Below, one piece after another: positions 1 to 64,000 of a stretch of 64,000 nucleotides of DNA. Origin of the DNA: Oscillospiraceae bacterium (lineage in GTDB: Bacteria; Bacillota_A; Clostridia; Oscillospirales; Ruminococcaceae); assembly GCA_017523995.1 (NCBI GenBank), contig JAFWUX010000034.1, positions 1 to 64,000 on the forward strand, given 5' to 3'. The notes under the pieces are model-generated. The model was not told the origin of the DNA and ran no database searches. It was given only the letters and a program-made list of their open reading frames with translations. Every line of letters begins with the position of its first letter. Position 1 is the first letter of the stretch. The position numbers and the translations under genes are program-made.

Positions 1-149
1 GCATATGTTTCAGTTGGTACATTTAATTGCTGCGGTTCAAACTGCGATCTGTATTCTCTGGGAAGAGGATAAGTTCCTCTCAATAGCTTCAGAATCTCAT
101 TGATATCGAACAGGTTGATGTTTTCTGGCATATGGTTCACTTCTTTCAT
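1..149 (-). CDS. Partial gene at left edge, unrecognised
   Basis: A reading frame on the minus strand starts at 149 (ATG) or at a second in-frame ATG at 131 and runs open off the left edge of the window. The start at 131 is preceded by a purine-rich GAAAG tract about 10 bases upstream, so it may be the real one. Only about 45 N-terminal residues are visible (MPENINLFDINEILKLL and on), and I do not recognise a family. It lies just before two likely immunity genes on the same strand, so it may belong to the same array. The composition is AT-rich like the rest of the first 9 kb. Confidence 0.45.
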   Translation of the reverse strand, partial: MKEVNHMPENINLFDINEILKLLRGTYPLPREYRSQFEPQQLNVPTETY

Positions 150-164
150 TGACAACCTTTTTTC

Positions 165-202
165 ACACTCAACGTTATTTTGCAAACACCCGAATCGCAA
201 CT
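165..202. repeat. Short repeat, copy a (pairs with 868-905)
   Basis: About 35 bases here are nearly identical to 868-905; the core is TTTTGCAAACACCCGAATCG in both. Read on the minus strand, both copies end the same short peptide tail (AIRVFAK, stop). They look like conserved remains of the 3' end of a duplicated gene, left between immunity genes. Confidence 0.7.
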
Positions 203-245
203 TTTGACAAGTCCGTTTTCTGCGATTTTACGCTGTTTTTCAGTA

Positions 246-345
246 CGACATTCAGCGGGGCAGGGCTGTTTTTATTCTTTCCTGATGATCGTACCGGGTG
301 CTGGTTCCTCAACACCTTGCGAAACATACTTTGAATCGCTGATCT
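246..345. repeat. About 100-bp repeat, copy 1 (pairs with 1658-1759)
   Basis: The stretch with GGGCTGTTTTTATTCTT, then CGTACCGG and GCGAAACATACTTTG, recurs at 1658-1759 with a modest number of changes. A shorter piece of the same unit, the GATTCAGCGATGCGGGGCT part, also occurs at 935-960. The repeat includes a short coding tail on the minus strand and the sequence just after its stop codon, so it marks duplicated gene ends rather than an insertion sequence. Confidence 0.7.
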
Positions 346-358
346 CAATAAACTGCAT
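272..358 (-). pseudogene. Orphan C-terminal gene fragment (28 codons)
   Basis: Minus-strand codons 358-272 read MQFIEISDSKYVSQG and continue to PAPGTIIRKE and a stop. The same tail (KYVSQGIE...PAAGT.IREE, stop) occurs at 1694-1759 but there is preceded by a stop codon. Two conserved tails without bodies suggest leftovers of a longer gene, possibly the end of a toxin or another array member. The ATG at 358 follows the stop of the 159-residue gene by 4 bases, so translation as a very small protein cannot be excluded. Confidence 0.45.
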
Positions 359-361
359 CTT

Positions 362-841
362 CTATTTATCATAATCCCAATGCTGCACCGGATAATCATT
401 GTTCAGCTTTTTGGTGTATTCGCAAATCTCTTCAGACCATTGGGTGGGTGTCAGCCCGCCTTTTACCAGCCGCAGATAAGTTTCAAACCATGCAAGACGG
501 AAATCATGGATTGCATGAAACTGATAGTGATTGTGTTCAATATACATCCATTTTCCGTTTTCGGCATGATCCTGCACATAACGCCATTTGAGCGCATCGG
601 TATGGCGGGAACGGAGTTCTAATTGCTGGGCAATATAGTTCGCGGCTTCTTTGAAAACCCATATTCGCAAATCGTCATAAGAGTGAAAGGAATGCTGAAT
701 CTTATCGGGACCTCTGTCACCTTCAGCGTATACATCCAATCCGCGTATATAAAATCCTCTGTAGCAAAACGCATTGGATAGGATATCAGCAGGAATATCC
801 TTCGGCAGATGCTGTTTGATCCATTCTTCGTATTGTTTCAT
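362..841 (-). CDS. Small unrecognised protein, possible immunity protein
   Basis: This 159-residue cytoplasmic protein has no signal peptide or membrane segment and is rich in Trp, Tyr and His. Visible features are an acidic N-terminal part with YRGFYIRGLDVYAEGDRG and a C-terminal half with WFETYLRLVKGGLTPTQW. The start is well placed: AAAGGAG lies 7 bases before the ATG at 841. I cannot assign a family with confidence. The context, a SUKH protein next door and repeated gene tails between them, suggests an immunity protein of a polymorphic toxin system (the Imm63 group was considered). That role is inferred from position only. Confidence 0.6.
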   Translation of the reverse strand: MKQYEEWIKQHLPKDIPADILSNAFCYRGFYIRGLDVYAEGDRGPDKIQHSFHSYDDLRIWVFKEAANYIAQQLELRSRHTDALKWRYVQDHAENGKWMYIEHNHYQFHAIHDFRLAWFETYLRLVKGGLTPTQWSEEICEYTKKLNNDYPVQHWDYDK

Positions 842-867
842 GATGACTCCTTTCTACAACCATACCC

Positions 868-905
868 CACACTCAACGCTATTTTGCAAACACCCGAATC
901 GCGGT
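868..905. repeat. Short repeat, copy b (pairs with 165-202)
   Basis: Second copy of the roughly 35-base unit at 165-202. It again sits directly upstream, on the minus strand, of a gene of the immunity array. Confidence 0.7.
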
Positions 906-924
906 TTTGGGATTGGAATGTCTG

Positions 925-960
925 CCCGCATCACTGGTGATTCAGCGATGCGGGGCTTTT
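925..960 (+). terminator. Terminator-like hairpin, array copy
   Basis: The arms CCCGCATC (925-932) and GATGCGGG (947-954) enclose a loop and are followed by GCTTTT. It points along the plus strand although all nearby genes are on the minus strand. It is repeated at 1657-1695, so it may simply be part of the repeated unit. Confidence 0.5.
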
Positions 961-975
961 GTTATTCATCTTTTG

Positions 976-1635
976 TTATTCATAATGAAAGTCAATCAAC
1001 CTTCTAAAGGTTACCGCATTTTCACAATCTGGATCAATGCCATCCTCGCTATCGGATAAAAAAGGTATCATCTGCCAGTCTTCCATACCACAGCCGCCGC
1101 ACATGATGAGATTCATTAGGAAAGTATAAAAGTCCTTTCCAAGAACCATACCATTACTGTCATCCCCATCGTGGCTCAGATAAACGACAGGCGGATTATC
1201 CGGATTTGAACCGATATCCAAAGAAATAATGTCACCGTTTCCTACATCAATGATACCGAGCTTGTGATGCCACACTTTATCATATTCGTCGTCTTCATTC
1301 GGGAAGCATTCTGAAACCCAGCCTCTCCGCATCATCTCGTTGCTTTCGGCTTCCTCCAAAGAGATCACATAGTGCGCAGCAAATAATTCTCTCAGTTCCT
1401 TCGGCAAAGAGTCACTGAATTCTTCTGGCAGAAACGCATTCATTTCAAAACACTGAGAATAATTCAGAAAGAAGTCACGAAGCTGCTTGGGCAGAGTCAT
1501 ACCAATACGATTTTCAACGGCTTTGATGCTCGCTTCATCTGCGCACGGTTCTGCTTTATAAGATGCTTCCTCATTTATTTTTTGATAGCTTTTTATAAGA
1601 TGACTGCATAATTGATCAAATCTCTGATAGTCCAT
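976..1635 (-). CDS. SUKH (SMI1/KNR4) family protein
   Basis: This 219-residue protein resembles the SMI1/KNR4 (SUKH) superfamily. The N-terminal part has the usual pattern of a helix with an AVENRIGMTLPKQLRDFF stretch (about residues 40-57), followed by acidic strands and GNGDIISLDIGSNPDNPPVVYL, the typical SUKH beta core with bound-ligand Gly-Asp. Bacterial SUKH proteins usually act as immunity partners of secreted nuclease or deaminase toxins in polymorphic toxin systems. No toxin gene is visible beside it, so this is an orphan immunity gene. A weak AAGGAAAAAG ribosome site precedes the start. Confidence 0.8.
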   Translation of the reverse strand: MDYQRFDQLCSHLIKSYQKINEEASYKAEPCADEASIKAVENRIGMTLPKQLRDFFLNYSQCFEMNAFLPEEFSDSLPKELRELFAAHYVISLEEAESNEMMRRGWVSECFPNEDDEYDKVWHHKLGIIDVGNGDIISLDIGSNPDNPPVVYLSHDGDDSNGMVLGKDFYTFLMNLIMCGGCGMEDWQMIPFLSDSEDGIDPDCENAVTFRRLIDFHYE

Positions 1636-1656
1636 ATTCTTTTTCCTTTACGCCTT

Positions 1657-1695
1657 CCCGCATCACTGGCGATTCAGCGATGCGGGGCTGTTTTT
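1657..1695 (+). terminator. Terminator-like hairpin, second array copy
   Basis: Arms CCCGCATC (1657-1664) and GATGCGGG (1679-1686) are followed by GCTGTTTTT. It is nearly identical to 925-960. Confidence 0.5.
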
Positions 1696-1759
1696 ATTCT
1701 TCCCTGATAACTGTACCGGCGGCGGGTACTTCGATGCCCTGCGAAACATACTTTGCATC
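1694..1759 (-). pseudogene. Second copy of the orphan gene tail
   Basis: Minus-strand codons read DAKYVSQGIEVPAAGT, then VIREE and a stop; the codon before them is TGA. It is homologous to the fragment at 272-358 and is therefore a remnant without a start. Confidence 0.5.
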
Positions 1760-2112
1760 TCATTTTCTCACTATCTCACAACAAGAAGGTCAAAGACTGA
1801 AACTAACAGATGCAGAATACGCGTTTATGGTACGTTACGGACCGCAAACCCAATACAAAATACAAATACCAGGATTGCAATCTATTTTCAGTCTTCATTG
1901 CCCGTCAAGGCTGACAATGTGACGACCGTCAGGAAGGAACAGTGACATCGCTCGATGCAATCGCCCGCGTGTGAGTGCCGCTGCCCGCGTAGGACATTTA
2001 TTTGTCTTCCAACTGAATTAGCCGTGAATTTACATCTCATTTTCTCACTATCTCAGGAAATAAGCAATAGAGGTTTATTGCATCCGTATTGAAACCATCC
2101 GATCAATCGGAA

Positions 2113-5100
2113 TTATAATCCTGTTTCTATAGTCAGATTGCTTCCTTCTCTTGCCTTTTTAACACGGATTTGCTGAGGAATATTCTCAATTAATTCTTCT
2201 CTGTGGCTTATTATTCCCACCAGTTTATTTTTTCCAGACAGATTGATAAGAATGTCCATTGCGCTCTCAATCGACTTGCGGTCAAGTGTTCCAAAACCCT
2301 CATCAATAAACAACGCATCCATCTGGACACCACCCAGATTCATTGAAACTGTATCAGACAATCCAAGTGCAAGGCTCAGAGATGCCTTAAAGCTCTCTCC
2401 TCCGGATAGATTTCCGACTGGTCTTCTGTGGCCGGTTAAATTATCCTGCACCTCCAGATCAAGAAATGTATTGCTTTTCTTTCCAAGCGAGTCTTCCTGT
2501 CGATATAATTCGTACTGACCGTCACTCATAGGCAAGAGCCTTCTGTTTGCTGCAGCAATTATACCATCAAAGCCAGCCGCCTGAATATACTGCTCCAGCG
2601 TGATCTTTCCGTTACCGGTGGTACCTTTAACTAGATTGTATAGTCTGGTGCATATACCATTTTCTTTTCTTGACTTTTCCAGTTCAGATTTCTGGGCGGT
2701 AATCTTTTCAAGCTTATCTTCATTTCCTACGAGCCTGTTTTTAATAGAATTGTTTATATCTCGCTTTTTCTCCACCTCAGTTTTCTGTGAATCGCACTTT
2801 TCTTTTAGCTGATCAATATCAATAACCTTAAGGTCTTTAGCATCTTTTTCAGCATCTTCAAGCTGCTTTTTATTCGTAGTAACTTCCTGCTTATATTTAC
2901 TGATCTCTTCATCAACTTCTGCTATTAAATCCTCTGACAGGACAAAACCGAGCATATCATTAACGGATTCAAATTTATTCTTTTTTACTTCTGCTTCAAG
3001 CTTCTGTTTTCTTTTCTCAGCCTCTTCTTTCTCTTTCGACAGAGAATCCTCCAGTGTTTTTAAAGCAGATTTCTGCGATGCTAATGTTTCGTCTGCTTCT
3101 TTGCTGGCTTTATCTGCACGTTCAATTTGATCCTGAATATTCTTTTTCTTCGTCTGTGCTTTATCTAACTCGGACTTTGCGGTTTTCCAGTTTTCAAAGC
3201 TCAGCTCTGCAAGAGTTTTCAGTACCTCTTCTTTTTTGGCTTTTTCCATTTTTGTATTCTGTTTCTTTTCGGCAAATTTTTCCTTATCCCGTGACAAGAT
3301 TTCCATCTTTTGGCCTTGTGCATTTTCAAGCTCCTTTTCCGATTTTGTAAGAGCGTCACATTCTTTTTTCAAAGCCTGTTGCTGAGTGGTGTTTTCTTCG
3401 ATTTTATCTTTTACGATGCACTGTGCCTTTTTTACTTCTTTTATTAGATCATCTAATTCGTTACCTGTGTCCTTAATATCAAGCGCTTTATCATTCAGGC
3501 ATTCAATAATATCTGCCATCAAACGGCTCTCAATTCCTTCCAATGAAGTTTTGGCAGTTTCGGCTTCTGTATTTGCATTCGACTTTTTAGACTGAAGAGC
3601 ATCTTCCTTTTCCTTTAGTTTTTTAAAATCCTCCTCGGTGATTGCTTCGGCAGGAATCTTTGCGAGTTCCGGATGATGCACAGATCCACAAACAGGACAT
3701 TGCTGTCCTTCCTCTAAACCTTCAGCTAATATACCTGCACGGCAATTATCCAGGATCCTTTCAGCTTCAATCCTTTCTTTACTTGCTTTTTCGTATGCTT
3801 CAAAAGCATTCATATAAGCTTTTTGCTTTTTTTCAAGTTCTTTCTTTTTAGTTGCCCTATCAGGTATTCCGGTATCTATGATCGTATTAATTCTGTCTAA
3901 AAGCTTCTGATAATTATCATGAAGCGCTTTGATTTCAATCAGCTTTTCTGGCGTACCCTTGAGAGCCTTAATAGTATCCTTAAGTTTATTGATCTCATCT
4001 TTGAGAGCCTTTTCTCTTTCCTCTAATGCTTTCTCTTCAGCTGTGAATCCCAGAGACTCTTTTTTCAGTTCCTCGATTCCACTTACCAGTTCATCTCGTT
4101 CCTGATACTTCTTCTCTTCTGCCTCGATCTTATCTATTAGCTTTTGAAGCATATCAACTTTGGGCTGCTCCTGTTTGGCTTTTTCAAATACCTCCTTTGC
4201 TTCAACAGATTTATCTGATGCTGTTTTAACATCTTTTTTCTTCTCTTCTATCTGCTTTTCAATCTCTTTTACGGACGTATCTTTTTCTTTCCATGACAAG
4301 TAAACCGGATTAACTTCTCTGGTTGCCAGTTTCTGTATGGTTAGGAGAGCTTCTTTTTCATCAATTTCTTTCTTCTTATCTTTCAGTTTCTTTTCTGATT
4401 CCTTAAGATCTTCAAATTTTTTAATAAAGCCATTATTGGTTTCAGCTTTTGCAAGGGTTTCTTTACTCTTCTCGAATTCCTTTTCAATAGCCTTCAATTC
4501 GGAATCTGCTACTTTTGACTTATTTTTATCCGAGCTGATTACTGACTTAACCATATCTATTATCTCTTCAAGATTCCATGCGCTTCCGGATCTCTTTGCA
4601 CGATCCTGAAGATTAGACAAAGCCTCAGCCAGTTCATCCTCCTTATCTATTGAGACATCGGAAAAATACTGTACAATGCTGTTCTCTGTTTCGATTTTCT
4701 GCCTATAGCTGGCATCCATCCGTTCTTTCAAACGATATTCGATATTGTTATATCCGCTTGTCTGAAAGATGGTACGCAGGATTTTCGTTCTCTCGTCTGT
4801 TTTAGCGTTCAGCAAATTCCAGAATTCGCCCTGAGCTATCATAGCAATCTGCATGAACTGCTTTGAATCAATATGCAGAAGGTTACGAATTATACCCGCT
4901 TCTTTTTCTGTACCATCAACATTTCTTAATCCTTCTACCGTCGTCCCATCAGGGTAGTAAAAAATAACCTTTTCCTTTTCTTCTGTTAATTTCCCATTTC
5001 TGTTTATGCGCTCAAAGGATGGCTCTCTGTAAATGTGATAATCTTTTCCCTGATGTGAAAAGTAAAAATCCACAAAACACTTTTCAGATTCTTTTGCATA

Positions 5101-5310
5101 TTCACTTCTCAGATTTTTGGTGTCTCTGAACTTTCCACTAGTTTCTCCGTACAGCGCAAAACAGATAGCGTCAAAGATCGTAGTCTTTCCCGCTCCGGTA
5201 TCACCAGATATTAAAAACAGCCCTTTATCCTCAAACTGAGAAAACTCTATTGCCGGCATCTTTCCGGCATATGGTCCGAATGCACTCATTATCAGTTTAA
5301 TCGGTTTCAT
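2113..5310 (-). CDS. sbcC: Exonuclease SbcC (ATPase subunit)
   Basis: This is the SMC-like ATPase of the SbcCD (Mre11-Rad50 type) nuclease, which opens hairpins and processes DNA ends in the cytoplasm. The protein is 1065 residues, normal for the family. Walker A GDTGAGKT lies at about residues 36-43. Two long coiled coils flank the zinc hook CPVC at 538-541, and the signature LSGGES (about 968), the Walker B FIDEG (about 1001-1005) and the D-loop GTLD follow. The start at 5310 (MKPIKL) is preferred over an upstream in-frame ATG because AGGTG precedes it and homologues begin there. It overlaps the end of sbcD by 14 bases. The AT-rich composition and the WYL regulator upstream are unlike a typical housekeeping locus. 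Confidence 0.93.
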   Translation of the reverse strand: MKPIKLIMSAFGPYAGKMPAIEFSQFEDKGLFLISGDTGAGKTTIFDAICFALYGETSGKFRDTKNLRSEYAKESEKCFVDFYFSHQGKDYHIYREPSFERINRNGKLTEEKEKVIFYYPDGTTVEGLRNVDGTEKEAGIIRNLLHIDSKQFMQIAMIAQGEFWNLLNAKTDERTKILRTIFQTSGYNNIEYRLKERMDASYRQKIETENSIVQYFSDVSIDKEDELAEALSNLQDRAKRSGSAWNLEEIIDMVKSVISSDKNKSKVADSELKAIEKEFEKSKETLAKAETNNGFIKKFEDLKESEKKLKDKKKEIDEKEALLTIQKLATREVNPVYLSWKEKDTSVKEIEKQIEEKKKDVKTASDKSVEAKEVFEKAKQEQPKVDMLQKLIDKIEAEEKKYQERDELVSGIEELKKESLGFTAEEKALEEREKALKDEINKLKDTIKALKGTPEKLIEIKALHDNYQKLLDRINTIIDTGIPDRATKKKELEKKQKAYMNAFEAYEKASKERIEAERILDNCRAGILAEGLEEGQQCPVCGSVHHPELAKIPAEAITEEDFKKLKEKEDALQSKKSNANTEAETAKTSLEGIESRLMADIIECLNDKALDIKDTGNELDDLIKEVKKAQCIVKDKIEENTTQQQALKKECDALTKSEKELENAQGQKMEILSRDKEKFAEKKQNTKMEKAKKEEVLKTLAELSFENWKTAKSELDKAQTKKKNIQDQIERADKASKEADETLASQKSALKTLEDSLSKEKEEAEKRKQKLEAEVKKNKFESVNDMLGFVLSEDLIAEVDEEISKYKQEVTTNKKQLEDAEKDAKDLKVIDIDQLKEKCDSQKTEVEKKRDINNSIKNRLVGNEDKLEKITAQKSELEKSRKENGICTRLYNLVKGTTGNGKITLEQYIQAAGFDGIIAAANRRLLPMSDGQYELYRQEDSLGKKSNTFLDLEVQDNLTGHRRPVGNLSGGESFKASLSLALGLSDTVSMNLGGVQMDALFIDEGFGTLDRKSIESAMDILINLSGKNKLVGIISHREELIENIPQQIRVKKAREGSNLTIETGL

Positions 5311-6454
5311 GTAATACACCTGCCTCTCTTGCAACTTCTCTCATAACTGCCATTTCCTCATCGCTTATCTCGCAGCTATACATCTGCCTGTAAAAATCAC
5401 TTATCAGATCTGCAAATGATCTGTTCTCAGCGATCTTTGATATATCTACCTGCTCCACTTCTCTTGTATGTGAATTATCGTAGTCAATCTTTACTGTATT
5501 GGGATACACCTGCTGAAAAACACCCATCGCATCGCTTATAAATTCTTCGTCAGTTAGTGTTGCATAGATAAAATCCTCCGGAGCAGTCACATTGGTCTTA
5601 TCAAGAAGATCCTGTAATCTCCCCCTAAGATGCCTCATATCCCTCTTTGGTTTGAGTGGTACTAATTCTATCTCCACCTTGCCTTTACCGCTCACCGTAA
5701 TCAAAGATACAGATTTTTCATTGTTCACCTCGCTAAGCGAATACTTAAGCGGTGAACCGGAATATCTGACCTCTTTGCGTCCGACCTGTTGAGGAGAATG
5801 AATATGTCCAAGAGCTACATAGTCAAATAAATCAAAACAGTCATAGCCTATCTTTTCAACAGTTCCTACACTCTGAGTTCCAAGACACTCAGAGCCGGAA
5901 AGAGCAGGATCTTCACTCTTTCCCATAACAAACTGATGAGCTACAATAACATTACACCTTGCCGGATCAATATCAGCACTGTCTATTATCGCCCTTACTG
6001 CATCATCATAGGTTTCTATCTTTGCTTCTGGAAGATAATTTCTGACCTGTGATGCTTTAACAAATGGAAGAAGATAGATGTCTATTTCCTCTTTCTCTTT
6101 TTTAAATGTATTCTTATAAAGCTTTCCTTCATATTTTGAATAGATGAAAATGTGGTTTGTTTCAAATAGCTTGCTGCCATAGTTCAGTCTCTCGTCAGAA
6201 TCGTGATTACCGCTAATCATGTATGTATGGACGTGCTTTTTAGCCAGGCTACTAAGAAAATTGTCCAGCATTCTTGTTGCGGCTTCGCTGGGGATGGCTT
6301 TATCATATATATCACCAGCAATCAAAACCGCATCCACAGACTGATCATCTACTATTTTAAGTAATTGGTTCAGCATATACTCCTGATCATCCTTCAAATC
6401 GAAATCTCCAAGTGATTTTCCCAGATGCAGATCTCCAATGTGCATCATCTTCAT
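5297..6454 (-). CDS. sbcD: Exonuclease SbcD (nuclease subunit)
   Basis: This 385-residue calcineurin-like phosphoesterase is the metal-dependent nuclease partner of SbcC. The metal-binding motifs are DLH (residues 8-10), GDIYD (47-51), GNHD (82-85), a later AHQF and GHIH. The start has a full AGGAGG site 9 bases upstream. It follows the WYL regulator by 23 bases and overlaps sbcC, so the three genes read as one transcript. The C-terminal part (after about residue 260) is the usual capping domain. Confidence 0.93.
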   Translation of the reverse strand: MKMMHIGDLHLGKSLGDFDLKDDQEYMLNQLLKIVDDQSVDAVLIAGDIYDKAIPSEAATRMLDNFLSSLAKKHVHTYMISGNHDSDERLNYGSKLFETNHIFIYSKYEGKLYKNTFKKEKEEIDIYLLPFVKASQVRNYLPEAKIETYDDAVRAIIDSADIDPARCNVIVAHQFVMGKSEDPALSGSECLGTQSVGTVEKIGYDCFDLFDYVALGHIHSPQQVGRKEVRYSGSPLKYSLSEVNNEKSVSLITVSGKGKVEIELVPLKPKRDMRHLRGRLQDLLDKTNVTAPEDFIYATLTDEEFISDAMGVFQQVYPNTVKIDYDNSHTREVEQVDISKIAENRSFADLISDFYRQMYSCEISDEEMAVMREVAREAGVLHETD

Positions 6455-6477
6455 ACATTAATACCTCCTGTGATGAT

Positions 6478-7443
6478 TTATAGGGCTTGCCTTGCCCATT
6501 CTTGACATTGAACTAATACTTTTTGAGGGGATATAATTCGCATCTTTTCTGGGAACTGAAAATACCAGCCCCAAAATGTCCTACTGATTTGTACTCTCAC
6601 TTTGGCTGAAAAGAGATTACTCTTCTCTAGTCGCTTGATTTTTGTTTCAAAACCGAACTGGTCATATACAACATCAATCAGTGAATCATCAAACTCAAGT
6701 TCAACTTCTGTTTCTTCTCCGCCATACATTTTGATAGCTTTTGAAGTATAGGTTGCTAGCTCGTTCTCTTTTACAAGTGCTTTTTTGCAAATATCGGTCT
6801 CTAGATGTTGCACATCTTCCATTCTATCTATTCGGAAATTCCGAAAATCTTTTATTGCTTGAATATAACAACGAAGATAATAATAATTATTTTCATATAT
6901 CAGAGCAATCGGGTCAACTATATATCGTTCCTTGTTATGTTTATATACCTTATTCCTATTTTCATCATGTTTGAAATATACAAAAGAGATTTGTTTTTGT
7001 CTACTGAAGGATTCTTCAATTACAGCAATAGAATCAAAAACACTAGTATTAGTCTGTTTTCTGATATTGAATCGTATTTTATTTATCAGAAGTGATTCTG
7101 CGCAGTGTGGACCGCCAAGACTGGCAATCTTTGATGTTAGGGCAATAGTCATATCTTCCGGAATAACAGATGATGCTTGAATTGCATCAATAATGATTTT
7201 TAATTCGGCCAATGAAAAACTATGTTGTTCCATGTAAAAAGCATTACTATGTCCAACTCTAATACATTTAACAGGATAGTTCATGTCTTGCAACTGGGAC
7301 ATATCTCTTGCTAGTGTTCTTCGATCACATGAAATTCCATATGCAGAAAGCTTTTCTAGAAGTGCATTGGTTGCAATGGGATGTTCAGCATCAGATTCCT
7401 GACTCAGAATTTCAGTTAGGTGCAACATCTTATTCTTTTGCAT
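6478..7443 (-). CDS. WYL-domain transcriptional regulator
   Basis: This 321-residue protein has an N-terminal winged-helix region (about 1-75, ...RRTLARDMSQLQDM...) and a WYL-type ligand-binding domain (about 150-230, PIALIYENNYYYLRCY and FRIDRMEDV), then a C-terminal WCX-like extension. WYL regulators respond to nucleic acid or nucleotide signals; known relatives control DNA-damage genes (PafBC) or phage-defence operons (BrxR, CapW). Here it heads an operon with sbcD and sbcC, so it probably controls them and itself. A GGAAAGGAG site precedes the ATG. The promoter with an adjacent inverted repeat is at 7478-7536. Confidence 0.88.
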   Translation of the reverse strand: MQKNKMLHLTEILSQESDAEHPIATNALLEKLSAYGISCDRRTLARDMSQLQDMNYPVKCIRVGHSNAFYMEQHSFSLAELKIIIDAIQASSVIPEDMTIALTSKIASLGGPHCAESLLINKIRFNIRKQTNTSVFDSIAVIEESFSRQKQISFVYFKHDENRNKVYKHNKERYIVDPIALIYENNYYYLRCYIQAIKDFRNFRIDRMEDVQHLETDICKKALVKENELATYTSKAIKMYGGEETEVELEFDDSLIDVVYDQFGFETKIKRLEKSNLFSAKVRVQISRTFWGWYFQFPEKMRIISPQKVLVQCQEWARQAL

Positions 7444-7477
7444 TATGCTTCTACTCCTTTCCCATTGTATACATTTA

Positions 7478-7506
7478 GAATAGCACTTTCTGGCTTACAT
7501 GTCAAT
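7478..7506 (-). promoter_or_regulatory. Promoter of WYL-sbcD-sbcC operon
   Basis: On the minus strand TTGACA is followed by 17 bases and TATTCT, a near-consensus sigma-A promoter. It lies about 35 bases before the start codon of the WYL gene. Confidence 0.8.
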
Positions 7507-7508
7507 CC

Positions 7509-7536
7509 GAAACTGTCACAAAAATGCGACAGTTTC
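7509..7536. promoter_or_regulatory. Perfect 9-bp inverted repeat, likely operator
   Basis: GAAACTGTC (7509-7517) and GACAGTTTC (7528-7536) are exact inverted copies separated by 10 bases. The dyad sits only 3 bases upstream of the -35 box of the WYL promoter. It has no T-run, so it is unlikely to be a terminator. WYL regulators such as BrxR and CapW bind inverted repeats in their own promoters, so this is probably the autoregulatory site. Confidence 0.65.
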
Positions 7537-7620
7537 TTTATGCGTGACAAATAGCTTACCATACAAATTCCTCATGTACCGATTTATACAACAGCACATT
7601 TATCTAATCAGGACCATCAA

Positions 7621-9180
7621 TTATTTTTCAGCATTCAACTGTGAAAGTCGTGCCATTAACCGCGAAACAGTTATGGGTTCGTCATAACGCCAGTATATAA
7701 CATGAACTCCATTCCTTTCACATAAGATTCTCTTCTTTCGATCTCTCTCCTGCGTATTATGTAAACCCTCATCACCGCCAAAAAACGGAACAGGCTCATA
7801 ATGCTGTAATCCCTGATACTCAATTCCAACCCTGAGTGAGGGAATGAACACATCAAGAGATTGTAATCCAAGCCAATTTGCATGAAATTGAAATATAGCA
7901 TCTGGATACTGTTTCAAAATCATTGAGTACAGATCTCCTTCATTTGTCCATTTGCTGATCTTTTTCCCGCTAGTGATAATACCCTGAACAGCTTCCGCTT
8001 CATAGTTTTGCATTACACTTTTATATACCTTTTTTGATGCATGATACGCTTCTTCATATAGGCGTATATCGTAACCATAAAACTGATTAGTACGATTTCT
8101 AAAGTCTGTTTCAGTATTAATCTTAAGCAAAGCCCCAATATAGAGCAAATGCTTCTCAATATATTCAGCGCAGATACTATTGTCTTTTGGATGCATAAGA
8201 AGTAAATCAAGAAACTCGTTGTTTACTTCAGTAGAGGCACCCTTTTCAAATTGGCGAAATATTTTACCCATCGTTTTTTTGAATATTGTGTAATCATCTG
8301 TACCACTAAAAATATTACGAAGCGTATTGATAACAGCAAAAACCAATACCTGCTTTCCGGGTGGCATATAAAATTGAGTGCTATATTTCTCACCCGTTTT
8401 CCATGGTAAATTCATTCCGCCACATATTTCAGTAATTGGAATACTCTGTATAGCATATGTATTGTTGTATTTTGCGAACAGGAATTGAACATCTTTCCTT
8501 GCAACGTTTGTCCCAAATAAAGGAATGCGTATGTTTACAGTCTCATCATCAAGCCGAATATTTGGAATTCTCTCATACGCCATCCCGTTCTCGATGAAGA
8601 GTTCAAGAAATCTGCCGCATTTTGAATTTCCGCCGGTAAGATACAAATATCTATTCGTATTATGCGCGTTTTGTCTTATAAAACGATTATATTCTTTATT
8701 GAACCATGCACCAAGATCAGCTTTCGTCCGTTCAATATAGTCAGATTGCTGCGCTTTGTCTCTATAGGACATTTTCAACTTGCCACATACAAGGTAGTAG
8801 CCTTTATCGAGCTCAATCTGAGCTGAAAGAGGCGGCTGTTCATAGATATTAGATACATAATCTGTAAATTCAAATAGTATTCCTCTTGAATCAAGCACAT
8901 AATAAAGTTTGGGTCCTCGAAGAAAAAGAAAGAGAAGATCATGATACTTTTTACAAGGATGAAAATCCACGTGCCGAAACACTACTCGCTCAGTTGTACC
9001 ATCATAAAGAAGCAGATCGTCCGTTGTTTCAGATTTCCGATAAAACCCTTTAGCAGTGTTGATGGTATATGCCCATTTTATGTAAGGCTTTACATTGGGA
9101 TGTGAAGCAGGCAACAATGGCGACTGGTGTGTATCAAGGATATCTTGTAAATGATCCCACCGATAGGCTACGATATCCAT
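7621..9180 (-). CDS. Protein with C-terminal Vsr/PD-(D/E)XK-like nuclease domain
   Basis: This 519-residue protein has a long N-terminal region that I do not recognise, and a C-terminal domain (about 420-519) with a nuclease look: LDVFIP with Asp443, GIEYQG with Glu454 and Gln456, then PVPFFGG and RDRKKRILCERNGV. This Asp...Glu-x-Gln layout, with the trailing Cys and Arg region, resembles Vsr-like members of the PD-(D/E)XK fold. The start at 9180 has a strong AAAGGAGG 5 bases upstream; an earlier in-frame start at 9225 has none. It follows the DUF2075 helicase gene by 45 bases, so the two are probably co-transcribed and may work together. It is more AT-rich than the helicase gene. Confidence 0.7.
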   Translation of the reverse strand: MDIVAYRWDHLQDILDTHQSPLLPASHPNVKPYIKWAYTINTAKGFYRKSETTDDLLLYDGTTERVVFRHVDFHPCKKYHDLLFLFLRGPKLYYVLDSRGILFEFTDYVSNIYEQPPLSAQIELDKGYYLVCGKLKMSYRDKAQQSDYIERTKADLGAWFNKEYNRFIRQNAHNTNRYLYLTGGNSKCGRFLELFIENGMAYERIPNIRLDDETVNIRIPLFGTNVARKDVQFLFAKYNNTYAIQSIPITEICGGMNLPWKTGEKYSTQFYMPPGKQVLVFAVINTLRNIFSGTDDYTIFKKTMGKIFRQFEKGASTEVNNEFLDLLLMHPKDNSICAEYIEKHLLYIGALLKINTETDFRNRTNQFYGYDIRLYEEAYHASKKVYKSVMQNYEAEAVQGIITSGKKISKWTNEGDLYSMILKQYPDAIFQFHANWLGLQSLDVFIPSLRVGIEYQGLQHYEPVPFFGGDEGLHNTQERDRKKRILCERNGVHVIYWRYDEPITVSRLMARLSQLNAEK

Positions 9181-9225
9181 GATGTCCTCCTTTGCAACGT
9201 ATAATAAAAATAGCCTAAAAATCAT

Positions 9226-11361
9226 TCATATTTCTTCAATTCCAAGACTTTTCAAATACTGATAAGTCCCGTCATAGTATTCCGGCAGACGGGTGCTGTC
9301 CTCCCAGAAGCCGCTCGGATTCTTATTCGGATTTCCGGCGGGCACGCAGATCACCATGCCGGCTCTGGCACGGGTGAGCAGCACACGGTAGGCATTCAGC
9401 ATATACTTGATGCGCTCCTGCCTGCTCTCGCTGCTGCCGGTCAGCTCGTTCCATTTCGTGTTTCCGTTAAATGTGTAAAAGCGCCATTTTCCGTGATCGC
9501 AGCGCATATCTGCATCCCAGAGCAGGCAGGTGTAGTCCAGTTCCAGGACCTGCACCTGAATCTCGGTGGCAGCATCTTCCAGATAATTCGACGATCTGGT
9601 GTCGGATTTGTCCTCCAGGAACCAGTGAACCGCATTCTCATCGCCGGACGGCAGAATATGTACCGCCAGCGGCTTGAACCTCGCTGATTCTTTTGTCACA
9701 AGCACGCCGGTGCGCTCCGTGCCGCGCACCTTTTCATGCAACCATTTCCGCGCCGTTGCCATATCCCGTGTCAGCATGATCGGATACTTGTCCTTGATTT
9801 CCTGATACAGCGCCGCTGCCGAATCATCAAAGGACAGCAGCGCATGAACGAATGCCGATAGCTTCTCCGCACGATACGACCGCAGCGAGACTGCCAGATG
9901 AAGGCTTTCGGAATAGGTGACATTGGGATTGTCTTTCAGCAACTCATTCACCTTGCCCTCGACGTATTCCGCATCGGTCAGCTTCGGCGAGATATACACG
10001 TTCCAGTGCGGGAACATCTCATTCAGAGCTTTGATCCATTCCGAGATACCGGCTTCGCCGGTATTGATCTCCTGACCGCCGCCGACCAGACAGATGATCG
10101 TCGCCCAGTCCTCGCGCTGATCGAGCGACCAGATCAGAAATGCCGCTTCTGACATCGGAAAATTCGGCACTTTCAGCTTGTTGCCGTATGTGCCGCCGCG
10201 TTTCAGATAATCAGCCAGACGCTTGTGCGTCCATGAGCGCTGCGCCTCGTCGAAGATCGCAACGTGCTCGACTTCACCGAAACCGGCGTGTTCCATTTTC
10301 ACAGCCTTTTCCGGATCTATTTCAAGGATGCCGTTTTCGACCGGATTTTTGATCTTTGCAAGCATATTGTCACGGTAACGGTGAATCATCTGAATGGATT
10401 TTCCGACCTCGCGGCGGGAATCGGTCTTGTTCTTTTTGATATTCTGCTCGCGGCAGCGTTCATAGTTATCCCTTGCCAGTGCTTCTGTCAGCACCGCGAC
10501 AAGCGGGCCATTGCCGGAAAGATACACCGCGCCTTCGTCCTCAACCGGCTCATCATGCCCCTGATAGGTCTGCTTGATCGCAACATCCAGACCGGCCAGC
10601 GTTTTTCCCGCGCCAGGAACGCCCGTCACAAAGCAAATGCTTTTCTTTTGCTGTGCCTTGCTCTCATGGATGACATCCAGAATATAGGCGATCGTCCGGT
10701 CAGTATATACCTGATCGGCTTCGTGACGCGTGATATTCTCGACGGAGTGGCTCTCATACAGCGATCTGGCAGCCTCGATGATCGTCGGTGTCGGAGCATA
10801 TGGGCTGATGATCCAGCGGCTGTCGATCGGGGGCTCATTTGGATACTTTTGCAGCACAGCGGATATCACGTCAAACAGCCACACTTCACCTGTTACCAGC
10901 GGATTCACGACTTTATCATCATACACAGACATCTGCACGACCGACGATGCGTTCCGATATTTCGTCGCAATCAGAACCGGCACAATGATATGCTCCTGAC
11001 TGAATTTATGGAAGTTTTTGAGGTCCAGCGCATAGTCAAGCACCTGATCGACATCCGCTTCCAGAATCTGCGATTCGCCCACCTTGAATTCGAGGCAGAA
11101 GATGATGCCGCGCAGAAGCAGTACAACGTCAATGCGCTTGCCGAGCCGCGGAATGTCATACTCAAAGATGATCCGACCATCGTGATCCAGCCGGCGCACG
11201 AGCTCCCGCATGATCGATATTTCGCCTTTCCATGCTTCGCGCGTCGTTGTGTGTGCATCGCCGTGGTAGTGATCGCACAGAAGTCCGAGGATTGCGTTCT
11301 CATCTTCGCACAGGAATTCCGTGAAAGTGCTATGATATAAGCAGCGAGGGCTGTCATTCAT
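9226..11361 (-). CDS. DUF2075 helicase with N-terminal nuclease motif
   Basis: This 711-residue protein combines two parts. The N-terminal 240 residues contain Glu48, Asp78 and the strand FCLEFKVG with Glu91-x-Lys93, the spacing expected of a PD-(D/E)XK endonuclease. The rest is a DUF2075 (Schlafen group 3-like) superfamily 1 helicase-type NTPase with Walker A GVPGAGKT (247-254), Walker B IFDEAQR (Asp371-Glu372), and a late motif NAYRVLLTRARAGMVI. The upstream TTG at 11397 is a poorer start than the ATG at 11361, which follows AAAGGCGG. Such proteins are often found in defence islands but I know no characterised system with exactly this partner. Its GC content is near that of the host, unlike the gene after it. 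Confidence 0.8.
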   Translation of the reverse strand: MNDSPRCLYHSTFTEFLCEDENAILGLLCDHYHGDAHTTTREAWKGEISIMRELVRRLDHDGRIIFEYDIPRLGKRIDVVLLLRGIIFCLEFKVGESQILEADVDQVLDYALDLKNFHKFSQEHIIVPVLIATKYRNASSVVQMSVYDDKVVNPLVTGEVWLFDVISAVLQKYPNEPPIDSRWIISPYAPTPTIIEAARSLYESHSVENITRHEADQVYTDRTIAYILDVIHESKAQQKKSICFVTGVPGAGKTLAGLDVAIKQTYQGHDEPVEDEGAVYLSGNGPLVAVLTEALARDNYERCREQNIKKNKTDSRREVGKSIQMIHRYRDNMLAKIKNPVENGILEIDPEKAVKMEHAGFGEVEHVAIFDEAQRSWTHKRLADYLKRGGTYGNKLKVPNFPMSEAAFLIWSLDQREDWATIICLVGGGQEINTGEAGISEWIKALNEMFPHWNVYISPKLTDAEYVEGKVNELLKDNPNVTYSESLHLAVSLRSYRAEKLSAFVHALLSFDDSAAALYQEIKDKYPIMLTRDMATARKWLHEKVRGTERTGVLVTKESARFKPLAVHILPSGDENAVHWFLEDKSDTRSSNYLEDAATEIQVQVLELDYTCLLWDADMRCDHGKWRFYTFNGNTKWNELTGSSESRQERIKYMLNAYRVLLTRARAGMVICVPAGNPNKNPSGFWEDSTRLPEYYDGTYQYLKSLGIEEI

Positions 11362-11417
11362 TGAGAACACCGCCTTTATCAGTTTGTAATGCAACAAAGT
11401 TTTTTATCATTTTATAT

Positions 11418-11446
11418 CATTATAACATAGTTTACATTCAAAATCA
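11418..11446 (-). promoter_or_regulatory. Promoter of the DUF2075 operon
   Basis: Minus strand TTGATT, 17 bases, TATAAT. The transcript would start about 50 bases before the ATG at 11361. The stretch 11447-11633 holds no gene I can support. Confidence 0.7.
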
Positions 11447-11633
11447 AGAGATATTCTATGCAAAACGAAGAGGATGTCGTGTTCTAGCATGAAGGACAAA
11501 TACTATTCTTGCACCCCCTCCGCCTCATTCCCTCATTATTTTTTCACAAGAGGGGTACCCTTGAAAAAGTACGCAAATAAGGTTGGTCACGCCAAAAAAG
11601 AGACCGAACCCTCAACTTTTCGCCGATTTTCAG

Positions 11634-11678
11634 GCAACAAAAAAGCACGGAAACCCGCGATACAGCGTATTTCCGTGC
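11634..11678 (-). terminator. Second terminator after tRNA-Ala
   Basis: GCACGGAAA (11645-11653) pairs with TTTCCGTGC (11670-11678), and the minus strand continues into TTTTTT. It backs up the hairpin at 11686-11717. Confidence 0.75.
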
Positions 11679-11679
11679 A

Positions 11680-11717
11680 AAAAAGAAAAATGCGTAACCG
11701 TTCCGATTACGCATTTA
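11680..11717 (-). terminator. Terminator of tRNA-Ala
   Basis: On the minus strand AAATGCGTAA pairs with TTACGCATTT and is followed by TTCTTTTTT. It starts within 5 bases of the CCA end of the tRNA. Confidence 0.8.
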
Positions 11718-11721
11718 GATG

Positions 11722-11797
<76 letters not shown>

Positions 11798-11813
11798 GTT
11801 TGAATGCCTAATT

Positions 11814-11842
11814 ATTATAGCACAGATCCGGATAAAAGTCAA
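11814..11842 (-). promoter_or_regulatory. Promoter of tRNA-Ala
   Basis: Minus strand TTGACT, 17 bases, TATAAT, ending 17 bases before the tRNA 5' end. Confidence 0.75.
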
Positions 11843-11881
11843 GCACTTTTTTGAAAAAGGACGGAAACACGCCCCGAGACC

Positions 11882-11910
11882 TTTACAAATCACGCTTTTT
11901 GTGGTATGAT
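11882..11910 (+). promoter_or_regulatory. Promoter of GNAT-DHHW-foldase genes
   Basis: TTTACA, 17 bases, TATGAT, about 34 bases before the GNAT start codon. Confidence 0.7.
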
Positions 11911-11943
11911 AAGAAAGAATTTTGAGTGACAGGAGGAATGCAG

Positions 11944-12390
11944 ATGCTGCGGTTTCACAAGATGAAGCAAACGGAGCTTTCTCAGCATGACTGGACGCAG
12001 GAGCCGCTCTCCGCACTGCTGCCGGAGGGGGCGGATTATCTTGCGCAGAAGCTCGATGCCGGTGACACGCTGTTTGTCATGTATGACGGCGAAAAGCCGG
12101 TCGGGCTGCTGGAAATGGATGCGGCACCCGTCGGGGAAAAGCCGAAGTGTGCGCGCGTCGGGCTGGTTGTGCTGCTGCCGGAATACCGCCGGCACGGTCT
12201 CGGCAGAATGCTGATGTGTCTGGCTGCCGGAGAAGCCGTCGAGCGGCAGCTCTGGTTTCTTGCCGGCGCCGTTCCGGAGACGGAGGAGGCGCAGGGCTTT
12301 GCAAAGGCAATCCACATGCAGCAGACCGAATGGTTTGCCAATCTGCAGGTGCTTGATCTCTCCGACGTAGAGGGGCTGCGCCATGGCTGA
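11944..12390 (+). CDS. GNAT-family N-acetyltransferase
   Basis: This 148-residue protein has the GNAT core: strands with LFVMYDGEKPVGLLEMD, then VGLVVLLPEYRRHGLGRMLM, which carries the acetyl-CoA pyrophosphate-binding pattern (R/Q-x-x-G-x-G/A, here RRHGLGR). The substrate is unknown. The start at 11944 is chosen because AGGAGG lies 7 bases upstream; earlier in-frame ATGs overlap that site. It overlaps the next gene by 8 bases, so the two are translationally coupled. Confidence 0.85.
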   Translation: MLRFHKMKQTELSQHDWTQEPLSALLPEGADYLAQKLDAGDTLFVMYDGEKPVGLLEMDAAPVGEKPKCARVGLVVLLPEYRRHGLGRMLMCLAAGEAVERQLWFLAGAVPETEEAQGFAKAIHMQQTEWFANLQVLDLSDVEGLRHG

Positions 12391-13471
12391 GCATCCGGCG
12401 AAAAAAAGCCGCAATTACTCCGGCATGCTTTCCGCGCTGATTCTGGGCACTGCGACGGCGGTCTTCGCTGTCTGTGCGCTTATCAGCGGAAACGGCGCCG
12501 AGGCTGCGGAGCATCCCGTATGGCAGCCGCTTCTTCGCGCGCATGACCGGCTCTCGCTGATGCTCGGGAATGATCGGCTCGGCGCAGTTTATGTGACAGA
12601 GGAGCGTCTCCTGCCGCATCTCGCGGAGCCGGAACCGGAGGCGGTTGCAGCGGCTGCGGAGGCGGTCAATCTCTATGCTGCATCCGCAGGCACCTCGGTC
12701 TATGTGCTTGCTGTTCCGACCTCTGCCGGCATCTACGGCGATATGCTGCCCGATGCCGCACCGCTGACGAATGAGCATCAGATACTGCGTGATTTTTCGG
12801 ATGCGCTGCAGGAGCCGGTGCTCTGGATTGAAGCGGCGAGCTGGCTTTCCGGTGAACGCGACCACTATATCTACTACCGGACCGATCCGCACTGGACAGG
12901 ATACGGCGCATTCTGCGTATACCGTTCGGCGATCCGAAAGCTCGGCTTCAATGCATATGGCTACGATCATTTCAATGTGACAAATTATGCCGCGGATTAC
13001 TACGGCGATCTCGCGCACAGCAGCCACTATTATGATATCCTGCCGGACACGGTCGATCTCTACGAGAGCACCGACAGCACCGGTTCTGAACAGGTCACGG
13101 CGCTGCATGCGGAGGGAAACATCCCGCTTTCGGGCTACTTCCGGACAGAGCTGCCGGAGGCAAAGCAATCGCCGGAGATGGTGTTTGCCATCGAGACAGA
13201 GCCCGTCCTGCGGATTGATACGGAAAATCAGAGCAGCAAGGATCTGCTTCTGCTGACAGACCGCTGCGGCAGCAGCATGATCCCGTTCCTGATGCAGCAC
13301 TATAAAACAATCACGGCGGTGAATCTGCCTGCATGCGGCGGAACCGACTGGCGCAAGCTGACAGCGGGTTCCTATTCGCAGATTCTGATTCTCTGCGGCA
13401 CGGATTCCATCGCATCACCGGCGGGACTGCAGGCATGGCTGCAGACAGAACCAACAGATGAACAATCATAA
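12383..13471 (+). CDS. DHHW-family extracytoplasmic protein
   Basis: This 362-residue protein starts with a short basic tail and one membrane segment (about 15-35), leaving the rest outside the cell. The motif YYRTDPHWTGYGAF (around residue 165) is the D-x-HWT signature of the DHHW family, which is related to SGNH/AlgX-type hydrolases or acyltransferases acting on surface polymers. The enzymatic role here is inferred. It is coupled to the GNAT gene upstream and overlaps the foldase gene downstream by 14 bases. Confidence 0.75.
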   Translation: MAEHPAKKSRNYSGMLSALILGTATAVFAVCALISGNGAEAAEHPVWQPLLRAHDRLSLMLGNDRLGAVYVTEERLLPHLAEPEPEAVAAAAEAVNLYAASAGTSVYVLAVPTSAGIYGDMLPDAAPLTNEHQILRDFSDALQEPVLWIEAASWLSGERDHYIYYRTDPHWTGYGAFCVYRSAIRKLGFNAYGYDHFNVTNYAADYYGDLAHSSHYYDILPDTVDLYESTDSTGSEQVTALHAEGNIPLSGYFRTELPEAKQSPEMVFAIETEPVLRIDTENQSSKDLLLLTDRCGSSMIPFLMQHYKTITAVNLPACGGTDWRKLTAGSYSQILILCGTDSIASPAGLQAWLQTEPTDEQS

Positions 13472-14990
13472 GGGTATGGGAAAGGATCACTTTTCGGGTA
13501 TGAGCAACAATCAGAAAAAGAAAACAAAGCCCTCAAAAGAGGGACAGAAGGACGCGCAGCGCGCAAAGGAGGCTGCACGGAAGCTTGCGGAGGAACAGGC
13601 GCAGAAAAAGAAGCGTCTGCTGAAAACCGCATGCATCGGCGGTGCGGCGGCGGCTGTTGTCATTGCCGGTGTCTGCATCTGGCTGAACACAGGCAGCAGA
13701 GCAATGCATCACAAGGTCATTGCGGAATCGGAGCATTATGAGGTCACGGCGTCGATGTTCGCCTGCTACTTCCGGCAGTGCGCCGACAGCTACCTCAAAT
13801 ACGCCGAGCAGAACGAAAATCTCAATGTCTACGATCCGAATGTTTCGCTCAAGGATCAGGAATACAGCAACGGCGTCACATGGTATGACCTGTTTCTCGA
13901 CAACACCATGAGCACGGTCAAGCGCAATCTGCAGCTTGCCGAAGCGGCGAATGAAGCAGGCTATGTCCTCTCGGAGGAGGATGAGGCGGATGCGGTCAAG
14001 ATTGCCGGAGAAGCCGATCTTTCGCGCTATCAGAAAGGCGTGCGCCGCTCTGATCTTGAGGCGGCAACCCGCCTGACCATTCTCGCGGACAGCTTCCAGC
14101 AGGAGACCAAGGACAGCATCGAGGTCACCGATGACGAGGTCAACAGCTACTATCAGGAACATCAGGCGGATTACCTCACCGTCAGCGTAATGGCGTATTC
14201 GTTCCCGTGGTCGCCTGAGGGCATCATCAACGGCGATCTCGCAGAGCACGATAAAGCAGTCGCACATGCACAGGAACTCGGCGCCTGCAAAAATCAGCAG
14301 GAATTCTCCGATTATGTCTTCCGCTATCTGACGGGCGACATGGGCAAGACCCGCGAGGAGGCGGAGCAGATTGCTGCCGATCTCATCATCACAAAGACGA
14401 TCACGGATTTCCCCGAGGATGTGCAGAACTGGGTACGCGGCGGTGCAAAACAGAGCGAGACCTTTGTCTGGCCGCGTGAGGATCAGTGCTATGCATCGGT
14501 CTATATGCTGCGCGATGAGCCTGCTGCGGATGACTCCAAGACAGTTGATTTCCGCGTGCTGTATCTGACGGCGGCGGATTATGACGGCATTGAAAATGCG
14601 GTCTCCTTTGCAGAGGAGCTGCGCGATGAGGTGGCTGCTGCGGAGGATCAGTCCGGCGCATTCGCTGAGCGCGCCTATGAATACTCCGAGGATGCGCAGA
14701 CCTATCCGGAGGGCGGTCTTGTCACCGGATATTCCGCCTCGCGCACAACCTACGGCGACGAGGTCTCCGCGTGGGTCTTTGACCGCGAACGTCAGCACGG
14801 CGATATGACCATTGTCTCCCGCGCTGGTGCTGCAATCCTTGTGTTCTTTGAGGGTGCAAACGAGGGCTCGGGTTGGCAGAATCAGGTGCAGAGCGATCTC
14901 TATCAGAGCAAGCTCGACGCCTTCACCGAATCCTGTGCCGCGTATGAGATCCGCGAGAACCAGAAGAATTACAAATACATCACCCCGTAA
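13458..14990 (+). CDS. Membrane-anchored SurA/PrsA-like foldase
   Basis: The 510-residue protein has a very basic, Lys- and Ala-rich cytoplasmic N-terminus (1-53), one membrane helix (about 54-76) and a large extracellular part. A SurA N-terminal-like helical region (LSEEDEADAVKIAGE...) is followed by SIEVTDDEVNSYYQEHQADY, the usual lead-in to a parvulin domain, and the C-terminal half reads like a degenerate PpiC-type domain (ERAYEYSEDAQTYPEGGLV). It probably helps to fold exported proteins. The isomerase active site is not convincingly conserved, so it may be a chaperone only. Confidence 0.7.
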   Translation: MNNHKGMGKDHFSGMSNNQKKKTKPSKEGQKDAQRAKEAARKLAEEQAQKKKRLLKTACIGGAAAAVVIAGVCIWLNTGSRAMHHKVIAESEHYEVTASMFACYFRQCADSYLKYAEQNENLNVYDPNVSLKDQEYSNGVTWYDLFLDNTMSTVKRNLQLAEAANEAGYVLSEEDEADAVKIAGEADLSRYQKGVRRSDLEAATRLTILADSFQQETKDSIEVTDDEVNSYYQEHQADYLTVSVMAYSFPWSPEGIINGDLAEHDKAVAHAQELGACKNQQEFSDYVFRYLTGDMGKTREEAEQIAADLIITKTITDFPEDVQNWVRGGAKQSETFVWPREDQCYASVYMLRDEPAADDSKTVDFRVLYLTAADYDGIENAVSFAEELRDEVAAAEDQSGAFAERAYEYSEDAQTYPEGGLVTGYSASRTTYGDEVSAWVFDRERQHGDMTIVSRAGAAILVFFEGANEGSGWQNQVQSDLYQSKLDAFTESCAAYEIRENQKNYKYITP

Positions 14991-15056
14991 GACAAAACAG
15001 GACGCTGCAGCAGATGCATGCTCCCTGTAAATATACTACAGAATGGAGAAAAGAAT

Positions 15057-15767
15057 ATGAATTTCGTTATTTCACATCTGGCAAAACGGTTTGATCAGAA
15101 GGAAGTCCTGCGCGACATCAACTTCACCTTTGAGGAGGGCAAAATCTACGGTCTGCTCGGCAGAAACGGCGCCGGAAAAACCACGCTGTTCAACTGCCTC
15201 AACCGCGATCTTATACCGGAAAGCGGCAGCTTCTTCTTAGTAGACGAAACCGGCGCACAGCGGCAGACCGAGACCTCGGATATCGGCTATGTGCTCTCGA
15301 CGCCGACCGTTCCGGAATTCCTCACAGGCAGAGAATTCCTCAAATTTTTCCTCGATATCAACTCGGAGAGCATCGCGCATCCGCAGCCGCTCGATGCCTA
15401 TCTCGATTACATCCGCATTGCGCCGGAGGACCGCGACAAGCTGCTCCGCGATTACTCCCACGGCATGAAGAACAAAATGCAGATGATCGTCAACATCATT
15501 GCAGACCCGAAGCTGCTGCTGCTCGATGAGCCGCTGACCTCGCTGGACGTTGTTGTCGCCGAGGAGATGAAGCAGCTGCTCCGGAGCCAGAAGGCGGGCA
15601 AGATCACAATCTTCTCAACGCATATCCTCGATCTCGCGCTCGATCTCTGCGATGAGATCGTGCTGCTGAACCACGGCATGCTCGAACCGGTGGACAGTGC
15701 AAATCTGGACAGCCACGCATTCCGCGAAAAGATCATTGCGGCGCTGCGGGAGGAAGATCATGCTTAA
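15057..15767 (+). CDS. ABC transporter ATP-binding protein
   Basis: This 236-residue ATPase has Walker A GRNGAGKT (about 37-44), a signature-like YSHGMKNKMQ in place of LSGGQ, Walker B LLLLDEP and the H-loop STHI. The SHGM signature is common in two-component export or antibiotic-efflux ATPases. It precedes and overlaps by 8 bases a multi-span membrane protein that must be its permease. The start at 15057 follows a GGAG site; earlier in-frame codons lack one. Confidence 0.9.
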   Translation: MNFVISHLAKRFDQKEVLRDINFTFEEGKIYGLLGRNGAGKTTLFNCLNRDLIPESGSFFLVDETGAQRQTETSDIGYVLSTPTVPEFLTGREFLKFFLDINSESIAHPQPLDAYLDYIRIAPEDRDKLLRDYSHGMKNKMQMIVNIIADPKLLLLDEPLTSLDVVVAEEMKQLLRSQKAGKITIFSTHILDLALDLCDEIVLLNHGMLEPVDSANLDSHAFREKIIAALREEDHA

Positions 15768-17334
15768 AACTCTGAGACAATCCTTCATGCTCCGCTGCAC
15801 GTCCATGACAAACATGCTGATCCATGCGATCCGGTCGCTGCCGCTGCTGAACAAGGTACTGCACAACGATCTCTATGCCGCGGACGGATTCAAGGTGCTG
15901 GCATTCATCTTCGTGCTGATGTTTGAGTTTGTCACAACCTTCATCGGCAAGCTCGCTTATGTCGGGCTGATGGTCGCGCTGCCGCTGCTGCCGCTGCAGG
16001 ATGAAATGTACTATTCAAACAGTCAGCTCTTTGTGCATATCCTGCTGCTGCTGACACTCGTCGGCGGTGTGCTGAGCAACAAGCTGATCCGCCCGAACGA
16101 TTACGCGCTCAATCTGCTGCGCATGGATGCGCGGCGGTATACAGTCGCAAATTATCTCTATTATCTGCTGCGCGTGGTGATTGGATTCCTGCCGTTCACG
16201 CTGATCTTCGGTCTGATTGCAAAGGTGCCGGTCTGGCTCTGCCTGCTGCTCCCCTTTTCGATCGCCGGCTGCAAAGTGCTTTTCAGTGCACTCTCGCTCA
16301 GATGCAACACGCGCTTCGGCTATATATTTGATGAATCCAAGGCAAACAAATTCACGCTGCCGTTCGTACTCGTGCTGCTGTTTCTGACCTACTTCCTGCC
16401 GCTCAATGATTTTGCACTGCCGCTGCCGGTCTCGGCGGGGCTGATGCTCGCGATGATTCCGGCGGGACTGCTCTGCTGGAAGTACGTCGCGAATTACGGG
16501 GAGTACAAAGAGATCAATCAGCGCGTGCTCCGGAACAAAGCGGATATGATGGACAAGGCAAAGAAGAAACCGCAGCAGATGCAGGCAAACCGCATCTCCG
16601 CAGATGCAACAATCACGAGCAGCCGCAAGGGCTTTGAGTATCTGAATGAGCTGTTCATCAAGCGGCACCGCAACATTCTCTGGAAGCAGACAACGATTAT
16701 TCTGATCGGTGCAGCCTTCCTGCTGGCACTGCTCTGTATGCTGATCATCCGCAAACCGGATACCGGAAAAACAATCAACCGCGGCATTATCGCGGGACTG
16801 AATGTGCTGCCGTTCGGCATGTATCTCATCAACCGCGGACTGAGCTTCACACAGGCGCTGTTCATGAACTGCGATCACTCGCTGCTGACCTATCCGTTCT
16901 ACAAAAAGCCGAAGTCGATCCTCGCGCTGTTCCGGATCCGGCTGCGCGAGATCATGAAGATCAACGCGGCACCTGCGGTACTGATCGGATTCGGGCTGGT
17001 GCTGCTGCTTGTCATGACGGGCGGCGTGGAGCAGCCGATCTATTACGCGGTTATGTTCATCTCCCCGATTGCGATGAGCATGTTCTTCTCAGTGCATTAT
17101 CTGACGATCTACTATCTGCTGCAGCCCTATACGGCAGGCAGCGAGATCAAGAGCCCGCTTTACAAATTCATCACCGGCATCACATACGGCTGCTGCTACT
17201 TCCTGATGCAGATGAAGCTGCCGACACTCGCATTCGGACTGGTCTGCATTGCGTTCTGCGTGATCTACTGCATTGTCGCATGCATTCTGGTGTATAAATT
17301 CGCTGCAAAGACCTTCAAACTCCGCTCCGAATAA
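15760..17334 (+). CDS. ABC transporter permease
   Basis: The 524-residue protein has about ten to twelve hydrophobic segments and no ATPase motif, so it is the membrane part of the exporter encoded with the preceding ATPase. Its start ATG at 15760 lies inside the end of the ATPase gene. A soluble linker around residues 255-300 is rich in Lys and Gln. Substrate unknown; such pairs often export peptides or lipids. Confidence 0.85.
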   Translation: MLKTLRQSFMLRCTSMTNMLIHAIRSLPLLNKVLHNDLYAADGFKVLAFIFVLMFEFVTTFIGKLAYVGLMVALPLLPLQDEMYYSNSQLFVHILLLLTLVGGVLSNKLIRPNDYALNLLRMDARRYTVANYLYYLLRVVIGFLPFTLIFGLIAKVPVWLCLLLPFSIAGCKVLFSALSLRCNTRFGYIFDESKANKFTLPFVLVLLFLTYFLPLNDFALPLPVSAGLMLAMIPAGLLCWKYVANYGEYKEINQRVLRNKADMMDKAKKKPQQMQANRISADATITSSRKGFEYLNELFIKRHRNILWKQTTIILIGAAFLLALLCMLIIRKPDTGKTINRGIIAGLNVLPFGMYLINRGLSFTQALFMNCDHSLLTYPFYKKPKSILALFRIRLREIMKINAAPAVLIGFGLVLLLVMTGGVEQPIYYAVMFISPIAMSMFFSVHYLTIYYLLQPYTAGSEIKSPLYKFITGITYGCCYFLMQMKLPTLAFGLVCIAFCVIYCIVACILVYKFAAKTFKLRSE

Positions 17335-17335
17335 A

Positions 17336-17420
17336 ATGAGAAATTAGAAATTGCGGTGTCAGCTGCGCAGAGATTTTGAAATCATTTGCGCAGCGACACC
17401 GCATCTTCTATTTTCACTCA
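17336..17420. repeat. Palindromic intergenic repeat, family 3, copy 1
   Basis: The arms GAGAAATTAGAAATTGCGGT (17340-17359) and ACACCGCATCTTCTATTTTC enclose GCTGCGCAG/CTGCGCAGC-like inner arms. A copy in the opposite orientation lies at 60960-61078. About 85-120 bp with no coding capacity, it looks like a small non-autonomous palindromic element (MITE- or REP-like). Confidence 0.65.
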
Positions 17421-17433
17421 TCACTTCTCAATG

Positions 17434-17480
17434 AAAGAAAGACGCTGCCCGGCGGGAAATCCCGTGAGCAGCGTCTTTCT
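17434..17480. terminator. Bidirectional terminator between ABC permease and eno
   Basis: AAAGACGCTGC and GCAGCGTCTTTCTT form a long stem around CGGGAAATCCCG. T-rich sequence follows on both strands, so it can end both the exporter transcript and the enolase transcript. Confidence 0.8.
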
Positions 17481-17511
17481 TCTGATATTCAGGCAGGAAA
17501 ACAGGGAATTA

Positions 17512-18990
<1,479 letters not shown>

Positions 18991-18997
18991 AGATTAT

Positions 18998-19026
18998 ATT
19001 ATACCAGATTGCAAGGCGTTTGTCAA
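18998..19026 (-). promoter_or_regulatory. Promoter of eno
   Basis: Minus strand TTGACA, 17 bases, TATAAT: a perfect consensus promoter, in keeping with strong glycolytic expression. Confidence 0.85.
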
Positions 19027-19126
19027 TGCTAACCAAAAAGAAAAATGCGTTTTGTAGGATGTAACAAAATTCCGCGGATGTGCTGCAGCAGTGCTTGCAC
19101 AAAGCGCTGAATCTGCCGCGGAGCTA

Positions 19127-19180
19127 TTGACATTCCCCCGTTCATCGTATAAGATAACATCGTTACGTAACATCGTTATC
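19127..19180 (+). promoter_or_regulatory. Promoter and dyad before amidohydrolase
   Basis: TTGACA (19127-19132), 17 bases, TAAGAT, overlapped by an interrupted palindrome GATAAC-ATC-GTTACGTAAC-ATC-GTTATC (19153-19180). The dyad covers the -10 and start region and may be an operator. The core GTTACGTAAC is itself a perfect palindrome. Confidence 0.55.
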
Positions 19181-19200
19181 AAAGCACAGGGAGATTCCAA

Positions 19201-19965
19201 ATGACCATCACCGATGCACATCTGCATCTGCCGGTCGGCGATGCATATCCAACACTGCAATCCAAAAAGGAAAAGCTGCTGGCGGCGATGCATGAAAACG
19301 GCGTTGACCGCTGCATTGTCATTGCGGATTCATGGCAGGAAACGGAAATCGGCACAACCGATGAACTCGTTTCGCTGTTCCCGCGGCAGGCAGATTCCAA
19401 AGTATTTGTTGCCGGCGGAATCAGCCCGCTTGCCGCATATCCCGAAACGCTTGCAAATCTCAGGCGGCATCTGGCGCAAGGGCAGATCGTCGGCATCAAG
19501 CTGTATACAGGGCATGAACCGTTTTATCTGACGGACCCGCGGCTGGCGCCTGTCTATGAAACAGCCGTGCAGTATCAGGTGCCTGTGCTGTTTCATTCCG
19601 GCTGGGATCATCCTGAATACGGCGATGCGGATGTCGCTGCGGCGGTCGCAAAGCAGTATCCGGCGCTGACGCTTGTCTGCTGCCACTGCTGGTATCCGCA
19701 GATCAGCAAATGCATGCAGCTGCTTAATCTTCCGAATCTGTATTTTGACCTCTCATCCGTTGCCGATGAAGCACCGGTTCCGGAACAGATCGCATCCGTT
19801 GTCCGGAGATTGACCGAAGCTGTGCCGGAGAGAGTCCTGTTCGGCTCGGACAGCTTCGGGTGCAGTATGGCGCAGCATATCCGGATGCTCCGTGAGATGC
19901 ACCTGCCGCCGGAGATCGCGCAAAAAGTATTCGCAGAAAATGCCGCACGAATCTACCGGCTGTGA
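19201..19965 (+). CDS. Amidohydrolase family protein (TatD/ACMSD-like)
   Basis: This 254-residue metal-dependent hydrolase of the amidohydrolase superfamily has the N-terminal metal motif DAHLHL (residues 5-10), then IVGIKLYTG, FHSGWDHPEY, VCCHCWYP and the C-terminal LFGSDSFG with the catalytic Asp. The TIM-barrel order is complete. The substrate cannot be told. It is followed after 12 bases by a GNAT gene and then a TetR gene, all on one strand. Confidence 0.8.
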   Translation: MTITDAHLHLPVGDAYPTLQSKKEKLLAAMHENGVDRCIVIADSWQETEIGTTDELVSLFPRQADSKVFVAGGISPLAAYPETLANLRRHLAQGQIVGIKLYTGHEPFYLTDPRLAPVYETAVQYQVPVLFHSGWDHPEYGDADVAAAVAKQYPALTLVCCHCWYPQISKCMQLLNLPNLYFDLSSVADEAPVPEQIASVVRRLTEAVPERVLFGSDSFGCSMAQHIRMLREMHLPPEIAQKVFAENAARIYRL

Positions 19966-19977
19966 AAGGAGAACACC

Positions 19978-20433
19978 ATGATCGAACAAATCAAAGACGC
20001 CGATACCAAACGAACGATCGCAAGAAATGTACTCGAAGCGCTGCATGACTGGTTTGAGGTCGATGAAAGCCGCGAGCAGTATATCAGAGAGAGCGCAGAT
20101 CAGATTTTTCTTGCCGCAAAGCAGGATGGACGCTATGTCGGGTTTCTCTGCCTCAAGCAGACGGGCGATGCAACCGTTGAACTTGCGGTCATGGGCGTGC
20201 TGAAGGAATATCACCGCAGCGGGCTCGGCAGAGCACTGGTGCAGGAGGCGGAGCGCATCGCGAAAGATGCGGGCTTCTCGTTCATGCAGGTCAAGACCGT
20301 CCGCATGGGCGTTTACGAGGACTATGACAGAACCAATCTGTTTTACCGCTCCTGCGGGTTCCGGGAGCTGGAGGTCATTGAGGCGATCTGGGGCGCGGAG
20401 AATCCCTGCCAGATCTACATCAAGTCACTGTAA
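19978..20433 (+). CDS. GNAT-family N-acetyltransferase
   Basis: This 151-residue protein has the GNAT fold: ELAVMGVLKEYHRSGLGRAL carries the acetyl-CoA loop (R-S-G-L-G-R), and the C-terminal LFYRSCGFRELEV motif is typical. The ribosome site AAAGGAG lies before the start. Its neighbours are the amidohydrolase and a TetR regulator 11 bases downstream. Substrate unknown. Confidence 0.87.
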   Translation: MIEQIKDADTKRTIARNVLEALHDWFEVDESREQYIRESADQIFLAAKQDGRYVGFLCLKQTGDATVELAVMGVLKEYHRSGLGRALVQEAERIAKDAGFSFMQVKTVRMGVYEDYDRTNLFYRSCGFRELEVIEAIWGAENPCQIYIKSL

Positions 20434-20444
20434 GGAGATATGCC

Positions 20445-21059
20445 GTGAGCAATCCGAATGAAAGCCGGGCGCGGCTCATCGCCAGCGCGAAAAAGGAATT
20501 CAAGGAAAAGGGGTTTGCCAAGGCATCGCTGCGCAAGATCAGTGCGGATGCCGGATTGACAACGGGTGCTGTCTACTTTTTCTTTCAGGATAAAAACGGG
20601 CTGCTCAGCGCGATTGTTGAGGAGCCGCTGAACCGCATCCTCGCAATTCTGCGCGAGCATCTCATCGCAGATCAGGATGAGGTCATGCACTATGAACAGC
20701 ATGACGGTGACCATGATGCATTTGCTGCCGCGCTCATCGGCGAGATGTACGCGGATTATGACGCGATGATGATCCTGCTGCATCACGCGCAGGGCTCAGC
20801 CTATGAAAACATCGTAGACCGCATGATCGCGCTGCTTGATGAATACTATCAGACAATGGCAGCGCAGTATGCGGCGCTGTTTCCGGGCAAGCGCGTCAAT
20901 CAGTATATGCTGCACTGGTTCAGCCACATGCAGATCAATGCGTTTGTGCATCTGCTGGAGCATGAGCCGGACAGGGCGCAGGCACTCAAAAAAATCAGCC
21001 CCGTGCTGGATTTTATGGTCAAGGGATTTATGGAGTATATTCTGGAGGACGATCTCTGA
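20445..21059 (+). CDS. TetR-family transcriptional regulator
   Basis: The 204-residue repressor has the N-terminal helix-turn-helix SLRKISADAGLTTGAVYFFFQDKNGLL (about 27-53) and an all-helical ligand domain. It begins with GTG at 20445, 8 bases after TAAGGAGA. It stands 59 bases upstream of a MacB-like transporter, which it probably controls together with itself. Confidence 0.9.
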   Translation: MSNPNESRARLIASAKKEFKEKGFAKASLRKISADAGLTTGAVYFFFQDKNGLLSAIVEEPLNRILAILREHLIADQDEVMHYEQHDGDHDAFAAALIGEMYADYDAMMILLHHAQGSAYENIVDRMIALLDEYYQTMAAQYAALFPGKRVNQYMLHWFSHMQINAFVHLLEHEPDRAQALKKISPVLDFMVKGFMEYILEDDL

Positions 21060-21118
21060 GGAGAACGTCCTTCTTACGTGTATTGAGTTAGCATTAGATA
21101 ACGGAAGGAGAAAATGTT

Positions 21119-21820
21119 ATGTATCTGGAAGTCAGGGATGTCAAGAAAAGCTACGGCAAAGATTCGAGCTTTATTCAGGTGCTGAAAGGCGTCTCGACGG
21201 GCGTGGAGCGCGGACAGATGTGCGTCATTCAGGGCACGAGCGGCTCGGGCAAATCGACGCTGCTCAACTGCATCGGCGGGCTCGACCTCATGGATTCGGG
21301 CTCGGTCAGGGTGGAGGGGCAGGAAATCTTCGGGCTCAAGCCCGCTGCCCTCTCGGATTACCGCCGCGACAATCTCGGCTTTGTGTTTCAGTTTTACAAT
21401 CTCGTGCCGAACCTGACAGTGCGCGAGAATATTCAGGTCTGCGAGCATATCGCGGAGCACCCGCTGAATATGGAGGAGCTGCTCGAAACGCTCGGGCTGA
21501 CGGAGCATCAGAACAAATTTCCCGCGCAGCTTTCCGGCGGACAGCAGCAGCGCTGCGCCATCGCAAGAGCGCTGATCAAGAATCCGAAGCTGCTGCTCTG
21601 CGATGAGCCGACCGGCGCACTCGATTCCGCAACCTCGCGGGATATCCTCGTGCTGCTTGAGCAGATCAATGAGAAATACGGCACCACCATGCTGATCGTC
21701 ACACACAACAATTCGATCAAGAACATGGTTCACAAGGTTATTTATATCAAGGACGGACGCATCACAAAGGATTATCTCAATGACAAGCGCGTCCCTGCGG
21801 CAGAACTGGAGGATCTCTAA
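21119..21820 (+). CDS. ABC transporter ATP-binding protein (MacB/LolD type)
   Basis: The 233-residue ATPase has Walker A GTSGSGKS (about 39-46), the Q-loop FQFYNLVPNLTVRENI, signature LSGGQQQR and Walker B LLLCDEPTGALDS, the exact pattern of the MacB/LolD/FtsE family. It overlaps the permease start by one base (TAATG). The pair probably exports antimicrobial peptides or lipids out of the membrane. Confidence 0.93.
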   Translation: MYLEVRDVKKSYGKDSSFIQVLKGVSTGVERGQMCVIQGTSGSGKSTLLNCIGGLDLMDSGSVRVEGQEIFGLKPAALSDYRRDNLGFVFQFYNLVPNLTVRENIQVCEHIAEHPLNMEELLETLGLTEHQNKFPAQLSGGQQQRCAIARALIKNPKLLLCDEPTGALDSATSRDILVLLEQINEKYGTTMLIVTHNNSIKNMVHKVIYIKDGRITKDYLNDKRVPAAELEDL

Positions 21821-24537
21821 TGGGCGGCATACTGGCAAAGCGGCTTCTGCGCGATCTCAGGCAGAATGCCGGCAGATATTTTGCGCTGACCATGCTGATC
21901 GTGCTCGGTGTCTTTCTCGTGTTCAGCATTGTCGGTGCGGCGGAGGTTGTGCTCGGCGGCACGGAGCTGCAGAAGTCTGTGAATCAGGCGCAGGACGGCA
22001 GCTTCACGGTCTTTCTCGAGCTGAATGACGATGAACTCGATACCCTGACCGAAGACGGCACGGTGATCGAGCCGCAGTTCTCGCTCGATCTGCAGGCGGC
22101 GGACGATGCCGTTCTGCGGATGTTCCGGAACCGGGAACAGATTGACCTGATCCAGCTCGATTCCGGCAGGCTCGCAGAACGCTCCGGCGAGGCGGTGCTG
22201 GAAAAAGGCTATGCCGCCGCGCACGGACTCAAAAACGGCGATACGTTCAAGGCGGCAGGCATCAGCTTTACGGTCACGGGGCTCGGCTCGGTGCCGGATT
22301 ATGACGCGGTGCTTTCCAGGTTCAGCGATACGGCAGTCGAGCACAACTCGTTCGGTCTGATGTTCGTTGCCGATGAACAGTATGCGGCCATCCGCGATCA
22401 GCGCGGGCAGAAAGCCGAGGAATACACCTATGCCTACCGGCTCGGCAGCGGCACCGATGATGACAAACTCAAGCAGAAAATCCGCGGTCTGAAATTTGAC
22501 TGCACCAAGGTCGAGAACCGCTATTTTCAGGAGACCATCGACGCGTTCCTCGAAAAGCGCCGCGACATCGAGGACGGCGTGCGCGATCTTGATGACGGCG
22601 CCGCAGAGCTCTCTGACGGTCTGCACGATCTCGACAAAGCCGGTGCCGATCTCAACGAGGCGGCTGATACGCTGTTTGCATCCTATCTGGAGCAGGCAAA
22701 TGCCGCGCTCGCCGCGATGAAGCAGCGCATCGAGCTGACTGACGAAAACTACGCCGATACACTCGATACACTGATTGCAGCGACCCATTCCAAAGACCTT
22801 GCAGCGCTCAAGGAAAGCCTTGACAGCATCGCGGCATTCCGCAGCGGCATCCGCGATTACACCGAGGGTGCATCCAAAGCGGCAGAGGGCGCTGCGGAAC
22901 TCGCAGACGGCACGGCGGAGCTGAAATCGCAGACAGACGATCTGCTGGACGAAATCTTCGAGCTGGACCTCGACAACCTGACGGCGTTTGTTCCCGCAGG
23001 CGATAATCCGCGCATTGCGGCAGCCGCCGGAGACGTCATCATGGACCGCAATATCGGTCTGATCGCGGGCATCATCGTGCTGATCCTGTTTGCCTATGTG
23101 ATCTCGGTTTTCGTTGTGCATCAGATTGAACGCGAGCAGCCGGTGATCGGTGCGCTCTATGCGCTGGGCGTCCGGAAAAAGGATCTGCTTCTGCACTACA
23201 TCACCATGCCGACGCTCGTGGCGCTGCTCGGCGGCGCAATCGGGCTTCTGCTCGGGTTCACACCGGCAGGCATCCGGATGCAGAGCGCCGGAACCTATGA
23301 TTACTTCTCCGTGCCGGAGTTTCCGGTTCGCGTGCCGGTGTATCTGGTGCTGTTCGCACTCCTGATGCCGCCGGTCATCAGCGCGGTTGTCAACACAATC
23401 GTCATCAACCGCAAACTCTCAAAGCCCGCGCTCGCGCTGATGAAAAACGAGCAGTCCGGCGGCAGCTACCGGCAGTTCCGTCTGCGCTCCAAAAAGTTTA
23501 CGCGCGTGTTTGCAATCCGGCAGCTTGCGCGTGAATCCCGCTCGGCTGCGGCGATCCTGTTCGGCATGCTGTTCTCGCTCATGGTTGTGATGCTCGGCAT
23601 GAATACATTTCTGCTCTGCACACGCATCCGGCACGATAACCCCGCCGACACGAAATATGCATACATGTACCTTTATAAGTATCCGGAGAAGGAGGCGCCT
23701 GCGGGCGGCGAGGCTGCCTATGTCGAAACGCTCAGCACCGATTGCCGCGGCTACACGCTCGATGTCACCGTGATCGGTCTGAAAGACGGCAAGAGCAGAT
23801 TCTTCGATGCAAAGCCGGAGAAAGGCACGGCAAAGGCGGTGATCAACAGCTCGCTGGTCGAGCGTTACGGCTACCAGACCGGCGACCGCGTAACCTTTTC
23901 CGATTCCGCCGCTGACCGCGATTACAGCTTCACAGTCACCGGCATCTGCGATTATACACCGGGCTTCACAATCTTCATGGATCTGGACAGCATGCGCGAG
24001 CTGTTCGGCAGGGACGCGGACTACTATAACGCCGTCTACGCCGACCGCGCGCTGGAGATTCCCGCAGACCGGCTCTATTCCGTGACAACCAAAGCGGATG
24101 TCGAAAAGAGTGCGGCGGTGTTCATTGACATGATGTGGCCGCTGATCATCACGCTTTCCTCGGCAGGCATCGTGATCCTCTGCGTGGTCATGTACCTGAT
24201 GACGGGCGTCATGATCGACCGCTCGGCATTCGGCATCTCGCTGATTCAGATTTTCGGCTACCGTCCGAATGAAATCCGCAGACTCTATCTCAACGGCAAT
24301 TTCGCGGTTGTCGCAATCGGCGGCATGTTCCTGCTCCCGCTCGCGAAAAAGATCATGGATCTGTTCTATCCGGGCTTCATCGCGAATGTCGCCTGCTCGA
24401 TGCGCATTTCGTTTGCGTGGTATCACTATGCGGCGCTCTATCTGCTGCTGCTCGCGGTGTACTTCGGCGCAAGCCTGCTGCTTGTCCGCAAAATCCGCAG
24501 AATCACACCGGCAGAGGTGCTCAAAAACAGAGAATAA
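21820..24537 (+). CDS. FtsX/MacB-like ABC permease
   Basis: The 905-residue permease has an N-terminal membrane helix (about 18-40), a large extracellular part with helical, Ala/Asp/Leu-rich repeats (DLDDGAAELSDGLHDLDKAG, about 250-370), then two FtsX-type three-helix membrane units (about 405-535 and 765-900) separated by a second extracellular domain. This is the single-chain BceB/YknZ-like layout. The long helical stalk resembles those in exporters that respond to peptides. TetR and the ATPase lie directly upstream. Confidence 0.85.
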   Translation: MGGILAKRLLRDLRQNAGRYFALTMLIVLGVFLVFSIVGAAEVVLGGTELQKSVNQAQDGSFTVFLELNDDELDTLTEDGTVIEPQFSLDLQAADDAVLRMFRNREQIDLIQLDSGRLAERSGEAVLEKGYAAAHGLKNGDTFKAAGISFTVTGLGSVPDYDAVLSRFSDTAVEHNSFGLMFVADEQYAAIRDQRGQKAEEYTYAYRLGSGTDDDKLKQKIRGLKFDCTKVENRYFQETIDAFLEKRRDIEDGVRDLDDGAAELSDGLHDLDKAGADLNEAADTLFASYLEQANAALAAMKQRIELTDENYADTLDTLIAATHSKDLAALKESLDSIAAFRSGIRDYTEGASKAAEGAAELADGTAELKSQTDDLLDEIFELDLDNLTAFVPAGDNPRIAAAAGDVIMDRNIGLIAGIIVLILFAYVISVFVVHQIEREQPVIGALYALGVRKKDLLLHYITMPTLVALLGGAIGLLLGFTPAGIRMQSAGTYDYFSVPEFPVRVPVYLVLFALLMPPVISAVVNTIVINRKLSKPALALMKNEQSGGSYRQFRLRSKKFTRVFAIRQLARESRSAAAILFGMLFSLMVVMLGMNTFLLCTRIRHDNPADTKYAYMYLYKYPEKEAPAGGEAAYVETLSTDCRGYTLDVTVIGLKDGKSRFFDAKPEKGTAKAVINSSLVERYGYQTGDRVTFSDSAADRDYSFTVTGICDYTPGFTIFMDLDSMRELFGRDADYYNAVYADRALEIPADRLYSVTTKADVEKSAAVFIDMMWPLIITLSSAGIVILCVVMYLMTGVMIDRSAFGISLIQIFGYRPNEIRRLYLNGNFAVVAIGGMFLLPLAKKIMDLFYPGFIANVACSMRISFAWYHYAALYLLLLAVYFGASLLLVRKIRRITPAEVLKNRE

Positions 24538-24549
24538 TCCGTATCATGA

Positions 24550-24583
24550 GGCAGTTTCTGCATATACTGTGCAGGGACTGCCT
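24550..24583 (+). terminator. Hairpin after the FtsX permease
   Basis: GAGGCAGT and ACTGCCTC form an 8-base stem 13 bases after the permease stop. It lacks a T-run, so it is only a possible terminator. Confidence 0.4.
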
Positions 24584-24652
24584 CAGGCTGTATGCACGTA
24601 TCTGCGTGGAAAAATGTCGGTTTGGTGACAGAATGTGAAAAGCCGCCGAAAA

Positions 24653-24679
24653 TTAGCACTCTCACCTTGACAGTGCTAA
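24653..24679. promoter_or_regulatory. CIRCE element (HrcA operator)
   Basis: TTAGCACTC, 9 bases, CAGTGCTAA: the CIRCE heat-shock operator with a single mismatch (C for G) in the second arm. It overlaps the -35 box of the hsp20 promoter, so HrcA should repress it. Confidence 0.88.
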
Positions 24680-24695
24680 TTTCTTGTGCTATAAT
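24667..24695 (+). promoter_or_regulatory. Promoter of hsp20
   Basis: TTGACA (inside CIRCE), 17 bases, TATAAT. It leaves an untranslated leader of about 130 bases before the ATG at 24831; I see no known thermosensor in it. Confidence 0.85.
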
Positions 24696-24830
24696 ACAGT
24701 CAGAACAAAGGAACAAGCGCAGACACCCGGGAGTCTGCACAAGGTCCCGCTGCTCAAAATGTTGATCCGGAGCGCAGAAACATATTCGCTCCGAACGATT
24801 CTGCCCAATGAGTAAAAGGAGGACTGACCT

Positions 24831-25253
24831 ATGTTATTCCCTAGCATTTTCAGAGAAAATCTTGTTGATGATTTCTTCAGCAATCCGTTTGCATTCGATC
24901 ACGCATCTGCAAACGCGATGAAAACTGATGTCAAAGAGACCGCGGAGGGCTATCAGCTGATGATCGACCTGCCGGGCGTCAAAAAAGAAGATATCCACGC
25001 TGAGCTCAAGGACGGCTATCTGACCATCTCCGCGACCACCGCACAGAGCAATGATGAGCAGGATGAAAACGGCAAGTTCATCCGCAGAGAGCGCTATACC
25101 GGCTCGTTCAGCCGCAGCTTCTATGTCGGCGAGGATATCACTGAGACCGATATCAACGCAAAGTTCACAGACGGCGTCCTGAATCTGGAAATCCCGAAGA
25201 AGGAGCCGGTTCAGAAGATTCCCGAAAAGAAGATCATCGCAATCGAAGGATAA
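24831..25253 (+). CDS. Hsp20/alpha-crystallin family small heat-shock protein
   Basis: This 140-residue cytoplasmic holdase has an alpha-crystallin domain from about residue 30 (MKTDVKETAEGYQLMIDLPG) through FSRSFYVGEDI to the conserved tail motif DGVLNLEIPK. The short N-terminal arm with FRENLVDDFFSNPF is typical. AAAGGAGG precedes the start. Control by CIRCE supports a heat-shock role. Confidence 0.95.
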   Translation: MLFPSIFRENLVDDFFSNPFAFDHASANAMKTDVKETAEGYQLMIDLPGVKKEDIHAELKDGYLTISATTAQSNDEQDENGKFIRRERYTGSFSRSFYVGEDITETDINAKFTDGVLNLEIPKKEPVQKIPEKKIIAIEG

Positions 25254-25288
25254 ACAATCCCGCATCGTATCAAAATGCGGACAGAAAC

Positions 25289-25326
25289 AGCCGCTCCGGT
25301 CAGCACGACCGGAGCGGCTGTGCTTT
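25289..25326 (+). terminator. Terminator of hsp20
   Basis: AGCCGCTCCGGTC and GACCGGAGCGGCT form a 13-base stem with a 5-base loop, followed by GTGCTTTT. Confidence 0.85.
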
Positions 25327-25382
25327 TGTATGCAGCAGGCGCGGGATATTCGGAACACAGGCGGAACCGCACTTCCGGAAAT

Positions 25383-25404
25383 TATTTCGATAAATTTCAA
25401 AATA
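25383..25404. promoter_or_regulatory. SdpR-type operator, copy 1
   Basis: A 22-base near-dyad of the form TATTT-M-GA ... TCAAAATA, upstream of the -35 box. Copies 2 and 3 follow at 25439 and 25481. Confidence 0.6.
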
Positions 25405-25408
25405 CCCC

Positions 25409-25437
25409 TTGACAAACAGATCGGAATGTGCTATACT
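25409..25437 (+). promoter_or_regulatory. Promoter of leader ORF-sdpR-sdpI
   Basis: TTGACA, 17 bases, TATACT. It is flanked on both sides by copies of the 22-base operator. Confidence 0.82.
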
Positions 25438-25438
25438 G

Positions 25439-25460
25439 TATTTAGACGGAAATCAAAATA
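25439..25460. promoter_or_regulatory. SdpR-type operator, copy 2
   Basis: Same 22-base unit, starting 2 bases after the -10 box and so covering the transcription start. GTATTT and AAATAC at its edges make it a true dyad. Confidence 0.68.
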
Positions 25461-25480
25461 CCGTCTGTTTTACCGGCAGA

Positions 25481-25502
25481 TATTTAGATGAACGTCAAAA
25501 TA
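25481..25502. promoter_or_regulatory. SdpR-type operator, copy 3
   Basis: Same 22-base unit in the untranslated leader, 42 bases after copy 2 and 98 after copy 1. Confidence 0.62.
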
Positions 25503-25519
25503 CAAGAGGAGGCGACAAC

Positions 25520-25576
25520 ATGAAACACATCGTTTACAATCCATGCTTGCCGGAAGAAGCGGGGGTGCGAATGTGA
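25520..25576 (+). CDS. 18-residue leader ORF coupled to sdpR
   Basis: An ATG with a strong AGAGGAGG site opens an 18-codon ORF (MKHIVYNPCLPEEAGVRM) whose stop TGA overlaps the GTG start of the ArsR-type regulator (sequence ATGTGA). The regulator start has only a weak site of its own, so translation of this ORF probably delivers ribosomes to it. It is too short to assign a function and may only be a coupling device. Confidence 0.5.
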   Translation: MKHIVYNPCLPEEAGVRM

Positions 25577-25851
25577 AAGATATCTGGGGCGCAATGGCGG
25601 ATCCGACGCGGCGTGAGATTCTGACGCTGCTGCAAAAAAAGGATATGACTGCCGGTGAAATTGCAGAGCAGTTTGAACTCTCCGGCGCAACCGTTTCGCA
25701 TCATCTCAAGATTCTGCGCGAAGCCGGTCTGATTCTCGCAGAAAAGGAAAAGCAGACCATCACCTACAGCCTGAACCTCACTGTGTTTCAGGATTTTTTG
25801 AAAGGCATCGCCGGATTTTTCGGCATGAAAGGAGAAGACAATGAAACTTGA
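25573..25851 (+). CDS. sdpR: SdpR-like ArsR-family autorepressor
   Basis: This 92-residue winged-helix repressor starts at GTG 25573 (VKDIWGAMADPTRREIL). The MADPTRREILTLL start and helix-turn-helix MTAGEIAEQFELSGATVSHHLKIL are characteristic of the SdpR branch of the ArsR family. No metal-binding cysteine pair is seen, as expected for SdpR. In Bacillus, SdpR represses its own operon until SdpI, bound to SDP toxin, sequesters it at the membrane. Here sdpI overlaps by 11 bases downstream and three operators lie upstream. Confidence 0.88.
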   Translation: MKDIWGAMADPTRREILTLLQKKDMTAGEIAEQFELSGATVSHHLKILREAGLILAEKEKQTITYSLNLTVFQDFLKGIAGFFGMKGEDNET

Positions 25852-26515
25852 CACACTGAAAAAAGTAACGATCGCAACCCTCTCGGTGATGACCGTCAAT
25901 CTGATCGCAGCCGCGCTGTATATTCTGACACTGCCGGCACAGGTCCCGACACATTTTGACGCCAAACTCAACTGCATGGCGCTCGGCTCGCGCTGGAACG
26001 GGCTGCTGTTCCCGGCACTCATCCTGATCACGCTTGCTGTGGCGTTTCTGCTCTTTTCGCGCAGCAGAAACCGTGACAAGAATCTGCATGTAATCAAGCT
26101 GGTTGCGTTTCTGATCTCGGTCATCGGCGGTGCCGTATCATGGTTGATCCTGTTCCTCATGGGGAACAATGTGCAGCCCGGTGAAGTGCTCGACAAGCGG
26201 TTCTGGTGGATGATCCCGTTCTTTTTCGGTGCAGGCTGCATCCTGGTCGGCAATTATCTCCCGACAGTCCGGAAGAATCTGATGCTCGGCTTCCGTCTCC
26301 CGTGGACGCTGAAAAATGAGCAGTGCTGGAAGCTGACACATCAGTTTGCAGGCAAAGTCGCCGTGATCTCCGGATTGCTGACAATCGCTGCTGCGGTGAT
26401 CCTGAAAGCCGTCGGCACAGAGCAAATGGAGCTCTATGTCTTCGCAACGATCATTCTGCTCTCCGTTGTGGTGATCCTGCCGCTGGTTTACTCCATTGCA
26501 CACAGAAATGCTTAA
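25841..26515 (+). CDS. sdpI: SdpI-family membrane immunity/signalling protein
   Basis: The 224-residue membrane protein has about six hydrophobic segments. It joins a DUF1648 N-terminal part (LPAQVPTHFDAKLN) to the SdpI motif NYLPTVRKNLMLGFRLPWTLKN (about 145-166). SdpI protects Bacillus from the SdpC killing peptide and recruits SdpR. No sdpC toxin gene is visible in this window, so it may defend against toxin from other cells or sense membrane stress. Confidence 0.88.
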   Translation: MKLDTLKKVTIATLSVMTVNLIAAALYILTLPAQVPTHFDAKLNCMALGSRWNGLLFPALILITLAVAFLLFSRSRNRDKNLHVIKLVAFLISVIGGAVSWLILFLMGNNVQPGEVLDKRFWWMIPFFFGAGCILVGNYLPTVRKNLMLGFRLPWTLKNEQCWKLTHQFAGKVAVISGLLTIAAAVILKAVGTEQMELYVFATIILLSVVVILPLVYSIAHRNA

Positions 26516-26518
26516 GGC

Positions 26519-26556
26519 AACAGCCTGAAAAACCATTCTCCGGTTTTTCAGGCTGT
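26519..26556. terminator. Bidirectional terminator between sdpI and guaA
   Basis: AACAGCCTGAAAAACC pairs with GGTTTTTCAGGCTGTT, a 16-base stem with a 6-base loop, between two genes that converge. Confidence 0.8.
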
Positions 26557-26565
26557 TTGATTTGG

Positions 26566-28119
26566 TTACTCCCATTCCACCGTTCCGGGCGGCTTCGAGG
26601 TAATATCATAGACAACGCGGTTGACATGCTCGACCTCATTGCAGAGGCGGTTCGAGACACGCGCAAGTACATCATAGGGGATGCGCGCCCAGTCCGCGGT
26701 CATGAAGTCATCCGTTGTGATCGCGCGGATCGCGATGAGGTGATCGTAAGTGCGGTGATCGCCCATGACGCCGACCGTATGCACATCCGGCAGGACGGCA
26801 AAGAACTGCTTGAGCTCGCGCTCAATGCCGCTCTTTTTGATCTCATCGCGGAAGACGGCATCCGCCTCCTGCAGAATGCGAATCTTCTCCGCGGTGATCT
26901 CGCCGATGATGCGGACGCCGAGTCCCGGACCGGGGAACGGCTGCCGCCAGACAAGCTCATGCGGAATGCCGAGCTTTTCGCCGACCGCACGCACCTCATC
27001 CTTGAAGAGTTCTGCAAGCGGCTCGATCGTGCCGGCAAAGTGGATATCCTCGGGCATCTCGACCATGTTGTGATGCGTCTTGATGACGGCGGTGCTGCCC
27101 TTTCCGGCTTCATCGCCCTTGCCGCTCTCGATGCGGTCCGGATAGATCGTGCCCTGTGCAAAGAAGCCGTCGGAGCCGGTCTCGCGGATTTTATCCCAGA
27201 AGACGTTATAGAACTCCTTGCCGATAATGTGGCGCTTCTGCTCCGGATCATAAACGCCCTTCAGCTTCTCAAGGAAGTGCGTCTGACAGTTGACGCGGAC
27301 AAAGTTCATATCAAACAGCTCGGTGAAGGTTTCCTCGACAAAGTTGCCCTCATCCTTGCGCATCAATCCCTGATCGACAAAGACGCAGGTGAGCTGCTTG
27401 CCGACCGCACGGCTCAGGAGTGCCGCCGCGACAGAGGAATCAACGCCGCCGGAGAGACCGAGCACAACCTTTTTATCACCGATCTGGGCGCGGAGCTTGG
27501 CAACGGTCTTTTCGATGAAATCATCCATCACCCAGTCGCCGGTGAAGCCGCAGACATTGTAAAGGAAGTTGTGCAGCAGCTCCTTGCCGAAGGCGCTATG
27601 CGTCACTTCCGGATGGAACTGCACTGCATAGAGCCTGCGTGCCGGATCCTCGAATGCGGCACAGGGGCAGTCCGCGGATGTTGCCGTGACACGGAATCCC
27701 TCGGGCAGGCGGCTGACAAAATCGGTGTGGCTCATCCAGACAGTGCTCTCCGCCGGAATGCCCTCAAAGAGCAGGCTGCCCTCTGTATGCGTGATCTCAA
27801 TCTTGCCGTATTCGGATTTCTCGCAGCTTTCAACGGTGCCGCCGAGCGTATACGCCATGAGCTGACATCCGTAGCAGATGCCGAGCGTCGGGATGCCGAG
27901 ATCAAAATATTCCTTTGCAATGTGGGGCGATGCAGCATCATAAACGCTGTTCGGTCCGCCGGTGAAGATGATGCCGGCAGGATGCAGCGCCTTGATCTCC
28001 TCAAGCGGAGTATCAAAACGCTTGATCTCGCAGTAGACGCCGCATTCACGGACGCGCCGCGCGATCAGCTGATTGTACTGTCCGCCGAAATCGAGCACGA
28101 TACAGAGCTGATTTTCCAT
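26566..28119 (-). CDS. guaA: GMP synthase (glutamine-hydrolysing)
   Basis: The 517-residue bifunctional enzyme makes GMP from XMP, ATP and glutamine. The N-terminal class I amidotransferase domain has GGPNSVYD, the catalytic Cys in [10 protein letters not shown] and a later HPEV; the synthetase domain has the PP-loop [11 protein letters not shown] (about 225), and the dimerisation domain ends IEWE-like (KPPGTVEWE). It is full length and normal. A second, synthetase-only homologue is at 38408-39388. Confidence 0.97.
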
Positions 28120-28147
28120 GCAGGTTCCTTCCTTTCAGAAAACAGAA

Positions 28148-28166
28148 TGCCGCAGTAATTGCGGCA
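28148..28166 (-). terminator. Attenuator-like hairpin in guaA leader
   Basis: On the minus strand TGCCGCA-ATTAC-TGCGGCA is followed by TTCTGTTTTCTG, between the promoter and the guaA ribosome site (AAGGAAGG). It may limit read-through into guaA. Confidence 0.45.
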
Positions 28167-28188
28167 CAGGACTTGGTTGGATGTTCTT

Positions 28189-28217
28189 ATTATACCATGT
28201 TTTTTTTCGGATTGCAA
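28189..28217 (-). promoter_or_regulatory. Promoter of guaA
   Basis: Minus strand TTGCAA, 17 bases, TATAAT, giving a leader of about 65 bases. Confidence 0.78.
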
Positions 28218-28402
28218 GAGGACAACCGCAAAAAAATCCGCGCCGCATGCGGTTTTCTGTATCGTTCAGAAACATTTGCGCAGGGCGCACAGCTTTTGTG
28301 AAACACGGCGAATCGCACGCAGGGCGTGCTGCCGATATGCTAAAGTCCGAATAAGTCAAACAAAAGGAGAAGGTCTATCGTCCCGATCTAAGGATATGCG
28401 CA

Positions 28403-28448
28403 CAAAAATAAGCCGCTCAATTTGCACATTCGGCAAATCAAGCGGCTT
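28403..28448 (-). terminator. Terminator of the transglutaminase operon
   Basis: AAGCCGCT-AATTTGC and GCAAAT-AGCGGCTT form a long stem with a minus-strand tail ATTTTTGTG. The same hairpin-plus-repeat arrangement recurs at 50949-50992. The rest of 28218-28402 holds nothing I can assign. Confidence 0.7.
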
Positions 28449-28463
28449 ACTCTTATCCACATA

Positions 28464-28542
28464 TAAACATGGAGTCTGGGGTCAATGACCCCAGCGGGGG
28501 CTTGGGGCACAGTTTGCACAGCAATACTGTAAGCCCCCATTC
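28464..28542. repeat. GC-rich palindromic repeat, family 4, copy 1
   Basis: ATAAACATGGAGTCTGGGGT, TCAATGACCCCAG, then CGGGGGCTTGGGG and GCCCCCATTC. The inverse copy at 50874-50938 shares ATAAACATGG, the two GGGG/CCCC dyads and the CCCCCATT end. Each copy lies beside a terminator hairpin. Confidence 0.6.
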
Positions 28543-28576
28543 AAAATCATCGCGCAGCGATACCTCTGTACCGCTG

Positions 28577-31111
28577 TCACCGCACAATGTGGCGGATCCA
28601 GCGGAGCCAGATTTTCTGCAGCGGCTTTGCATTACGGTACATCGCAGAAGCGAGCTGATCCGCCGTTTTGCAGATAACCTTTGCATCCGCCTTGGAAATG
28701 CCGTTCCGGCTGAATACGGCTGCCTGCTGGATCGCAATGGCATTCCGGATTCTGCCGCCGGGCAGCAGCTTGCAGTGTGATTCGGCTTCATCGGCGAACT
28801 GATCGTGCGTGAGCTTCTTCTGCTCGATGCCCTGCATATGCAGCAGCCGGATGATAAACGTATACGCCGCATGCGCCGCCGCATTCGGATCGCTGCTCTG
28901 CATTTCACGCTGCCGCTTTCCGGTGATATACCGGTGCAGTGCGTAATAGAGGGCAATCACAGCCGCGACAGCGAGGATGATCAGCAGGCAGCGGATCAGC
29001 TTTGCACGCTGCTCCGGTGTCAGACCTGTTCTGCCGGGAACGGAATCCGGGGCAGCCGCCGTTGTCTGCTGGCTGATTTCCTCGGAAACAGCTGTTGTCA
29101 GCGTTTCGGTGCCGGTTGTCGCTTCGGCTGTTGTGGTAACGGGAACGATCGTGGTCTCAGCTGCATCAGTATCTTCAGAGCGGTGCCATGTGTCCATCAC
29201 AGTCTCGGTGAATTCATAGGGAATCCAGCCATAGCCCTTGACATAAATCTCCGCCCATGCATGCGCCTGATGATCGGGGATGCTGATGTCATAATCCCCT
29301 TCGTTTTTGTTGCGCAGGAAGTCATTTTCTGTCAGCACATAGCCCTGACAGTAACGTGCGGGGATGCCGCACATCCGGCAGAGCAGAACCGCCGCGGATG
29401 CATAATGCGCGCAGTAGCCCTTGCGGCCGTCTGTCAGGAAGTATTCAACAAAATCGCGGTCGGCAGGCTGCACACCGGGCTGCATCGTGTAATCCGCACG
29501 CGCCCAGATGTAATCGCGGATCGCATCCAGACGGTTGACCAGCGGCAGATTTTCCGCAGGCATCTCCGGCATAACCAGACTGCGCAGCTGCTCCATCTGC
29601 TCTGTTTCCGGAATCCGCAGATACTGCTCCTCGACAAAGTCCTCATATTCCGAGACAAGCGGATTCTGAGAGGGTGCCTCATACGCCGTAAAGCGGTTCC
29701 AGTCCACGCGGGCATTGTTCATGATGTAGAAGCTGTATTCCTCGGTGCTGTCAAGCTCTGTTTCGATGTCATAGCGGTAGCGCGTGCCGATATCAAAGAT
29801 GCTCTGATACGGCAGGAAGTTGACGCGGTCGCCGGTCAGCGATTTGACATCGCAGCGCACAACCGGAAATTTGCCGGCGGAGGAGCGCAGCTCGTCAACG
29901 TGATCGGAGTGGAAAATGGTCTGCGGCATGCGGTTCTCAGCGGTCAGACGCCGGAACAGCCGGAACTGTGCGCGGTAGGCGCCCGTCGGGATCGCCCAGC
30001 CTCTGCCGGTGTACTCGGCACGCACAATGCCGCGCATATAGTAGTCATCGGGGACGGCTGCCGCACCGATATTCAGATGCAGCACCGGTCTGCCGTCAAA
30101 ATGCAGATCGCTTTTATCAAGCAGATCAACCTCATCCGAGACGACATTGATGCCCATGGAACCCGGAATGCGCGAGAGCAGTCCCGTGACATCGTCAATC
30201 GTGAGATTCTGGTAGAAATCGCGGATATCATCGCGCTTCTGATCGAGATCGGTTGTGCGCGCGTAATTGTGCGAGGCATGCAGCGAGATGCCTGCCAGTG
30301 CCAGCACCGCGAGCAGCATCGCAGCAGCGCCGGGCTCATGCGTGGAGAACCGCTGCTCTGTCTCGGCGGAAAACGCCTGCTGAAGCGGTGCGGAGCTCCC
30401 CTGCTTTGCCACAATCGAAGGCGCGGTTCTGCGTCTCGAAACGGCGATCGTCCCGAGCCAGAAAATCGCGAGCAGGAACACGCAGATGCTGTAGGTCTCG
30501 ATGCCGAAGTAGAGTCCGCATTCCAGAAACGGGAAGGTCACAAGGAACCGGATCCAGAAGCCGCTTCTGCTCGACTGCGGATGCGTCAGCAGGACATCGG
30601 AATACTCCATCAGCGCGACCAGCGCAATGATAATCAGATAAAACACCAGCTGCACGCACTGCCCGTCCGTCCAGCCGACGGCGTGGGTATCGTTCGGCGG
30701 AAAACTCATGCGCCAGAGGATTCTTCTGCGCATGATGTGGTAGATCTCACCCGCGCCGACAACAGCCGGTTCGCGGAATTTCATCAGCAGCAGCGGGATT
30801 GAGGCGAATGCCGTCAGGATCGAGCCGAAGCCGACCTTCGGGGAGATCAGCCGGACACTGCGCATGATGATCGAGAGCACAACGGTAAAGAGAAACAGCG
30901 GCTTGAGCTGAATCGGGAACTTGAAGAATCCCTGCAGCACGCCGATTGTTCCGATGCTGCCGCAGAGCGTAATCAGCAGGCGGACGAGCATCTCAGGGAA
31001 GGCGTGCTTTTTCTGCGTTGTCATGGTCAGTCCGTCATTGACGAGAAGCTGATCTCTTGGCGGCTTGACGCGCGGCGGCGTCGGCGGGAGCGGTTTGCTG
31101 AAATACTTCAC
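28577..31111 (-). CDS. Transglutaminase-like membrane protein (TgpA type)
   Basis: The 844-residue protein has a cytoplasmic N-terminus, about five to six membrane helices (about 42-265), a large extracellular region and a C-terminal membrane helix (about 705-725) with a cytoplasmic tail. The extracellular transglutaminase fold shows Cys567 in GYCAHYASA and His617 in AHAWAEIYVKGYGW, followed by PYEFT. A Thr-rich spacer (about 650-690) links it to the last helix. It is the third gene of a MoxR-DUF58-transglutaminase operon, a widespread trio thought to act on cell-envelope proteins. Confidence 0.85.
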   Translation of the reverse strand: MKYFSKPLPPTPPRVKPPRDQLLVNDGLTMTTQKKHAFPEMLVRLLITLCGSIGTIGVLQGFFKFPIQLKPLFLFTVVLSIIMRSVRLISPKVGFGSILTAFASIPLLLMKFREPAVVGAGEIYHIMRRRILWRMSFPPNDTHAVGWTDGQCVQLVFYLIIIALVALMEYSDVLLTHPQSSRSGFWIRFLVTFPFLECGLYFGIETYSICVFLLAIFWLGTIAVSRRRTAPSIVAKQGSSAPLQQAFSAETEQRFSTHEPGAAAMLLAVLALAGISLHASHNYARTTDLDQKRDDIRDFYQNLTIDDVTGLLSRIPGSMGINVVSDEVDLLDKSDLHFDGRPVLHLNIGAAAVPDDYYMRGIVRAEYTGRGWAIPTGAYRAQFRLFRRLTAENRMPQTIFHSDHVDELRSSAGKFPVVRCDVKSLTGDRVNFLPYQSIFDIGTRYRYDIETELDSTEEYSFYIMNNARVDWNRFTAYEAPSQNPLVSEYEDFVEEQYLRIPETEQMEQLRSLVMPEMPAENLPLVNRLDAIRDYIWARADYTMQPGVQPADRDFVEYFLTDGRKGYCAHYASAAVLLCRMCGIPARYCQGYVLTENDFLRNKNEGDYDISIPDHQAHAWAEIYVKGYGWIPYEFTETVMDTWHRSEDTDAAETTIVPVTTTAEATTGTETLTTAVSEEISQQTTAAAPDSVPGRTGLTPEQRAKLIRCLLIILAVAAVIALYYALHRYITGKRQREMQSSDPNAAAHAAYTFIIRLLHMQGIEQKKLTHDQFADEAESHCKLLPGGRIRNAIAIQQAAVFSRNGISKADAKVICKTADQLASAMYRNAKPLQKIWLRWIRHIVR

Positions 31112-32370
31112 GGCTCGGCACCTCCTTCCACGAGCTCCTCCTGATCGAAGTCGGGAACATCCTCCTCGCGCATCGGGTGATAGACCGGATGCACGGGCTC
31201 CTGCATCAGAACAGGAATCCAGTGGAGTGTGCCGCTCAGCGTTTCGCCTGCGGATTCCGAATCCTTCGGGGCGAGCACGGCAAAGACCGTGAACCGCTCG
31301 GGATTCGGCAGCGAGAGCAGAAGCTCTGTCAGGGCGTCATCGAGCAGCGGCGTGAAGATCAGAATGCGCTCATAGGGATGCTGACCGGAGAGAAAATCGC
31401 CGATCGCCTGCATCAGTGCCGGACGCTCCTCCGGCTTCACCGGCTGCTGCTTGACTAGAAACCGCAGCCACTGCGCCGCATCGGAAAGCTCCGAGAACAT
31501 ATCGGAGACCTGCAGCCCATTCGCCGGATGATAGGATGTCATGGCAAAGGCGCTGTTCTGCTCGGAAAGCTGTGCAGCAGCCGCCGAGACTGCAGAGAAC
31601 ATCGCGTCGATGCGCAAAGCGGAATCCGGCTGACCGTGTGTCTGCCGGTAGTCTGTCAGCAGCAGACAGCCCGCGGAAAGCGGCAGGCTGTATTCCTTGA
31701 CCATCAGCGTATCGAGCTTGGAACTGAGTTTCCAGTGAATCCGCGAGACCAGATCGCCGTCGCGGTAGTTGTGCAGATCGAAGATCTCCGAAGGATCGTC
31801 GCCTGCCTTGTTCTTGGAATATTCGGTGGAATCCGCATCGGGCTGCGGAACGGGCGGCCATTCCTCAGGCAGAAGCGCCGTCGGTGCCGGCATTATGACA
31901 ATTGTATCATGCAGCGCCAGCTTGATCGTCCTGTGAAAGAGCCGCAGCGGATCATAGAGCACAAAGCTCTTGACCCGAATCTGCATCATGCCGCAGGTGA
32001 CAGCGTGGAACGAGAGCCGCAGCCGCTGTGTATTATGCGGCAGAACGGGCAGCTCCAGCGTCAGCTCGGTCGGCTTGCCGGTCAGGCTGTTGCGGTATTC
32101 GACCGTGACCTGTGCATGTGCCGAGGAGAGCAGACTGCTGTTCTGCACCTGCACGATCCACTGATAGATCTGCCCCTTGAGGATCGGCTCCTTGCTGTGG
32201 TACAGCGCGATCTTCAGAGCGGAGCGCAGCCGCAGCAGCATCAGCCAGATCACAACGGGCAGGGCAAGTGTAAAGATCAGCAGCTCAAAGGACAGATTTC
32301 CGCGGTACAGGACAAAGAAGAATACCATGACCACGATCAGCGCCGCATAGAGCAGCTTGGCGCGAATCAT
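31108..32370 (-). CDS. DUF58 domain-containing protein
   Basis: The 420-residue protein has two N-terminal membrane helices (about 5-48) and a von Willebrand factor A-like DUF58 region with the signature YRDGDLVSRIHWKLSSKLDTLMVKEY (about 200-226). It overlaps moxR and the transglutaminase gene by 4 bases on each side (ATGA type), so all three are translated together. Its role as a partner of the MoxR ATPase is known for the family but not its exact substrate. Confidence 0.9.
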   Translation of the reverse strand: MIRAKLLYAALIVVMVFFFVLYRGNLSFELLIFTLALPVVIWLMLLRLRSALKIALYHSKEPILKGQIYQWIVQVQNSSLLSSAHAQVTVEYRNSLTGKPTELTLELPVLPHNTQRLRLSFHAVTCGMMQIRVKSFVLYDPLRLFHRTIKLALHDTIVIMPAPTALLPEEWPPVPQPDADSTEYSKNKAGDDPSEIFDLHNYRDGDLVSRIHWKLSSKLDTLMVKEYSLPLSAGCLLLTDYRQTHGQPDSALRIDAMFSAVSAAAAQLSEQNSAFAMTSYHPANGLQVSDMFSELSDAAQWLRFLVKQQPVKPEERPALMQAIGDFLSGQHPYERILIFTPLLDDALTELLLSLPNPERFTVFAVLAPKDSESAGETLSGTLHWIPVLMQEPVHPVYHPMREEDVPDFDQEELVEGGAEP

Positions 32371-33344
32371 TCCTGATACCTTCTCAGACGCGGCACGGCA
32401 ACATTGCCGAGAATCTCCTCGAGCACCTGCTCCGCGGTGACGTTTTCGGTTCTGGCACGCGCGCTGAGCAGCATGCGGTGTGAAAAGGTATCTGCGGCGA
32501 TCACGCGGATATCATCGGGCGTGACATAATCTCTGCCGCGCACGAGCGCCGTTGCACGGGCAGCCGCGCAGAGTGCCAGCGAGCCGCGCGGGCTGACGCC
32601 GAGCTTGACCATCGGGTGATTGCGCGTTGCGGCGGAAATCTCCGCGATATAGCGCAGAATCGCCGTATCGACATAGACCTGTGCGGCAGTATCCTGCATG
32701 ATCTGCAGCTCATGGCGGGCAAGCACCGGCTCGAGTTTATCCAGCGGATTCTCGGAGCTGCGCGCCTGCATGATCTGCACTTCGCTTTCCAGATCGGGAT
32801 AGCCCATGTGCAGGCAGAGCATAAAGCGGTCGAGCTGCGATTCCGGCAGCATCTGCGTACCGACAGAACCGGTCGGGTTCTGCGTTGCGAGGACGCAGTA
32901 GGGCTCTGGCAGACGGTAGGTTGTGCCGTCTACGGTGACGGCGGTCTCCTCCATGAGCTGCAAAAGCGCAGACTGTGTCTTCGGGGATGTACGGTTGATC
33001 TCATCGGCAAGCAGCAGATTGCAGAATGCCGCGCCCTGCTGGAACTCCATTTTTCCGGTATCCTTGCGGTAGACCGAGAAGCCGGTGACATCGCTTGGCA
33101 GCACATCTGGCGTGAACTGGATGCGGTGATAATCGAGATCGAGTGTTTTGGCAAATGCAAGGGCTAAGGTTGTCTTGCCGACGCCGGGCATATCCTCCAG
33201 CAGGACATGTCCCTTTGCGAGCATCGCAAGCAGCACCTTGAGAATGATCATATCCTTTCCGACAACGACGCTCTGAACCGTGTGCAGAATCTCATGTGCA
33301 AGGGCAGAGGCCTCCTTGGCGGTAAATGTTGTACGCTGTTCCAT
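32367..33344 (-). CDS. MoxR-family AAA+ ATPase
   Basis: This 325-residue chaperone-like ATPase has Walker A MPGVGKT (52-58), Walker B LLLADEINR, sensor 1 ATQNP and the arginine finger region SPRGSLALC. The start at 33344 (MEQRTTF) has AAGGAG 9 bases upstream; the longer frame to 33410 has no support. It is first in the operon with DUF58 and transglutaminase. Confidence 0.92.
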   Translation of the reverse strand: MEQRTTFTAKEASALAHEILHTVQSVVVGKDMIILKVLLAMLAKGHVLLEDMPGVGKTTLALAFAKTLDLDYHRIQFTPDVLPSDVTGFSVYRKDTGKMEFQQGAAFCNLLLADEINRTSPKTQSALLQLMEETAVTVDGTTYRLPEPYCVLATQNPTGSVGTQMLPESQLDRFMLCLHMGYPDLESEVQIMQARSSENPLDKLEPVLARHELQIMQDTAAQVYVDTAILRYIAEISAATRNHPMVKLGVSPRGSLALCAAARATALVRGRDYVTPDDIRVIAADTFSHRMLLSARARTENVTAEQVLEEILGNVAVPRLRRYQE

Positions 33345-33418
33345 GTCTGAAACTCCTTTTTGATTCCGGCGGCATGGGCACTTGCCGCCGTTTTTCTTCT
33401 GTTCGGGCACTATTTTTT

Positions 33419-33447
33419 ATTATAACACATTTTATGCCGATTTGCAA
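33419..33447 (-). promoter_or_regulatory. Promoter of the moxR operon
   Basis: Minus strand TTGCAA, 17 bases, TATAAT. A CGGCGGCAAG/CTTGCCGCCG-like dyad lies in the leader at 33368-33390. Confidence 0.75.
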
Positions 33448-33500
33448 CCGTTTTCCGTTCCCAAAAGATGATAACTCTTTGAAGATCCGGTTACACCGGC

Positions 33501-34031
33501 GGGCAGTGCCCGCCTCCAATTTGCTAAAGGTCTTTTTTGTGTCTGCGGTCTTCATCTTGTGTTCATGAATCAATCACAGTTGACTGCGCCTGCATCTATA
33601 TTCGGGCAGTGCCCGCCACCTATTTGCTAAAGGTCTTTTTTGTGTCTGCGGTCTTCATCTTGTGTTCACGAATCAATCACAGTTGGCTGTGCCTGCACCC
33701 ATATGCGGACAGTGCCCGCCTCCAATTGGCTAAAGGTCTTTTTTGTGTCTGCGGTCTTCATCTTGTGTTCATGAATCAATCACAGTTGGCTGCGCCTGCA
33801 CCCATATGCGGACAGTGCCCGCCACCTATTTGCTATAGATCTTTTTGTGCCTGCGGTCTTCATCTTGTGTTCATGAATCAATCACAGTTGGCTGTGCCTG
33901 CATCTATATTCGGGCAGTGCCCGCCACCTATTTGCTAAAGATCTTTTTGTGCCTGCGGTCTTCATCTTGTGTTCATGAATCAATCACAGTTGGCTGCGCC
34001 TGCACCCATATGCGGACATTGCCCGCCTCCA
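33501..34031. repeat. Tandem array of a 103-bp repeat (5 units and a part)
   Basis: Units begin at 33501, 33604, 33707, 33810, 33912 and 34014, a period of 102-103 bases. Each has a small dyad GGGCAGTGCCCG, then CCTATTTGCTAAAG, a T-rich run (CTTTTTTGTG) and TGTTCATGAATCAATCACAG. The units differ at a few places and two lengths occur. The period is not a multiple of 3, so the open frame through it is not a gene, and there are no unique spacers, so it is not CRISPR. A T-run after each dyad could make each unit a weak plus-strand terminator or a small RNA. The single dyad also occurs at 39406 and 40651. Confidence 0.9.
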
Positions 34032-34059
34032 AGATAATTCTCAGGCTTCTGTTTCTTCC

Positions 34060-34160
34060 TCCTCAACCTGGTGCGTGAGGATAGTGAGGAAGGAGGAGGG
34101 AGCAGAGAGGCGGACATCTCACGTTCTCCTTCCTACTTTCTCCTTCCTCCCTTCTCCTTT
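34060..34160. repeat. Purine/pyrimidine palindromic stretch
   Basis: GAGGAAGGAGGAGGGAGCAG is followed about 35 bases later by CTTCCTACTTTCTCCTTCCT, an imperfect inverted repeat. It resembles the other intergenic palindromes here in style but I cannot match it to a second copy. Confidence 0.4.
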
Positions 34161-34173
34161 CAAAGGGCAACTG

Positions 34174-34202
34174 TTGCATTTTTCGCTGCAATATGTTATA
34201 AT
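34174..34202 (+). promoter_or_regulatory. Promoter of ABC-F gene
   Basis: TTGCAT, 17 bases, TATAAT; AAGGAG follows before the ATG at 34240. Confidence 0.75.
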
Positions 34203-34239
34203 AGTCGGGTATGTCATTCGGAAGGAGAATTAGGATCAC

Positions 34240-35850
34240 ATGATTCAGGTCAACAATCTGTCAATGCAGTTCGGCGGACAGCTGCTCTTTAAGGACGCCG
34301 ATCTGAAATTTACCGGCGGCAACTGCTACGGCATCATCGGCGCGAACGGCGCGGGCAAATCCACATTCCTGCGCATCCTCTGCGGCGAGCTCGAGCCGAC
34401 CAAGGGCGAAATCGCCATTGACAAGGGCACGCGCATGTCCGTGCTGCGGCAGGATCACTTTGCATTTGATGCGTTCACGGTGCTCGATACGGTCATCATG
34501 GGCAACAAGCGGCTCTATGATATCATGCAGGAAAAGGATGCGCTCTACGCAAAGGAGGATTTCTCCGATGCGGACGGCGAAAAGGCAGCGGAGCTTGAGG
34601 GCGAATTTGCCGAGCTCAACGGCTGGGAGGCGGAAAGCGATGCCTCCAAGCTGATTCAGGGTCTGGGACTCAGCGAGGAGCTGCTCCATTCGCAGATGTC
34701 CGAGCTGGACGGCAACCAGAAGGTCAAGGTGCTGCTCGCGCAGGCGTTGTTCGGCAATCCGGATATCATTCTGCTCGATGAGCCGACAAACCACCTCGAT
34801 GTCTACGCAATCCGCTGGCTCGAGGATTTCCTCGCGGATTACTTCGGCACGGTGCTGGTTGTCTCGCATGACCGCCACTTCCTGAACAATGTCTGCACGC
34901 ATATCGTTGATTTTGATTACGGCAAGGTCAAGATGTACGTCGGCAACTATGAATTCTGGTATGATTCCTCGCAGCTCATGCAGCGCCTGATGAAGCAGCA
35001 GAACCGCAAGGCGGAGGAAAAGATCAAGGAACTGCAGGAGTTTATCTCGCGCTTTTCCGCAAACAAATCCAAATCCCGTCAGGCGACAAGCCGCCGCAAA
35101 CTGCTTGACAAGCTCAGCATGGAGGAAATCCCCGCCTCGACGCGCAAATATCCCTACATCGGTTTCACGCCCGACCGCGAGCTCGGCAAGGATATCCTGA
35201 CGCTTGAGAATGTCAGCTGCAAAGATGAAAACGGCGAGACGCTGCTGAACAATATCAGCTTTTCGCTCGGCCGCACCGATAAGGTCGCGGTCATCGGCAA
35301 GAGCGAACAGGCAGTCACTGCACTGTTCAAAATCCTCGCGGAGGAGACCGAACCGGAAAGCGGTACGGTCAAGTGGGGCATCTCGACCTCGCGCTCCTAT
35401 TTCCCGAAGGATAACAGCGCATATTTCAACGGCTGCGATATGACCATCGTGGACTGGATCCGGCAGTATTCGACCGGCGAGCAGACCGATGCATTCCTGC
35501 GCGGTTTCCTCGGCAAGATGCTCTTTTCCGGCGATGATATCTATAAGCGCGTGGATGTGCTCTCCGGCGGCGAAAAGGTCCGCTGCATGTTCTCGCGGAT
35601 GATGCTGTTCGGCTCAAACGTGCTGCTGCTCGATCAGCCGACGAACCATCTTGATCTGGAATCCATCACCGCGGTCAACAATGCCCTGACGGCGTTCAAG
35701 GGCGTTGTGATCTTTGCAACGCATGACCATGAGATCATGCAGACTGCCGCAAACCGCATCATCGAGATCACCGAAGACGGCTGCATCGACAAGATGTGCA
35801 GCTACGAGGAATATCTCGAGTGGAAAAAGGAACGCGATCAGCAGGCGTAA
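34240..35850 (+). CDS. ABC-F family ATPase with degenerate second site
   Basis: The 536-residue soluble protein has two ATPase domains and no membrane part, the ABC-F layout of ribosome-acting factors. Domain 1 is intact: Walker A GANGAGKST (about 34-42), Walker B ILLDEPTNHLD. Its signature reads MSELDGNQKVKV rather than LSGGQ. The linker (about 240-300) is Lys-rich. In domain 2 the Walker A is lost (VAVIGKSEQAVTALF), while LSGGEKVR and LLLDQPTNHLDLE remain. This combination matches a YbiT-like clostridial subgroup. It likely modulates translation; antibiotic resistance is possible but not shown. Confidence 0.88.
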   Translation: MIQVNNLSMQFGGQLLFKDADLKFTGGNCYGIIGANGAGKSTFLRILCGELEPTKGEIAIDKGTRMSVLRQDHFAFDAFTVLDTVIMGNKRLYDIMQEKDALYAKEDFSDADGEKAAELEGEFAELNGWEAESDASKLIQGLGLSEELLHSQMSELDGNQKVKVLLAQALFGNPDIILLDEPTNHLDVYAIRWLEDFLADYFGTVLVVSHDRHFLNNVCTHIVDFDYGKVKMYVGNYEFWYDSSQLMQRLMKQQNRKAEEKIKELQEFISRFSANKSKSRQATSRRKLLDKLSMEEIPASTRKYPYIGFTPDRELGKDILTLENVSCKDENGETLLNNISFSLGRTDKVAVIGKSEQAVTALFKILAEETEPESGTVKWGISTSRSYFPKDNSAYFNGCDMTIVDWIRQYSTGEQTDAFLRGFLGKMLFSGDDIYKRVDVLSGGEKVRCMFSRMMLFGSNVLLLDQPTNHLDLESITAVNNALTAFKGVVIFATHDHEIMQTAANRIIEITEDGCIDKMCSYEEYLEWKKERDQQA

Positions 35851-35860
35851 CAAATCAGCA

Positions 35861-35897
35861 AGCCCGAAGGCGGTCATTCGCTTTCGGGCTGCTTTAT
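35861..35897 (+). terminator. Terminator of ABC-F gene
   Basis: AGCCCGAA and TTCGGGCT arms followed by GCTTTATTAT. Confidence 0.8.
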
Positions 35898-35904
35898 TAT
35901 AGAG

Positions 35905-35958
35905 TTAGGAGTTAGAAGTGAGGAGATAAAGCAATACCATATCTCCTGACTTCTATTT
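35905..35958. repeat. Palindrome before the ECF sigma gene
   Basis: AGAAGTGAGGAGATA and TATCTCCTGACTTCT form a 15-base imperfect stem with an 11-base loop. It is of the same kind as family 3 (GAGAAAT-rich arms), or could be a leader structure for the sigma gene. Confidence 0.5.
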
Positions 35959-36020
35959 CATAACGCATGTAAGATTTTCGCGTGCATATCGACTTTGAGT
36001 GCAGAGGGGGTGAAGCAGAT

Positions 36021-36578
36021 ATGCAGGATCACCGGATCATTGAGCTGCTGCAGAAGCGCGATGAAGCGGCTATCTCAGAAATCCGCAGCAAATACGGCAA
36101 TCTGTGCTTTCGCATCGCGGAGCAGATGCTGCACAACGCCGAGGATGCGGAGGAATGTGTCAGCGAAATGCTGCTGGCGGTGTGGAACAGCGTTCCGCCG
36201 CAGGTGCCGCGCAATCTGGAGGCATATCTTGTGACATTGCTTCGCCGTGCCGCAACCGACAGGCTGCGCAGCATGACGCGGCTCAAACGCGGCGGCTCGC
36301 AGATTGCGGAAACGCTGGACGAGCTGGCGGAGGTCATCCCCGCAAAGGATAACGTCGAATCGGAAGTGGATCGCCGTGCGCTGACAGCCGCACTCCGCTC
36401 ATTTCTGGACGGTCTGCCGGAAGCATCCCGACAGATTTTCATGGAGCGCTACTATTTCAACACGCCCGTCCGGACAATCGCGGAACGGCACCGGATGCAG
36501 GTCAGCGCAGTCAATGTGCAGCTGCACCGCATCCGGAAGAAGCTGAAAAAGCATCTTGAAAAGGAGGGATTCTTTTGA
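36021..36578 (+). CDS. ECF-type RNA polymerase sigma factor
   Basis: The 185-residue sigma-70 family factor has region 2 (about 10-80; CFRIAEQMLHNAEDAEECVSEM and AYLVTLLRRAATDRLR) and region 4 (about 125-180; TPVRTIAERHRMQVSAVNVQLHRIRKKL). The start at 36021 is preferred to 35982 because GGGGGTG precedes it. It overlaps the next gene (TTGA), a membrane protein that is very likely its anti-sigma partner. Confidence 0.9.
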   Translation: MQDHRIIELLQKRDEAAISEIRSKYGNLCFRIAEQMLHNAEDAEECVSEMLLAVWNSVPPQVPRNLEAYLVTLLRRAATDRLRSMTRLKRGGSQIAETLDELAEVIPAKDNVESEVDRRALTAALRSFLDGLPEASRQIFMERYYFNTPVRTIAERHRMQVSAVNVQLHRIRKKLKKHLEKEGFF

Positions 36579-38254
36579 AACCGATCGACATTCTGGATGC
36601 GCTGAGTGATCTGCCGGAGGAATACACGGCGTTTGCAGCGCACAGTGAATCTGTGCAGGCAGCATCCGAAAACCGAACAAACACGAATATTTCCCGAGGA
36701 GGGATCGTTATGAAAACGAATCAAAACGCGAAAACCGGAGCATCGAATTTCCGGATCCGCAAAGCAGGTATTGCGGCAGCCGTTGCAGTCTGCATCGGGC
36801 TGAATGCCGCGCTGATCTACGGGATCTCCCGCATGAAGCAGGATTCCGGCATCACTTCGCCTGCCGCCGCACCGGAGCTGGATGTGCAGCATCCGCAGTA
36901 TATGGAAACAGTCGATGCCATGCCGACCGGCATCATTGTCCGGATCACGAATGATACGGGAGATGCGCTCGCATACAATCCGCAGTATATCGTGATGCAG
37001 GACGGAAACAAGGTCGCAGACACCGAACTGCCGCCTGAGTTTGAATATGTGCCAAGTCCGATTCAGCCGGGCGCATGCGGACAGCAGCTCAGCTTTGCGC
37101 AGCTTCCGGCAGGCAGCTATACGCTGGTCAATCTCTCGGAGGACGGCGTCACAGAGGGCGCGCTCGGACATGTGGATTTTGAAATCTCCGCAGATTTTGA
37201 CAGCATGGTCTGGATTCCCGATGTCCGGAAAATGAACTACGATGAAGCAAAGGCACTGCTCGAGGAAAAGGGCGTTGACGTGACCAAAAGAGGCTCTGTG
37301 TATAACGGCGATGAATACGCTGTCAATGATGTCATGATGATGGAGGTTCCCGCCTACAAAACCGAGAAAGATCAGAACGGCATCGAATCCGCCTGTTTCC
37401 ACTATGACGGCAAAGGCTACTGGATCAACACAAGCGATACGGTCTCCCTGACGATCAATATCGGCTCGGACGGCGATCCGGCAACAGTTCCGTATGTGGT
37501 CGGCAAGGGCTTTGAGAGCGCTAAAAACGATCTGATGTTCCGCGGATACGGTGTTGACAAGCGCACTGCATATTATGACGATGTTCCTGCCGGATTGGTT
37601 GCAGAGGAAACCGTCGCAGACAAAGCAGTCCCCGAGGAGGGTGTCGAAGCACCGGTCGGCAGCTATGTCCGGATTACGGTCAGCCTCGGCAGAAAAGCTG
37701 ATGCGGCTGCACAGGATTCCAATACTGACACGGCATCTGCGGAGACAGTCACCGTTCCGGATTTCACCGGCATGAACTGGGAAATCGCAAAGCAAGCCGC
37801 GAAAGACGCCGGTTTCCTGCCTTCCAAGATGCTTTGTGAGCCGGACGGAAAACTGTCCGGAACAGTCACCAATCAGATTCCGCCTGCAGGAGAGGATATG
37901 CTGAAGGGCACCGTCCTCAGAATGTATGTCGCAAAAAAAGACGGCGAGCAGGATCTCACAATGAAGTTCAGCGTGACAGAGCCGCATGAGGGATGCTATT
38001 ACTTCTGCGTCCGCAATGAGGCGAAGGAGATCATCGGCATCACATACCCGTACAAGATGAACATGGAGACCGGATATATGGATGATTATATGTATCCGGA
38101 TTGCAGCGAGGAAAACACAAAGGTTGAGGCGTTCCTTGTAAACTATGTGACGAAGCAGGAAGCCCTGATTGGCAGCTACATCCTGCATCCGGAAACCGGA
38201 ACCTATGAGACGATCACCGAGGACATCGAAGCCGCATTCAGACAGGTTGAGTAA
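36575..38254 (+). CDS. Membrane protein with PASTA domains, likely anti-sigma factor
   Basis: The 559-residue protein begins at TTG 36575, 7 bases after AAGGAGG, overlapping the sigma gene. A short cytoplasmic N-terminus (1-63, MKPIDILDALSDLPEEY) like those of clostridial anti-sigma proteins precedes one membrane helix (about 64-84). Outside the cell it has a beta-rich domain and three PASTA-like units (about 208-300, 305-370 and 390-450; VPYVVGKGFESAKNDL, VPDFTGMNWEIAKQAAK), then a novel C-terminal domain. PASTA units bind peptidoglycan in kinases and PBPs, so this may sense the wall and release the sigma factor. Confidence 0.78.
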   Translation: MKPIDILDALSDLPEEYTAFAAHSESVQAASENRTNTNISRGGIVMKTNQNAKTGASNFRIRKAGIAAAVAVCIGLNAALIYGISRMKQDSGITSPAAAPELDVQHPQYMETVDAMPTGIIVRITNDTGDALAYNPQYIVMQDGNKVADTELPPEFEYVPSPIQPGACGQQLSFAQLPAGSYTLVNLSEDGVTEGALGHVDFEISADFDSMVWIPDVRKMNYDEAKALLEEKGVDVTKRGSVYNGDEYAVNDVMMMEVPAYKTEKDQNGIESACFHYDGKGYWINTSDTVSLTINIGSDGDPATVPYVVGKGFESAKNDLMFRGYGVDKRTAYYDDVPAGLVAEETVADKAVPEEGVEAPVGSYVRITVSLGRKADAAAQDSNTDTASAETVTVPDFTGMNWEIAKQAAKDAGFLPSKMLCEPDGKLSGTVTNQIPPAGEDMLKGTVLRMYVAKKDGEQDLTMKFSVTEPHEGCYYFCVRNEAKEIIGITYPYKMNMETGYMDDYMYPDCSEENTKVEAFLVNYVTKQEALIGSYILHPETGTYETITEDIEAAFRQVE

Positions 38255-38269
38255 ACAGCATATAGCAAC

Positions 38270-38308
38270 AGCCGCCGGTGTGCAGAAAACACATCGGCGG
38301 CTGATTTT
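38270..38308 (+). terminator. Terminator of sigma/PASTA pair
   Basis: AGCCGCCG and CGGCGGCT arms followed by GATTTTATG. Confidence 0.7.
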
Positions 38309-38407
38309 ATGCCGTAAACATCCCGAAAAACGATTGTGCGCAATGCATATGTGACCGCTGTGAATGCGGTCGGATACCGCGCGGATGCACTTTTCAGGTC
38401 TTGTTTA

Positions 38408-39388
38408 TTATTCCCACTCAATCGTGGCGCAGGGCTTCGGCGTGAGATCATAGAGCACGCGGTTGACGTTCTCGACCTCAGCTGTAATACGCGCGGTGAT
38501 GTGCTGGAGCAGGGCAAAGGGGACATCCTCGACGGTTGCGGTCATGGCGTCCTTGGTATTGACAGCACGGATGATCACCGGATACGCAAAGGTGCGCTTG
38601 CCGTCCTTAACACCGACGGACTTGAAATCCGGAACAGCAGTGAAATACTGCCAGACCTTGCCCTCAAGACCGTTCTTTGCAAACTCCTCACGCAGGATCG
38701 TATCGCTCTCGCGGACAGCCTCAAGACGGTCGCGGGTGATTGCGCCGAGGCAGCGGACACCAAGGCCGGGGCCCGGGAACGGCTGACGGAAGACCATATT
38801 ATCCGGCAGACCGAGCGCCTTGCCCACAACGCGGACTTCATCCTTAAAAAGCAGCTTGACCGGCTCTACGAGCTCAAACTGCATATCCTCCGGCAGACCG
38901 CCGACATTGTGATGTGCCTTGACGCCGTCGCTCTCGAGGATATCCGGATAGATCGTGCCCTGTGCGAGGAACTCGATGCCGTCCTGCTTGCGTGCCTCCT
39001 CCTCAAAGACGCGGATGAACTCTGCGCCGATGATCTTGCGCTTGCGCTCGGGCTCTGCAACGCCTGCGAGCTTATCGAGGAAACGGTCCACCGCATCCAC
39101 ATAAACGAGGTTTGCGTGCATCTGATTGCGGAACACTTCGACGACCTGTTCCGGCTCGCCCTTGCGAAGCAGTCCGTGATTGACATGGACGCAGACAAGC
39201 TGCTGCCCCACTGCCTTGATCAGCAGCGCTGCGACAACCGAGCTGTCCACACCGCCGGAGAGCGCGAGCAGAACCTTCTTGTCGCCGATCTGGGCGCGCA
39301 GTTCTTTGACCTGCTCCTCGATGAATGCATTTGCGAGCGCTTCTGTGGTGATGCGCTCCATAGATTCGGGTCTGACATTGGAACTCAT
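38408..39388 (-). CDS. guaA: GMP synthase, synthetase domain only
   Basis: The 326-residue protein is the ATP pyrophosphatase and dimerisation part of GMP synthase without the glutaminase domain: PP-loop [16 protein letters not shown] (about 40-55), [27 protein letters not shown] and the end KPCATIEWE. It is a paralogue, not a fragment: it has its own AGAGGAGG site and promoter. Stand-alone subunits of this type pair with a separate glutaminase in Archaea; here none is adjacent, so it may use ammonia or borrow the full enzyme's partner. It differs clearly in sequence from the full-length guaA of this window. Confidence 0.9.
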   Translation of the reverse strand: MSSNVRPESMERITTEALANAFIEEQVKELRAQIGDKKVLLALSGGVDSSVVAALLIKAVGQQLVCVHVNHGLLRKGEPEQVVEVFRNQMHANLVYVDAVDRFLDKLAGVAEPERKRKIIGAEFIRVFEEEARKQDGIEFLAQGTIYPDILESDGVKAHHNVGGLPEDMQFELVEPVKLLFKDEVRVVGKALGLPDNMVFRQPFPGPGLGVRCLGAITRDRLEAVRESDTILREEFAKNGLEGKVWQYFTAVPDFKSVGVKDGKRTFAYPVIIRAVNTKDAMTATVEDVPFALLQHITARITAEVENVNRVLYDLTPKPCATIEWE

Positions 39389-39405
39389 AACGTAAAACCT
39401 CCTCT

Positions 39406-39420
39406 GCGGGCAGTGCCCGC
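39406..39420. repeat. Single copy of the GGGCAGTGCCCGC dyad
   Basis: GCGGGCAGTGCCCGC, then CTCCTTTTTTCTATAG: the same beginning as the 103-bp tandem unit. It joins directly to the element at 39431. Confidence 0.7.
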
Positions 39421-39430
39421 CTCCTTTTTT

Positions 39431-39522
39431 CTATAGCTGTCGAAGAACCATGCTCCATTTTGGAACAGTGGGCTGAGGTTATGCAATACTCAGTAAGGTG
39501 TTTGGTTCTATGACTGCTTTAG
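39431..39522. repeat. Short inverted-repeat element, family 2, copy A
   Basis: It begins CTATAGCTGTCGAAGAACCA and ends TTTGGTTCTATGACTGCTTTAG, imperfect inverted ends of a 92-bp unit. The inside (ATGGAGC... GGGCTGAGG) is the reverse of sequence at 43568-43640. It lies in the transcribed leader of the second GMP synthase gene. Confidence 0.62.
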
Positions 39523-39556
39523 CAAATCGCCTGCCGGTGCTGCCGGCTGTTCTTCT

Positions 39557-39585
39557 ATTATAACATATCAGGCGACAAAAAGCAA
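39557..39585 (-). promoter_or_regulatory. Promoter of second GMP synthase gene
   Basis: Minus strand TTGCTT, 17 bases, TATAAT, with a leader of about 165 bases that contains the family 2 element and the dyad. Confidence 0.75.
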
Positions 39586-39602
39586 GGTGCACAGGCTGCA
39601 TT

Positions 39603-40202
39603 TCAGTCCTGGTCCTTCAGCTGCCCGCGGATAATCAGTTCCTGTGTTATGCGATACCCCAGACCGTACACTGTTGCTGCGCCGATCGTCAGATATTTCG
39701 GGCGCGTTTCCAGCTTCTGATCGTATTCATCCCAATAGGGATGCTGAAAACAGTATTTGTAAAATCCATAGCTCGGAACATCACCCAGTTCATCAAGATG
39801 CATGATATTCTGAAACCAGCCTTTTGTCCACATTGCTCTTGAGAGCATCACCGGTTCAATCAGAATATTCTCATAATCCAGTGTAAATGCAGTCGGATCA
39901 ATACGATCGGCATGTGTATTGAAAATGAGAACAACATACATATCATCGCCGATCATGTTATGAATATGCGCATTCAGTACCACGCCGCAGTAATAAAGAT
40001 GATTGACCGCCCTGCAGACAAAAACATCGCCTGTTTCCGGCAGCGCATATGACCGTTTGATATACTGCAGTTCATAATGCCCGCGTTCACCGCAGTCAAA
40101 ATACCGGCTCAGATCATCCAGTCTCTGCCGGATCTCCGGCGAAAGGGATTCACACCGCTTTTTCCATGCTGCAGCGAGCAGGTTGTCTTCCTGATTCCGC
40201 AC
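39603..40202 (-). CDS. Unrecognised protein, possibly Imm26-like immunity protein
   Basis: The 199-residue cytoplasmic protein carries, near residue 58, GDVFVCRAVNHLYYCGVVL, which resembles the opening strand of Imm26-type immunity domains (G-D-x-F followed by a strand with Gly and Val). The rest, with FNTHADRIDPTAF and WTKGWFQNIMHLDE, is unfamiliar. It follows a 90-residue ORF by 32 bases on the same strand. The immunity assignment is a guess from one motif. Confidence 0.55.
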   Translation of the reverse strand: MRNQEDNLLAAAWKKRCESLSPEIRQRLDDLSRYFDCGERGHYELQYIKRSYALPETGDVFVCRAVNHLYYCGVVLNAHIHNMIGDDMYVVLIFNTHADRIDPTAFTLDYENILIEPVMLSRAMWTKGWFQNIMHLDELGDVPSYGFYKYCFQHPYWDEYDQKLETRPKYLTIGAATVYGLGYRITQELIIRGQLKDQD

Positions 40203-40234
40203 AGTTTCTCATCTCCTTCTCATGCACGGATTTC

Positions 40235-40507
40235 TCAGCACCGAATCTCCGGCAGCTGATACTGTTTCTTGTCCGCATGAACGGTCTCGTCCAGAAAATA
40301 CTGCGGGATCTCCGCAACATTATAATGAAAATCCAGACCGCGCTTTCGGGCAAACTTGACCATCGTGATCCCGCATGTGTCTAATATCAGTGAATATTCA
40401 TAGGTGTATCTATAGTATTCATAGATCAGCCTGTATGCGCCGCTGATTCCATAGAACAGCGTTGAACGTTCTCTGATCGGCGGCAGAACCGGATCATGCG
40501 GAGCCAT
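40235..40507 (-). CDS. Small unrecognised protein (90 residues)
   Basis: This 90-residue ORF (MAPHDPVLPPIRERSTL...) has a central aromatic stretch YRLIYEYYRYTYEYSLIL. Its ATG lies inside the end of a 21-codon ORF in another frame (40494-40559). The ribosome site is weak. It may be translated by coupling, or the two pieces may be one gene broken by a single-base frameshift. It is part of the transcript that includes 39603-40202. Confidence 0.5.
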   Translation of the reverse strand: MAPHDPVLPPIRERSTLFYGISGAYRLIYEYYRYTYEYSLILDTCGITMVKFARKRGLDFHYNVAEIPQYFLDETVHADKKQYQLPEIRC

Positions 40508-40559
40508 CGTATTCTGCTTTCAGCTTCTCCCGCTTGGCAGTTGCATAGTCTATCTTCAT
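40494..40559 (-). CDS. 21-residue ORF overlapping the next gene
   Basis: ATG at 40559 with AGAGGTG upstream opens MKIDYATAKREKLKAEYDGS and one more residue, ending in TGA 14 bases after the ATG of the 90-residue ORF. Its well-placed ribosome site and promoter suggest that it is the true N-terminus of the downstream protein before a frameshift, or a leader peptide. Confidence 0.45.
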   Translation of the reverse strand: MKIDYATAKREKLKAEYDGSA

Positions 40560-40609
40560 GTATTCACACCTCTTTTTCAAACAGTTCGACGGCGTATCAT
40601 CTATTCTTG

Positions 40610-40638
40610 ATTATAACACAGTACCAGACAAAAAGCAA
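40610..40638 (-). promoter_or_regulatory. Promoter of small ORF-Imm26-like operon
   Basis: Minus strand TTGCTT, 17 bases, TATAAT, about 45 bases before the ATG at 40559. Confidence 0.75.
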
Positions 40639-40650
40639 GCGGGCGGGCAG

Positions 40651-40665
40651 GCGGGCAGTGCCCGC
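40651..40665. repeat. Single copy of the GGGCAGTGCCCGC dyad
   Basis: GCGGGCAGTGCCCGC, then ATCCGTTTTTCTATAG, joined to the element at 40676 as at 39406. Confidence 0.7.
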
Positions 40666-40675
40666 ATCCGTTTTT

Positions 40676-40827
40676 CTATAGCCGTCTTAGTACCATGGAT
40701 ATACTGGACACTGACTCTTTGGGGCTTCAATTCCTGATAATACCGGGTATTGCGTACCCTCAGCCCTCACGCTAAATTAGTAAATGGTTCTCCGGCAGCT
40801 GCAGACATACGGCTGTCGATTCTGCCG
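40676..40827. repeat. Short inverted-repeat element, family 2, copy B
   Basis: It begins CTATAGCCGTCTTAGTACCA and its inverse end ATGGTTCTCCGGCAGCTGCAG is at 40784-40804; a further dyad CGGCAG/CTGCCG reaches 40827. Sequence from 40750 on matches copy C at 43568-43650. Confidence 0.6.
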
Positions 40828-40845
40828 CAAACAGGCGTTTCCGGC

Positions 40846-40874
40846 TTGACAATAAAATAATAAAATGGTATAAT
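40846..40874 (+). promoter_or_regulatory. Promoter of lectin-hydrolase gene
   Basis: TTGACA, a very A-rich 17-base spacer, TATAAT: a perfect consensus promoter whose last base starts the palindrome at 40874. Confidence 0.85.
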
Positions 40875-40902
40875 GATATGGTGTCTGACAGACACCATAT
40901 CA
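40874..40902. promoter_or_regulatory. 29-bp perfect palindrome on the transcription start
   Basis: TGATATGGTGTCTG, one central base, CAGACACCATATCA. Two exact 14-base arms directly follow the -10 box, covering the start point. With no loop and no T-run it is a protein operator, not a terminator. A strong promoter fully covered by such a site implies tight repression. Confidence 0.8.
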
Positions 40903-40943
40903 TTGAACACGCCGTTCAAAACGGCAGAAAGGAATTTGAAGAC

Positions 40944-42269
40944 ATGAAAAAACACACTTCAATCTCAAAAACAATCACCGCGCTCTCTCTTTCAGCTGTT
41001 TCGTGTGCATCGCTGATGCTTGCACCGATGACAGCCAACACTGCACTCTTGCAGAACTATTGCATCACAGCCAGTGCAAGTTCAGACAAATTTACTGAGG
41101 ATACGCTCATCCTTGCCAACGGACAGATGGCCGGTTCTTCCGGTTACGGCTCCGAAGCCTGGTATTCCAAGAACAAGAGATTCAAGCTGGTATTTACTAT
41201 GGACGGTGATCTTGTTCTGTACGATCAGTCAAACAGCAACCGTGTTGTGTGGCACTCTGATACCGGTATCGGAAACAGCTATTCGACACGTTCATTCCGG
41301 ATGACAATGCAGACAGACGGCAACTTCGTCATTGCCTATCAGAATCGCTACAGCCGAACTGCAACGCCGATGTGGCAGGCACATACTGTTGCCGACGGCG
41401 GAACTGCGTGCCAGCTGCGCCTTTCCAATGACGGTGAGCTCTATGTATATCACAGCCAGAGAAAGCAGTGCCTCTGGAGCAGCAGAAGTGCAATCGAGTG
41501 CACCGCAAAAGCCAATACATACCTGCGTTCGAGCCAGTGCATCTCCTCCCCCAACCGCCTGTTCCGTGCGATTATGCAGCCTGACGGCAATTTCGTTGTC
41601 TATGATAACAGAACCGGCAAGGATAAGGCAATCTTCTACACCGGAACACATGGTCACAGCGGTGCGTTCTTTGCGCTGCAGCAGGACGGCAATCTGGTGG
41701 TATACTCCGGTTCCACACCGCTGTATAATACCGGAACATGCAGCAAACCTTATGCAGACTATAAGCTCTCACTCGGCGATGACGGCATCCTGACACTTGT
41801 CCGGAAATCGGATAACCGCAAGATCTGGACATCCAACGGCAGCGCCAAGGTTGAGCATATGCTGACATGGGCAATCAATATTGCAAATGACAATTCCCAC
41901 GGTTACAACTGGAACTACCCGAACAGACTCGGACCGGACTATGACTGCTCGTCCCTTGTCTGCGCTGCGGCAAAGCAGGCAGGCTTCAACGTCCGTGCCG
42001 ATCTGACAACCTATACCATGAGAACGAACTTTGTTGCTGCGGGATTTACATGGATTCCGTGGTCGCAGATTGGCAGCACCGCAAATCTCAAGCGCGGTGA
42101 TATTCTCCTGAATGAAGCTGCGCATACAGAAATCTACCTCGGCAACAATCAGAATGTCGGTGCACACTGGGATTATGACGGCAAACGCGGTGACAGCTCC
42201 GGCAAAGAGATCAGTGTCGGCAACTACTGGTTCGATAACTGGAACGGCGTTCTCCGTTACAACGGCTGA
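40944..42269 (+). CDS. Secreted bulb-lectin protein with NlpC/P60-like domain
   Basis: The 441-residue protein starts with a signal peptide (about 1-45; hydrophobic ITALSLSAVSCASLMLA). Two bulb-type (B_lectin, mannose-binding) domains follow, with QTDGNFVIAY, QPDGNFVVYDN and QQDGNLVVYSG, the Q-x-D-x-N-x-V-x-Y ligand pattern. The C-terminal 130 residues resemble an NlpC/P60 or CHAP peptidase, with Cys335 in YDCSSLVCAAAKQAGF and His394 in AAHTEIYLG. It should bind mannose-like glycans and cut peptidoglycan peptides. The start is the Met before a basic signal sequence, with AAAGGA upstream. A strong, operator-covered promoter drives it. Confidence 0.85.
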   Translation: MKKHTSISKTITALSLSAVSCASLMLAPMTANTALLQNYCITASASSDKFTEDTLILANGQMAGSSGYGSEAWYSKNKRFKLVFTMDGDLVLYDQSNSNRVVWHSDTGIGNSYSTRSFRMTMQTDGNFVIAYQNRYSRTATPMWQAHTVADGGTACQLRLSNDGELYVYHSQRKQCLWSSRSAIECTAKANTYLRSSQCISSPNRLFRAIMQPDGNFVVYDNRTGKDKAIFYTGTHGHSGAFFALQQDGNLVVYSGSTPLYNTGTCSKPYADYKLSLGDDGILTLVRKSDNRKIWTSNGSAKVEHMLTWAINIANDNSHGYNWNYPNRLGPDYDCSSLVCAAAKQAGFNVRADLTTYTMRTNFVAAGFTWIPWSQIGSTANLKRGDILLNEAAHTEIYLGNNQNVGAHWDYDGKRGDSSGKEISVGNYWFDNWNGVLRYNG

Positions 42270-42297
42270 TTCCGCACAAATCTGATACCTGATACAG

Positions 42298-42331
42298 AGC
42301 CCTGCTGCAGGAATGCGGCAGGGCTTTGCCG
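42298..42331 (+). terminator. Terminator of lectin-hydrolase gene
   Basis: AGCCCTGC and GCAGGGCT arms followed by TTGCCGTTT. Confidence 0.75.
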
Positions 42332-42348
42332 TTTCTGCATATATTCCA

Positions 42349-42377
42349 TTGACATATCAATCCACATATGTTATAAT
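42349..42377 (+). promoter_or_regulatory. Promoter of dockerin protein gene
   Basis: TTGACA, 17 bases, TATAAT, about 77 bases before the start at 42454. Confidence 0.8.
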
Positions 42378-42453
42378 CAAATAAAAAAACAATGTGGATG
42401 TATCATCAGAAGTACATGGCTTGCTGTTTGCGCAATGAAAGGAAGTGTCTCCG

Positions 42454-43476
42454 ATGAAAAGACTGATTTCTGTTTTGCTCGGGATCATTCTGCCGATGCA
42501 AATTGTTTCCGCATTTGTGCTCCGGACATCTGCAGCAGGCAGTGAAGCGCCGAAACCGGTTTTCACTGTCTCGCCTTCGGAAATCACAATGACGGAGGGC
42601 GAAACCTGCAGGCTGACCGTAACAGTTGATCCCGAATATGCGGATCAATCGACCGTTTATCTGCATTCGTGTGAGAATAAAACAATTGTCTCACATGATG
42701 GTACTGTCACTGCATACAACTGTGGGGAAGACGATATTATGGTTGAGGTTTCGGTTCCGGATGAAAGCTCCGATACCGGAAAGCGCACATATTCACAGGA
42801 AGTCAAGATTCAGGTGCGGCCGGATGAAACACTCCCTGCGGAAACCCGCGCGGAGCTCGACAGACTGCAAAACCACTCGCAGTACGGCGAATTTCAGCGC
42901 AGAACACTGGAGCTGCTCGGCATCCTCGATGAAAACACGCCGCGCATCACGGCGGAGCAGGTCGATGAGATCCTGCACGCTGACCTGCCGCCGGAAGAAA
43001 TGATCGCAAAAATCAACGCGATCCACGGATATCCGGATTATATCTGGCGCGGTGATCCCGGCGCCTGTGCATACTGGCTGGATGACAAAGGCAGCGATCA
43101 GATCAGCATCGTCGGCGGTGCAATGATCTTCCGATCTAAAATATATGATGACGGAACTTATAAAGAGGAAACAGCGCTGTATCCGCCCGAAATTGATTTC
43201 GGTACAATTACCGGACCTATGGACGGTGCAGACCGCTCATACATCATATATAATCAGATTCCGTATGATGATCGCAATCCGGTCAGCGGCGATGCAAACC
43301 ATGACGGCGTATTCAATCTGGCAGATATTGCCGCGCTCGAAAAACTGCTGCTGACAGTTCCGGAAACCCGTTTCATCAAGCAGAACTGGGAAACCGCCGA
43401 TTTCAATCAGGACGGCATGCTCACTGCCGCCGACCTGACACTGATGAAGCGGGCATTGCTGAGCAAAGCAGGATAA
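42454..43476 (+). CDS. Secreted dockerin-containing protein
   Basis: The 340-residue protein has a signal peptide (1-27), a beta-sandwich Big-like domain (about 35-125, FTVSPSEITMTEGETCRLTV), a helical middle (about 130-200) with a conserved-looking stretch IHGYPDYIWRGDPGACAYWL, and a C-terminal type I dockerin: GDANHDGVFNLADIAALEK and ADFNQDGMLTAADLTLMKR, each with the calcium-binding D-x-N-x-D-G pattern. It should attach to a cohesin on a scaffoldin or the cell surface. No catalytic domain is recognised. The ATG at 42454 has GGAAG upstream; the GTG at 42445 is less likely. Confidence 0.85.
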   Translation: MKRLISVLLGIILPMQIVSAFVLRTSAAGSEAPKPVFTVSPSEITMTEGETCRLTVTVDPEYADQSTVYLHSCENKTIVSHDGTVTAYNCGEDDIMVEVSVPDESSDTGKRTYSQEVKIQVRPDETLPAETRAELDRLQNHSQYGEFQRRTLELLGILDENTPRITAEQVDEILHADLPPEEMIAKINAIHGYPDYIWRGDPGACAYWLDDKGSDQISIVGGAMIFRSKIYDDGTYKEETALYPPEIDFGTITGPMDGADRSYIIYNQIPYDDRNPVSGDANHDGVFNLADIAALEKLLLTVPETRFIKQNWETADFNQDGMLTAADLTLMKRALLSKAG

Positions 43477-43503
43477 GCAATGCTCCCGAATAATATAGTA
43501 TGC

Positions 43504-43540
43504 AAGCCGTCGGCGGGCAGTGCCGACGGCTTGCTCTTTT
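43504..43540 (+). terminator. Terminator of dockerin gene, with the repeat dyad inside
   Basis: AAGCCGTCGGC and GCCGACGGCTT enclose GGGCAGT, followed by GCTCTTTT. The loop resembles the GGGCAGTGCC dyad of the repeat families. Confidence 0.75.
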
Positions 43541-43567
43541 CAGTTCCTATACCCGGATAATCTGAGC

Positions 43568-43650
43568 ATTGCATCCCCTCAGCCCATCGCGTCAATTAGG
43601 AGCATGGTTCTCTGACAGCTGTAGACATATGGCTGTCGGTTCTACCGACC
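43568..43650. repeat. Family 2 element, copy C (incomplete)
   Basis: ATTGCATCCCCTCAGCCC through GAGCATGGTTCTCTGACAGC to the CGGTTCTACCG dyad matches copy B (40750-40827) and, inverted, copy A. The remaining bases to 43801 hold a -10-like TATAAT near 43740 and the ribosome site of the next gene. Confidence 0.6.
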
Positions 43651-43801
43651 CGACACCGAATTTTCACAATCCCGCAGAAATTTTCACGTTTGATAGATGA
43701 TCTTTCACTTTTTGCCTGCGTCTTTTTCATATTGCACCTGTATAATAAAGCCATAGAAAACAAACCAACACCCGATCACAAACACGAAAGGATGCGTTCA
43801 T

Positions 43802-45397
43802 ATGAAAAAGACAGCTCTCATGACTTTGATCCTCTCTGCAATGCTTGCAGTCACATGCACCGGATGCGGCAGCACCGCAGATTCCGGCACCGCCGATACC
43901 GCACAGACCGCGGCAGTCACCGCATCCTCTGAGGGAGCGGAAACCGAGCCCGCAGAAGATGCGGCGCCCGAAGCCGATACACTCAAGCTGGATGCAGCCG
44001 AAACACCGGCAGTTGTACAGACCGCATTCACCGGCAGCACAAGCGGCGTCATCAACACCGCAGAGCTGTTCACCGAGCGCGACCTGACCCAGACCGCTGA
44101 CCTCAGCGAAGCACAGTATCTCACCGTCACGGACGGTCAGACCGTGTCGATCACAAGCGGCGGCGTCTATGTCCTCTCCGGCACGGCAAAGGACTGCACC
44201 GTCACAATCGAAGCGGACAAGGCTGACAAGGTACAGCTTGTGCTGGACGGCGTCAGCATCACAAACAGCGATTTCCCCGCGATCTATGTCAAATCCGCGG
44301 ATAAGGTCTTCATCACGGCGGCAGGCAGCGCAAACAGCCTGAGCGTCACCGGCACATTCCGCGCAGACGGCGATACCAACACCGATGCAGTCATCTTCTC
44401 GAAGGATGATCTCGTACTCAACGGCACCGGCGCACTGGAAATCGTTTCGCAGACCGGCAACGGCATCACCTCGAAGGATGATCTGAAGATCACCGGCGGA
44501 ACCTATACCGTCACATCTGCACTGGATGCATTTGAGGCAAACGATCTGATCGCAGTCTGCGGCGGCAGCTTTACGGTCAGCACAAACAAGGATGCATTCC
44601 ACTGCGAGAACGAGACCGAGGGCAGCATCTTCATCGCGGAGGGCAGCTTCTCGATCAGCGCAAAGAGCGACGGCATGCAGGCAACCGCATATCTGCAGAT
44701 CGACGGCGGCACATTCGAGATCAATGCCGCAGAGGGTCTGGAGGCAAGCTATGTGCAGATCAACGGCGGCACGATCAGCATCAGCGCCTCTGATGACGGC
44801 ATCAACGCCGTGGCAGGCGGCAGCACGGATGAAGTCGCAGTCGAGATCAACGGCGGCGATCTGACAATCGTCATGGCACAGGGCGACACCGACGGCATCG
44901 ACACGAACGGCTCGGTCTATGTCAACGGCGGCACGATCAATATCACCGCACCGTGCGTCTCCTTCGATTATGACGGCAATGCGGAGTACAACGGCGGCAC
45001 AATCATCATCAACGGCGAGCAGGTCTCTGAGATCCCGCAGGAGATGATGGGCGGACGCGGCGGCATGGGCGGCTTCGGCGGTCGCGGCGGATTCGGCGCA
45101 CAGGGCGGCTTCGGCGGCTTTGGCAGTCAGGATGAATCCGGCACGCAGGGCGGCTTCGGCGGCTTTGGCAGTCAGGATGAATCCGGCGCGCAGGGCGGCT
45201 TCGGCGGCTTTGGCGCACAGGATGAATCCGGCACACAGGGCGGCTTCGGCGGCTTTGGCGGTCAGGATGAATCCGGCGCACAGAGCGGCATGCACAGAGG
45301 CGGCAGACGCGGCGGCTATCGCGAAGAAACCGCAAATGACAGCAGCGATTATGCCGACACCATCTTCGCTGACCGGACAACAAGCGGTCAGATCTAA
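43802..45397 (+). CDS. Lipoprotein with DUF4353-type beta-helix domain
   Basis: The 531-residue protein begins with a lipoprotein signal (LAVTCTGC, Cys at about 21), so it is anchored to the outer face of the membrane. An acidic Ala/Thr spacer leads to a right-handed beta-helix region (about 95-410) with repeated NGTGALEI, GNGITSKDDLKITGG and INGGTISISASDDG units, typical of the DUF4353 carbohydrate-binding family known from Clostridium thermocellum (Cthe_2159). The tail (about 415-495) is Gly/Phe-rich with four 15-residue repeats. It probably binds pectin-like or other polysaccharides. Confidence 0.82.
   Translation: MKKTALMTLILSAMLAVTCTGCGSTADSGTADTAQTAAVTASSEGAETEPAEDAAPEADTLKLDAAETPAVVQTAFTGSTSGVINTAELFTERDLTQTADLSEAQYLTVTDGQTVSITSGGVYVLSGTAKDCTVTIEADKADKVQLVLDGVSITNSDFPAIYVKSADKVFITAAGSANSLSVTGTFRADGDTNTDAVIFSKDDLVLNGTGALEIVSQTGNGITSKDDLKITGGTYTVTSALDAFEANDLIAVCGGSFTVSTNKDAFHCENETEGSIFIAEGSFSISAKSDGMQATAYLQIDGGTFEINAAEGLEASYVQINGGTISISASDDGINAVAGGSTDEVAVEINGGDLTIVMAQGDTDGIDTNGSVYVNGGTINITAPCVSFDYDGNAEYNGGTIIINGEQVSEIPQEMMGGRGGMGGFGGRGGFGAQGGFGGFGSQDESGTQGGFGGFGSQDESGAQGGFGGFGAQDESGTQGGFGGFGGQDESGAQSGMHRGGRRGGYREETANDSSDYADTIFADRTTSGQI
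45104..45283 (+). repeat. Four tandem 45-bp coding repeats
   Basis: Units start at 45104, 45149, 45194 and 45239 and encode GGFGGFG-x-QDESG-x-Q. The third and fourth differ by a few bases. They form the C-terminal low-complexity tail of the beta-helix lipoprotein and could vary in number between strains. Confidence 0.88.
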
Positions 45398-45477
45398 GCT
45401 TTCAAGTTCTCTTGTTTCATGATTCCCCTCTCTTTTATTTCCCTTGCAAAATCCCTCTCCATACAACAAACAGCTCT

Positions 45478-45519
45478 GCCCGAAAGCAACGGTTCATCCG
45501 CTTTCGGGCGATTTTTTTT
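45478..45519 (+). terminator. Terminator after beta-helix gene
   Basis: GCCCGAAAG and CTTTCGGGC arms followed by a long T-run. Confidence 0.85.
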
Positions 45520-45543
45520 GCCGCACTTTTTTTCCTGCTCCCA

Positions 45544-45572
45544 TTGTGTTTTTTGCTCTGATATGTTATACT
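45544..45572 (+). promoter_or_regulatory. Promoter of YunG-like gene
   Basis: TTGTGT, 17 bases, TATACT, 30 bases before the start codon. Confidence 0.7.
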
Positions 45573-45602
45573 ATATGTATCTCTTTCCGAATAGGAGGGC
45601 GT

Positions 45603-46049
45603 ATGAACACATATCATTTTTATGGCTGGGAGCAGGCAGATGTCCCAATCACGGAGGCAGCCGCCGCGCAGTATCCGCAGATCAGAACAGCACGCGATCT
45701 CTATGATATCCTGCTGCAGCTCTGGTCGGCGGAAAGCTGTGCGCCGCGCCTGCGCGAACAGTGGAGCACGCAGAATCCGACGCTCGGGCAGTGCTCGATC
45801 ACAGCATTTCTCGTGCAGGATCTGTTCGGCGGCAGGGTTTACGGCATCCTGCGTCCGGGCGGCAATTATCACTGCTACAATGTCATCGGCGATCACAAAT
45901 TTGATCTGACAAGCGAACAGTTCGGCGATGAGGTACTCTGCTACGAGGACAATCCCGAGCAGCTGCGCGAAGTGCATTTTGCAAAAGAGGAAAAGCGCCT
46001 GCGCTATGAGGCGCTGAAAGAAGCCCTGTATCAATTCTGCAGGCAATGA
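45603..46049 (+). CDS. YunG-like protein
   Basis: This 148-residue protein resembles the Bacillus YunG family: WSTQNPTLGQCSITAFLVQDLFGG and GGNYHCYNVIGDHKFDLTSEQFG, with conserved Cys and His residues in positions that recall papain-like folds. Function unknown. AGGAGG lies just before the ATG. It is followed after 16 bases by a flavodoxin gene. Confidence 0.75.
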   Translation: MNTYHFYGWEQADVPITEAAAAQYPQIRTARDLYDILLQLWSAESCAPRLREQWSTQNPTLGQCSITAFLVQDLFGGRVYGILRPGGNYHCYNVIGDHKFDLTSEQFGDEVLCYEDNPEQLREVHFAKEEKRLRYEALKEALYQFCRQ

Positions 46050-46065
46050 AACGGAGGAACCCCCA

Positions 46066-46539
46066 ATGAGCAAGATTCTGGTCGCATATTTTTCTGCAAG
46101 CGGCGTGACGGCGGAAGTCGCCAAGCGCATGGCAAAGGCGGTTGACGCCGATCTCTACGAGATCAAGCCGGAGCAGCCCTATTCCAAGGCGGATGTCAAC
46201 TGGAAGAATCCCCTTGCACGCTGCAACAAGGAATGGTTCCTGAAAAAGGATGTTCCCGCAGCGGGCAAAATCGAGAACTTTGCGGACTATGACCTGGTGC
46301 TGTTCGGCTTCCCGATCTGGTTCGGATGTGCGCCGGTTGTTGTCAGCAATTTTGCTGCAAAGCACGATTTCACCGGCAAAAAGGTCGGGCTGTTCGCAAC
46401 CTCGATCAGCAGCAAGATGGGCAAGACCGCGGAAAAGTTCAAGCCGTTCCTGAACGGCAAAGGCGAAATCGCCGGTGACCGCCGCATCTTCCCCGAAGAC
46501 AGCGACGAAACCATCGCGGAATGGGTAAAGAGCCTGTGA
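46066..46539 (+). CDS. Flavodoxin
   Basis: The 157-residue flavodoxin-like protein begins ILVAYFSASGVTAEVAKRM, which holds the FMN phosphate loop (S-A-S-G-V-T), followed by LVLFGFPIWFGCAP and a C-terminal strand. It belongs to the soluble cytoplasmic group that carries electrons at low potential. It is co-directional with the YunG-like gene. Confidence 0.87.
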   Translation: MSKILVAYFSASGVTAEVAKRMAKAVDADLYEIKPEQPYSKADVNWKNPLARCNKEWFLKKDVPAAGKIENFADYDLVLFGFPIWFGCAPVVVSNFAAKHDFTGKKVGLFATSISSKMGKTAEKFKPFLNGKGEIAGDRRIFPEDSDETIAEWVKSL

Positions 46540-46576
46540 GCGAGCCCGCGCCGCGGCGGAAAGGAAGTGAACGCCG

Positions 46577-47167
46577 ATGCCCGTGAGAAAGATCAACGGC
46601 GGAAAAGGGCTCCGTCTGACGGGCAGTCTGCTGCTGCTCTGCACGCTGCTGCTGTTCGTCTGGCTGACGGGCGGTGCGGTCGCGGCAGGCTGGATGCTGC
46701 ACGCCGATCACTACGGCACCGTGTTCCGCGGGCTCGCAACCGGCTATTTCATCTGTGCGGTGCTGATGACCGCCGCTGTGATTCTGCACTTTTGCAAAGC
46801 AGACCGGATCGCGGCGGTGCTCGGTGCGGTTTCGTATCTGCCGATGCCGCTGATTCTGCGGCATGCCGTGAACATCGCGGAGCAGAGCGGCTGGGTGCAG
46901 AATATTGATCCGAAATTCTATGCCAGTGCCGCGGATGCATTCCGCAGCGGCATGCGGTGGACATGGATTCCGGCGCTGCTGCTGCTCATCCTCTCGCTGA
47001 CGCGCGCGTTCTCCGCCGAAGCAAAACAGCGGCGTGCGGCGGAATCAGAACGCCCCGCCCCCTCGATTCTTGCGGATGAGGCAGAAATCGCGCCGGAAAA
47101 TCCGACAGGCACGGACGATCCTCGACAGGATTCCGCAGAAACTATGAAAAATCGAACCGGCAGATAA
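46577..47167 (+). CDS. Membrane protein of unknown function
   Basis: The 196-residue protein has four predicted membrane helices (about 12-38, 51-68, 77-94, 126-144) and an acidic, Ala/Glu-rich cytoplasmic tail. I do not recognise a family. It lies between flavodoxin and spo0A and has a GGAAGTG site. The organisation resembles DUF998-like or small integral proteins but no motif confirms this. Confidence 0.65.
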   Translation: MPVRKINGGKGLRLTGSLLLLCTLLLFVWLTGGAVAAGWMLHADHYGTVFRGLATGYFICAVLMTAAVILHFCKADRIAAVLGAVSYLPMPLILRHAVNIAEQSGWVQNIDPKFYASAADAFRSGMRWTWIPALLLLILSLTRAFSAEAKQRRAAESERPAPSILADEAEIAPENPTGTDDPRQDSAETMKNRTGR

Positions 47168-47220
47168 TCGAAATCCGCGCAGATACGTTGATATTGATAA
47201 TCCTGCAAAAATGTGGCAGC

Positions 47221-47229
47221 TTCGACAGA
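47221..47229. promoter_or_regulatory. 0A box upstream of spo0A
   Basis: TTCGACAGA is the complement of TCTGTCGAA, which matches 8 of 9 bases of the Spo0A site TTTGTCGAA and contains the TGTCGAA core. It lies about 86 bases before the spo0A start, so Spo0A probably controls its own gene. Confidence 0.6.
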
Positions 47230-47258
47230 ATCGGTATTTGTTCGCGGTTCTTCGCTCT

Positions 47259-47287
47259 TGCTTTTGTCTTTCATGCGTGATAAAATG
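47259..47287 (+). promoter_or_regulatory. Possible promoter of spo0A
   Basis: TTGCTT, 17 bases, TAAAAT, about 30 bases before the ATG at 47316. Confidence 0.5.
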
Positions 47288-47315
47288 GAAACATAAAGCA
47301 AAAGGAGGTTGAACC

Positions 47316-48071
47316 ATGCAAAAGCAAGTCAAGGTTCTGATCGGTGACGACACGGCGGAGTACGGTGTATCCTGCGCCAGTGTCCTGCGTTCACAGGGAA
47401 TGTACGCATATACAAGACCGAAAAACGGAAACACGGTTCTGGAGTCGATCCGGAACGATACACCGGATGTTGTGGTGGTGGATGCGATTCTGCCGCATAT
47501 GGATGCCATTGAGCTGATGAAAAAAGCAAATGCCGGAAACGGAAAGCGTCCGGCATTTATCGTGACTTCTTCGTATGACAACAGTTTTGTCGAGCAGCAG
47601 GTGATGCAGAACGGCGCGGCATATTTCATGCTCAAGCCGTTTGATCTGAATGTGCTCGGCGAACGCATCGCGCTGCTGACGAACAAGCAGCCGCTCGGTG
47701 CCATCGCGACAAGAGCCGGTCAGGATCTCGCAATCACAATCACGGATATCATCCACCAGCTCGGCGTACCGGCGCACATCAAAGGCTATCACTATCTGCG
47801 CTGTGCAATCGTCAGCGCCTATCATGAGCCGGAGCTGCTCGAGAGCGTGACAAAGCAGCTCTATCCGCGCGTCGCAGAGGAGTTTCACACAACGCCTTCC
47901 CGCGTCGAGCGTGCCATCCGCCATGCAATCGAAATCGCGTGGGACAGGGGCAATCTGGATACGCTGAATTCCTTTTTCGGCTATACCGTCAACACCTGCA
48001 AGGGCAAGCCGACAAACTCGGAGTTTATCGCCCTCATCACAGACAAGCTGCGTTTGCAGAATCATTCGTAA
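47316..48071 (+). CDS. spo0A: Sporulation response regulator Spo0A
   Basis: The 251-residue master regulator of sporulation has a receiver domain with acidic pocket GDD (10-12), phospho-acceptor Asp56 in [12 protein letters not shown] and Lys in YFMLKPFD, and the C-terminal Spo0A DNA-binding domain with [16 protein letters not shown] and [20 protein letters not shown] perfect AAAGGAGG site precedes it. Its presence indicates a spore-former or a relative that kept the regulator. Confidence 0.96.
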
Positions 48072-48113
48072 ATCTACGGTGTGCAGCCGCACATCGGATA
48101 TGGAGGTAAAATT

Positions 48114-48641
48114 ATGGCAATGCAAAAGATCAATCCCGAAGAATGGGGCAAAGATGTCTTTGACGCAATCGGCAGACAGTGGTTTCTGCTGACCGCCGGA
48201 ACAGAAGCATCCGGCTGGAACTGCATGACCTGCTCGTGGGGCTCTGTCGGCGTGCTTTGGAACAAGCCCTCGGTCACCTGCTATGTGCGGCATTCGCGCC
48301 ACACCTTCGGTTTCATGGAGAATCAGGATTGCTTCACAATCTCCTTCTTCGGCGAGGCACAGCGCAAGGCGCTTTCGTTCTGCGGCTCGCATTCCGGCAG
48401 AGACTGCGACAAGGCTGCTGAAGCCGGTCTGCATCCGGTCGCGATTGCGGGCGGCATGACCTTTGCAGAGGCGGAGATGGTATTCGTCTGCAAAAAGCGC
48501 TACGCTGCCGAAATGGAGATCAAGGATATTCCGGCGGATGCCGTCTCCGCATTCTACGGCGGAAACGATCCGCACAAGCTCTACATCGGCGAGATCATCG
48601 CCTGCTACAAAAATACAGAGATGTCTCCGGCGGATTCGTAA
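48114..48641 (+). CDS. Flavin reductase-like protein
   Basis: The 175-residue protein resembles the flavin reductase-like, FMN-binding split-barrel family: MTCSWGSVGVLWNKPSVTCYVRHSRHT, FTISFFGEAQRKAL and SHSGRD. GGAGG lies 8 bases before the start at 48114; earlier frames lack one. It is a probable cytoplasmic NAD(P)H-flavin oxidoreductase, downstream of spo0A but with no other link seen. Confidence 0.85.
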   Translation: MAMQKINPEEWGKDVFDAIGRQWFLLTAGTEASGWNCMTCSWGSVGVLWNKPSVTCYVRHSRHTFGFMENQDCFTISFFGEAQRKALSFCGSHSGRDCDKAAEAGLHPVAIAGGMTFAEAEMVFVCKKRYAAEMEIKDIPADAVSAFYGGNDPHKLYIGEIIACYKNTEMSPADS

Positions 48642-48677
48642 CGGAGCGCCGCACCCGTTTTATGCATGAATAAATGA

Positions 48678-48717
48678 AAGCCGCTCAGTTTTCGCTTGAC
48701 GCAAATCTGAGCGGCTT
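48678..48717. terminator. Terminator between flavin reductase and flavodoxin fusion
   Basis: AAGCCGCTCAG and CTGAGCGGCTT arms, between two converging genes. Confidence 0.8.
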
Positions 48718-48721
48718 CCGA

Positions 48722-49840
48722 TTACTTCACGGGAGACAGCTTGACCGTCACATCGCCGGTGCCGAAAATCTCTTTGAGCTCGGCGGCTGTGGCATGTTCG
48801 ATTTTGCCGAGGGGCGTATAGCTCCACGAATTCGAGCCATAGAAAATTGTCATCTGATTGCCCTGATAGAGCATGATATCACCAGCTTCGGTCTTGATCT
48901 GCGTATCGGATTTCGGAAGCGCCTGCGGCAGTGCGCCGACCTTTTCAAATCCGCCGTATTCACTGAGCGAAAGCGTCAGATCGCCCTTGCTGAGCAGCTC
49001 CGCGAGCGCCTTGCCCGCTTCATTATCCGCGATGGATGCGGTCAGGGTTTTGCCGTTGACGGTAATCTGCATGCTTTTGACCTCCTGTTCCTGCGGTGCC
49101 GGATCGAGCGAATCAATCCATTCGGAGACGGAATCTTTGGATGCGGATGCGGCAAATCTTCTGCCGGTGAGCTGTCTGCCGATCGGGACAAGCGATGCGA
49201 TCCGCTTTTCGCTCTGCCCGATGCCGCTGCTGCCGGATGTGCAGAACGGAATCACGGTTTTCTCAGAGAAATCATAAGCTTCAAGGAAGGTGTCGATGAT
49301 GCGCGGCTCCTCGCCCCACCAGATCGGATAGCCGAGGAAGATCGTGTCATAGGCATCGAGATTTTCCGGCATCTCCGCGATCTCCGTGCGGAAGTCCTTG
49401 TCATTCTGCTCCTGATTCGCACGGCATTCCGAATCCTGATAGCGGATGTCCGCATCGGAATAGGGAACCTTCGCACTCATCTCATAGCGCTCGGCGCCGG
49501 TCAGCTCGACGATATAATCCGCGATCTTCTCGGTATTGTTCGTCCGCGAGAAATATGCAACCAGCGTTTTGCTCGCAGCGGGCTCTGTCTGCGGCAGCAG
49601 TGTCTGCTTCATCAGGCTGAGATCGGCGGCGTTCAGGATGCCGTCCTGATTGCTGTCTGTCTTTGCCGGATCGGGCGTTTGCGCTGCCGGTTTGGTCAGC
49701 AGATAGTCACACAGGCTGCGGACACCTGCCGTCAAATCCGCGGATTCTTCCGCTGCATTCTCTGCACAGGATGTCTGCACGGGCAGCAGGATCACCATTG
49801 CGCAGGCAGCCAGTGCTGTCAGGATGTTTTTCATTTTCAT
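48722..49840 (-). CDS. Secreted dockerin-flavodoxin-cyclophilin-like fusion
   Basis: The 372-residue protein starts with a signal peptide (MKMKNILTALAACAMVILLP; the first 25 residues, with Cys25 as a possible lipobox). Next comes a single dockerin-type repeat (DSNQDGILNAADLSLMKQTLL, about 61-82), then a flavodoxin domain (LVAYFSRTNNTEKIADYIVE, about 93-230) and a C-terminal cyclophilin-like fold (about 255-372, MQITVNGKTLTASIADNEAG). Flavodoxins are normally cytoplasmic, so export is unusual. The start has AAGGGGG upstream. It is divergent from the small-protein/FMN reductase pair across two operators. Confidence 0.78.
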   Translation of the reverse strand: MKMKNILTALAACAMVILLPVQTSCAENAAEESADLTAGVRSLCDYLLTKPAAQTPDPAKTDSNQDGILNAADLSLMKQTLLPQTEPAASKTLVAYFSRTNNTEKIADYIVELTGAERYEMSAKVPYSDADIRYQDSECRANQEQNDKDFRTEIAEMPENLDAYDTIFLGYPIWWGEEPRIIDTFLEAYDFSEKTVIPFCTSGSSGIGQSEKRIASLVPIGRQLTGRRFAASASKDSVSEWIDSLDPAPQEQEVKSMQITVNGKTLTASIADNEAGKALAELLSKGDLTLSLSEYGGFEKVGALPQALPKSDTQIKTEAGDIMLYQGNQMTIFYGSNSWSYTPLGKIEHATAAELKEIFGTGDVTVKLSPVK

Positions 49841-49877
49841 TGCGGATGCCCCCTTTTCAGAATTGCTTTGTGATTTC

Positions 49878-49906
49878 ATTATAGCACATCTCCTGTTGTA
49901 TGTAAA
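49878..49906 (-). promoter_or_regulatory. Promoter of the flavodoxin fusion
   Basis: Minus strand TTTACA, 17 bases, TATAAT. Confidence 0.75.
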
Positions 49907-49927
49907 ATACTTTGTTTCTATACAGAA

Positions 49928-49970
49928 ATATGCTTTCGGGGCATATTTGATATTATGCTTTCGGAGCATA
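49928..49970. promoter_or_regulatory. Two tandem operators between divergent promoters
   Basis: ATATGCTTTCGGGGCATAT (49928-49946) and TATGCTTTCGGAGCATA (49954-49970) are two dyads with the shared core ATGCTTTCGGRGCAT, about 25 bases centre to centre. They lie just upstream of both divergent -35 boxes, so one regulator probably controls both redox units. Confidence 0.65.
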
Positions 49971-49992
49971 CTCATCCATGCAAAATAAGTAT

Positions 49993-50021
49993 TTGCTATT
50001 TTTGATCCGGTGTGATACAAT
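49993..50021 (+). promoter_or_regulatory. Promoter of small protein-FMN reductase
   Basis: TTGCTA, 17 bases, TACAAT. Confidence 0.7.
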
Positions 50022-50083
50022 ATAGATATGCACCGGAGACGAACTCCGGTCTCCCGAATGAAACGCAGAAAGGCGGCGCAGTG

Positions 50084-50293
50084 ATGAGAAAAGAACTGCG
50101 GCAGAATCTGGAGGCAGCAGGATGCAGCAAGCGGTTCATCGCAGAATATGCAGCCTGTCTCGATGACAACGAACAGTGTGCGCGGATGCTTGCCGCACAC
50201 CGCAGATCGCTGCTGGACCGCATCCACCGCGAGGAGCAGCAGATCCGCTGTCTGGATTATCTTGTCTACACGATGAAAGGAACAGAAAAATGA
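50084..50293 (+). CDS. Small conserved clostridial protein (69 residues)
   Basis: The protein MRKELRQNLEAAGCSKRF and on is all-helical, with DDNEQCARMLAAHRRSLLDRIH. Small proteins of this type are common before flavodoxin-like or MerR genes in Clostridia, but their function is not known to me. It begins 62 bases after the -10 box and overlaps the FMN reductase gene by 4 bases. Confidence 0.7.
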   Translation: MRKELRQNLEAAGCSKRFIAEYAACLDDNEQCARMLAAHRRSLLDRIHREEQQIRCLDYLVYTMKGTEK

Positions 50294-50829
50294 GCAAAAA
50301 TGTTTTGGTGATCTCGTCAAGTCCGCGGAAAAACGGCAACTCCGCAAAACTCGCGGAGGCATTTGCAAAAGGCGCTGCGGATGCAGGCCATCAGACGGAG
50401 CTGATCTCGCTGCACGATAAAAAGATCGGCTTCTGCCGCGGATGTTTTGCATGTCAGAAGACGCAGCGATGTATCATCCCCGACGATGCAGACAGCATCC
50501 GCGAGAAGATGCTGCACGCCGATGTCCTCGTGTTTGCAACCCCGATCTATTACTATGAGATGTGCGGTCAGCTCAAGACCATGCTCGACCGCGGCAATCC
50601 GCTGTTCCCCGCTGATTACAGCTTTCGCGATGTCTATGTGCTGACCGCTGCGGCAGAGGACGAACCCTATGTGCCGGAGCGTGCTGTCAGCGGCATTCAG
50701 GGCTGGATCGACTGCTTTGAGAAGGCGCGCCTTGCCGGTTCGATCTTCTGCGGCGGCGTGACCGATATCGGCGATATCGAAGGAAACCCGAAGCTGCAGG
50801 AGGCTTATGAATGCGGCAGACAGGTCTGA
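50290..50829 (+). CDS. Flavodoxin-family NAD(P)H-FMN reductase
   Basis: The 179-residue protein has the fold of NADPH-dependent FMN reductases: VLVISSSPRKNGNSAKLAEAF (phosphate loop), FCRGCFACQKTQRC with four cysteines typical of the iron-sulfur flavoprotein-like branch, and LVFATPIYYYEMCGQLK. It overlaps the small protein gene (ATGA) and is divergent from the secreted flavodoxin fusion. Confidence 0.87.
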   Translation: MSKNVLVISSSPRKNGNSAKLAEAFAKGAADAGHQTELISLHDKKIGFCRGCFACQKTQRCIIPDDADSIREKMLHADVLVFATPIYYYEMCGQLKTMLDRGNPLFPADYSFRDVYVLTAAAEDEPYVPERAVSGIQGWIDCFEKARLAGSIFCGGVTDIGDIEGNPKLQEAYECGRQV

Positions 50830-50873
50830 GCACGATTGCAGTCTGCAAATAAGGTGTCTCCGACGGATTCATA

Positions 50874-50938
50874 ATGGGGGCTGCGCGCCCCCAAACCCCG
50901 CGCCGGGGATATCATCCCCGGACCCCATGTTTATCTGT
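50874..50938. repeat. GC-rich palindromic repeat, family 4, copy 2 (inverse)
   Basis: GGGGGCTGCGCGCCCCC, then CCGGGGATATCATCCCCGG and CCCATGTTTAT: the inverse of the element at 28464-28542, sharing the CCCCCATT/ATAAACATGG ends. It sits beside the terminator at 50949. Confidence 0.6.
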
Positions 50939-50948
50939 GAATATCAGA

Positions 50949-50992
50949 AAGCCGCCCGATCTGCGCAATCACGCAAATCCGGCGGCTTTTCT
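50949..50992. terminator. Terminator between FMN reductase and RsgI genes
   Basis: AAAGCCGCC-GAT-TGCG and CGCA-ATC-GGCGGCTTTTC form a long stem, usable in both directions. Confidence 0.7.
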
Positions 50993-51015
50993 ATCCATAC
51001 ATAATCCTGAGGATG

Positions 51016-52188
51016 TTATGTTTCATTCAAAGGAGATTCCTTGCTCAGATTACCGACACCCTCTGCGGCATGCGGTTCCGGCGCCTGCGGGAGGACAGGC
51101 GGATCGGGCTTTTTCGGCTCAGCGGCAGATTTCTTTAACTCTGCGGCAGGCTTTTCGGCATGCAGCGGATCGTCATCCGGCTTCGGCGCATCGGCATGCT
51201 TCGGATCCTCAGGCTTTGCGGGCTCGGGATCGGGCTCCGGCTTATCCGGTTTCAGTTCGCCTTCCGCTTTCGGATCCTTTTCCGGCACGGCAGGCTTCGG
51301 TGCATCCGGCGTCCCCTGCTCCGGTGTGAGCGGCTTGTCCGCAGGTGCGGCAGGCGGCTCAGCGGCAGGCTTCAGCGGATCCTCAGGCTTCGGCGGCTGG
51401 ATGGTCTCAGCCTTTTCCTTGCCGTCCGGCTTTTTGGGATCCTCCGGCTTTGCAGGCGGCGTCTGACCGGGCTCGGCTGCCGGTTTCACAGGCTTCTCGG
51501 GCTTTTCCGGTTTTTCCGGTTTCTTCGGCTTCTCGGCTGCCGGATCGGGCACAGGCTTGAGCGCAGGCTCGGTCACGGCAGTGATCTCCGGATGTGCGGT
51601 CAGATCCTGCACATTGACATGCAGCTTCAGCTTTTTGATATCCGACTCGAACTCCGATTTATAGACATCATAATCATCCGAGGTGTGTGCCGAAATATAG
51701 AGATCAACCGTATCGCCGTCCGAGATGCTGCCGTTTGCGATCTGCTTGGCAAGCAGCTCATGTGCAACCGTGACCTTGCTCTTGCGCAGACCGTCATAGC
51801 CATCAAGCAGCGCGTCGCCTGCTTCGTTTTCACTTTTCAGCTTGACAACCTTGCCCTCCTTGTTGAGATACATTTTGATATCTGCATCCGTGTTCAGGAC
51901 AATGACGGATTCCGGCTTATAATGCTGTACATAGTGGAAGTATCCGGCACCTGCGGCAAGCAGCAGACAGGCGGCTGCAGCAGATACACGCATCACGATG
52001 CGCCGGATGCGTGAGGATGCTCCCCTGACTTCGGGCTCCTCCGCTGCGGCGGTTTCATTCTGCATCAGGATCGGGGACGTCACCGTCTGCCCGACTGTAT
52101 AATGCAGATTTGCCGCGTGGAAAAACCGCGATTCTTCATCCATGAGGATCGCATACGCCTCATGGCATTCCATAACGAGATATTTCAT
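51016..52188 (-). CDS. rsgI: RsgI-like anti-sigma factor with proline-rich exterior
   Basis: The 390-residue protein has an RsgI N-terminal domain (about 1-45; MKYLVMECHEAYAILMDEE and FFHAANLHYTVGQTV), a membrane helix (about 66-86), a periplasmic-like RsgI domain (about 90-200, SVIVLNTDADIKMYLNKEGKV) and a very long Pro/Lys/Glu/Ala stretch (about 208-370, repeated PEKPEKP and AEP). In Clostridium thermocellum RsgI homologues carry a carbohydrate-binding module outside; here only the proline-rich stalk is seen, so it may bind the wall or have lost the sensor. It overlaps sigI by 4 bases. Confidence 0.85.
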   Translation of the reverse strand: MKYLVMECHEAYAILMDEESRFFHAANLHYTVGQTVTSPILMQNETAAAEEPEVRGASSRIRRIVMRVSAAAACLLLAAGAGYFHYVQHYKPESVIVLNTDADIKMYLNKEGKVVKLKSENEAGDALLDGYDGLRKSKVTVAHELLAKQIANGSISDGDTVDLYISAHTSDDYDVYKSEFESDIKKLKLHVNVQDLTAHPEITAVTEPALKPVPDPAAEKPKKPEKPEKPEKPVKPAAEPGQTPPAKPEDPKKPDGKEKAETIQPPKPEDPLKPAAEPPAAPADKPLTPEQGTPDAPKPAVPEKDPKAEGELKPDKPEPDPEPAKPEDPKHADAPKPDDDPLHAEKPAAELKKSAAEPKKPDPPVLPQAPEPHAAEGVGNLSKESPLNET

Positions 52189-52907
52189 GGATTCCTCCCC
52201 CCTCTGAGCACCTGCATGATGTGTCCGCGCAGGATCTCATAGCCGTTGGTACAAATCAAAAGAACGGCGACAAGATAACGGCGGTGGCGCTCCAGCGATT
52301 TTCGCTCGACACCGGCGCCCTTTGCCAGCTTGCCGAGCGGCACACGCTTTGTCCGCAGAAAATCCGCGAGAATCTCCGGATGACTGCGTGCATAGGCAAT
52401 CGCCTGCTGACATCCGGCGAGTGTGCGCTGCTGCCGCGGAGAATTCTCTGCGACATCGTGCATGGAGACGCCGAATTCCTGCATCTGTGCCGAAAGCTCC
52501 GCGATTTCGGCTCTGGTTGCTTCGCGGACTTCGGTTTCTTCATAGGCATCATGCGTATCGGGAATGGTCTCGAGCAGCGTGTTCTGATCCTCGTCCGGGG
52601 TATCGAGCGAGATCTGACCGGAATTGCGCCGCTCCTTGCGGTAATTGTCAATCAGGCGGTTTTTTATCTGTAATGCAGCAAAATTCAGGAACGCACCCCG
52701 CGCTTCGGAATAGCTGCCGATCGCCTCATAAAAAGCGAACATCGCAATACTGAGCTCATCATCGCTCGGCTCGGGTGCCCGCTTGAGAAATTTGGCTGTT
52801 TCCGATCGGATAAACGGCATGTAGTCGGCTATCAGCTGATCGGCGGTTTGGCTGTCTGTTTTGGCCTGATAGACACGGGATATGAGCTGCCTGGCATCAG
52901 ATTCCAT
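52185..52907 (-). CDS. sigI: RNA polymerase sigma factor SigI
   Basis: The 240-residue sigma-70 family factor of the SigI group has FAALQIKNRLIDNYRKERRN (region 2.4 area), LADFLRTKRVPLGKLAKGAG and LERHRRYLVAVLLICTNGYEILRGHI, the usual SigI C-terminal motif. Partner RsgI follows with a 4-base overlap. SigI controls heat-shock or cellulosome genes in relatives. Confidence 0.92.
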   Translation of the reverse strand: MESDARQLISRVYQAKTDSQTADQLIADYMPFIRSETAKFLKRAPEPSDDELSIAMFAFYEAIGSYSEARGAFLNFAALQIKNRLIDNYRKERRNSGQISLDTPDEDQNTLLETIPDTHDAYEETEVREATRAEIAELSAQMQEFGVSMHDVAENSPRQQRTLAGCQQAIAYARSHPEILADFLRTKRVPLGKLAKGAGVERKSLERHRRYLVAVLLICTNGYEILRGHIMQVLRGGRNP

Positions 52908-52972
52908 GTTATCACCCCCATATTATCAATAGAATACGATTGACATTCCGCAAAATCGGGGTAGTTTTCTAT

Positions 52973-53001
52973 ATTGTACCATAATTTTTTATATTTTACA
53001 A
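52973..53001 (-). promoter_or_regulatory. Promoter of sigI-rsgI
   Basis: Minus strand TTGTAA, an A-rich 17-base spacer, TACAAT; it yields a leader of about 60 bases. An ACCCCG in the leader recalls SigI -35 boxes but a matching -10 was not found. Confidence 0.65.
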
Positions 53002-53025
53002 GTACATGCTGCCGCCTGCGGGCGC

Positions 53026-53054
53026 TTGACAGTCCTGCGTTCAAGTGGTATAAT
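53026..53054 (+). promoter_or_regulatory. Promoter of folD
   Basis: TTGACA, 17 bases, TATAAT, back-to-back with the sigI promoter. Confidence 0.85.
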
Positions 53055-53101
53055 AAGAAAGCAGTACACACATAGAAAAATCAAATCAGGAGGATTTATC
53101 C

Positions 53102-53947
53102 ATGGCACAGATCATCGACGGCAAGCAGATTGCCGCAAACGTCAAGGCGCAGGTGCGCGCAGAGGTTGAAAAGCTCAAGGCACAGGGCAAAAATCCGGGA
53201 CTTGCAGTTGTCCTCGTCGGCAACAATCCGGCATCGCGCGTCTATGTCTCGAACAAGGAAAAGGACTGCGCAGAGTGCGGATTCCAGTCCTATGAATATG
53301 CCCTGCCCGAGGAGACCACCGAGGCAGAACTGCTGGAGCTTGTTGCAAAGCTCAATGCCGATCCGAATGTCAACGGCATTCTTGTGCAGCTGCCGCTCCC
53401 GAAGCAGATCTGTGAGCAGACCATTCTGCACGCGATCTCCCCGAAGAAGGATGTGGACGCATTCCATCCGGAGAACGTCGGCAGAATCATGATCGGCGAT
53501 TACAGCTTTCTGCCCTGCACACCGGCAGGCGTCATCGAAATGCTCGATGCAATGAATATTGAAATCAGCGGCAAGCACTGCGTGGTCATCGGCAGAAGCA
53601 ACATTGTCGGCAAGCCGATGGCAATGCTCCTGCTCCACCGCAGCGGCACCGTCACGATCTGCCATTCGCGCACAAAGGATCTCGCTGAGCAGACCAGACA
53701 GGCGGATATCCTCGTCGCGGCAGTCGGCAAGGCAGGCTTTGTCACCGCGGATATGGTCAAAGAGGGCGCCGTCGTCATTGATGTCGGCATGAACCGCAAT
53801 GCAGAGGGCAAGCTCTGCGGCGATGTCTGCTATGATGAGGTCGCTGCAAAGGCATCCGCGATCACGCCGGTTCCGGGCGGTGTCGGTCCCATGACCCGCG
53901 CAATTCTCATGCGCAACACGCTGACCGCTGCAAAGGAACAGCTGTAA
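53102..53947 (+). CDS. folD: Bifunctional methylenetetrahydrofolate dehydrogenase/cyclohydrolase
   Basis: The 281-residue FolD enzyme of one-carbon metabolism interconverts methylene-, methenyl- and formyl-tetrahydrofolate. Motifs are VGNNPASRVYVSNKEKDC with the catalytic Lys, QLPLPKQI, PCTPAGVIEML, the NADP-binding VVIGRSNIVGKPMAMLL and PVPGGVGPMTRA at the C-terminus. AGGAGG precedes the start. It is a single-gene unit with its own promoter and terminator. Confidence 0.97.
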   Translation: MAQIIDGKQIAANVKAQVRAEVEKLKAQGKNPGLAVVLVGNNPASRVYVSNKEKDCAECGFQSYEYALPEETTEAELLELVAKLNADPNVNGILVQLPLPKQICEQTILHAISPKKDVDAFHPENVGRIMIGDYSFLPCTPAGVIEMLDAMNIEISGKHCVVIGRSNIVGKPMAMLLLHRSGTVTICHSRTKDLAEQTRQADILVAAVGKAGFVTADMVKEGAVVIDVGMNRNAEGKLCGDVCYDEVAAKASAITPVPGGVGPMTRAILMRNTLTAAKEQL

Positions 53948-53982
53948 GCGTCGCTTGCCGCCCTGTTTCTGTACAGAAAATT

Positions 53983-54022
53983 TGAAGCCGCTCCGATCAA
54001 TGCTGACCGGAGCGGCTTTCCT
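53983..54022. terminator. Terminator between folD and purA
   Basis: AAGCCGCTCCG and CGGAGCGGCTT arms, followed by TCCTT, between converging genes. Confidence 0.78.
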
Positions 54023-54063
54023 TATGCTATTCAGTTGTGAATCCCTTGACCGGAGAACCGTTA

Positions 54064-55341
54064 TCACTTGCGATAGATCATGTGCTTGCGGTCCGGACCG
54101 GTGGAGATCATGGTGATCGGGCAGTCGATCAGCTTCTCGATGTAGTTGACGTAATCCTTTGCAGCCTGCGGCAGTGCATCCCACTCGGTAATGCCGAAGA
54201 TATTGGACTTCCAGCCCGGAACCTTCTCGTAGATCGGCTTTGCGATATCGAGACGGTCGCCGCTCGGGAACTCGGTGGTGCGCTCGCCGTTGATGTCATA
54301 CGCGACGCAGACCGGAATCTCATCGAGATAGCCGAGAACGTCGATCAGCGAGAGTGCAACATCGGTTGTGCCCTGCACAGCAACGCCGTATTTTGTAGCC
54401 ACAGCATCGAACCAGCCCATTCTGCGCGGACGTCCGGTGGTTGCACCGAATTCGCCGTCGCTGCCGCCGCGTCTGCGGAGGGTATCCGCCTCCTCGCCGA
54501 AGATTTCGGTTGTGAACGGACCTGCACCGACGCAGGAGGAATATGCCTTGACAACGGTGATGACGCGCTTGATCTCGTGAGGCGGCAGGCATGCACCGAC
54601 AGCGCCGTAGCCTGCGAGCGTCGAGGAGGAGGTGGTCATCGGGTAGATGCCGTTGGTGATATCGCGGAGTGCGCCGAGCTGACCTTCGAGCAGGATGTTC
54701 TTGCCCGCCTTGACAGCCTCGTGCATCAGCTCAGCCATGTTGCAGAGATACGGCTTGATGAACGCTGCAACATCCTTGAGATATGCGAGGATCTCCTTCG
54801 GGTTCAGCGGCTCTGCATCCGGATAAAGACCTGCGATCGTTGCATTCTTGATGATGCAGACGCGCTCGACCTTTTCCTCGAGATTTTCGTTATAGAGCTC
54901 TGCGAGCTGGAAGCCGATCTTCATCGCCTTGTCCGCATAGTGCGGTGCGATGCCGGACTGCGTCGAACCGAAGCTGTGCTTGCCCAGACGCTTTTCCTCC
55001 AGCTTATCAAAGAGAATGTGATACGGCATGACGAGCTGCGCGCGGTCGGAGATGCAAATCTTCGGCGTCGGGACATTGTGCTCCTTCAGCATTGCAAGCT
55101 CTTTCTTGAATGCGTCGGCGTTGAATGCAGCGCCTGCACCGATGATATTGACCGTATTCTCCTGGAAGACACCGGAGGGGAGAATATGCAGGGCATATTT
55201 TCCGTACTGGTTAATAATGGTGTGGCCGGCATTGGCACCGCCCTGAAAACGGATGACATAATCCGCATCGGCTGCGAAGACATCGGTGAGCTTGCCCTTG
55301 CCCTCGTCGCCCCAGTTTCCGCCTACAATTGCAGTAATCAT
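54064..55341 (-). CDS. purA: Adenylosuccinate synthetase
   Basis: The 425-residue enzyme joins IMP and aspartate with GTP on the way to AMP. The N-terminal GTP-binding motif GGNWGDEGKGKLTD (about 7-20), FQGGANAGHTI, and GTTDVALSLIDVLGYL with a C-terminal base-binding TGPDRKHMI are all present. GAAAGGA precedes the start. It is the third purine-branch gene in the window with guaA and its paralogue. Confidence 0.97.
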   Translation of the reverse strand: MITAIVGGNWGDEGKGKLTDVFAADADYVIRFQGGANAGHTIINQYGKYALHILPSGVFQENTVNIIGAGAAFNADAFKKELAMLKEHNVPTPKICISDRAQLVMPYHILFDKLEEKRLGKHSFGSTQSGIAPHYADKAMKIGFQLAELYNENLEEKVERVCIIKNATIAGLYPDAEPLNPKEILAYLKDVAAFIKPYLCNMAELMHEAVKAGKNILLEGQLGALRDITNGIYPMTTSSSTLAGYGAVGACLPPHEIKRVITVVKAYSSCVGAGPFTTEIFGEEADTLRRRGGSDGEFGATTGRPRRMGWFDAVATKYGVAVQGTTDVALSLIDVLGYLDEIPVCVAYDINGERTTEFPSGDRLDIAKPIYEKVPGWKSNIFGITEWDALPQAAKDYVNYIEKLIDCPITMISTGPDRKHMIYRK

Positions 55342-55422
55342 AAAGCTGCTCGTTCCTTTCCGTTTGAAAAGTCAGATTTTCGGGTAATCGCGGCTGATCC
55401 TGCCGCAAAAATTTCCTTGTAT

Positions 55423-55451
55423 ATCATACCACAAAATCCCGTTCTTGTCAA
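55423..55451 (-). promoter_or_regulatory. Promoter of purA
   Basis: Minus strand TTGACA, 17 bases, TATGAT; leader of about 75 bases without a recognised riboswitch. Confidence 0.8.
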
Positions 55452-55529
55452 GCCGCGCAGGGCGCCGGGCGATTTACTTTGCATTTCTTCTGTCAGGTTC
55501 ACCTTTGGACTGAAAGAAAAACAGCCGCG

Positions 55530-55557
55530 GAACACATTGCTCCGCGGCTTTTTTCCA
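55530..55557. terminator. Terminator after the cohesin-like gene
   Basis: GCCGCGGA and TCCGCGGC arms with T-rich flanks on both strands. The same hairpin is found at 57131-57161. Confidence 0.8.
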
Positions 55558-55584
55558 GAAAACAGAAAGAGAATTCCAAATATA

Positions 55585-56544
55585 TTAACTTGGATAAACA
55601 ATAATAGATGTTTCTGTATGAATTGTACTTCCAATATCTCCATCCCAAGTTAATCCGCTCATAATTCTTAAATAATAACTCAGAAGAAGTGATGTGTCAT
55701 CACTATCAATATCATTATCATAATCAACGTCTGCTACTTTTAATACTAATGTTCTGTTCCCGTTAATCATAATGTACAGTCCATTATAATCTCCACCGGA
55801 CGAAACATATGGGAATAGGTTGGTAACATTAGCATCTGTTGTAAATTCAGTGTTTGGATATGCGTTATGAAATGCGGTTAGCATATGCGTTCCAATCTGC
55901 GCATCGTATAGATCAACAACACCATCACCATTGATATCACCTAAGCAATAGGAATAACTAACAACCTTAGTATACTCGAAATAGTCATCAACTTCATAAT
56001 CCGGGTATTGCGTCGGTGAACCTGAAATCTGGCACCCTAAATCTTCTATTTCTGGTTTATAAATATAATTTGAAATACTATCGTTTTCGGAAAATGCATT
56101 GGGTATTTTTCTAAGAAAGAATGAAATAACATCGCCGTCACAATCATTTGTATCAGTTCCCATTGTACCAAAACCAAATATTCCGATGTTTTCAGGATCA
56201 TATTGTGAATTTAGATTCACTTCCACCGCAACAGTCAATCCTGCCGCAGCATCACCGATGATTTTTGACGGTTTTTGAGCATTGTTATAAACTACAGTAA
56301 ATTTGGTCTTATCAAATTTGAAACGCACTCCTGATAAATTATAGCCGCTACTATTGTTGCTTAGTGATAGTGTACATTTAATATCCCCTGCCACAACATT
56401 TAGATTTGTAATGTCCGATTCAACCTCCTCTAAGCGATAGCTATATTCATAAGTAGCAAACGCATGAATGGATTGAAACTTGAAAATACCGATTGTAAAC
56501 AATGAAAAGAAAAATCCAACTAACATCAATATTTGCTTTTTCAT
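55585..56544 (-). CDS. Secreted cohesin-like plus dockerin protein
   Basis: The 319-residue protein has a signal peptide (about 1-30), a cohesin-like beta domain (about 48-165: VVAGDIKCTLSLSNNSSGYNLSG, FDKTKFTVVYN, GDVISFFLRK) and a C-terminal dockerin (about 210-305: GDINGDGVVDLYDAQIG and ADVDYDNDIDSDDTSLLL). A cohesin on the same chain as a dockerin is an adaptor-type scaffoldin arrangement. The gene is much more AT-rich than its neighbours. GGGGGG lies 7 bases before the start. It is preceded by a second dockerin gene 14 bases upstream. Confidence 0.75.
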   Translation of the reverse strand: MKKQILMLVGFFFSLFTIGIFKFQSIHAFATYEYSYRLEEVESDITNLNVVAGDIKCTLSLSNNSSGYNLSGVRFKFDKTKFTVVYNNAQKPSKIIGDAAAGLTVAVEVNLNSQYDPENIGIFGFGTMGTDTNDCDGDVISFFLRKIPNAFSENDSISNYIYKPEIEDLGCQISGSPTQYPDYEVDDYFEYTKVVSYSYCLGDINGDGVVDLYDAQIGTHMLTAFHNAYPNTEFTTDANVTNLFPYVSSGGDYNGLYIMINGNRTLVLKVADVDYDNDIDSDDTSLLLSYYLRIMSGLTWDGDIGSTIHTETSIIVYPS

Positions 56545-56558
56545 ACATTTTCCCCCCG

Positions 56559-56954
56559 TCACGTTTTTTGGTATAATCCTTCCACCCAGACAGAAAGGTC
56601 GGTTTCCCGCACCGAAGAATCTGCCAGCCCGACTGTGTAATAGCTCAAAATCGTTTGCGCGCAGAGCAGCAATGAAGTGTTCTCGTCAGTTATGTACTTT
56701 TCCTGTTCCCAGTATTTCTGCGGAATAACCAAAGCAAGCTCCCGCTGCTCCGGTGTCAGTACGCCTTCTGTATGGCGCGTAAGTACAAGCATGACATATT
56801 CCCGCAAAGTCAATTGCGCATCCTCAATATCAACAGCTCCGTTCATATTGACATCACCCGTTTGATACTTCGTCTCCGCCGCAGAGACAGGCGCTGTCAG
56901 CATGCCGCAGAGCATCACGCCTGCAGCAAGCGCGGCAAACAGTTTCTTTTTCAT
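56559..56954 (-). CDS. Small secreted dockerin protein
   Basis: The 131-residue protein has a signal peptide (1-25, cleavage near SAAE), one clear dockerin repeat (GDVNMNGAVDIEDAQLTLRE, about 33-52) and a second degenerate one (ITDENTSLLLCAQTILSYY). It has little else, so it may be a bare docking module or adaptor. It is the first gene of the pair with the cohesin-like protein. Confidence 0.78.
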   Translation of the reverse strand: MKKKLFAALAAGVMLCGMLTAPVSAAETKYQTGDVNMNGAVDIEDAQLTLREYVMLVLTRHTEGVLTPEQRELALVIPQKYWEQEKYITDENTSLLLCAQTILSYYTVGLADSSVRETDLSVWVEGLYQKT

Positions 56955-57026
56955 AGCAGTTCACTCCTTATTTACCTGAAAGCAACGGCTCAGCCGCCCT
57001 CCGGCTGCAGCCTGCTTCTCATTTTC

Positions 57027-57055
57027 ATTATAGCATGGCAGACTGTGCCTGTCAA
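57027..57055 (-). promoter_or_regulatory. Promoter of the dockerin/cohesin pair
   Basis: Minus strand TTGACA, 17 bases, TATAAT. Confidence 0.82.
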
Positions 57056-57130
57056 TGGCTGCGATTGCATTTTGTGGAATGTTATAATTTATACGCGCTG
57101 TTTTGTGCAGAGCGACAGAAACGCATATAA

Positions 57131-57161
57131 AAAGCCGCGGAACACATTGCTCCGCGGCTTG
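57131..57161. terminator. Terminator after lgt
   Basis: AAGCCGCGGA-ACACATTG-TCCGCGGCTT, the same hairpin as at 55530-55557. Confidence 0.75.
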
Positions 57162-57165
57162 CTGT

Positions 57166-58314
57166 TTATGCTTCCGGATGCTCCTCCTGTGCGGGCGCGG
57201 CGGGCTGTTCTGCCGCCTCCTGTTTGACCTCCGCAGCCTTTGCCGCGATCTCATCAAGCAGGGCGTCGATCTTTGCATCCTTCTCCTTTTTGATCTGTTC
57301 CTCGGATTTGTCATCGGCATCCTCCGCAAGAATCGGGGATGCCTCCGCCTCCTTTTTGCCGTGCTTCTCCTGCCATGCCTCCTCGCGGGCATCGGCTTCG
57401 GCAAGCAGGCGCTTCGATTCCTCGGTGTTGACATAGAGCTGATAATCCGTGCCGAGGCGCTTTGTCCGTGCAAAACCGATGAGCAGCAGAACCAGCGCGG
57501 CGGTCACGGAAATCACCGCGACAACCTGTGAAATCTTGACCGTGCCTGCGTAGAGGCTGTCGGTGCGCAGCGATTCGATGAAGAATCTGCCCGTGCCGTA
57601 CCAGATCACATACATCAGGAAAATCTGACCGTCGAACTTGCGCCACTTCTTCGAGACAATGTGCAGGATGAGAAAGCCCAGCAGGCACCACATGGATTCA
57701 TAGAAGAAGCAGGGATGAACCGGCTGATCCGCAACCACGGAGCCGTCCGAATAATTTGCGGAAATCCACTGCTGAATCTTGCCGCTCGTCATGCCGAATA
57801 TACTGTCTGTATTACCGCCGAACGCTTCATGATTCGTAAAGTTGCCCCATCTGCCGACGCACTGCCCGATCAGAAAGCCGAGCGAGACGATATCGAACAT
57901 CGGGAGCAGCCGCACCTTGCGCAGCTTGCAGACAATCGAGCCGACAAGCAGCGCACCGATCAGTCCGCCGTAAATGCCGAGGCCGCCGTTCCGGATATTG
58001 AAGATCGCCTTCCAGTCGCCTGCGTAGTGATCCCAGTGAAAGATGACATAGTAAAGTCTTGCACCGATGATGCCGCCGATGATGCCGCCGATGATGCCGT
58101 CAATGGCGCGGTCGGAGTCGATGCCGAATTTGCGGATGCGCGCAAACAGATAGAGCATCGCGAGCATCATGCCGGCGGTGATGAGAATGCCGTACCATGT
58201 GACCGAGAAGCCGAAAACGGTGAACGCCGTGCTTTTGACGGTCAGTTCCAGCCCGAGCTTCGGGAATCGGATGCGGTTCGGATCAACCGCAGCGAGCATA
58301 GCTGAATAAATCAT
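57166..58314 (-). CDS. lgt: Prolipoprotein diacylglyceryl transferase
   Basis: The 382-residue membrane enzyme adds diacylglycerol to the lipobox Cys of prolipoproteins. It has about seven membrane segments and the signature region FLIGQCVGRWGNFTNHEAFGG, with the Arg and His residues of the active site, followed by HPCFFYESMWCLLGF. The usual length is about 260-290; this one has an extra cytoplasmic C-terminal tail of about 90 residues, Lys/Glu/Ala-rich. It overlaps the M16 peptidase gene by 4 bases. Confidence 0.93.
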   Translation of the reverse strand: MIYSAMLAAVDPNRIRFPKLGLELTVKSTAFTVFGFSVTWYGILITAGMMLAMLYLFARIRKFGIDSDRAIDGIIGGIIGGIIGARLYYVIFHWDHYAGDWKAIFNIRNGGLGIYGGLIGALLVGSIVCKLRKVRLLPMFDIVSLGFLIGQCVGRWGNFTNHEAFGGNTDSIFGMTSGKIQQWISANYSDGSVVADQPVHPCFFYESMWCLLGFLILHIVSKKWRKFDGQIFLMYVIWYGTGRFFIESLRTDSLYAGTVKISQVVAVISVTAALVLLLIGFARTKRLGTDYQLYVNTEESKRLLAEADAREEAWQEKHGKKEAEASPILAEDADDKSEEQIKKEKDAKIDALLDEIAAKAAEVKQEAAEQPAAPAQEEHPEA

Positions 58315-59609
58315 GATTCTGATTCTTCCTTTCCTGTGGATTCAGGTTCTGTGACGGAGAGACAGACGGATTCGCTGCAAAAACGTTCACGCAGACAGCA
58401 CTGCACATCCTCTGCCGTGATCTCTGCGAGCATGGCGGTGCGGTCAAATGGCGATTCGCAGCCCCAGATATAGGCGTCGAGCATGGCGGTGCATGCGGCT
58501 TCCGGATTGTTCATCCCGATGATGCTGTCGCCGTAGGCAGCCTTTTTCAGGATCGCAAACAGGGCTTCGTCGATGCCCTCTGTCTGCATCCTGCGGATTT
58601 CCTCGCAGAGCGCCTGCAAAACGGCTTCCGGTGCATCGGATTCGCCCTCGAAAATGACGGTGAACCAGCCTGTGCCTGCAAAGCAGTCGGAATCAAAGGT
58701 GTCGTTGATGAGCCCCTCATGCAGCAGCCTTTGATAGAGCGGCGCCGCAGAACCGATCAGCAGATCGGCGGTCAGCGAGGCAAGCAGCGAATCGTGCAGC
58801 AGCGCTCTGCCGGTCACCGGACGGCTCTTGAATCCGATCGAAAACTGTGTTTTTCCGACAGCCATCCTGCATTTGCGGTATGCGGCAGCAGGTGGATCGG
58901 GCTCGGGTGCAAAGAGCGGCTCTGCCTGCACCGGTTCCGCCGGAATCAAGCATTTGTCCGCAATTTCGAGGATTTTCTGTGCGCTGACATTGCCAGCGCA
59001 GCAAAGCACCATATTGTGCAGCCGATAAAACGCGCGGTGGCTCTGATGCAGTGTCTCCGCGGTAATCTGCCGGATGCTCTCCGCCGTTCCGAGGATATCA
59101 GGGTGCAGCGGATAGTTGTGATAGAGCCCTTCGAGCAGGTGCATAAAGCCCTGATCGGCGGGATCATCGAGCGCCTCCATGAGCTCCTGCAAAATGATAT
59201 TGCGCTCCCGCTCAACGGTCTCCGCTGTGAAATAGGGATTCTGCACAAAGCGCAGCAGCAGTTCCAGCGCTTCATAATAGTGCTGCTGTGTGCGGAAGTA
59301 ATAGACCGTGCGGTCGAAATCGGTGAAGGCATTGACCGAGGCGCCGAGCAGCGCAAATTTCTTTGCAACGTCGCCGTCCTCTTTTTCAAAGAGCTTGTGC
59401 TCAAGGTAATGCGCGGTACCGGCAGGCAGCTCCGTGACCGTGCTCCCCTGCCGGTATTTCCGGTAAACGGAGCCGAATTTCACGCCGAACTGCGCATACG
59501 CCGTGCTGAAATCCGGCATTTCCATCACGCGGATTTCAAGCCCTGTCGGGTGTATCATCCGGAGACAGACATCACCGGTGCTTGCATCTTTCAGCTCAGT
59601 CATCGTCAT
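58311..59609 (-). CDS. M16-family zinc peptidase (catalytic subunit)
   Basis: The 432-residue M16 peptidase has the inverted zinc motif HYLEH (His67, Glu70, His71) and Glu142 in ILQELMEAL. The ATG at 59609 follows GGAGG by 9 bases. It overlaps the inactive partner gene by 14 bases. Clostridial M16 pairs of this kind process peptides, in some cases exported modified peptides, but no precursor peptide gene is seen here. Confidence 0.88.
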   Translation of the reverse strand: MTMTELKDASTGDVCLRMIHPTGLEIRVMEMPDFSTAYAQFGVKFGSVYRKYRQGSTVTELPAGTAHYLEHKLFEKEDGDVAKKFALLGASVNAFTDFDRTVYYFRTQQHYYEALELLLRFVQNPYFTAETVERERNIILQELMEALDDPADQGFMHLLEGLYHNYPLHPDILGTAESIRQITAETLHQSHRAFYRLHNMVLCCAGNVSAQKILEIADKCLIPAEPVQAEPLFAPEPDPPAAAYRKCRMAVGKTQFSIGFKSRPVTGRALLHDSLLASLTADLLIGSAAPLYQRLLHEGLINDTFDSDCFAGTGWFTVIFEGESDAPEAVLQALCEEIRRMQTEGIDEALFAILKKAAYGDSIIGMNNPEAACTAMLDAYIWGCESPFDRTAMLAEITAEDVQCCLRERFCSESVCLSVTEPESTGKEESES

Positions 59610-60873
59610 CCGGTTCCGCCTCCTCCTGTTCCGCGCGCAGCACAAAAACCGCATCGGGTCTGAGCTGCTTTGCGGCATCCATGATCTCCGCGCGCGTGAC
59701 TTTGCCCATCGCCGCAGCGATCTCCTGCCCCGAACGCAGATCACCGCGCCGCAGGCTCAGGATCCGCTGCATGGCAAGGTCGCTGATCGTATCCGAAGCA
59801 GCAGCAGCCTGAAATCCGTATCGCAGGACGGCTTTCTGCATCATATCATCTGTGAAGTCACCGGTCTGCAGCGCGCGAATCTGTGCATCTGCGGCAGAAA
59901 GCACGGCTTCGAGATTCGCTGCATCAATGCCGATATCTATGAACAGCGTATGCTTGAACGCTGCATTGGAAAGCAGACAGTAATAGCAGAGCCCGCAGCG
60001 CTCACGGAGATTTGTGAACAGCAGCGAATCTGCAATCCACCCGAGAATGCTGCAGAGCATCAGCAGCACCTCGCGCCGGATACTATTATATTTATATGTC
60101 AGCACGAGTTTGGTCTGCCCGAGGGGCATCCGCTCGGTCTCACAGCACACCGGCTCATGCAGCGGGCTCGGCGCATCGAATGTGACCGGCACCGGCTGAC
60201 GTTCCAGCGTGCGGAATGCGGCAGCCAGCTGCGTTTCGATTTCCGGTCGGGGGTTCGGCGTCACGGCAGCGATCTCGATGAACGCTGTCCGGAGAATCCC
60301 CTGCCAGACCGCAAATGCCTGCTCCGGCGTGATGCGCTCCGCTTCGGGGCGCGTGCCGTGTGCCGGAATCGCGGCAGGCTCACCGGCAAAGGTCAGCTCG
60401 GCGGCGCGGCGGAGTGCATAGCTGCGCTTGTCATTCTGCTCGCAGTCGATGTCATCGAGCAGATTCTGCTTGCAGATGCGGAATTCGGGATCGCAGAACG
60501 CACCGTTTTCCGCATTGGGATGCAGCAGCGCGCCGGTCACAAGCTCCAGCATCGGCGCCGTGACGGATTCCCCGTCCAGCGCAAAGGCATCGTCGAGCCA
60601 TGAGGCGGTGAACTCCAGCACGGCAGCATCGCCGCAGAGCGAGGTTTTCGCGATAAAATCCGCGGCATAAAGCGATTCGAGCTGCAGCGTCATTTCGCGC
60701 ACGGACGGAAACGCCGCCGAGGATGCCGTCAGCAGATCGGGCAGCAGCGCATGCACCGGCGCTGTCATCCGGTCGCGCGGGATATAGAACTGGAGCGTCA
60801 GCAGACAGCTCCGGAATTTCGGATCGTGAATCTCAGAATATCGGATGCCGTTTCCGATCAGATGTTCCGGCAT
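59596..60873 (-). CDS. M16-family peptidase-like (non-catalytic subunit)
   Basis: The 425-residue M16-like protein lacks the HxxEH zinc motif in its N-terminal part and so is the non-catalytic half of an M16 pair. Fold-defining motifs include LRERCGLCYYCLLSN and VTRAEIMDAAKQLRPDAVFVL. The start at 60873 has AAAGGAG 8 bases upstream; earlier in-frame ATGs lie inside or before that site. Confidence 0.82.
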   Translation of the reverse strand: MPEHLIGNGIRYSEIHDPKFRSCLLTLQFYIPRDRMTAPVHALLPDLLTASSAAFPSVREMTLQLESLYAADFIAKTSLCGDAAVLEFTASWLDDAFALDGESVTAPMLELVTGALLHPNAENGAFCDPEFRICKQNLLDDIDCEQNDKRSYALRRAAELTFAGEPAAIPAHGTRPEAERITPEQAFAVWQGILRTAFIEIAAVTPNPRPEIETQLAAAFRTLERQPVPVTFDAPSPLHEPVCCETERMPLGQTKLVLTYKYNSIRREVLLMLCSILGWIADSLLFTNLRERCGLCYYCLLSNAAFKHTLFIDIGIDAANLEAVLSAADAQIRALQTGDFTDDMMQKAVLRYGFQAAAASDTISDLAMQRILSLRRGDLRSGQEIAAAMGKVTRAEIMDAAKQLRPDAVFVLRAEQEEAEPDDDD

Positions 60874-60924
60874 GGCATGCGCTCCTTTCATTCGATACTG
60901 ACCGCCTTTCGGCAATACATAGTT

Positions 60925-60953
60925 ATTATAGCACATTCTTCCGCAAAACGCAA
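60925..60953 (-). promoter_or_regulatory. Promoter of the M16-M16-lgt operon
   Basis: Minus strand TTGCGT, 17 bases, TATAAT. Confidence 0.75.
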
Positions 60954-60959
60954 TATTTT

Positions 60960-61078
60960 AGAATTAGAAAATAGAAATGAGGAATGAGAAATGAAGGTAT
61001 GCGCTGCGCGCATGATTATTAAAATCGTCCGCGCAGCGGACACCGCAATTTCTAATTTCTCATTTCTCCTTTCTAATT
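60960..61078. repeat. Palindromic intergenic repeat, family 3, copy 2
   Basis: Inverse of 17336-17420: AGAAATGAGGAATGAGAAAT... and GACACCGCAATTTCTAATTT with inner GCGCTGCGCGC/GCGCGCAG-type arms. It is a little longer than copy 1. Confidence 0.7.
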
Positions 61079-61111
61079 TCAATCCGTGCTGCTCGTGTTT
61101 TCAAAAAACAG

Positions 61112-61140
61112 TTGACGAACGGGCAAAATTCTGGTATAAT
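61112..61140 (+). promoter_or_regulatory. Promoter of the flippase gene
   Basis: TTGACG, 17 bases, TATAAT. Confidence 0.8.
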
Positions 61141-61184
61141 AGATTTGTATATCCGTATGGTAATTCACAAAAAGGATTGTCTGA

Positions 61185-62624
61185 ATGAATAAATATAAAA
61201 CGCTGGCGCTGAACACGGTCGTGTTTGCGATCGGCAGCTTCGGCTCCAAGATTCTGGCGTTTCTGCTTACGCGTCTGTACACCAAGTTCTTCGACGGCGC
61301 CTTTGTGTTTAATACAAAGGAAATCCTCGAGACCTGCGCCAATATGCTGATCCCGCTTGTCAGCATGTCGATTGCAGATGCGATCATCCGCTACGGACTG
61401 GATAAAAACTACGAGCAGAAATCCGTTTTCTCCAATGCAGCCGTCATTATGATGACGGGCGGCATCGGTTTTCTGGTGCTGTCACCGCTGCTGCTGCTTT
61501 ACAGCGACATCCGGCCGCATGTTCCCCTGCTGATCGGCTTTGTGCTTTGCTCCTGCTTCCGGCAGCTATCGGCGCAGTTTGCAAGAGCGCGCGGCATGGT
61601 AAAGCTCTTTGCGGCAGACGGCATCATCTGCACGCTGATGTTCTTCATCGCAAATGTCATCCTGATTGCAAAGCTGAAGCTCGGCATCACGGGCTTTATG
61701 CTCTCGAATATGTTTGCCGATACGGTCTCCGGCATCGGCGTCTGGTGCATTGCAAAGCACGGCAGATTCTTCAGTTTCAAGTATATTGACAAGGAACTGC
61801 TCGAAACGATGCTGCGCTTTTCGCTGCCGCTGATCCCGACTGCGGAGCTGTGGCTGATCACCGGCTTCTCGGACCGTATCTTCGTCAAGGCGATCGTCAA
61901 TGCGACGGAGGCAGGCGTCTACGGCGCAGCGACAAAAATCCCGAATCTGCTTGCAATGGTCTCGACGATCTTCTATCAGGCGTGGAATATGAGCGCAATC
62001 GCCGAGAACGATTCCGACAGCAAATCAAAATTCTATGCGCAGGTCTATGATGCCTATCAGGCGCTGCTGACACTGGCAGCCGGCTGCATCATCGCATTTG
62101 ATCAGATTCTCTCCTTTTTCCTGATCAAAACAGACAAGGACCCTGCCTTTGAACATGCATATCTCTACACGCCGGTGCTGGTCATCGCGGTGCTGATGAT
62201 GTGCTATAACCAGTTCTTCTCCAGCATCTATACGGTCACAAAGCACACCCGAAACAGCTTCTGGACCAGTCTTGTCGCAGCGGTTGTCAATCTGGTGCTC
62301 AATGCGGTCCTGATCCCGATTTTTGCGGTGCAGGGCGCGATCATTGCCACCTTTACAAGCTATGTTGTCTGCTATGTGATCCGTCTGTTTGATGCGCGGC
62401 GCTATGTCCCGTTCCATGTTTCCAATCTGCGGACGGTGGTCAATGTTGTGATCCTGTTCCTGATGTGCAATGCAATCAGCCACACCGATGTCACCGCCGC
62501 TGATTATGCACAGTGGAAGGGCTTTGTCCCGATCGTGCTCGGCGTTGAACTGCTGGCACTCACCGCGTTCAACTTCAAGCCGCTGCTCGCAACGGCAAAC
62601 AAGATCCTCAAGCGCCGATCCTAA
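61185..62624 (+). CDS. Polysaccharide flippase (MOP superfamily)
   Basis: The 479-residue integral membrane protein has about 12-14 helices and the pattern of the Wzx/RfbX branch of the MOP superfamily: FAIGSFGSKILAFLLTRLYT at the start and a typical YGAATKIPNLLAMVSTIFYQAW in the middle. It should move lipid-linked sugars across the membrane. No glycosyltransferase genes are beside it, so it may act with surface polymers encoded elsewhere. Confidence 0.85.
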   Translation: MNKYKTLALNTVVFAIGSFGSKILAFLLTRLYTKFFDGAFVFNTKEILETCANMLIPLVSMSIADAIIRYGLDKNYEQKSVFSNAAVIMMTGGIGFLVLSPLLLLYSDIRPHVPLLIGFVLCSCFRQLSAQFARARGMVKLFAADGIICTLMFFIANVILIAKLKLGITGFMLSNMFADTVSGIGVWCIAKHGRFFSFKYIDKELLETMLRFSLPLIPTAELWLITGFSDRIFVKAIVNATEAGVYGAATKIPNLLAMVSTIFYQAWNMSAIAENDSDSKSKFYAQVYDAYQALLTLAAGCIIAFDQILSFFLIKTDKDPAFEHAYLYTPVLVIAVLMMCYNQFFSSIYTVTKHTRNSFWTSLVAAVVNLVLNAVLIPIFAVQGAIIATFTSYVVCYVIRLFDARRYVPFHVSNLRTVVNVVILFLMCNAISHTDVTAADYAQWKGFVPIVLGVELLALTAFNFKPLLATANKILKRRS

Positions 62625-62683
62625 TGTTCTCCCCCGCTCGGCATGCGGAAGAAATAAAAATCAATTTTGGAGGTTTATCAACC

Positions 62684-63115
62684 ATGGACGCCCGTTCTAT
62701 TTTATTCGCAATGATACCTGTCGCGCTGACACTGATCAATTACGCAATCATGCGCGATCTCATCTGGGGAATTTTCCTCGGCAGCAAGAAACAGAAAAAT
62801 GCATTGAAGCACAAGGAGGAGGCAAAGGGCTTTGCCCGCTTCCGTCAGACCTATATCGAACAGTACCTGACCAAATTTCAGGGCGACTACAAAAAATGGA
62901 TGGGCATTAAGCTTGTAACCTTTATCCTTGCGATTGTGCAGCTGGTCGGCTTCACAGTCCTGATCCTGCTCCATGTTCCGTTCTGGATCGTTGCGATCAT
63001 CTGCTGCGTGTTCATCCTCTGGAATATTGTGATGTTCGCGGTCATGATGAAGGAAACCGAACCCTCGACCAATAAGAAATCCACCAAGGGTTCCCCGTGG
63101 AGATTTGAACAGTAA
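62684..63115 (+). CDS. Small membrane protein of unknown function
   Basis: The 143-residue protein has an N-terminal membrane helix (about 7-28), a basic soluble loop (KKQKNALKHKEEAKGFARFRQ) and two closely spaced helices (about 75-96 and 98-118). GGAGG precedes the ATG at 62684, which is preferred to the earlier frame start at 62624. No family recognised. It precedes the zinc-ribbon gene. Confidence 0.7.
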   Translation: MDARSILFAMIPVALTLINYAIMRDLIWGIFLGSKKQKNALKHKEEAKGFARFRQTYIEQYLTKFQGDYKKWMGIKLVTFILAIVQLVGFTVLILLHVPFWIVAIICCVFILWNIVMFAVMMKETEPSTNKKSTKGSPWRFEQ

Positions 63116-63142
63116 TCCCAAACCTGAAAGGAGATCATCCGA

Positions 63143-63496
63143 ATGAAACTTGATGACACCATGAACGGACTGCGTTCCGTCTTTGATACGGCAGCTCAGC
63201 GCACCGCAGATGTGCTCGAAGGCTCGAAAGGATTTTATGAGCGCGGCAAGCTGCGCTCCCAGCTCAACGATTACTACCGCCGTCTCGGCAGAGCGGAATA
63301 TGAAGCCGCTGTCAACGGCGTCAGCAGCATGGATGAAATCAACATGCTGATCCAGAAGATCACCGAACTGCGTCAGCAGCAGCTCTCGATGGAGCAGAGC
63401 TCGCAGCGCGGCGGCACCGTCACCTGCCCGACCTGCGGCAAGCTGAATTCTGCACAGGATTCGTTCTGCCCAGGCTGCGGCGCACAGCTCAAATGA
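63143..63496 (+). CDS. Small zinc-ribbon protein
   Basis: The 117-residue protein has a helical N-terminal part (LRSQLNDYYRRLGRAEYEAA) and a C-terminal zinc ribbon CPTCG...CPGCG (about residues 94-114). Its function is unknown; similar Firmicute proteins are thought to act as adaptors. It ends with an ATGA overlap into the RlmD gene. Confidence 0.82.
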   Translation: MKLDDTMNGLRSVFDTAAQRTADVLEGSKGFYERGKLRSQLNDYYRRLGRAEYEAAVNGVSSMDEINMLIQKITELRQQQLSMEQSSQRGGTVTCPTCGKLNSAQDSFCPGCGAQLK

Positions 63497-64000
63497 GCCG
63501 CGGCGGCAAGGAAGCACCGTTGCTCCGCAAAAATCAGATCATTCCGCTCAATATCACCGGTATGACCGCAGAAGGCCAAGGCGTTGGACACTTCTGCGGT
63601 CTTGCAGTATTTGTCGCTCATGCAGCGCCCGGCGATGAAGCGGATGTGCGGATCGTCAAGGTGCAGAAAAATCTCGCATACGGCATCATCGAGCAGATGC
63701 ATACGCCCTCGCCGGACCGCACCGCGCCGCAGTGCAGCGTGTATCCGAAGTGCGGCGGATGCGTCTTTCAGCATATCACCTATGAGGCGGAGTGCCGCAT
63801 CAAGGCACAGATCGTCAGCGATGCGTTCACGCGCATCGGACATCTTGAGCCGGAAACGCTGCTCCCGATCTACGGCGCCGAATCCCCCGCCGGATACCGC
63901 AACAAGGCGCAGTATCCCTGCGGCACCGATCCGGAGACCGGTGCGCCCCGCTTCGGCTTCTATGCGCCGCGCTCGCACCGCCTGATCCCTGTCACGGACT
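63493..64000 (+). CDS. rlmD: 23S rRNA (uracil-C5)-methyltransferase RlmD-like, partial
   Basis: The first 169 residues of a TrmA/RlmD-family RNA methyltransferase are visible; the gene runs off the right edge. A TRAM domain (LNITGMTAEGQGVGHF...VFVAHAAPGDEADVRI, about 19-70) precedes the iron-sulfur cluster motif CSVYPKCGGCVFQH (about 81-94) and GYRNKAQYPCG. The methyltransferase core with the SAM site lies beyond the window, so the exact target uridine is not certain. Confidence 0.85.
   Translation, partial: MSRGGKEAPLLRKNQIIPLNITGMTAEGQGVGHFCGLAVFVAHAAPGDEADVRIVKVQKNLAYGIIEQMHTPSPDRTAPQCSVYPKCGGCVFQHITYEAECRIKAQIVSDAFTRIGHLEPETLLPIYGAESPAGYRNKAQYPCGTDPETGAPRFGFYAPRSHRLIPVTD

Follow-up and report, generated by a model that had tools for sequence, protein, structure and literature searches.

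A PDC-S41 helicase and the nuclease genes beside it in an Oscillospiraceae genome appear to be neighbours, not a single new defence system

Five minus-strand genes between positions 2113 and 11361 of the window (the whole 64,000-nt stretch of Oscillospiraceae DNA analysed here) appear to lie side by side without forming a single new system. We consider it probable that a single-gene defence candidate of the PADLOC family PDC-S41 lies here next to a tRNA gene, and that the low-GC block which follows this candidate, comprising a 519-aa nuclease-domain gene and a WYL-SbcD-SbcC set, is unrelated to it (Table 1). The first-pass annotation had proposed a helicase-nuclease defence pair next to this set; its five ORFs were all confirmed, together with a tRNA-Ala(cgc) gene beyond them, and its division into two transcription units is plausible, but the tempting call of a new system needs correcting, because the helicase is a member of a candidate family already on record and occurs as a lone gene in a variety of settings. 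Nor do the genes described there as relic immunity genes fit that label: the SUKH-1 gene is an intact ORF scoring above the Pfam cut-off, and the gene at 362-841 matches no Pfam family at E<=1.

Table 1. Features of the locus, in window coordinates. Promoter-like sites occur in this region at chance level (26 versus a shuffle mean of 23.1).
Feature	Position	Strand	Remarks
SUKH-1 (SMI1/KNR4) protein, 219 aa, intact	976-1635	-	PF09346, 49.5 bits
SbcC-type ATPase subunit	2113-5334	-	PF13476, PF13558; 1073-aa frame from TTG 5334, overlaps sbcD
SbcD-type nuclease subunit, 385 aa	5297-6454	-	PF00149, PF12320, TIGR00619
WYL-domain regulator, 321 aa	6478-7443	-	PF13280, 44.2 bits; PADLOC WYL profile, 79 bits
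Promoter-like TTGACA-17-TATTCT (7505-7477) with inverted repeat directly upstream (7509-7536)	7477-7536	-	before WYL gene
519-aa protein with C-terminal Vsr/EDxHD-fold nuclease domain	7621-9180	-	predicted fold and conserved residues
Nuclease-helicase, 711 aa	9226-11361	-	PADLOC PDC-S41; Pfam PF09848
Promoter-like TTGATT-17-TATAAT, TG preceding second hexamer	11419-11447	-	upstream of helicase
tRNA-Ala(cgc)	11722-11797	-	3' end faces helicase

The helicase is by class already known. Its match to PDC-S41 (PDLC05014; 805.8 bits, E 6.6e-243) is nearly full-length, spanning residues 18-723 of the 723-aa frame that opens at an alternative TTG start at 11397, and positions 3-653 of the 657 in the profile. 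The motor (Walker A K253; Walker B D371-E372) matches PF09848 at 210.5 bits, the "Schlafen group 3, DNA/RNA helicase domain" (formerly DUF2075); a Pfam scan at E<=1 gave this group-3 domain but no Schlafen RNase domain, which sets the protein apart from the Schlafen RNases proper. The nuclease signature claimed for its N-terminus is present by motif, as in PDC-S41: the PD-(D/E)XK-type residues E67, D78, E91-x-K93 and Q106 are invariant in 17/17 sequences (the window protein and 16 relatives, of which two are 95-96% identical), with E47 kept in 15/17, and the motif is retained in relatives down to 27% identity. The structure model is weak overall (pLDDT 60.6), with most 10-residue blocks of residues 11-180 at 70-96 and two at 54-56; a Foldseek search with this weak model returned McrC (6hz4) as its first row (probability 0.98, E 0.013), and a further listing of structure matches gave motor-domain rows only. 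The association of this family with defence stands, both through its PADLOC candidate status and through PF09848, which one paper counts among Abi families (PMC10121019). A literature search found no paper naming PDC-S41 and no defence phenotype of PDC-S41 itself. The protein would bind foreign nucleic acid, translocate along it with its ATPase motor and cut it with its own N-terminal domain, so that a separate nuclease would not be needed.

The genomic settings of close relatives indicate that the helicase gene moves alone, since the DNA shared by copies of 95-98% identity is limited to the gene and its immediate upstream edge. When the whole window was compared by blastn with ten neighbourhoods from a genus carrying such copies (that of G681), nine matched, in each case over no more than the helicase gene plus up to 30 nt ahead of it; sequence beyond the stop codon varied between the copies, and the other four window proteins had no tblastn match in any of the ten. 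The company kept by the helicase varies across relatives: in three loci (L275, L276 and L284) a phage-integrase-family gene and a tRNA-Arg(cct) are no further than about 3 kb away, and its neighbours include Wadjet JetA-JetB-JetC (L275), PDC-M33A (L284), PDC-S06 (L277), PDC-S51 (L225) and, beside a distant plasmid copy (L274), McrC. In L224 and L227 it sits directly at the end of a locus encoding MzaB-E and a cytosine methyltransferase, that is, an Mza system. Vsr-superfamily genes have been described in Mza and MutL/MORC-type restriction-modification loci (PMC2292703), and a Vsr gene is likewise present at L227, beside the helicase relative.

In the sets examined, the proposed pairing of the helicase with the 519-aa protein did not survive the test set for it in advance, which was co-occurrence: the 519-aa family appears in none of 24 helicase neighbourhoods. 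This count includes the remnants L280-L282 (L282 having no ORF that matches the helicase query) as well as a pair of contigs from the same genome (L278, L283), and leaves out an N-terminal remnant (L279), a copy at a contig edge (L177), the distant plasmid copy, and hits that were weak or partial (L052, L053, L078, L079, L182, L183, L187 and L188). Searches with the 519-aa protein in two helicase-carrying groups gave matches to its C-terminal part only, in 10/79 and 8/237 genomes. Conversely, the helicase was absent from the examined flanks of all 44 nuclease-domain loci, a comparison of low power because just one of the 44 is full-length, a single full-length relative lying in a genome with a readable neighbourhood. 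Base composition also breaks exactly between the two genes: third codon positions have a GC fraction of 0.65 in the helicase and 0.60-0.77 in twelve ORFs sampled on its right-hand side, against 0.33 for the 519-aa gene and 0.26-0.44 for those further left (sbcC, 0.361). The two genes could nevertheless be cotranscribed, as they share a strand, are 45 nt apart with no terminator-like site between them, and the 519-aa gene has a strong ribosome-binding-site-like sequence, AAAGGAGG, before its ATG at 9180.

The 519-aa protein (534 aa if ATG 9225 is taken as start) consists of an uncharacterised N-terminal part of about 390 aa and a C-terminal nuclease domain, and belongs to a rare family of 22 full-length relatives. 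The Vsr-like nuclease first noticed in its C-terminus agrees with the predicted fold, which resembles both Vsr endonuclease (1cw0, 1vsr) and the EDxHD homing endonuclease I-Bth0305I (3r3p), although identity is only 17% and 14%, respectively, and the protein differs from both in its ~390 extra residues, to which no fold is assigned. D443, E454 and Q456, which are D458, E469 and Q471 in the 534-aa frame, are invariant in 23/23 aligned sequences; the same holds for E429 and H475, which complete the E429, D458, E469xQ471, H475 set. A predicted Vsr/EDxHD-type fold with conserved acidic residues is in place. The protein matches zero Pfam families at E<=1, Vsr (PF03852) included, and is recognised by neither PADLOC nor NCBIfam, which makes this a small nuclease-domain family outside all three collections. 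Acting alone, it may be a site- or structure-specific DNA endonuclease whose N-terminal part serves recognition and whose Vsr-like domain cuts.

The helicase does have recurrent companions, and these invite a different reading, in which PDC-S41 is half of a modular two-gene defence: the helicase would sense or remodel the target, and whichever enzyme fills a variable downstream slot (an HNH_4 protein in one genus, the Vsr-fold protein here, NUDIX elsewhere) would act on it. NUDIX is the commonest companion, downstream in 11 of the 24 neighbourhoods, a count that excludes L219, where it lies 3.6 kb upstream; the window helicase has the 519-aa protein in its place. An HNH_4 gene is near the helicase in 5/24, directly downstream in four genomes (gaps of 5, 14, 6 and 7 nt) and one gene further in the fifth, the domain having been scanned in L057, to which the other HNH proteins align at 69-84%. 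In 2/24 (L227, L284) a Vsr gene overlaps the helicase start, and, together with the four HNH genes within 14 nt, these overlaps make a helicase beside a nuclease gene a recurring theme, with which the short, terminator-free gap in the window agrees. Against this, a nuclease motif is already present in the helicase itself, the HNH cases are confined to one genus, the next ORF is more than 150 nt away in 5 of 21 loci, the composition break separates helicase from partner in the window, and no second example of the 519-aa partner was found. We therefore regard modularity as unlikely, and the specific form of it in which PDC-S41 is a fixed core with interchangeable downstream partners and the 519-aa protein a new effector family with an unexplored recognition domain as slightly less likely still. 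Given the single-gene settings and the frequency of NUDIX, PDC-S41 with and without NUDIX is a better target for a defence assay than the proposed pair.

Also quite improbable is a reading of the 519-aa protein as selfish, namely as a homing-type endonuclease that inserted behind the helicase and plays no part in defence. Its N-terminal ~390 aa, which lack a Pfam family, keep many invariant residues among relatives about 40% identical to it, pointing to a specific function, and with 22 full-length relatives the rapid spread to be expected of a homing gene is not apparent. The view that the five genes together make up a single integrated defence island, transferred in one piece to the tRNA-Ala site, draws on their adjacency, their common strand and the tRNA that bounds them with its 3' end facing them. 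This view is disfavoured and highly improbable: the tRNA and its flanks have no match longer than 14 bases elsewhere in the window, no integrase was found among the seven ORFs scanned with Pfam, base composition differs between the parts, and none of the other four proteins accompanies the helicase in the G681-genus neighbourhoods. A lone helicase gene beside an unrelated block remains the preferred reading.

Within that block, WYL-SbcD-SbcC plausibly forms an operon. The genes, domains and upstream dyad reported earlier are all present; their linkage did not recur in the relatives examined. SbcD exceeds the TIGR00619 cut-off (150.7 versus 77.65 bits), and SbcC has the AAA_23 and SbcC Walker B domains, its matches to SbcC profiles being nearly full-length but below the cut-offs (391 of 920 and 266 of 478.5 bits); with the two genes adjacent, as in 30/30 SbcD relatives where sbcC follows sbcD, this identifies an SbcCD of the Mre11-Rad50 type. 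It differs from those relatives in the regulator, as a WYL gene lies upstream of sbcD in 0/30 of them, and SbcCD is linked to 0/30 WYL relatives (28-42% identity, perhaps non-orthologues), with flanks of up to about 1.5 kb in both sets. The regulator shares its WYL domain with the WYL regulators of defence loci. The set may encode an accessory, autoregulated version of SbcCD, the nuclease that acts on DNA ends and hairpins; the dyad before the WYL gene has 9-bp perfect arms, and an equally good one arose in 8 of 1000 dinucleotide shuffles of the 177-bp spacer.

All five open reading frames were confirmed in the window with the strand and order that the first-pass annotation had described (see the table). 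The most likely starts are ATG 11361 for the helicase, giving 711 aa, and ATG 9180 for the nuclease-domain protein, giving 519 aa; the latter codon follows a strong ribosome-binding-site-like sequence and lies 45 nt from the helicase stop codon. The positions of a terminator-like site and of two promoter-like sites make two transcription units across the five genes plausible. We found no terminator-like site between the helicase and nuclease-domain genes, and promoter-like sites in the region around the five genes were no more frequent than in shuffled sequences.

Coordinates of the five genes and neighboring signals in the window
Feature	Position	Strand	Remark
SbcC gene	2113-5334	minus	
SbcD gene	5297-6454	minus	
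WYL gene	6478-7443	minus	
Promoter-like site	7505-7477		before WYL gene
Dyad	7509-7536		9-bp perfect inverted repeat before WYL gene
Nuclease-domain gene	7621-9180	minus	
Helicase gene	9226-11361	minus	
Promoter-like site	11447-11419		before helicase
Terminator-like site	11716-11688		behind tRNA-Ala gene
tRNA-Ala(cgc)	11722-11797	minus	

These genes are real and their domain calls sound, but the helicase, presented earlier as part of a set with no characterized counterpart, is an unremarkable representative of a candidate family that was already known. It matches PADLOC PDC-S41 with 805.8 bits (residues 18-723 of the 723-aa frame), PDC standing for phage defence candidate, and Pfam PF09848 with 210.5 bits, and a protein search returned at least 8000 matches at E<=0.001. 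In an alignment of the window protein and 16 relatives, the most distant of them a plasmid copy of 27% identity, residues E67, D78, E91, K93 and Q106 are invariant, a pattern that corresponds to a putative PD-(D/E)XK nuclease. Such a fold at the N-terminus is suggested rather than proven by the AlphaFold model, since the model is poor (whole-model pLDDT 60.6, better across most of residues 11-180) and its first Foldseek row, McrC, has a probability of 0.98 but an E of 0.013. PF09848 already figures among the Abi families of one study on E. coli defence islands (PMC10121019), and a literature search found no description of the helicase, nuclease-domain and WYL-SbcCD combination.

The proposed partnership with the nuclease-domain protein did not hold in the sets of relatives examined. 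The helicase was absent from the examined flanks of all 44 loci encoding a relative of that protein (many end at contig ends), and from the 11 whole genomes searched from among them, while the same query matched in other genome sets. The N-terminal part of the protein was also matched, at E<=1e-4, in only one of the 44 loci (L001); at L030 the alignment begins at residue 222. Among 79 genomes of the genus of genome G416, eight match the helicase (six at full length) and ten the nuclease query, the latter only from residue 366 on; in the family of G174 (237 genomes) the counts are seven and eight, the nuclease matches starting only at residue 374. Cluster sizes (87 sequences in the 96% helicase cluster, 10 in the 88% nuclease cluster) hint the same way, though they are not a test. 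The nuclease-domain protein belongs to a rare family, so far without a pairing, and SbcCD is probably accessory. The single full-length relative of the 519-aa protein among the loci examined (L228, 9216-11428, in G001) lies 23 nt after a gene for a 251-aa protein with no Pfam match.

Judged from its copies in the genus of G681, the helicase appears to move on its own, without the other window genes. It matches in 10 of 30 genomes: copies at 96% (G736) and 95% identity (G751), partial copies at 95-98% (G756), copies at 75-76% (G737 and G681) and 42-47% (G734), and fragments in four further genomes. With the whole window as blastn query, nine of the ten neighborhoods match, with similarity confined to the helicase gene plus at most 30 nt preceding its start, the match spanning 9226 to 11361 and 9226 to 11391 in the two complete 95-96% copies. 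Sequence 3’ of the stop codon varies: a NUDIX gene overlaps the helicase end by 4 nt in four loci (L278, L280, L281, L283), and other sequence follows in L275, L276 and L282. A tRNA-Arg(cct) gene lies about 3 kb from the helicase in L275, L276 and L284, with a phage integrase family gene (PF00589) in between. Short helicase-gene remnants occur in L279-L282 (four genomes, one genus), L281 retaining only the two ends.

Base composition breaks at the helicase stop codon, the same point at which homology to relatives ends. The helicase (GC 0.533, third positions 0.649) resembles the twelve ORFs sampled on its right (0.60-0.77 at third positions), and the six genes to its left, the nuclease gene included, have GC of 0.35-0.43 (third positions 0.26-0.44). 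The simplest reading would be a helicase of host-like composition beside a separate low-GC block running to the window's left edge. Against so simple an account, copies of 75-77% identity from the genus of G416 are themselves low in GC (0.38-0.45), so the window helicase either has long resided in a higher-GC host or derives from one. The low-GC stretch (1-9225), whose left boundary lies beyond the window, contains a SUKH-1 protein (976-1635).

The WYL and SbcCD genes likewise part company elsewhere. We found relatives of the WYL protein in 94 of 128 genomes and of SbcD in 41 of 79; neither sbcD nor sbcC was found in the flanks examined of the 30 best WYL relatives, and in 30 SbcD loci sbcC always follows sbcD and a WYL gene never precedes it. 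The dyad before the WYL gene is probably not due to chance, an equally good one having arisen in 8 of 1000 shuffles, but its pattern did not turn up in these loci. It is therefore from adjacency that we infer that the WYL protein may control SbcCD.

A lead of greater interest comes from the NUDIX, HNH and Vsr genes that accompany PDC-S41 helicases in relatives. Domain scans of selected ORFs suggest that the surroundings of helicase relatives are defensive: MzaB-E plus a cytosine methyltransferase (L224, L227), PDC-S51 (L225), Wadjet JetA, JetB and JetC (L275), PDC-M33A with a cytosine methyltransferase (L284), PDC-S06 (L277), and, on an Exiguobacterium plasmid, McrC with an AAA ATPase. In two genomes (L227, 8378-8824; L284, 8521-8958) a Vsr gene overlaps the helicase start. 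Downstream, NUDIX occurs in 11 of 24 neighborhoods, an HNH_4 protein in five, all from the genus of G416, and the window's nuclease-domain protein or its domain in none; the gap to the next ORF exceeds 150 nt in 5 of 21 loci measured. In L275 (6051-17925), tRNA-Arg, the integrase-family gene and the helicase face the Wadjet-type JetA-JetB-JetC set. At L057 and L219-L222 the helicase is followed by an HNH_4-type protein of about 392 aa, and in L220-L222 also by a gene in which NUDIX is fused to a methyltransferase domain, which looks like a recurring cassette. Elsewhere in the window, one protein (40878-42269) carries both a mannose-binding lectin domain and an endolysin-like one.
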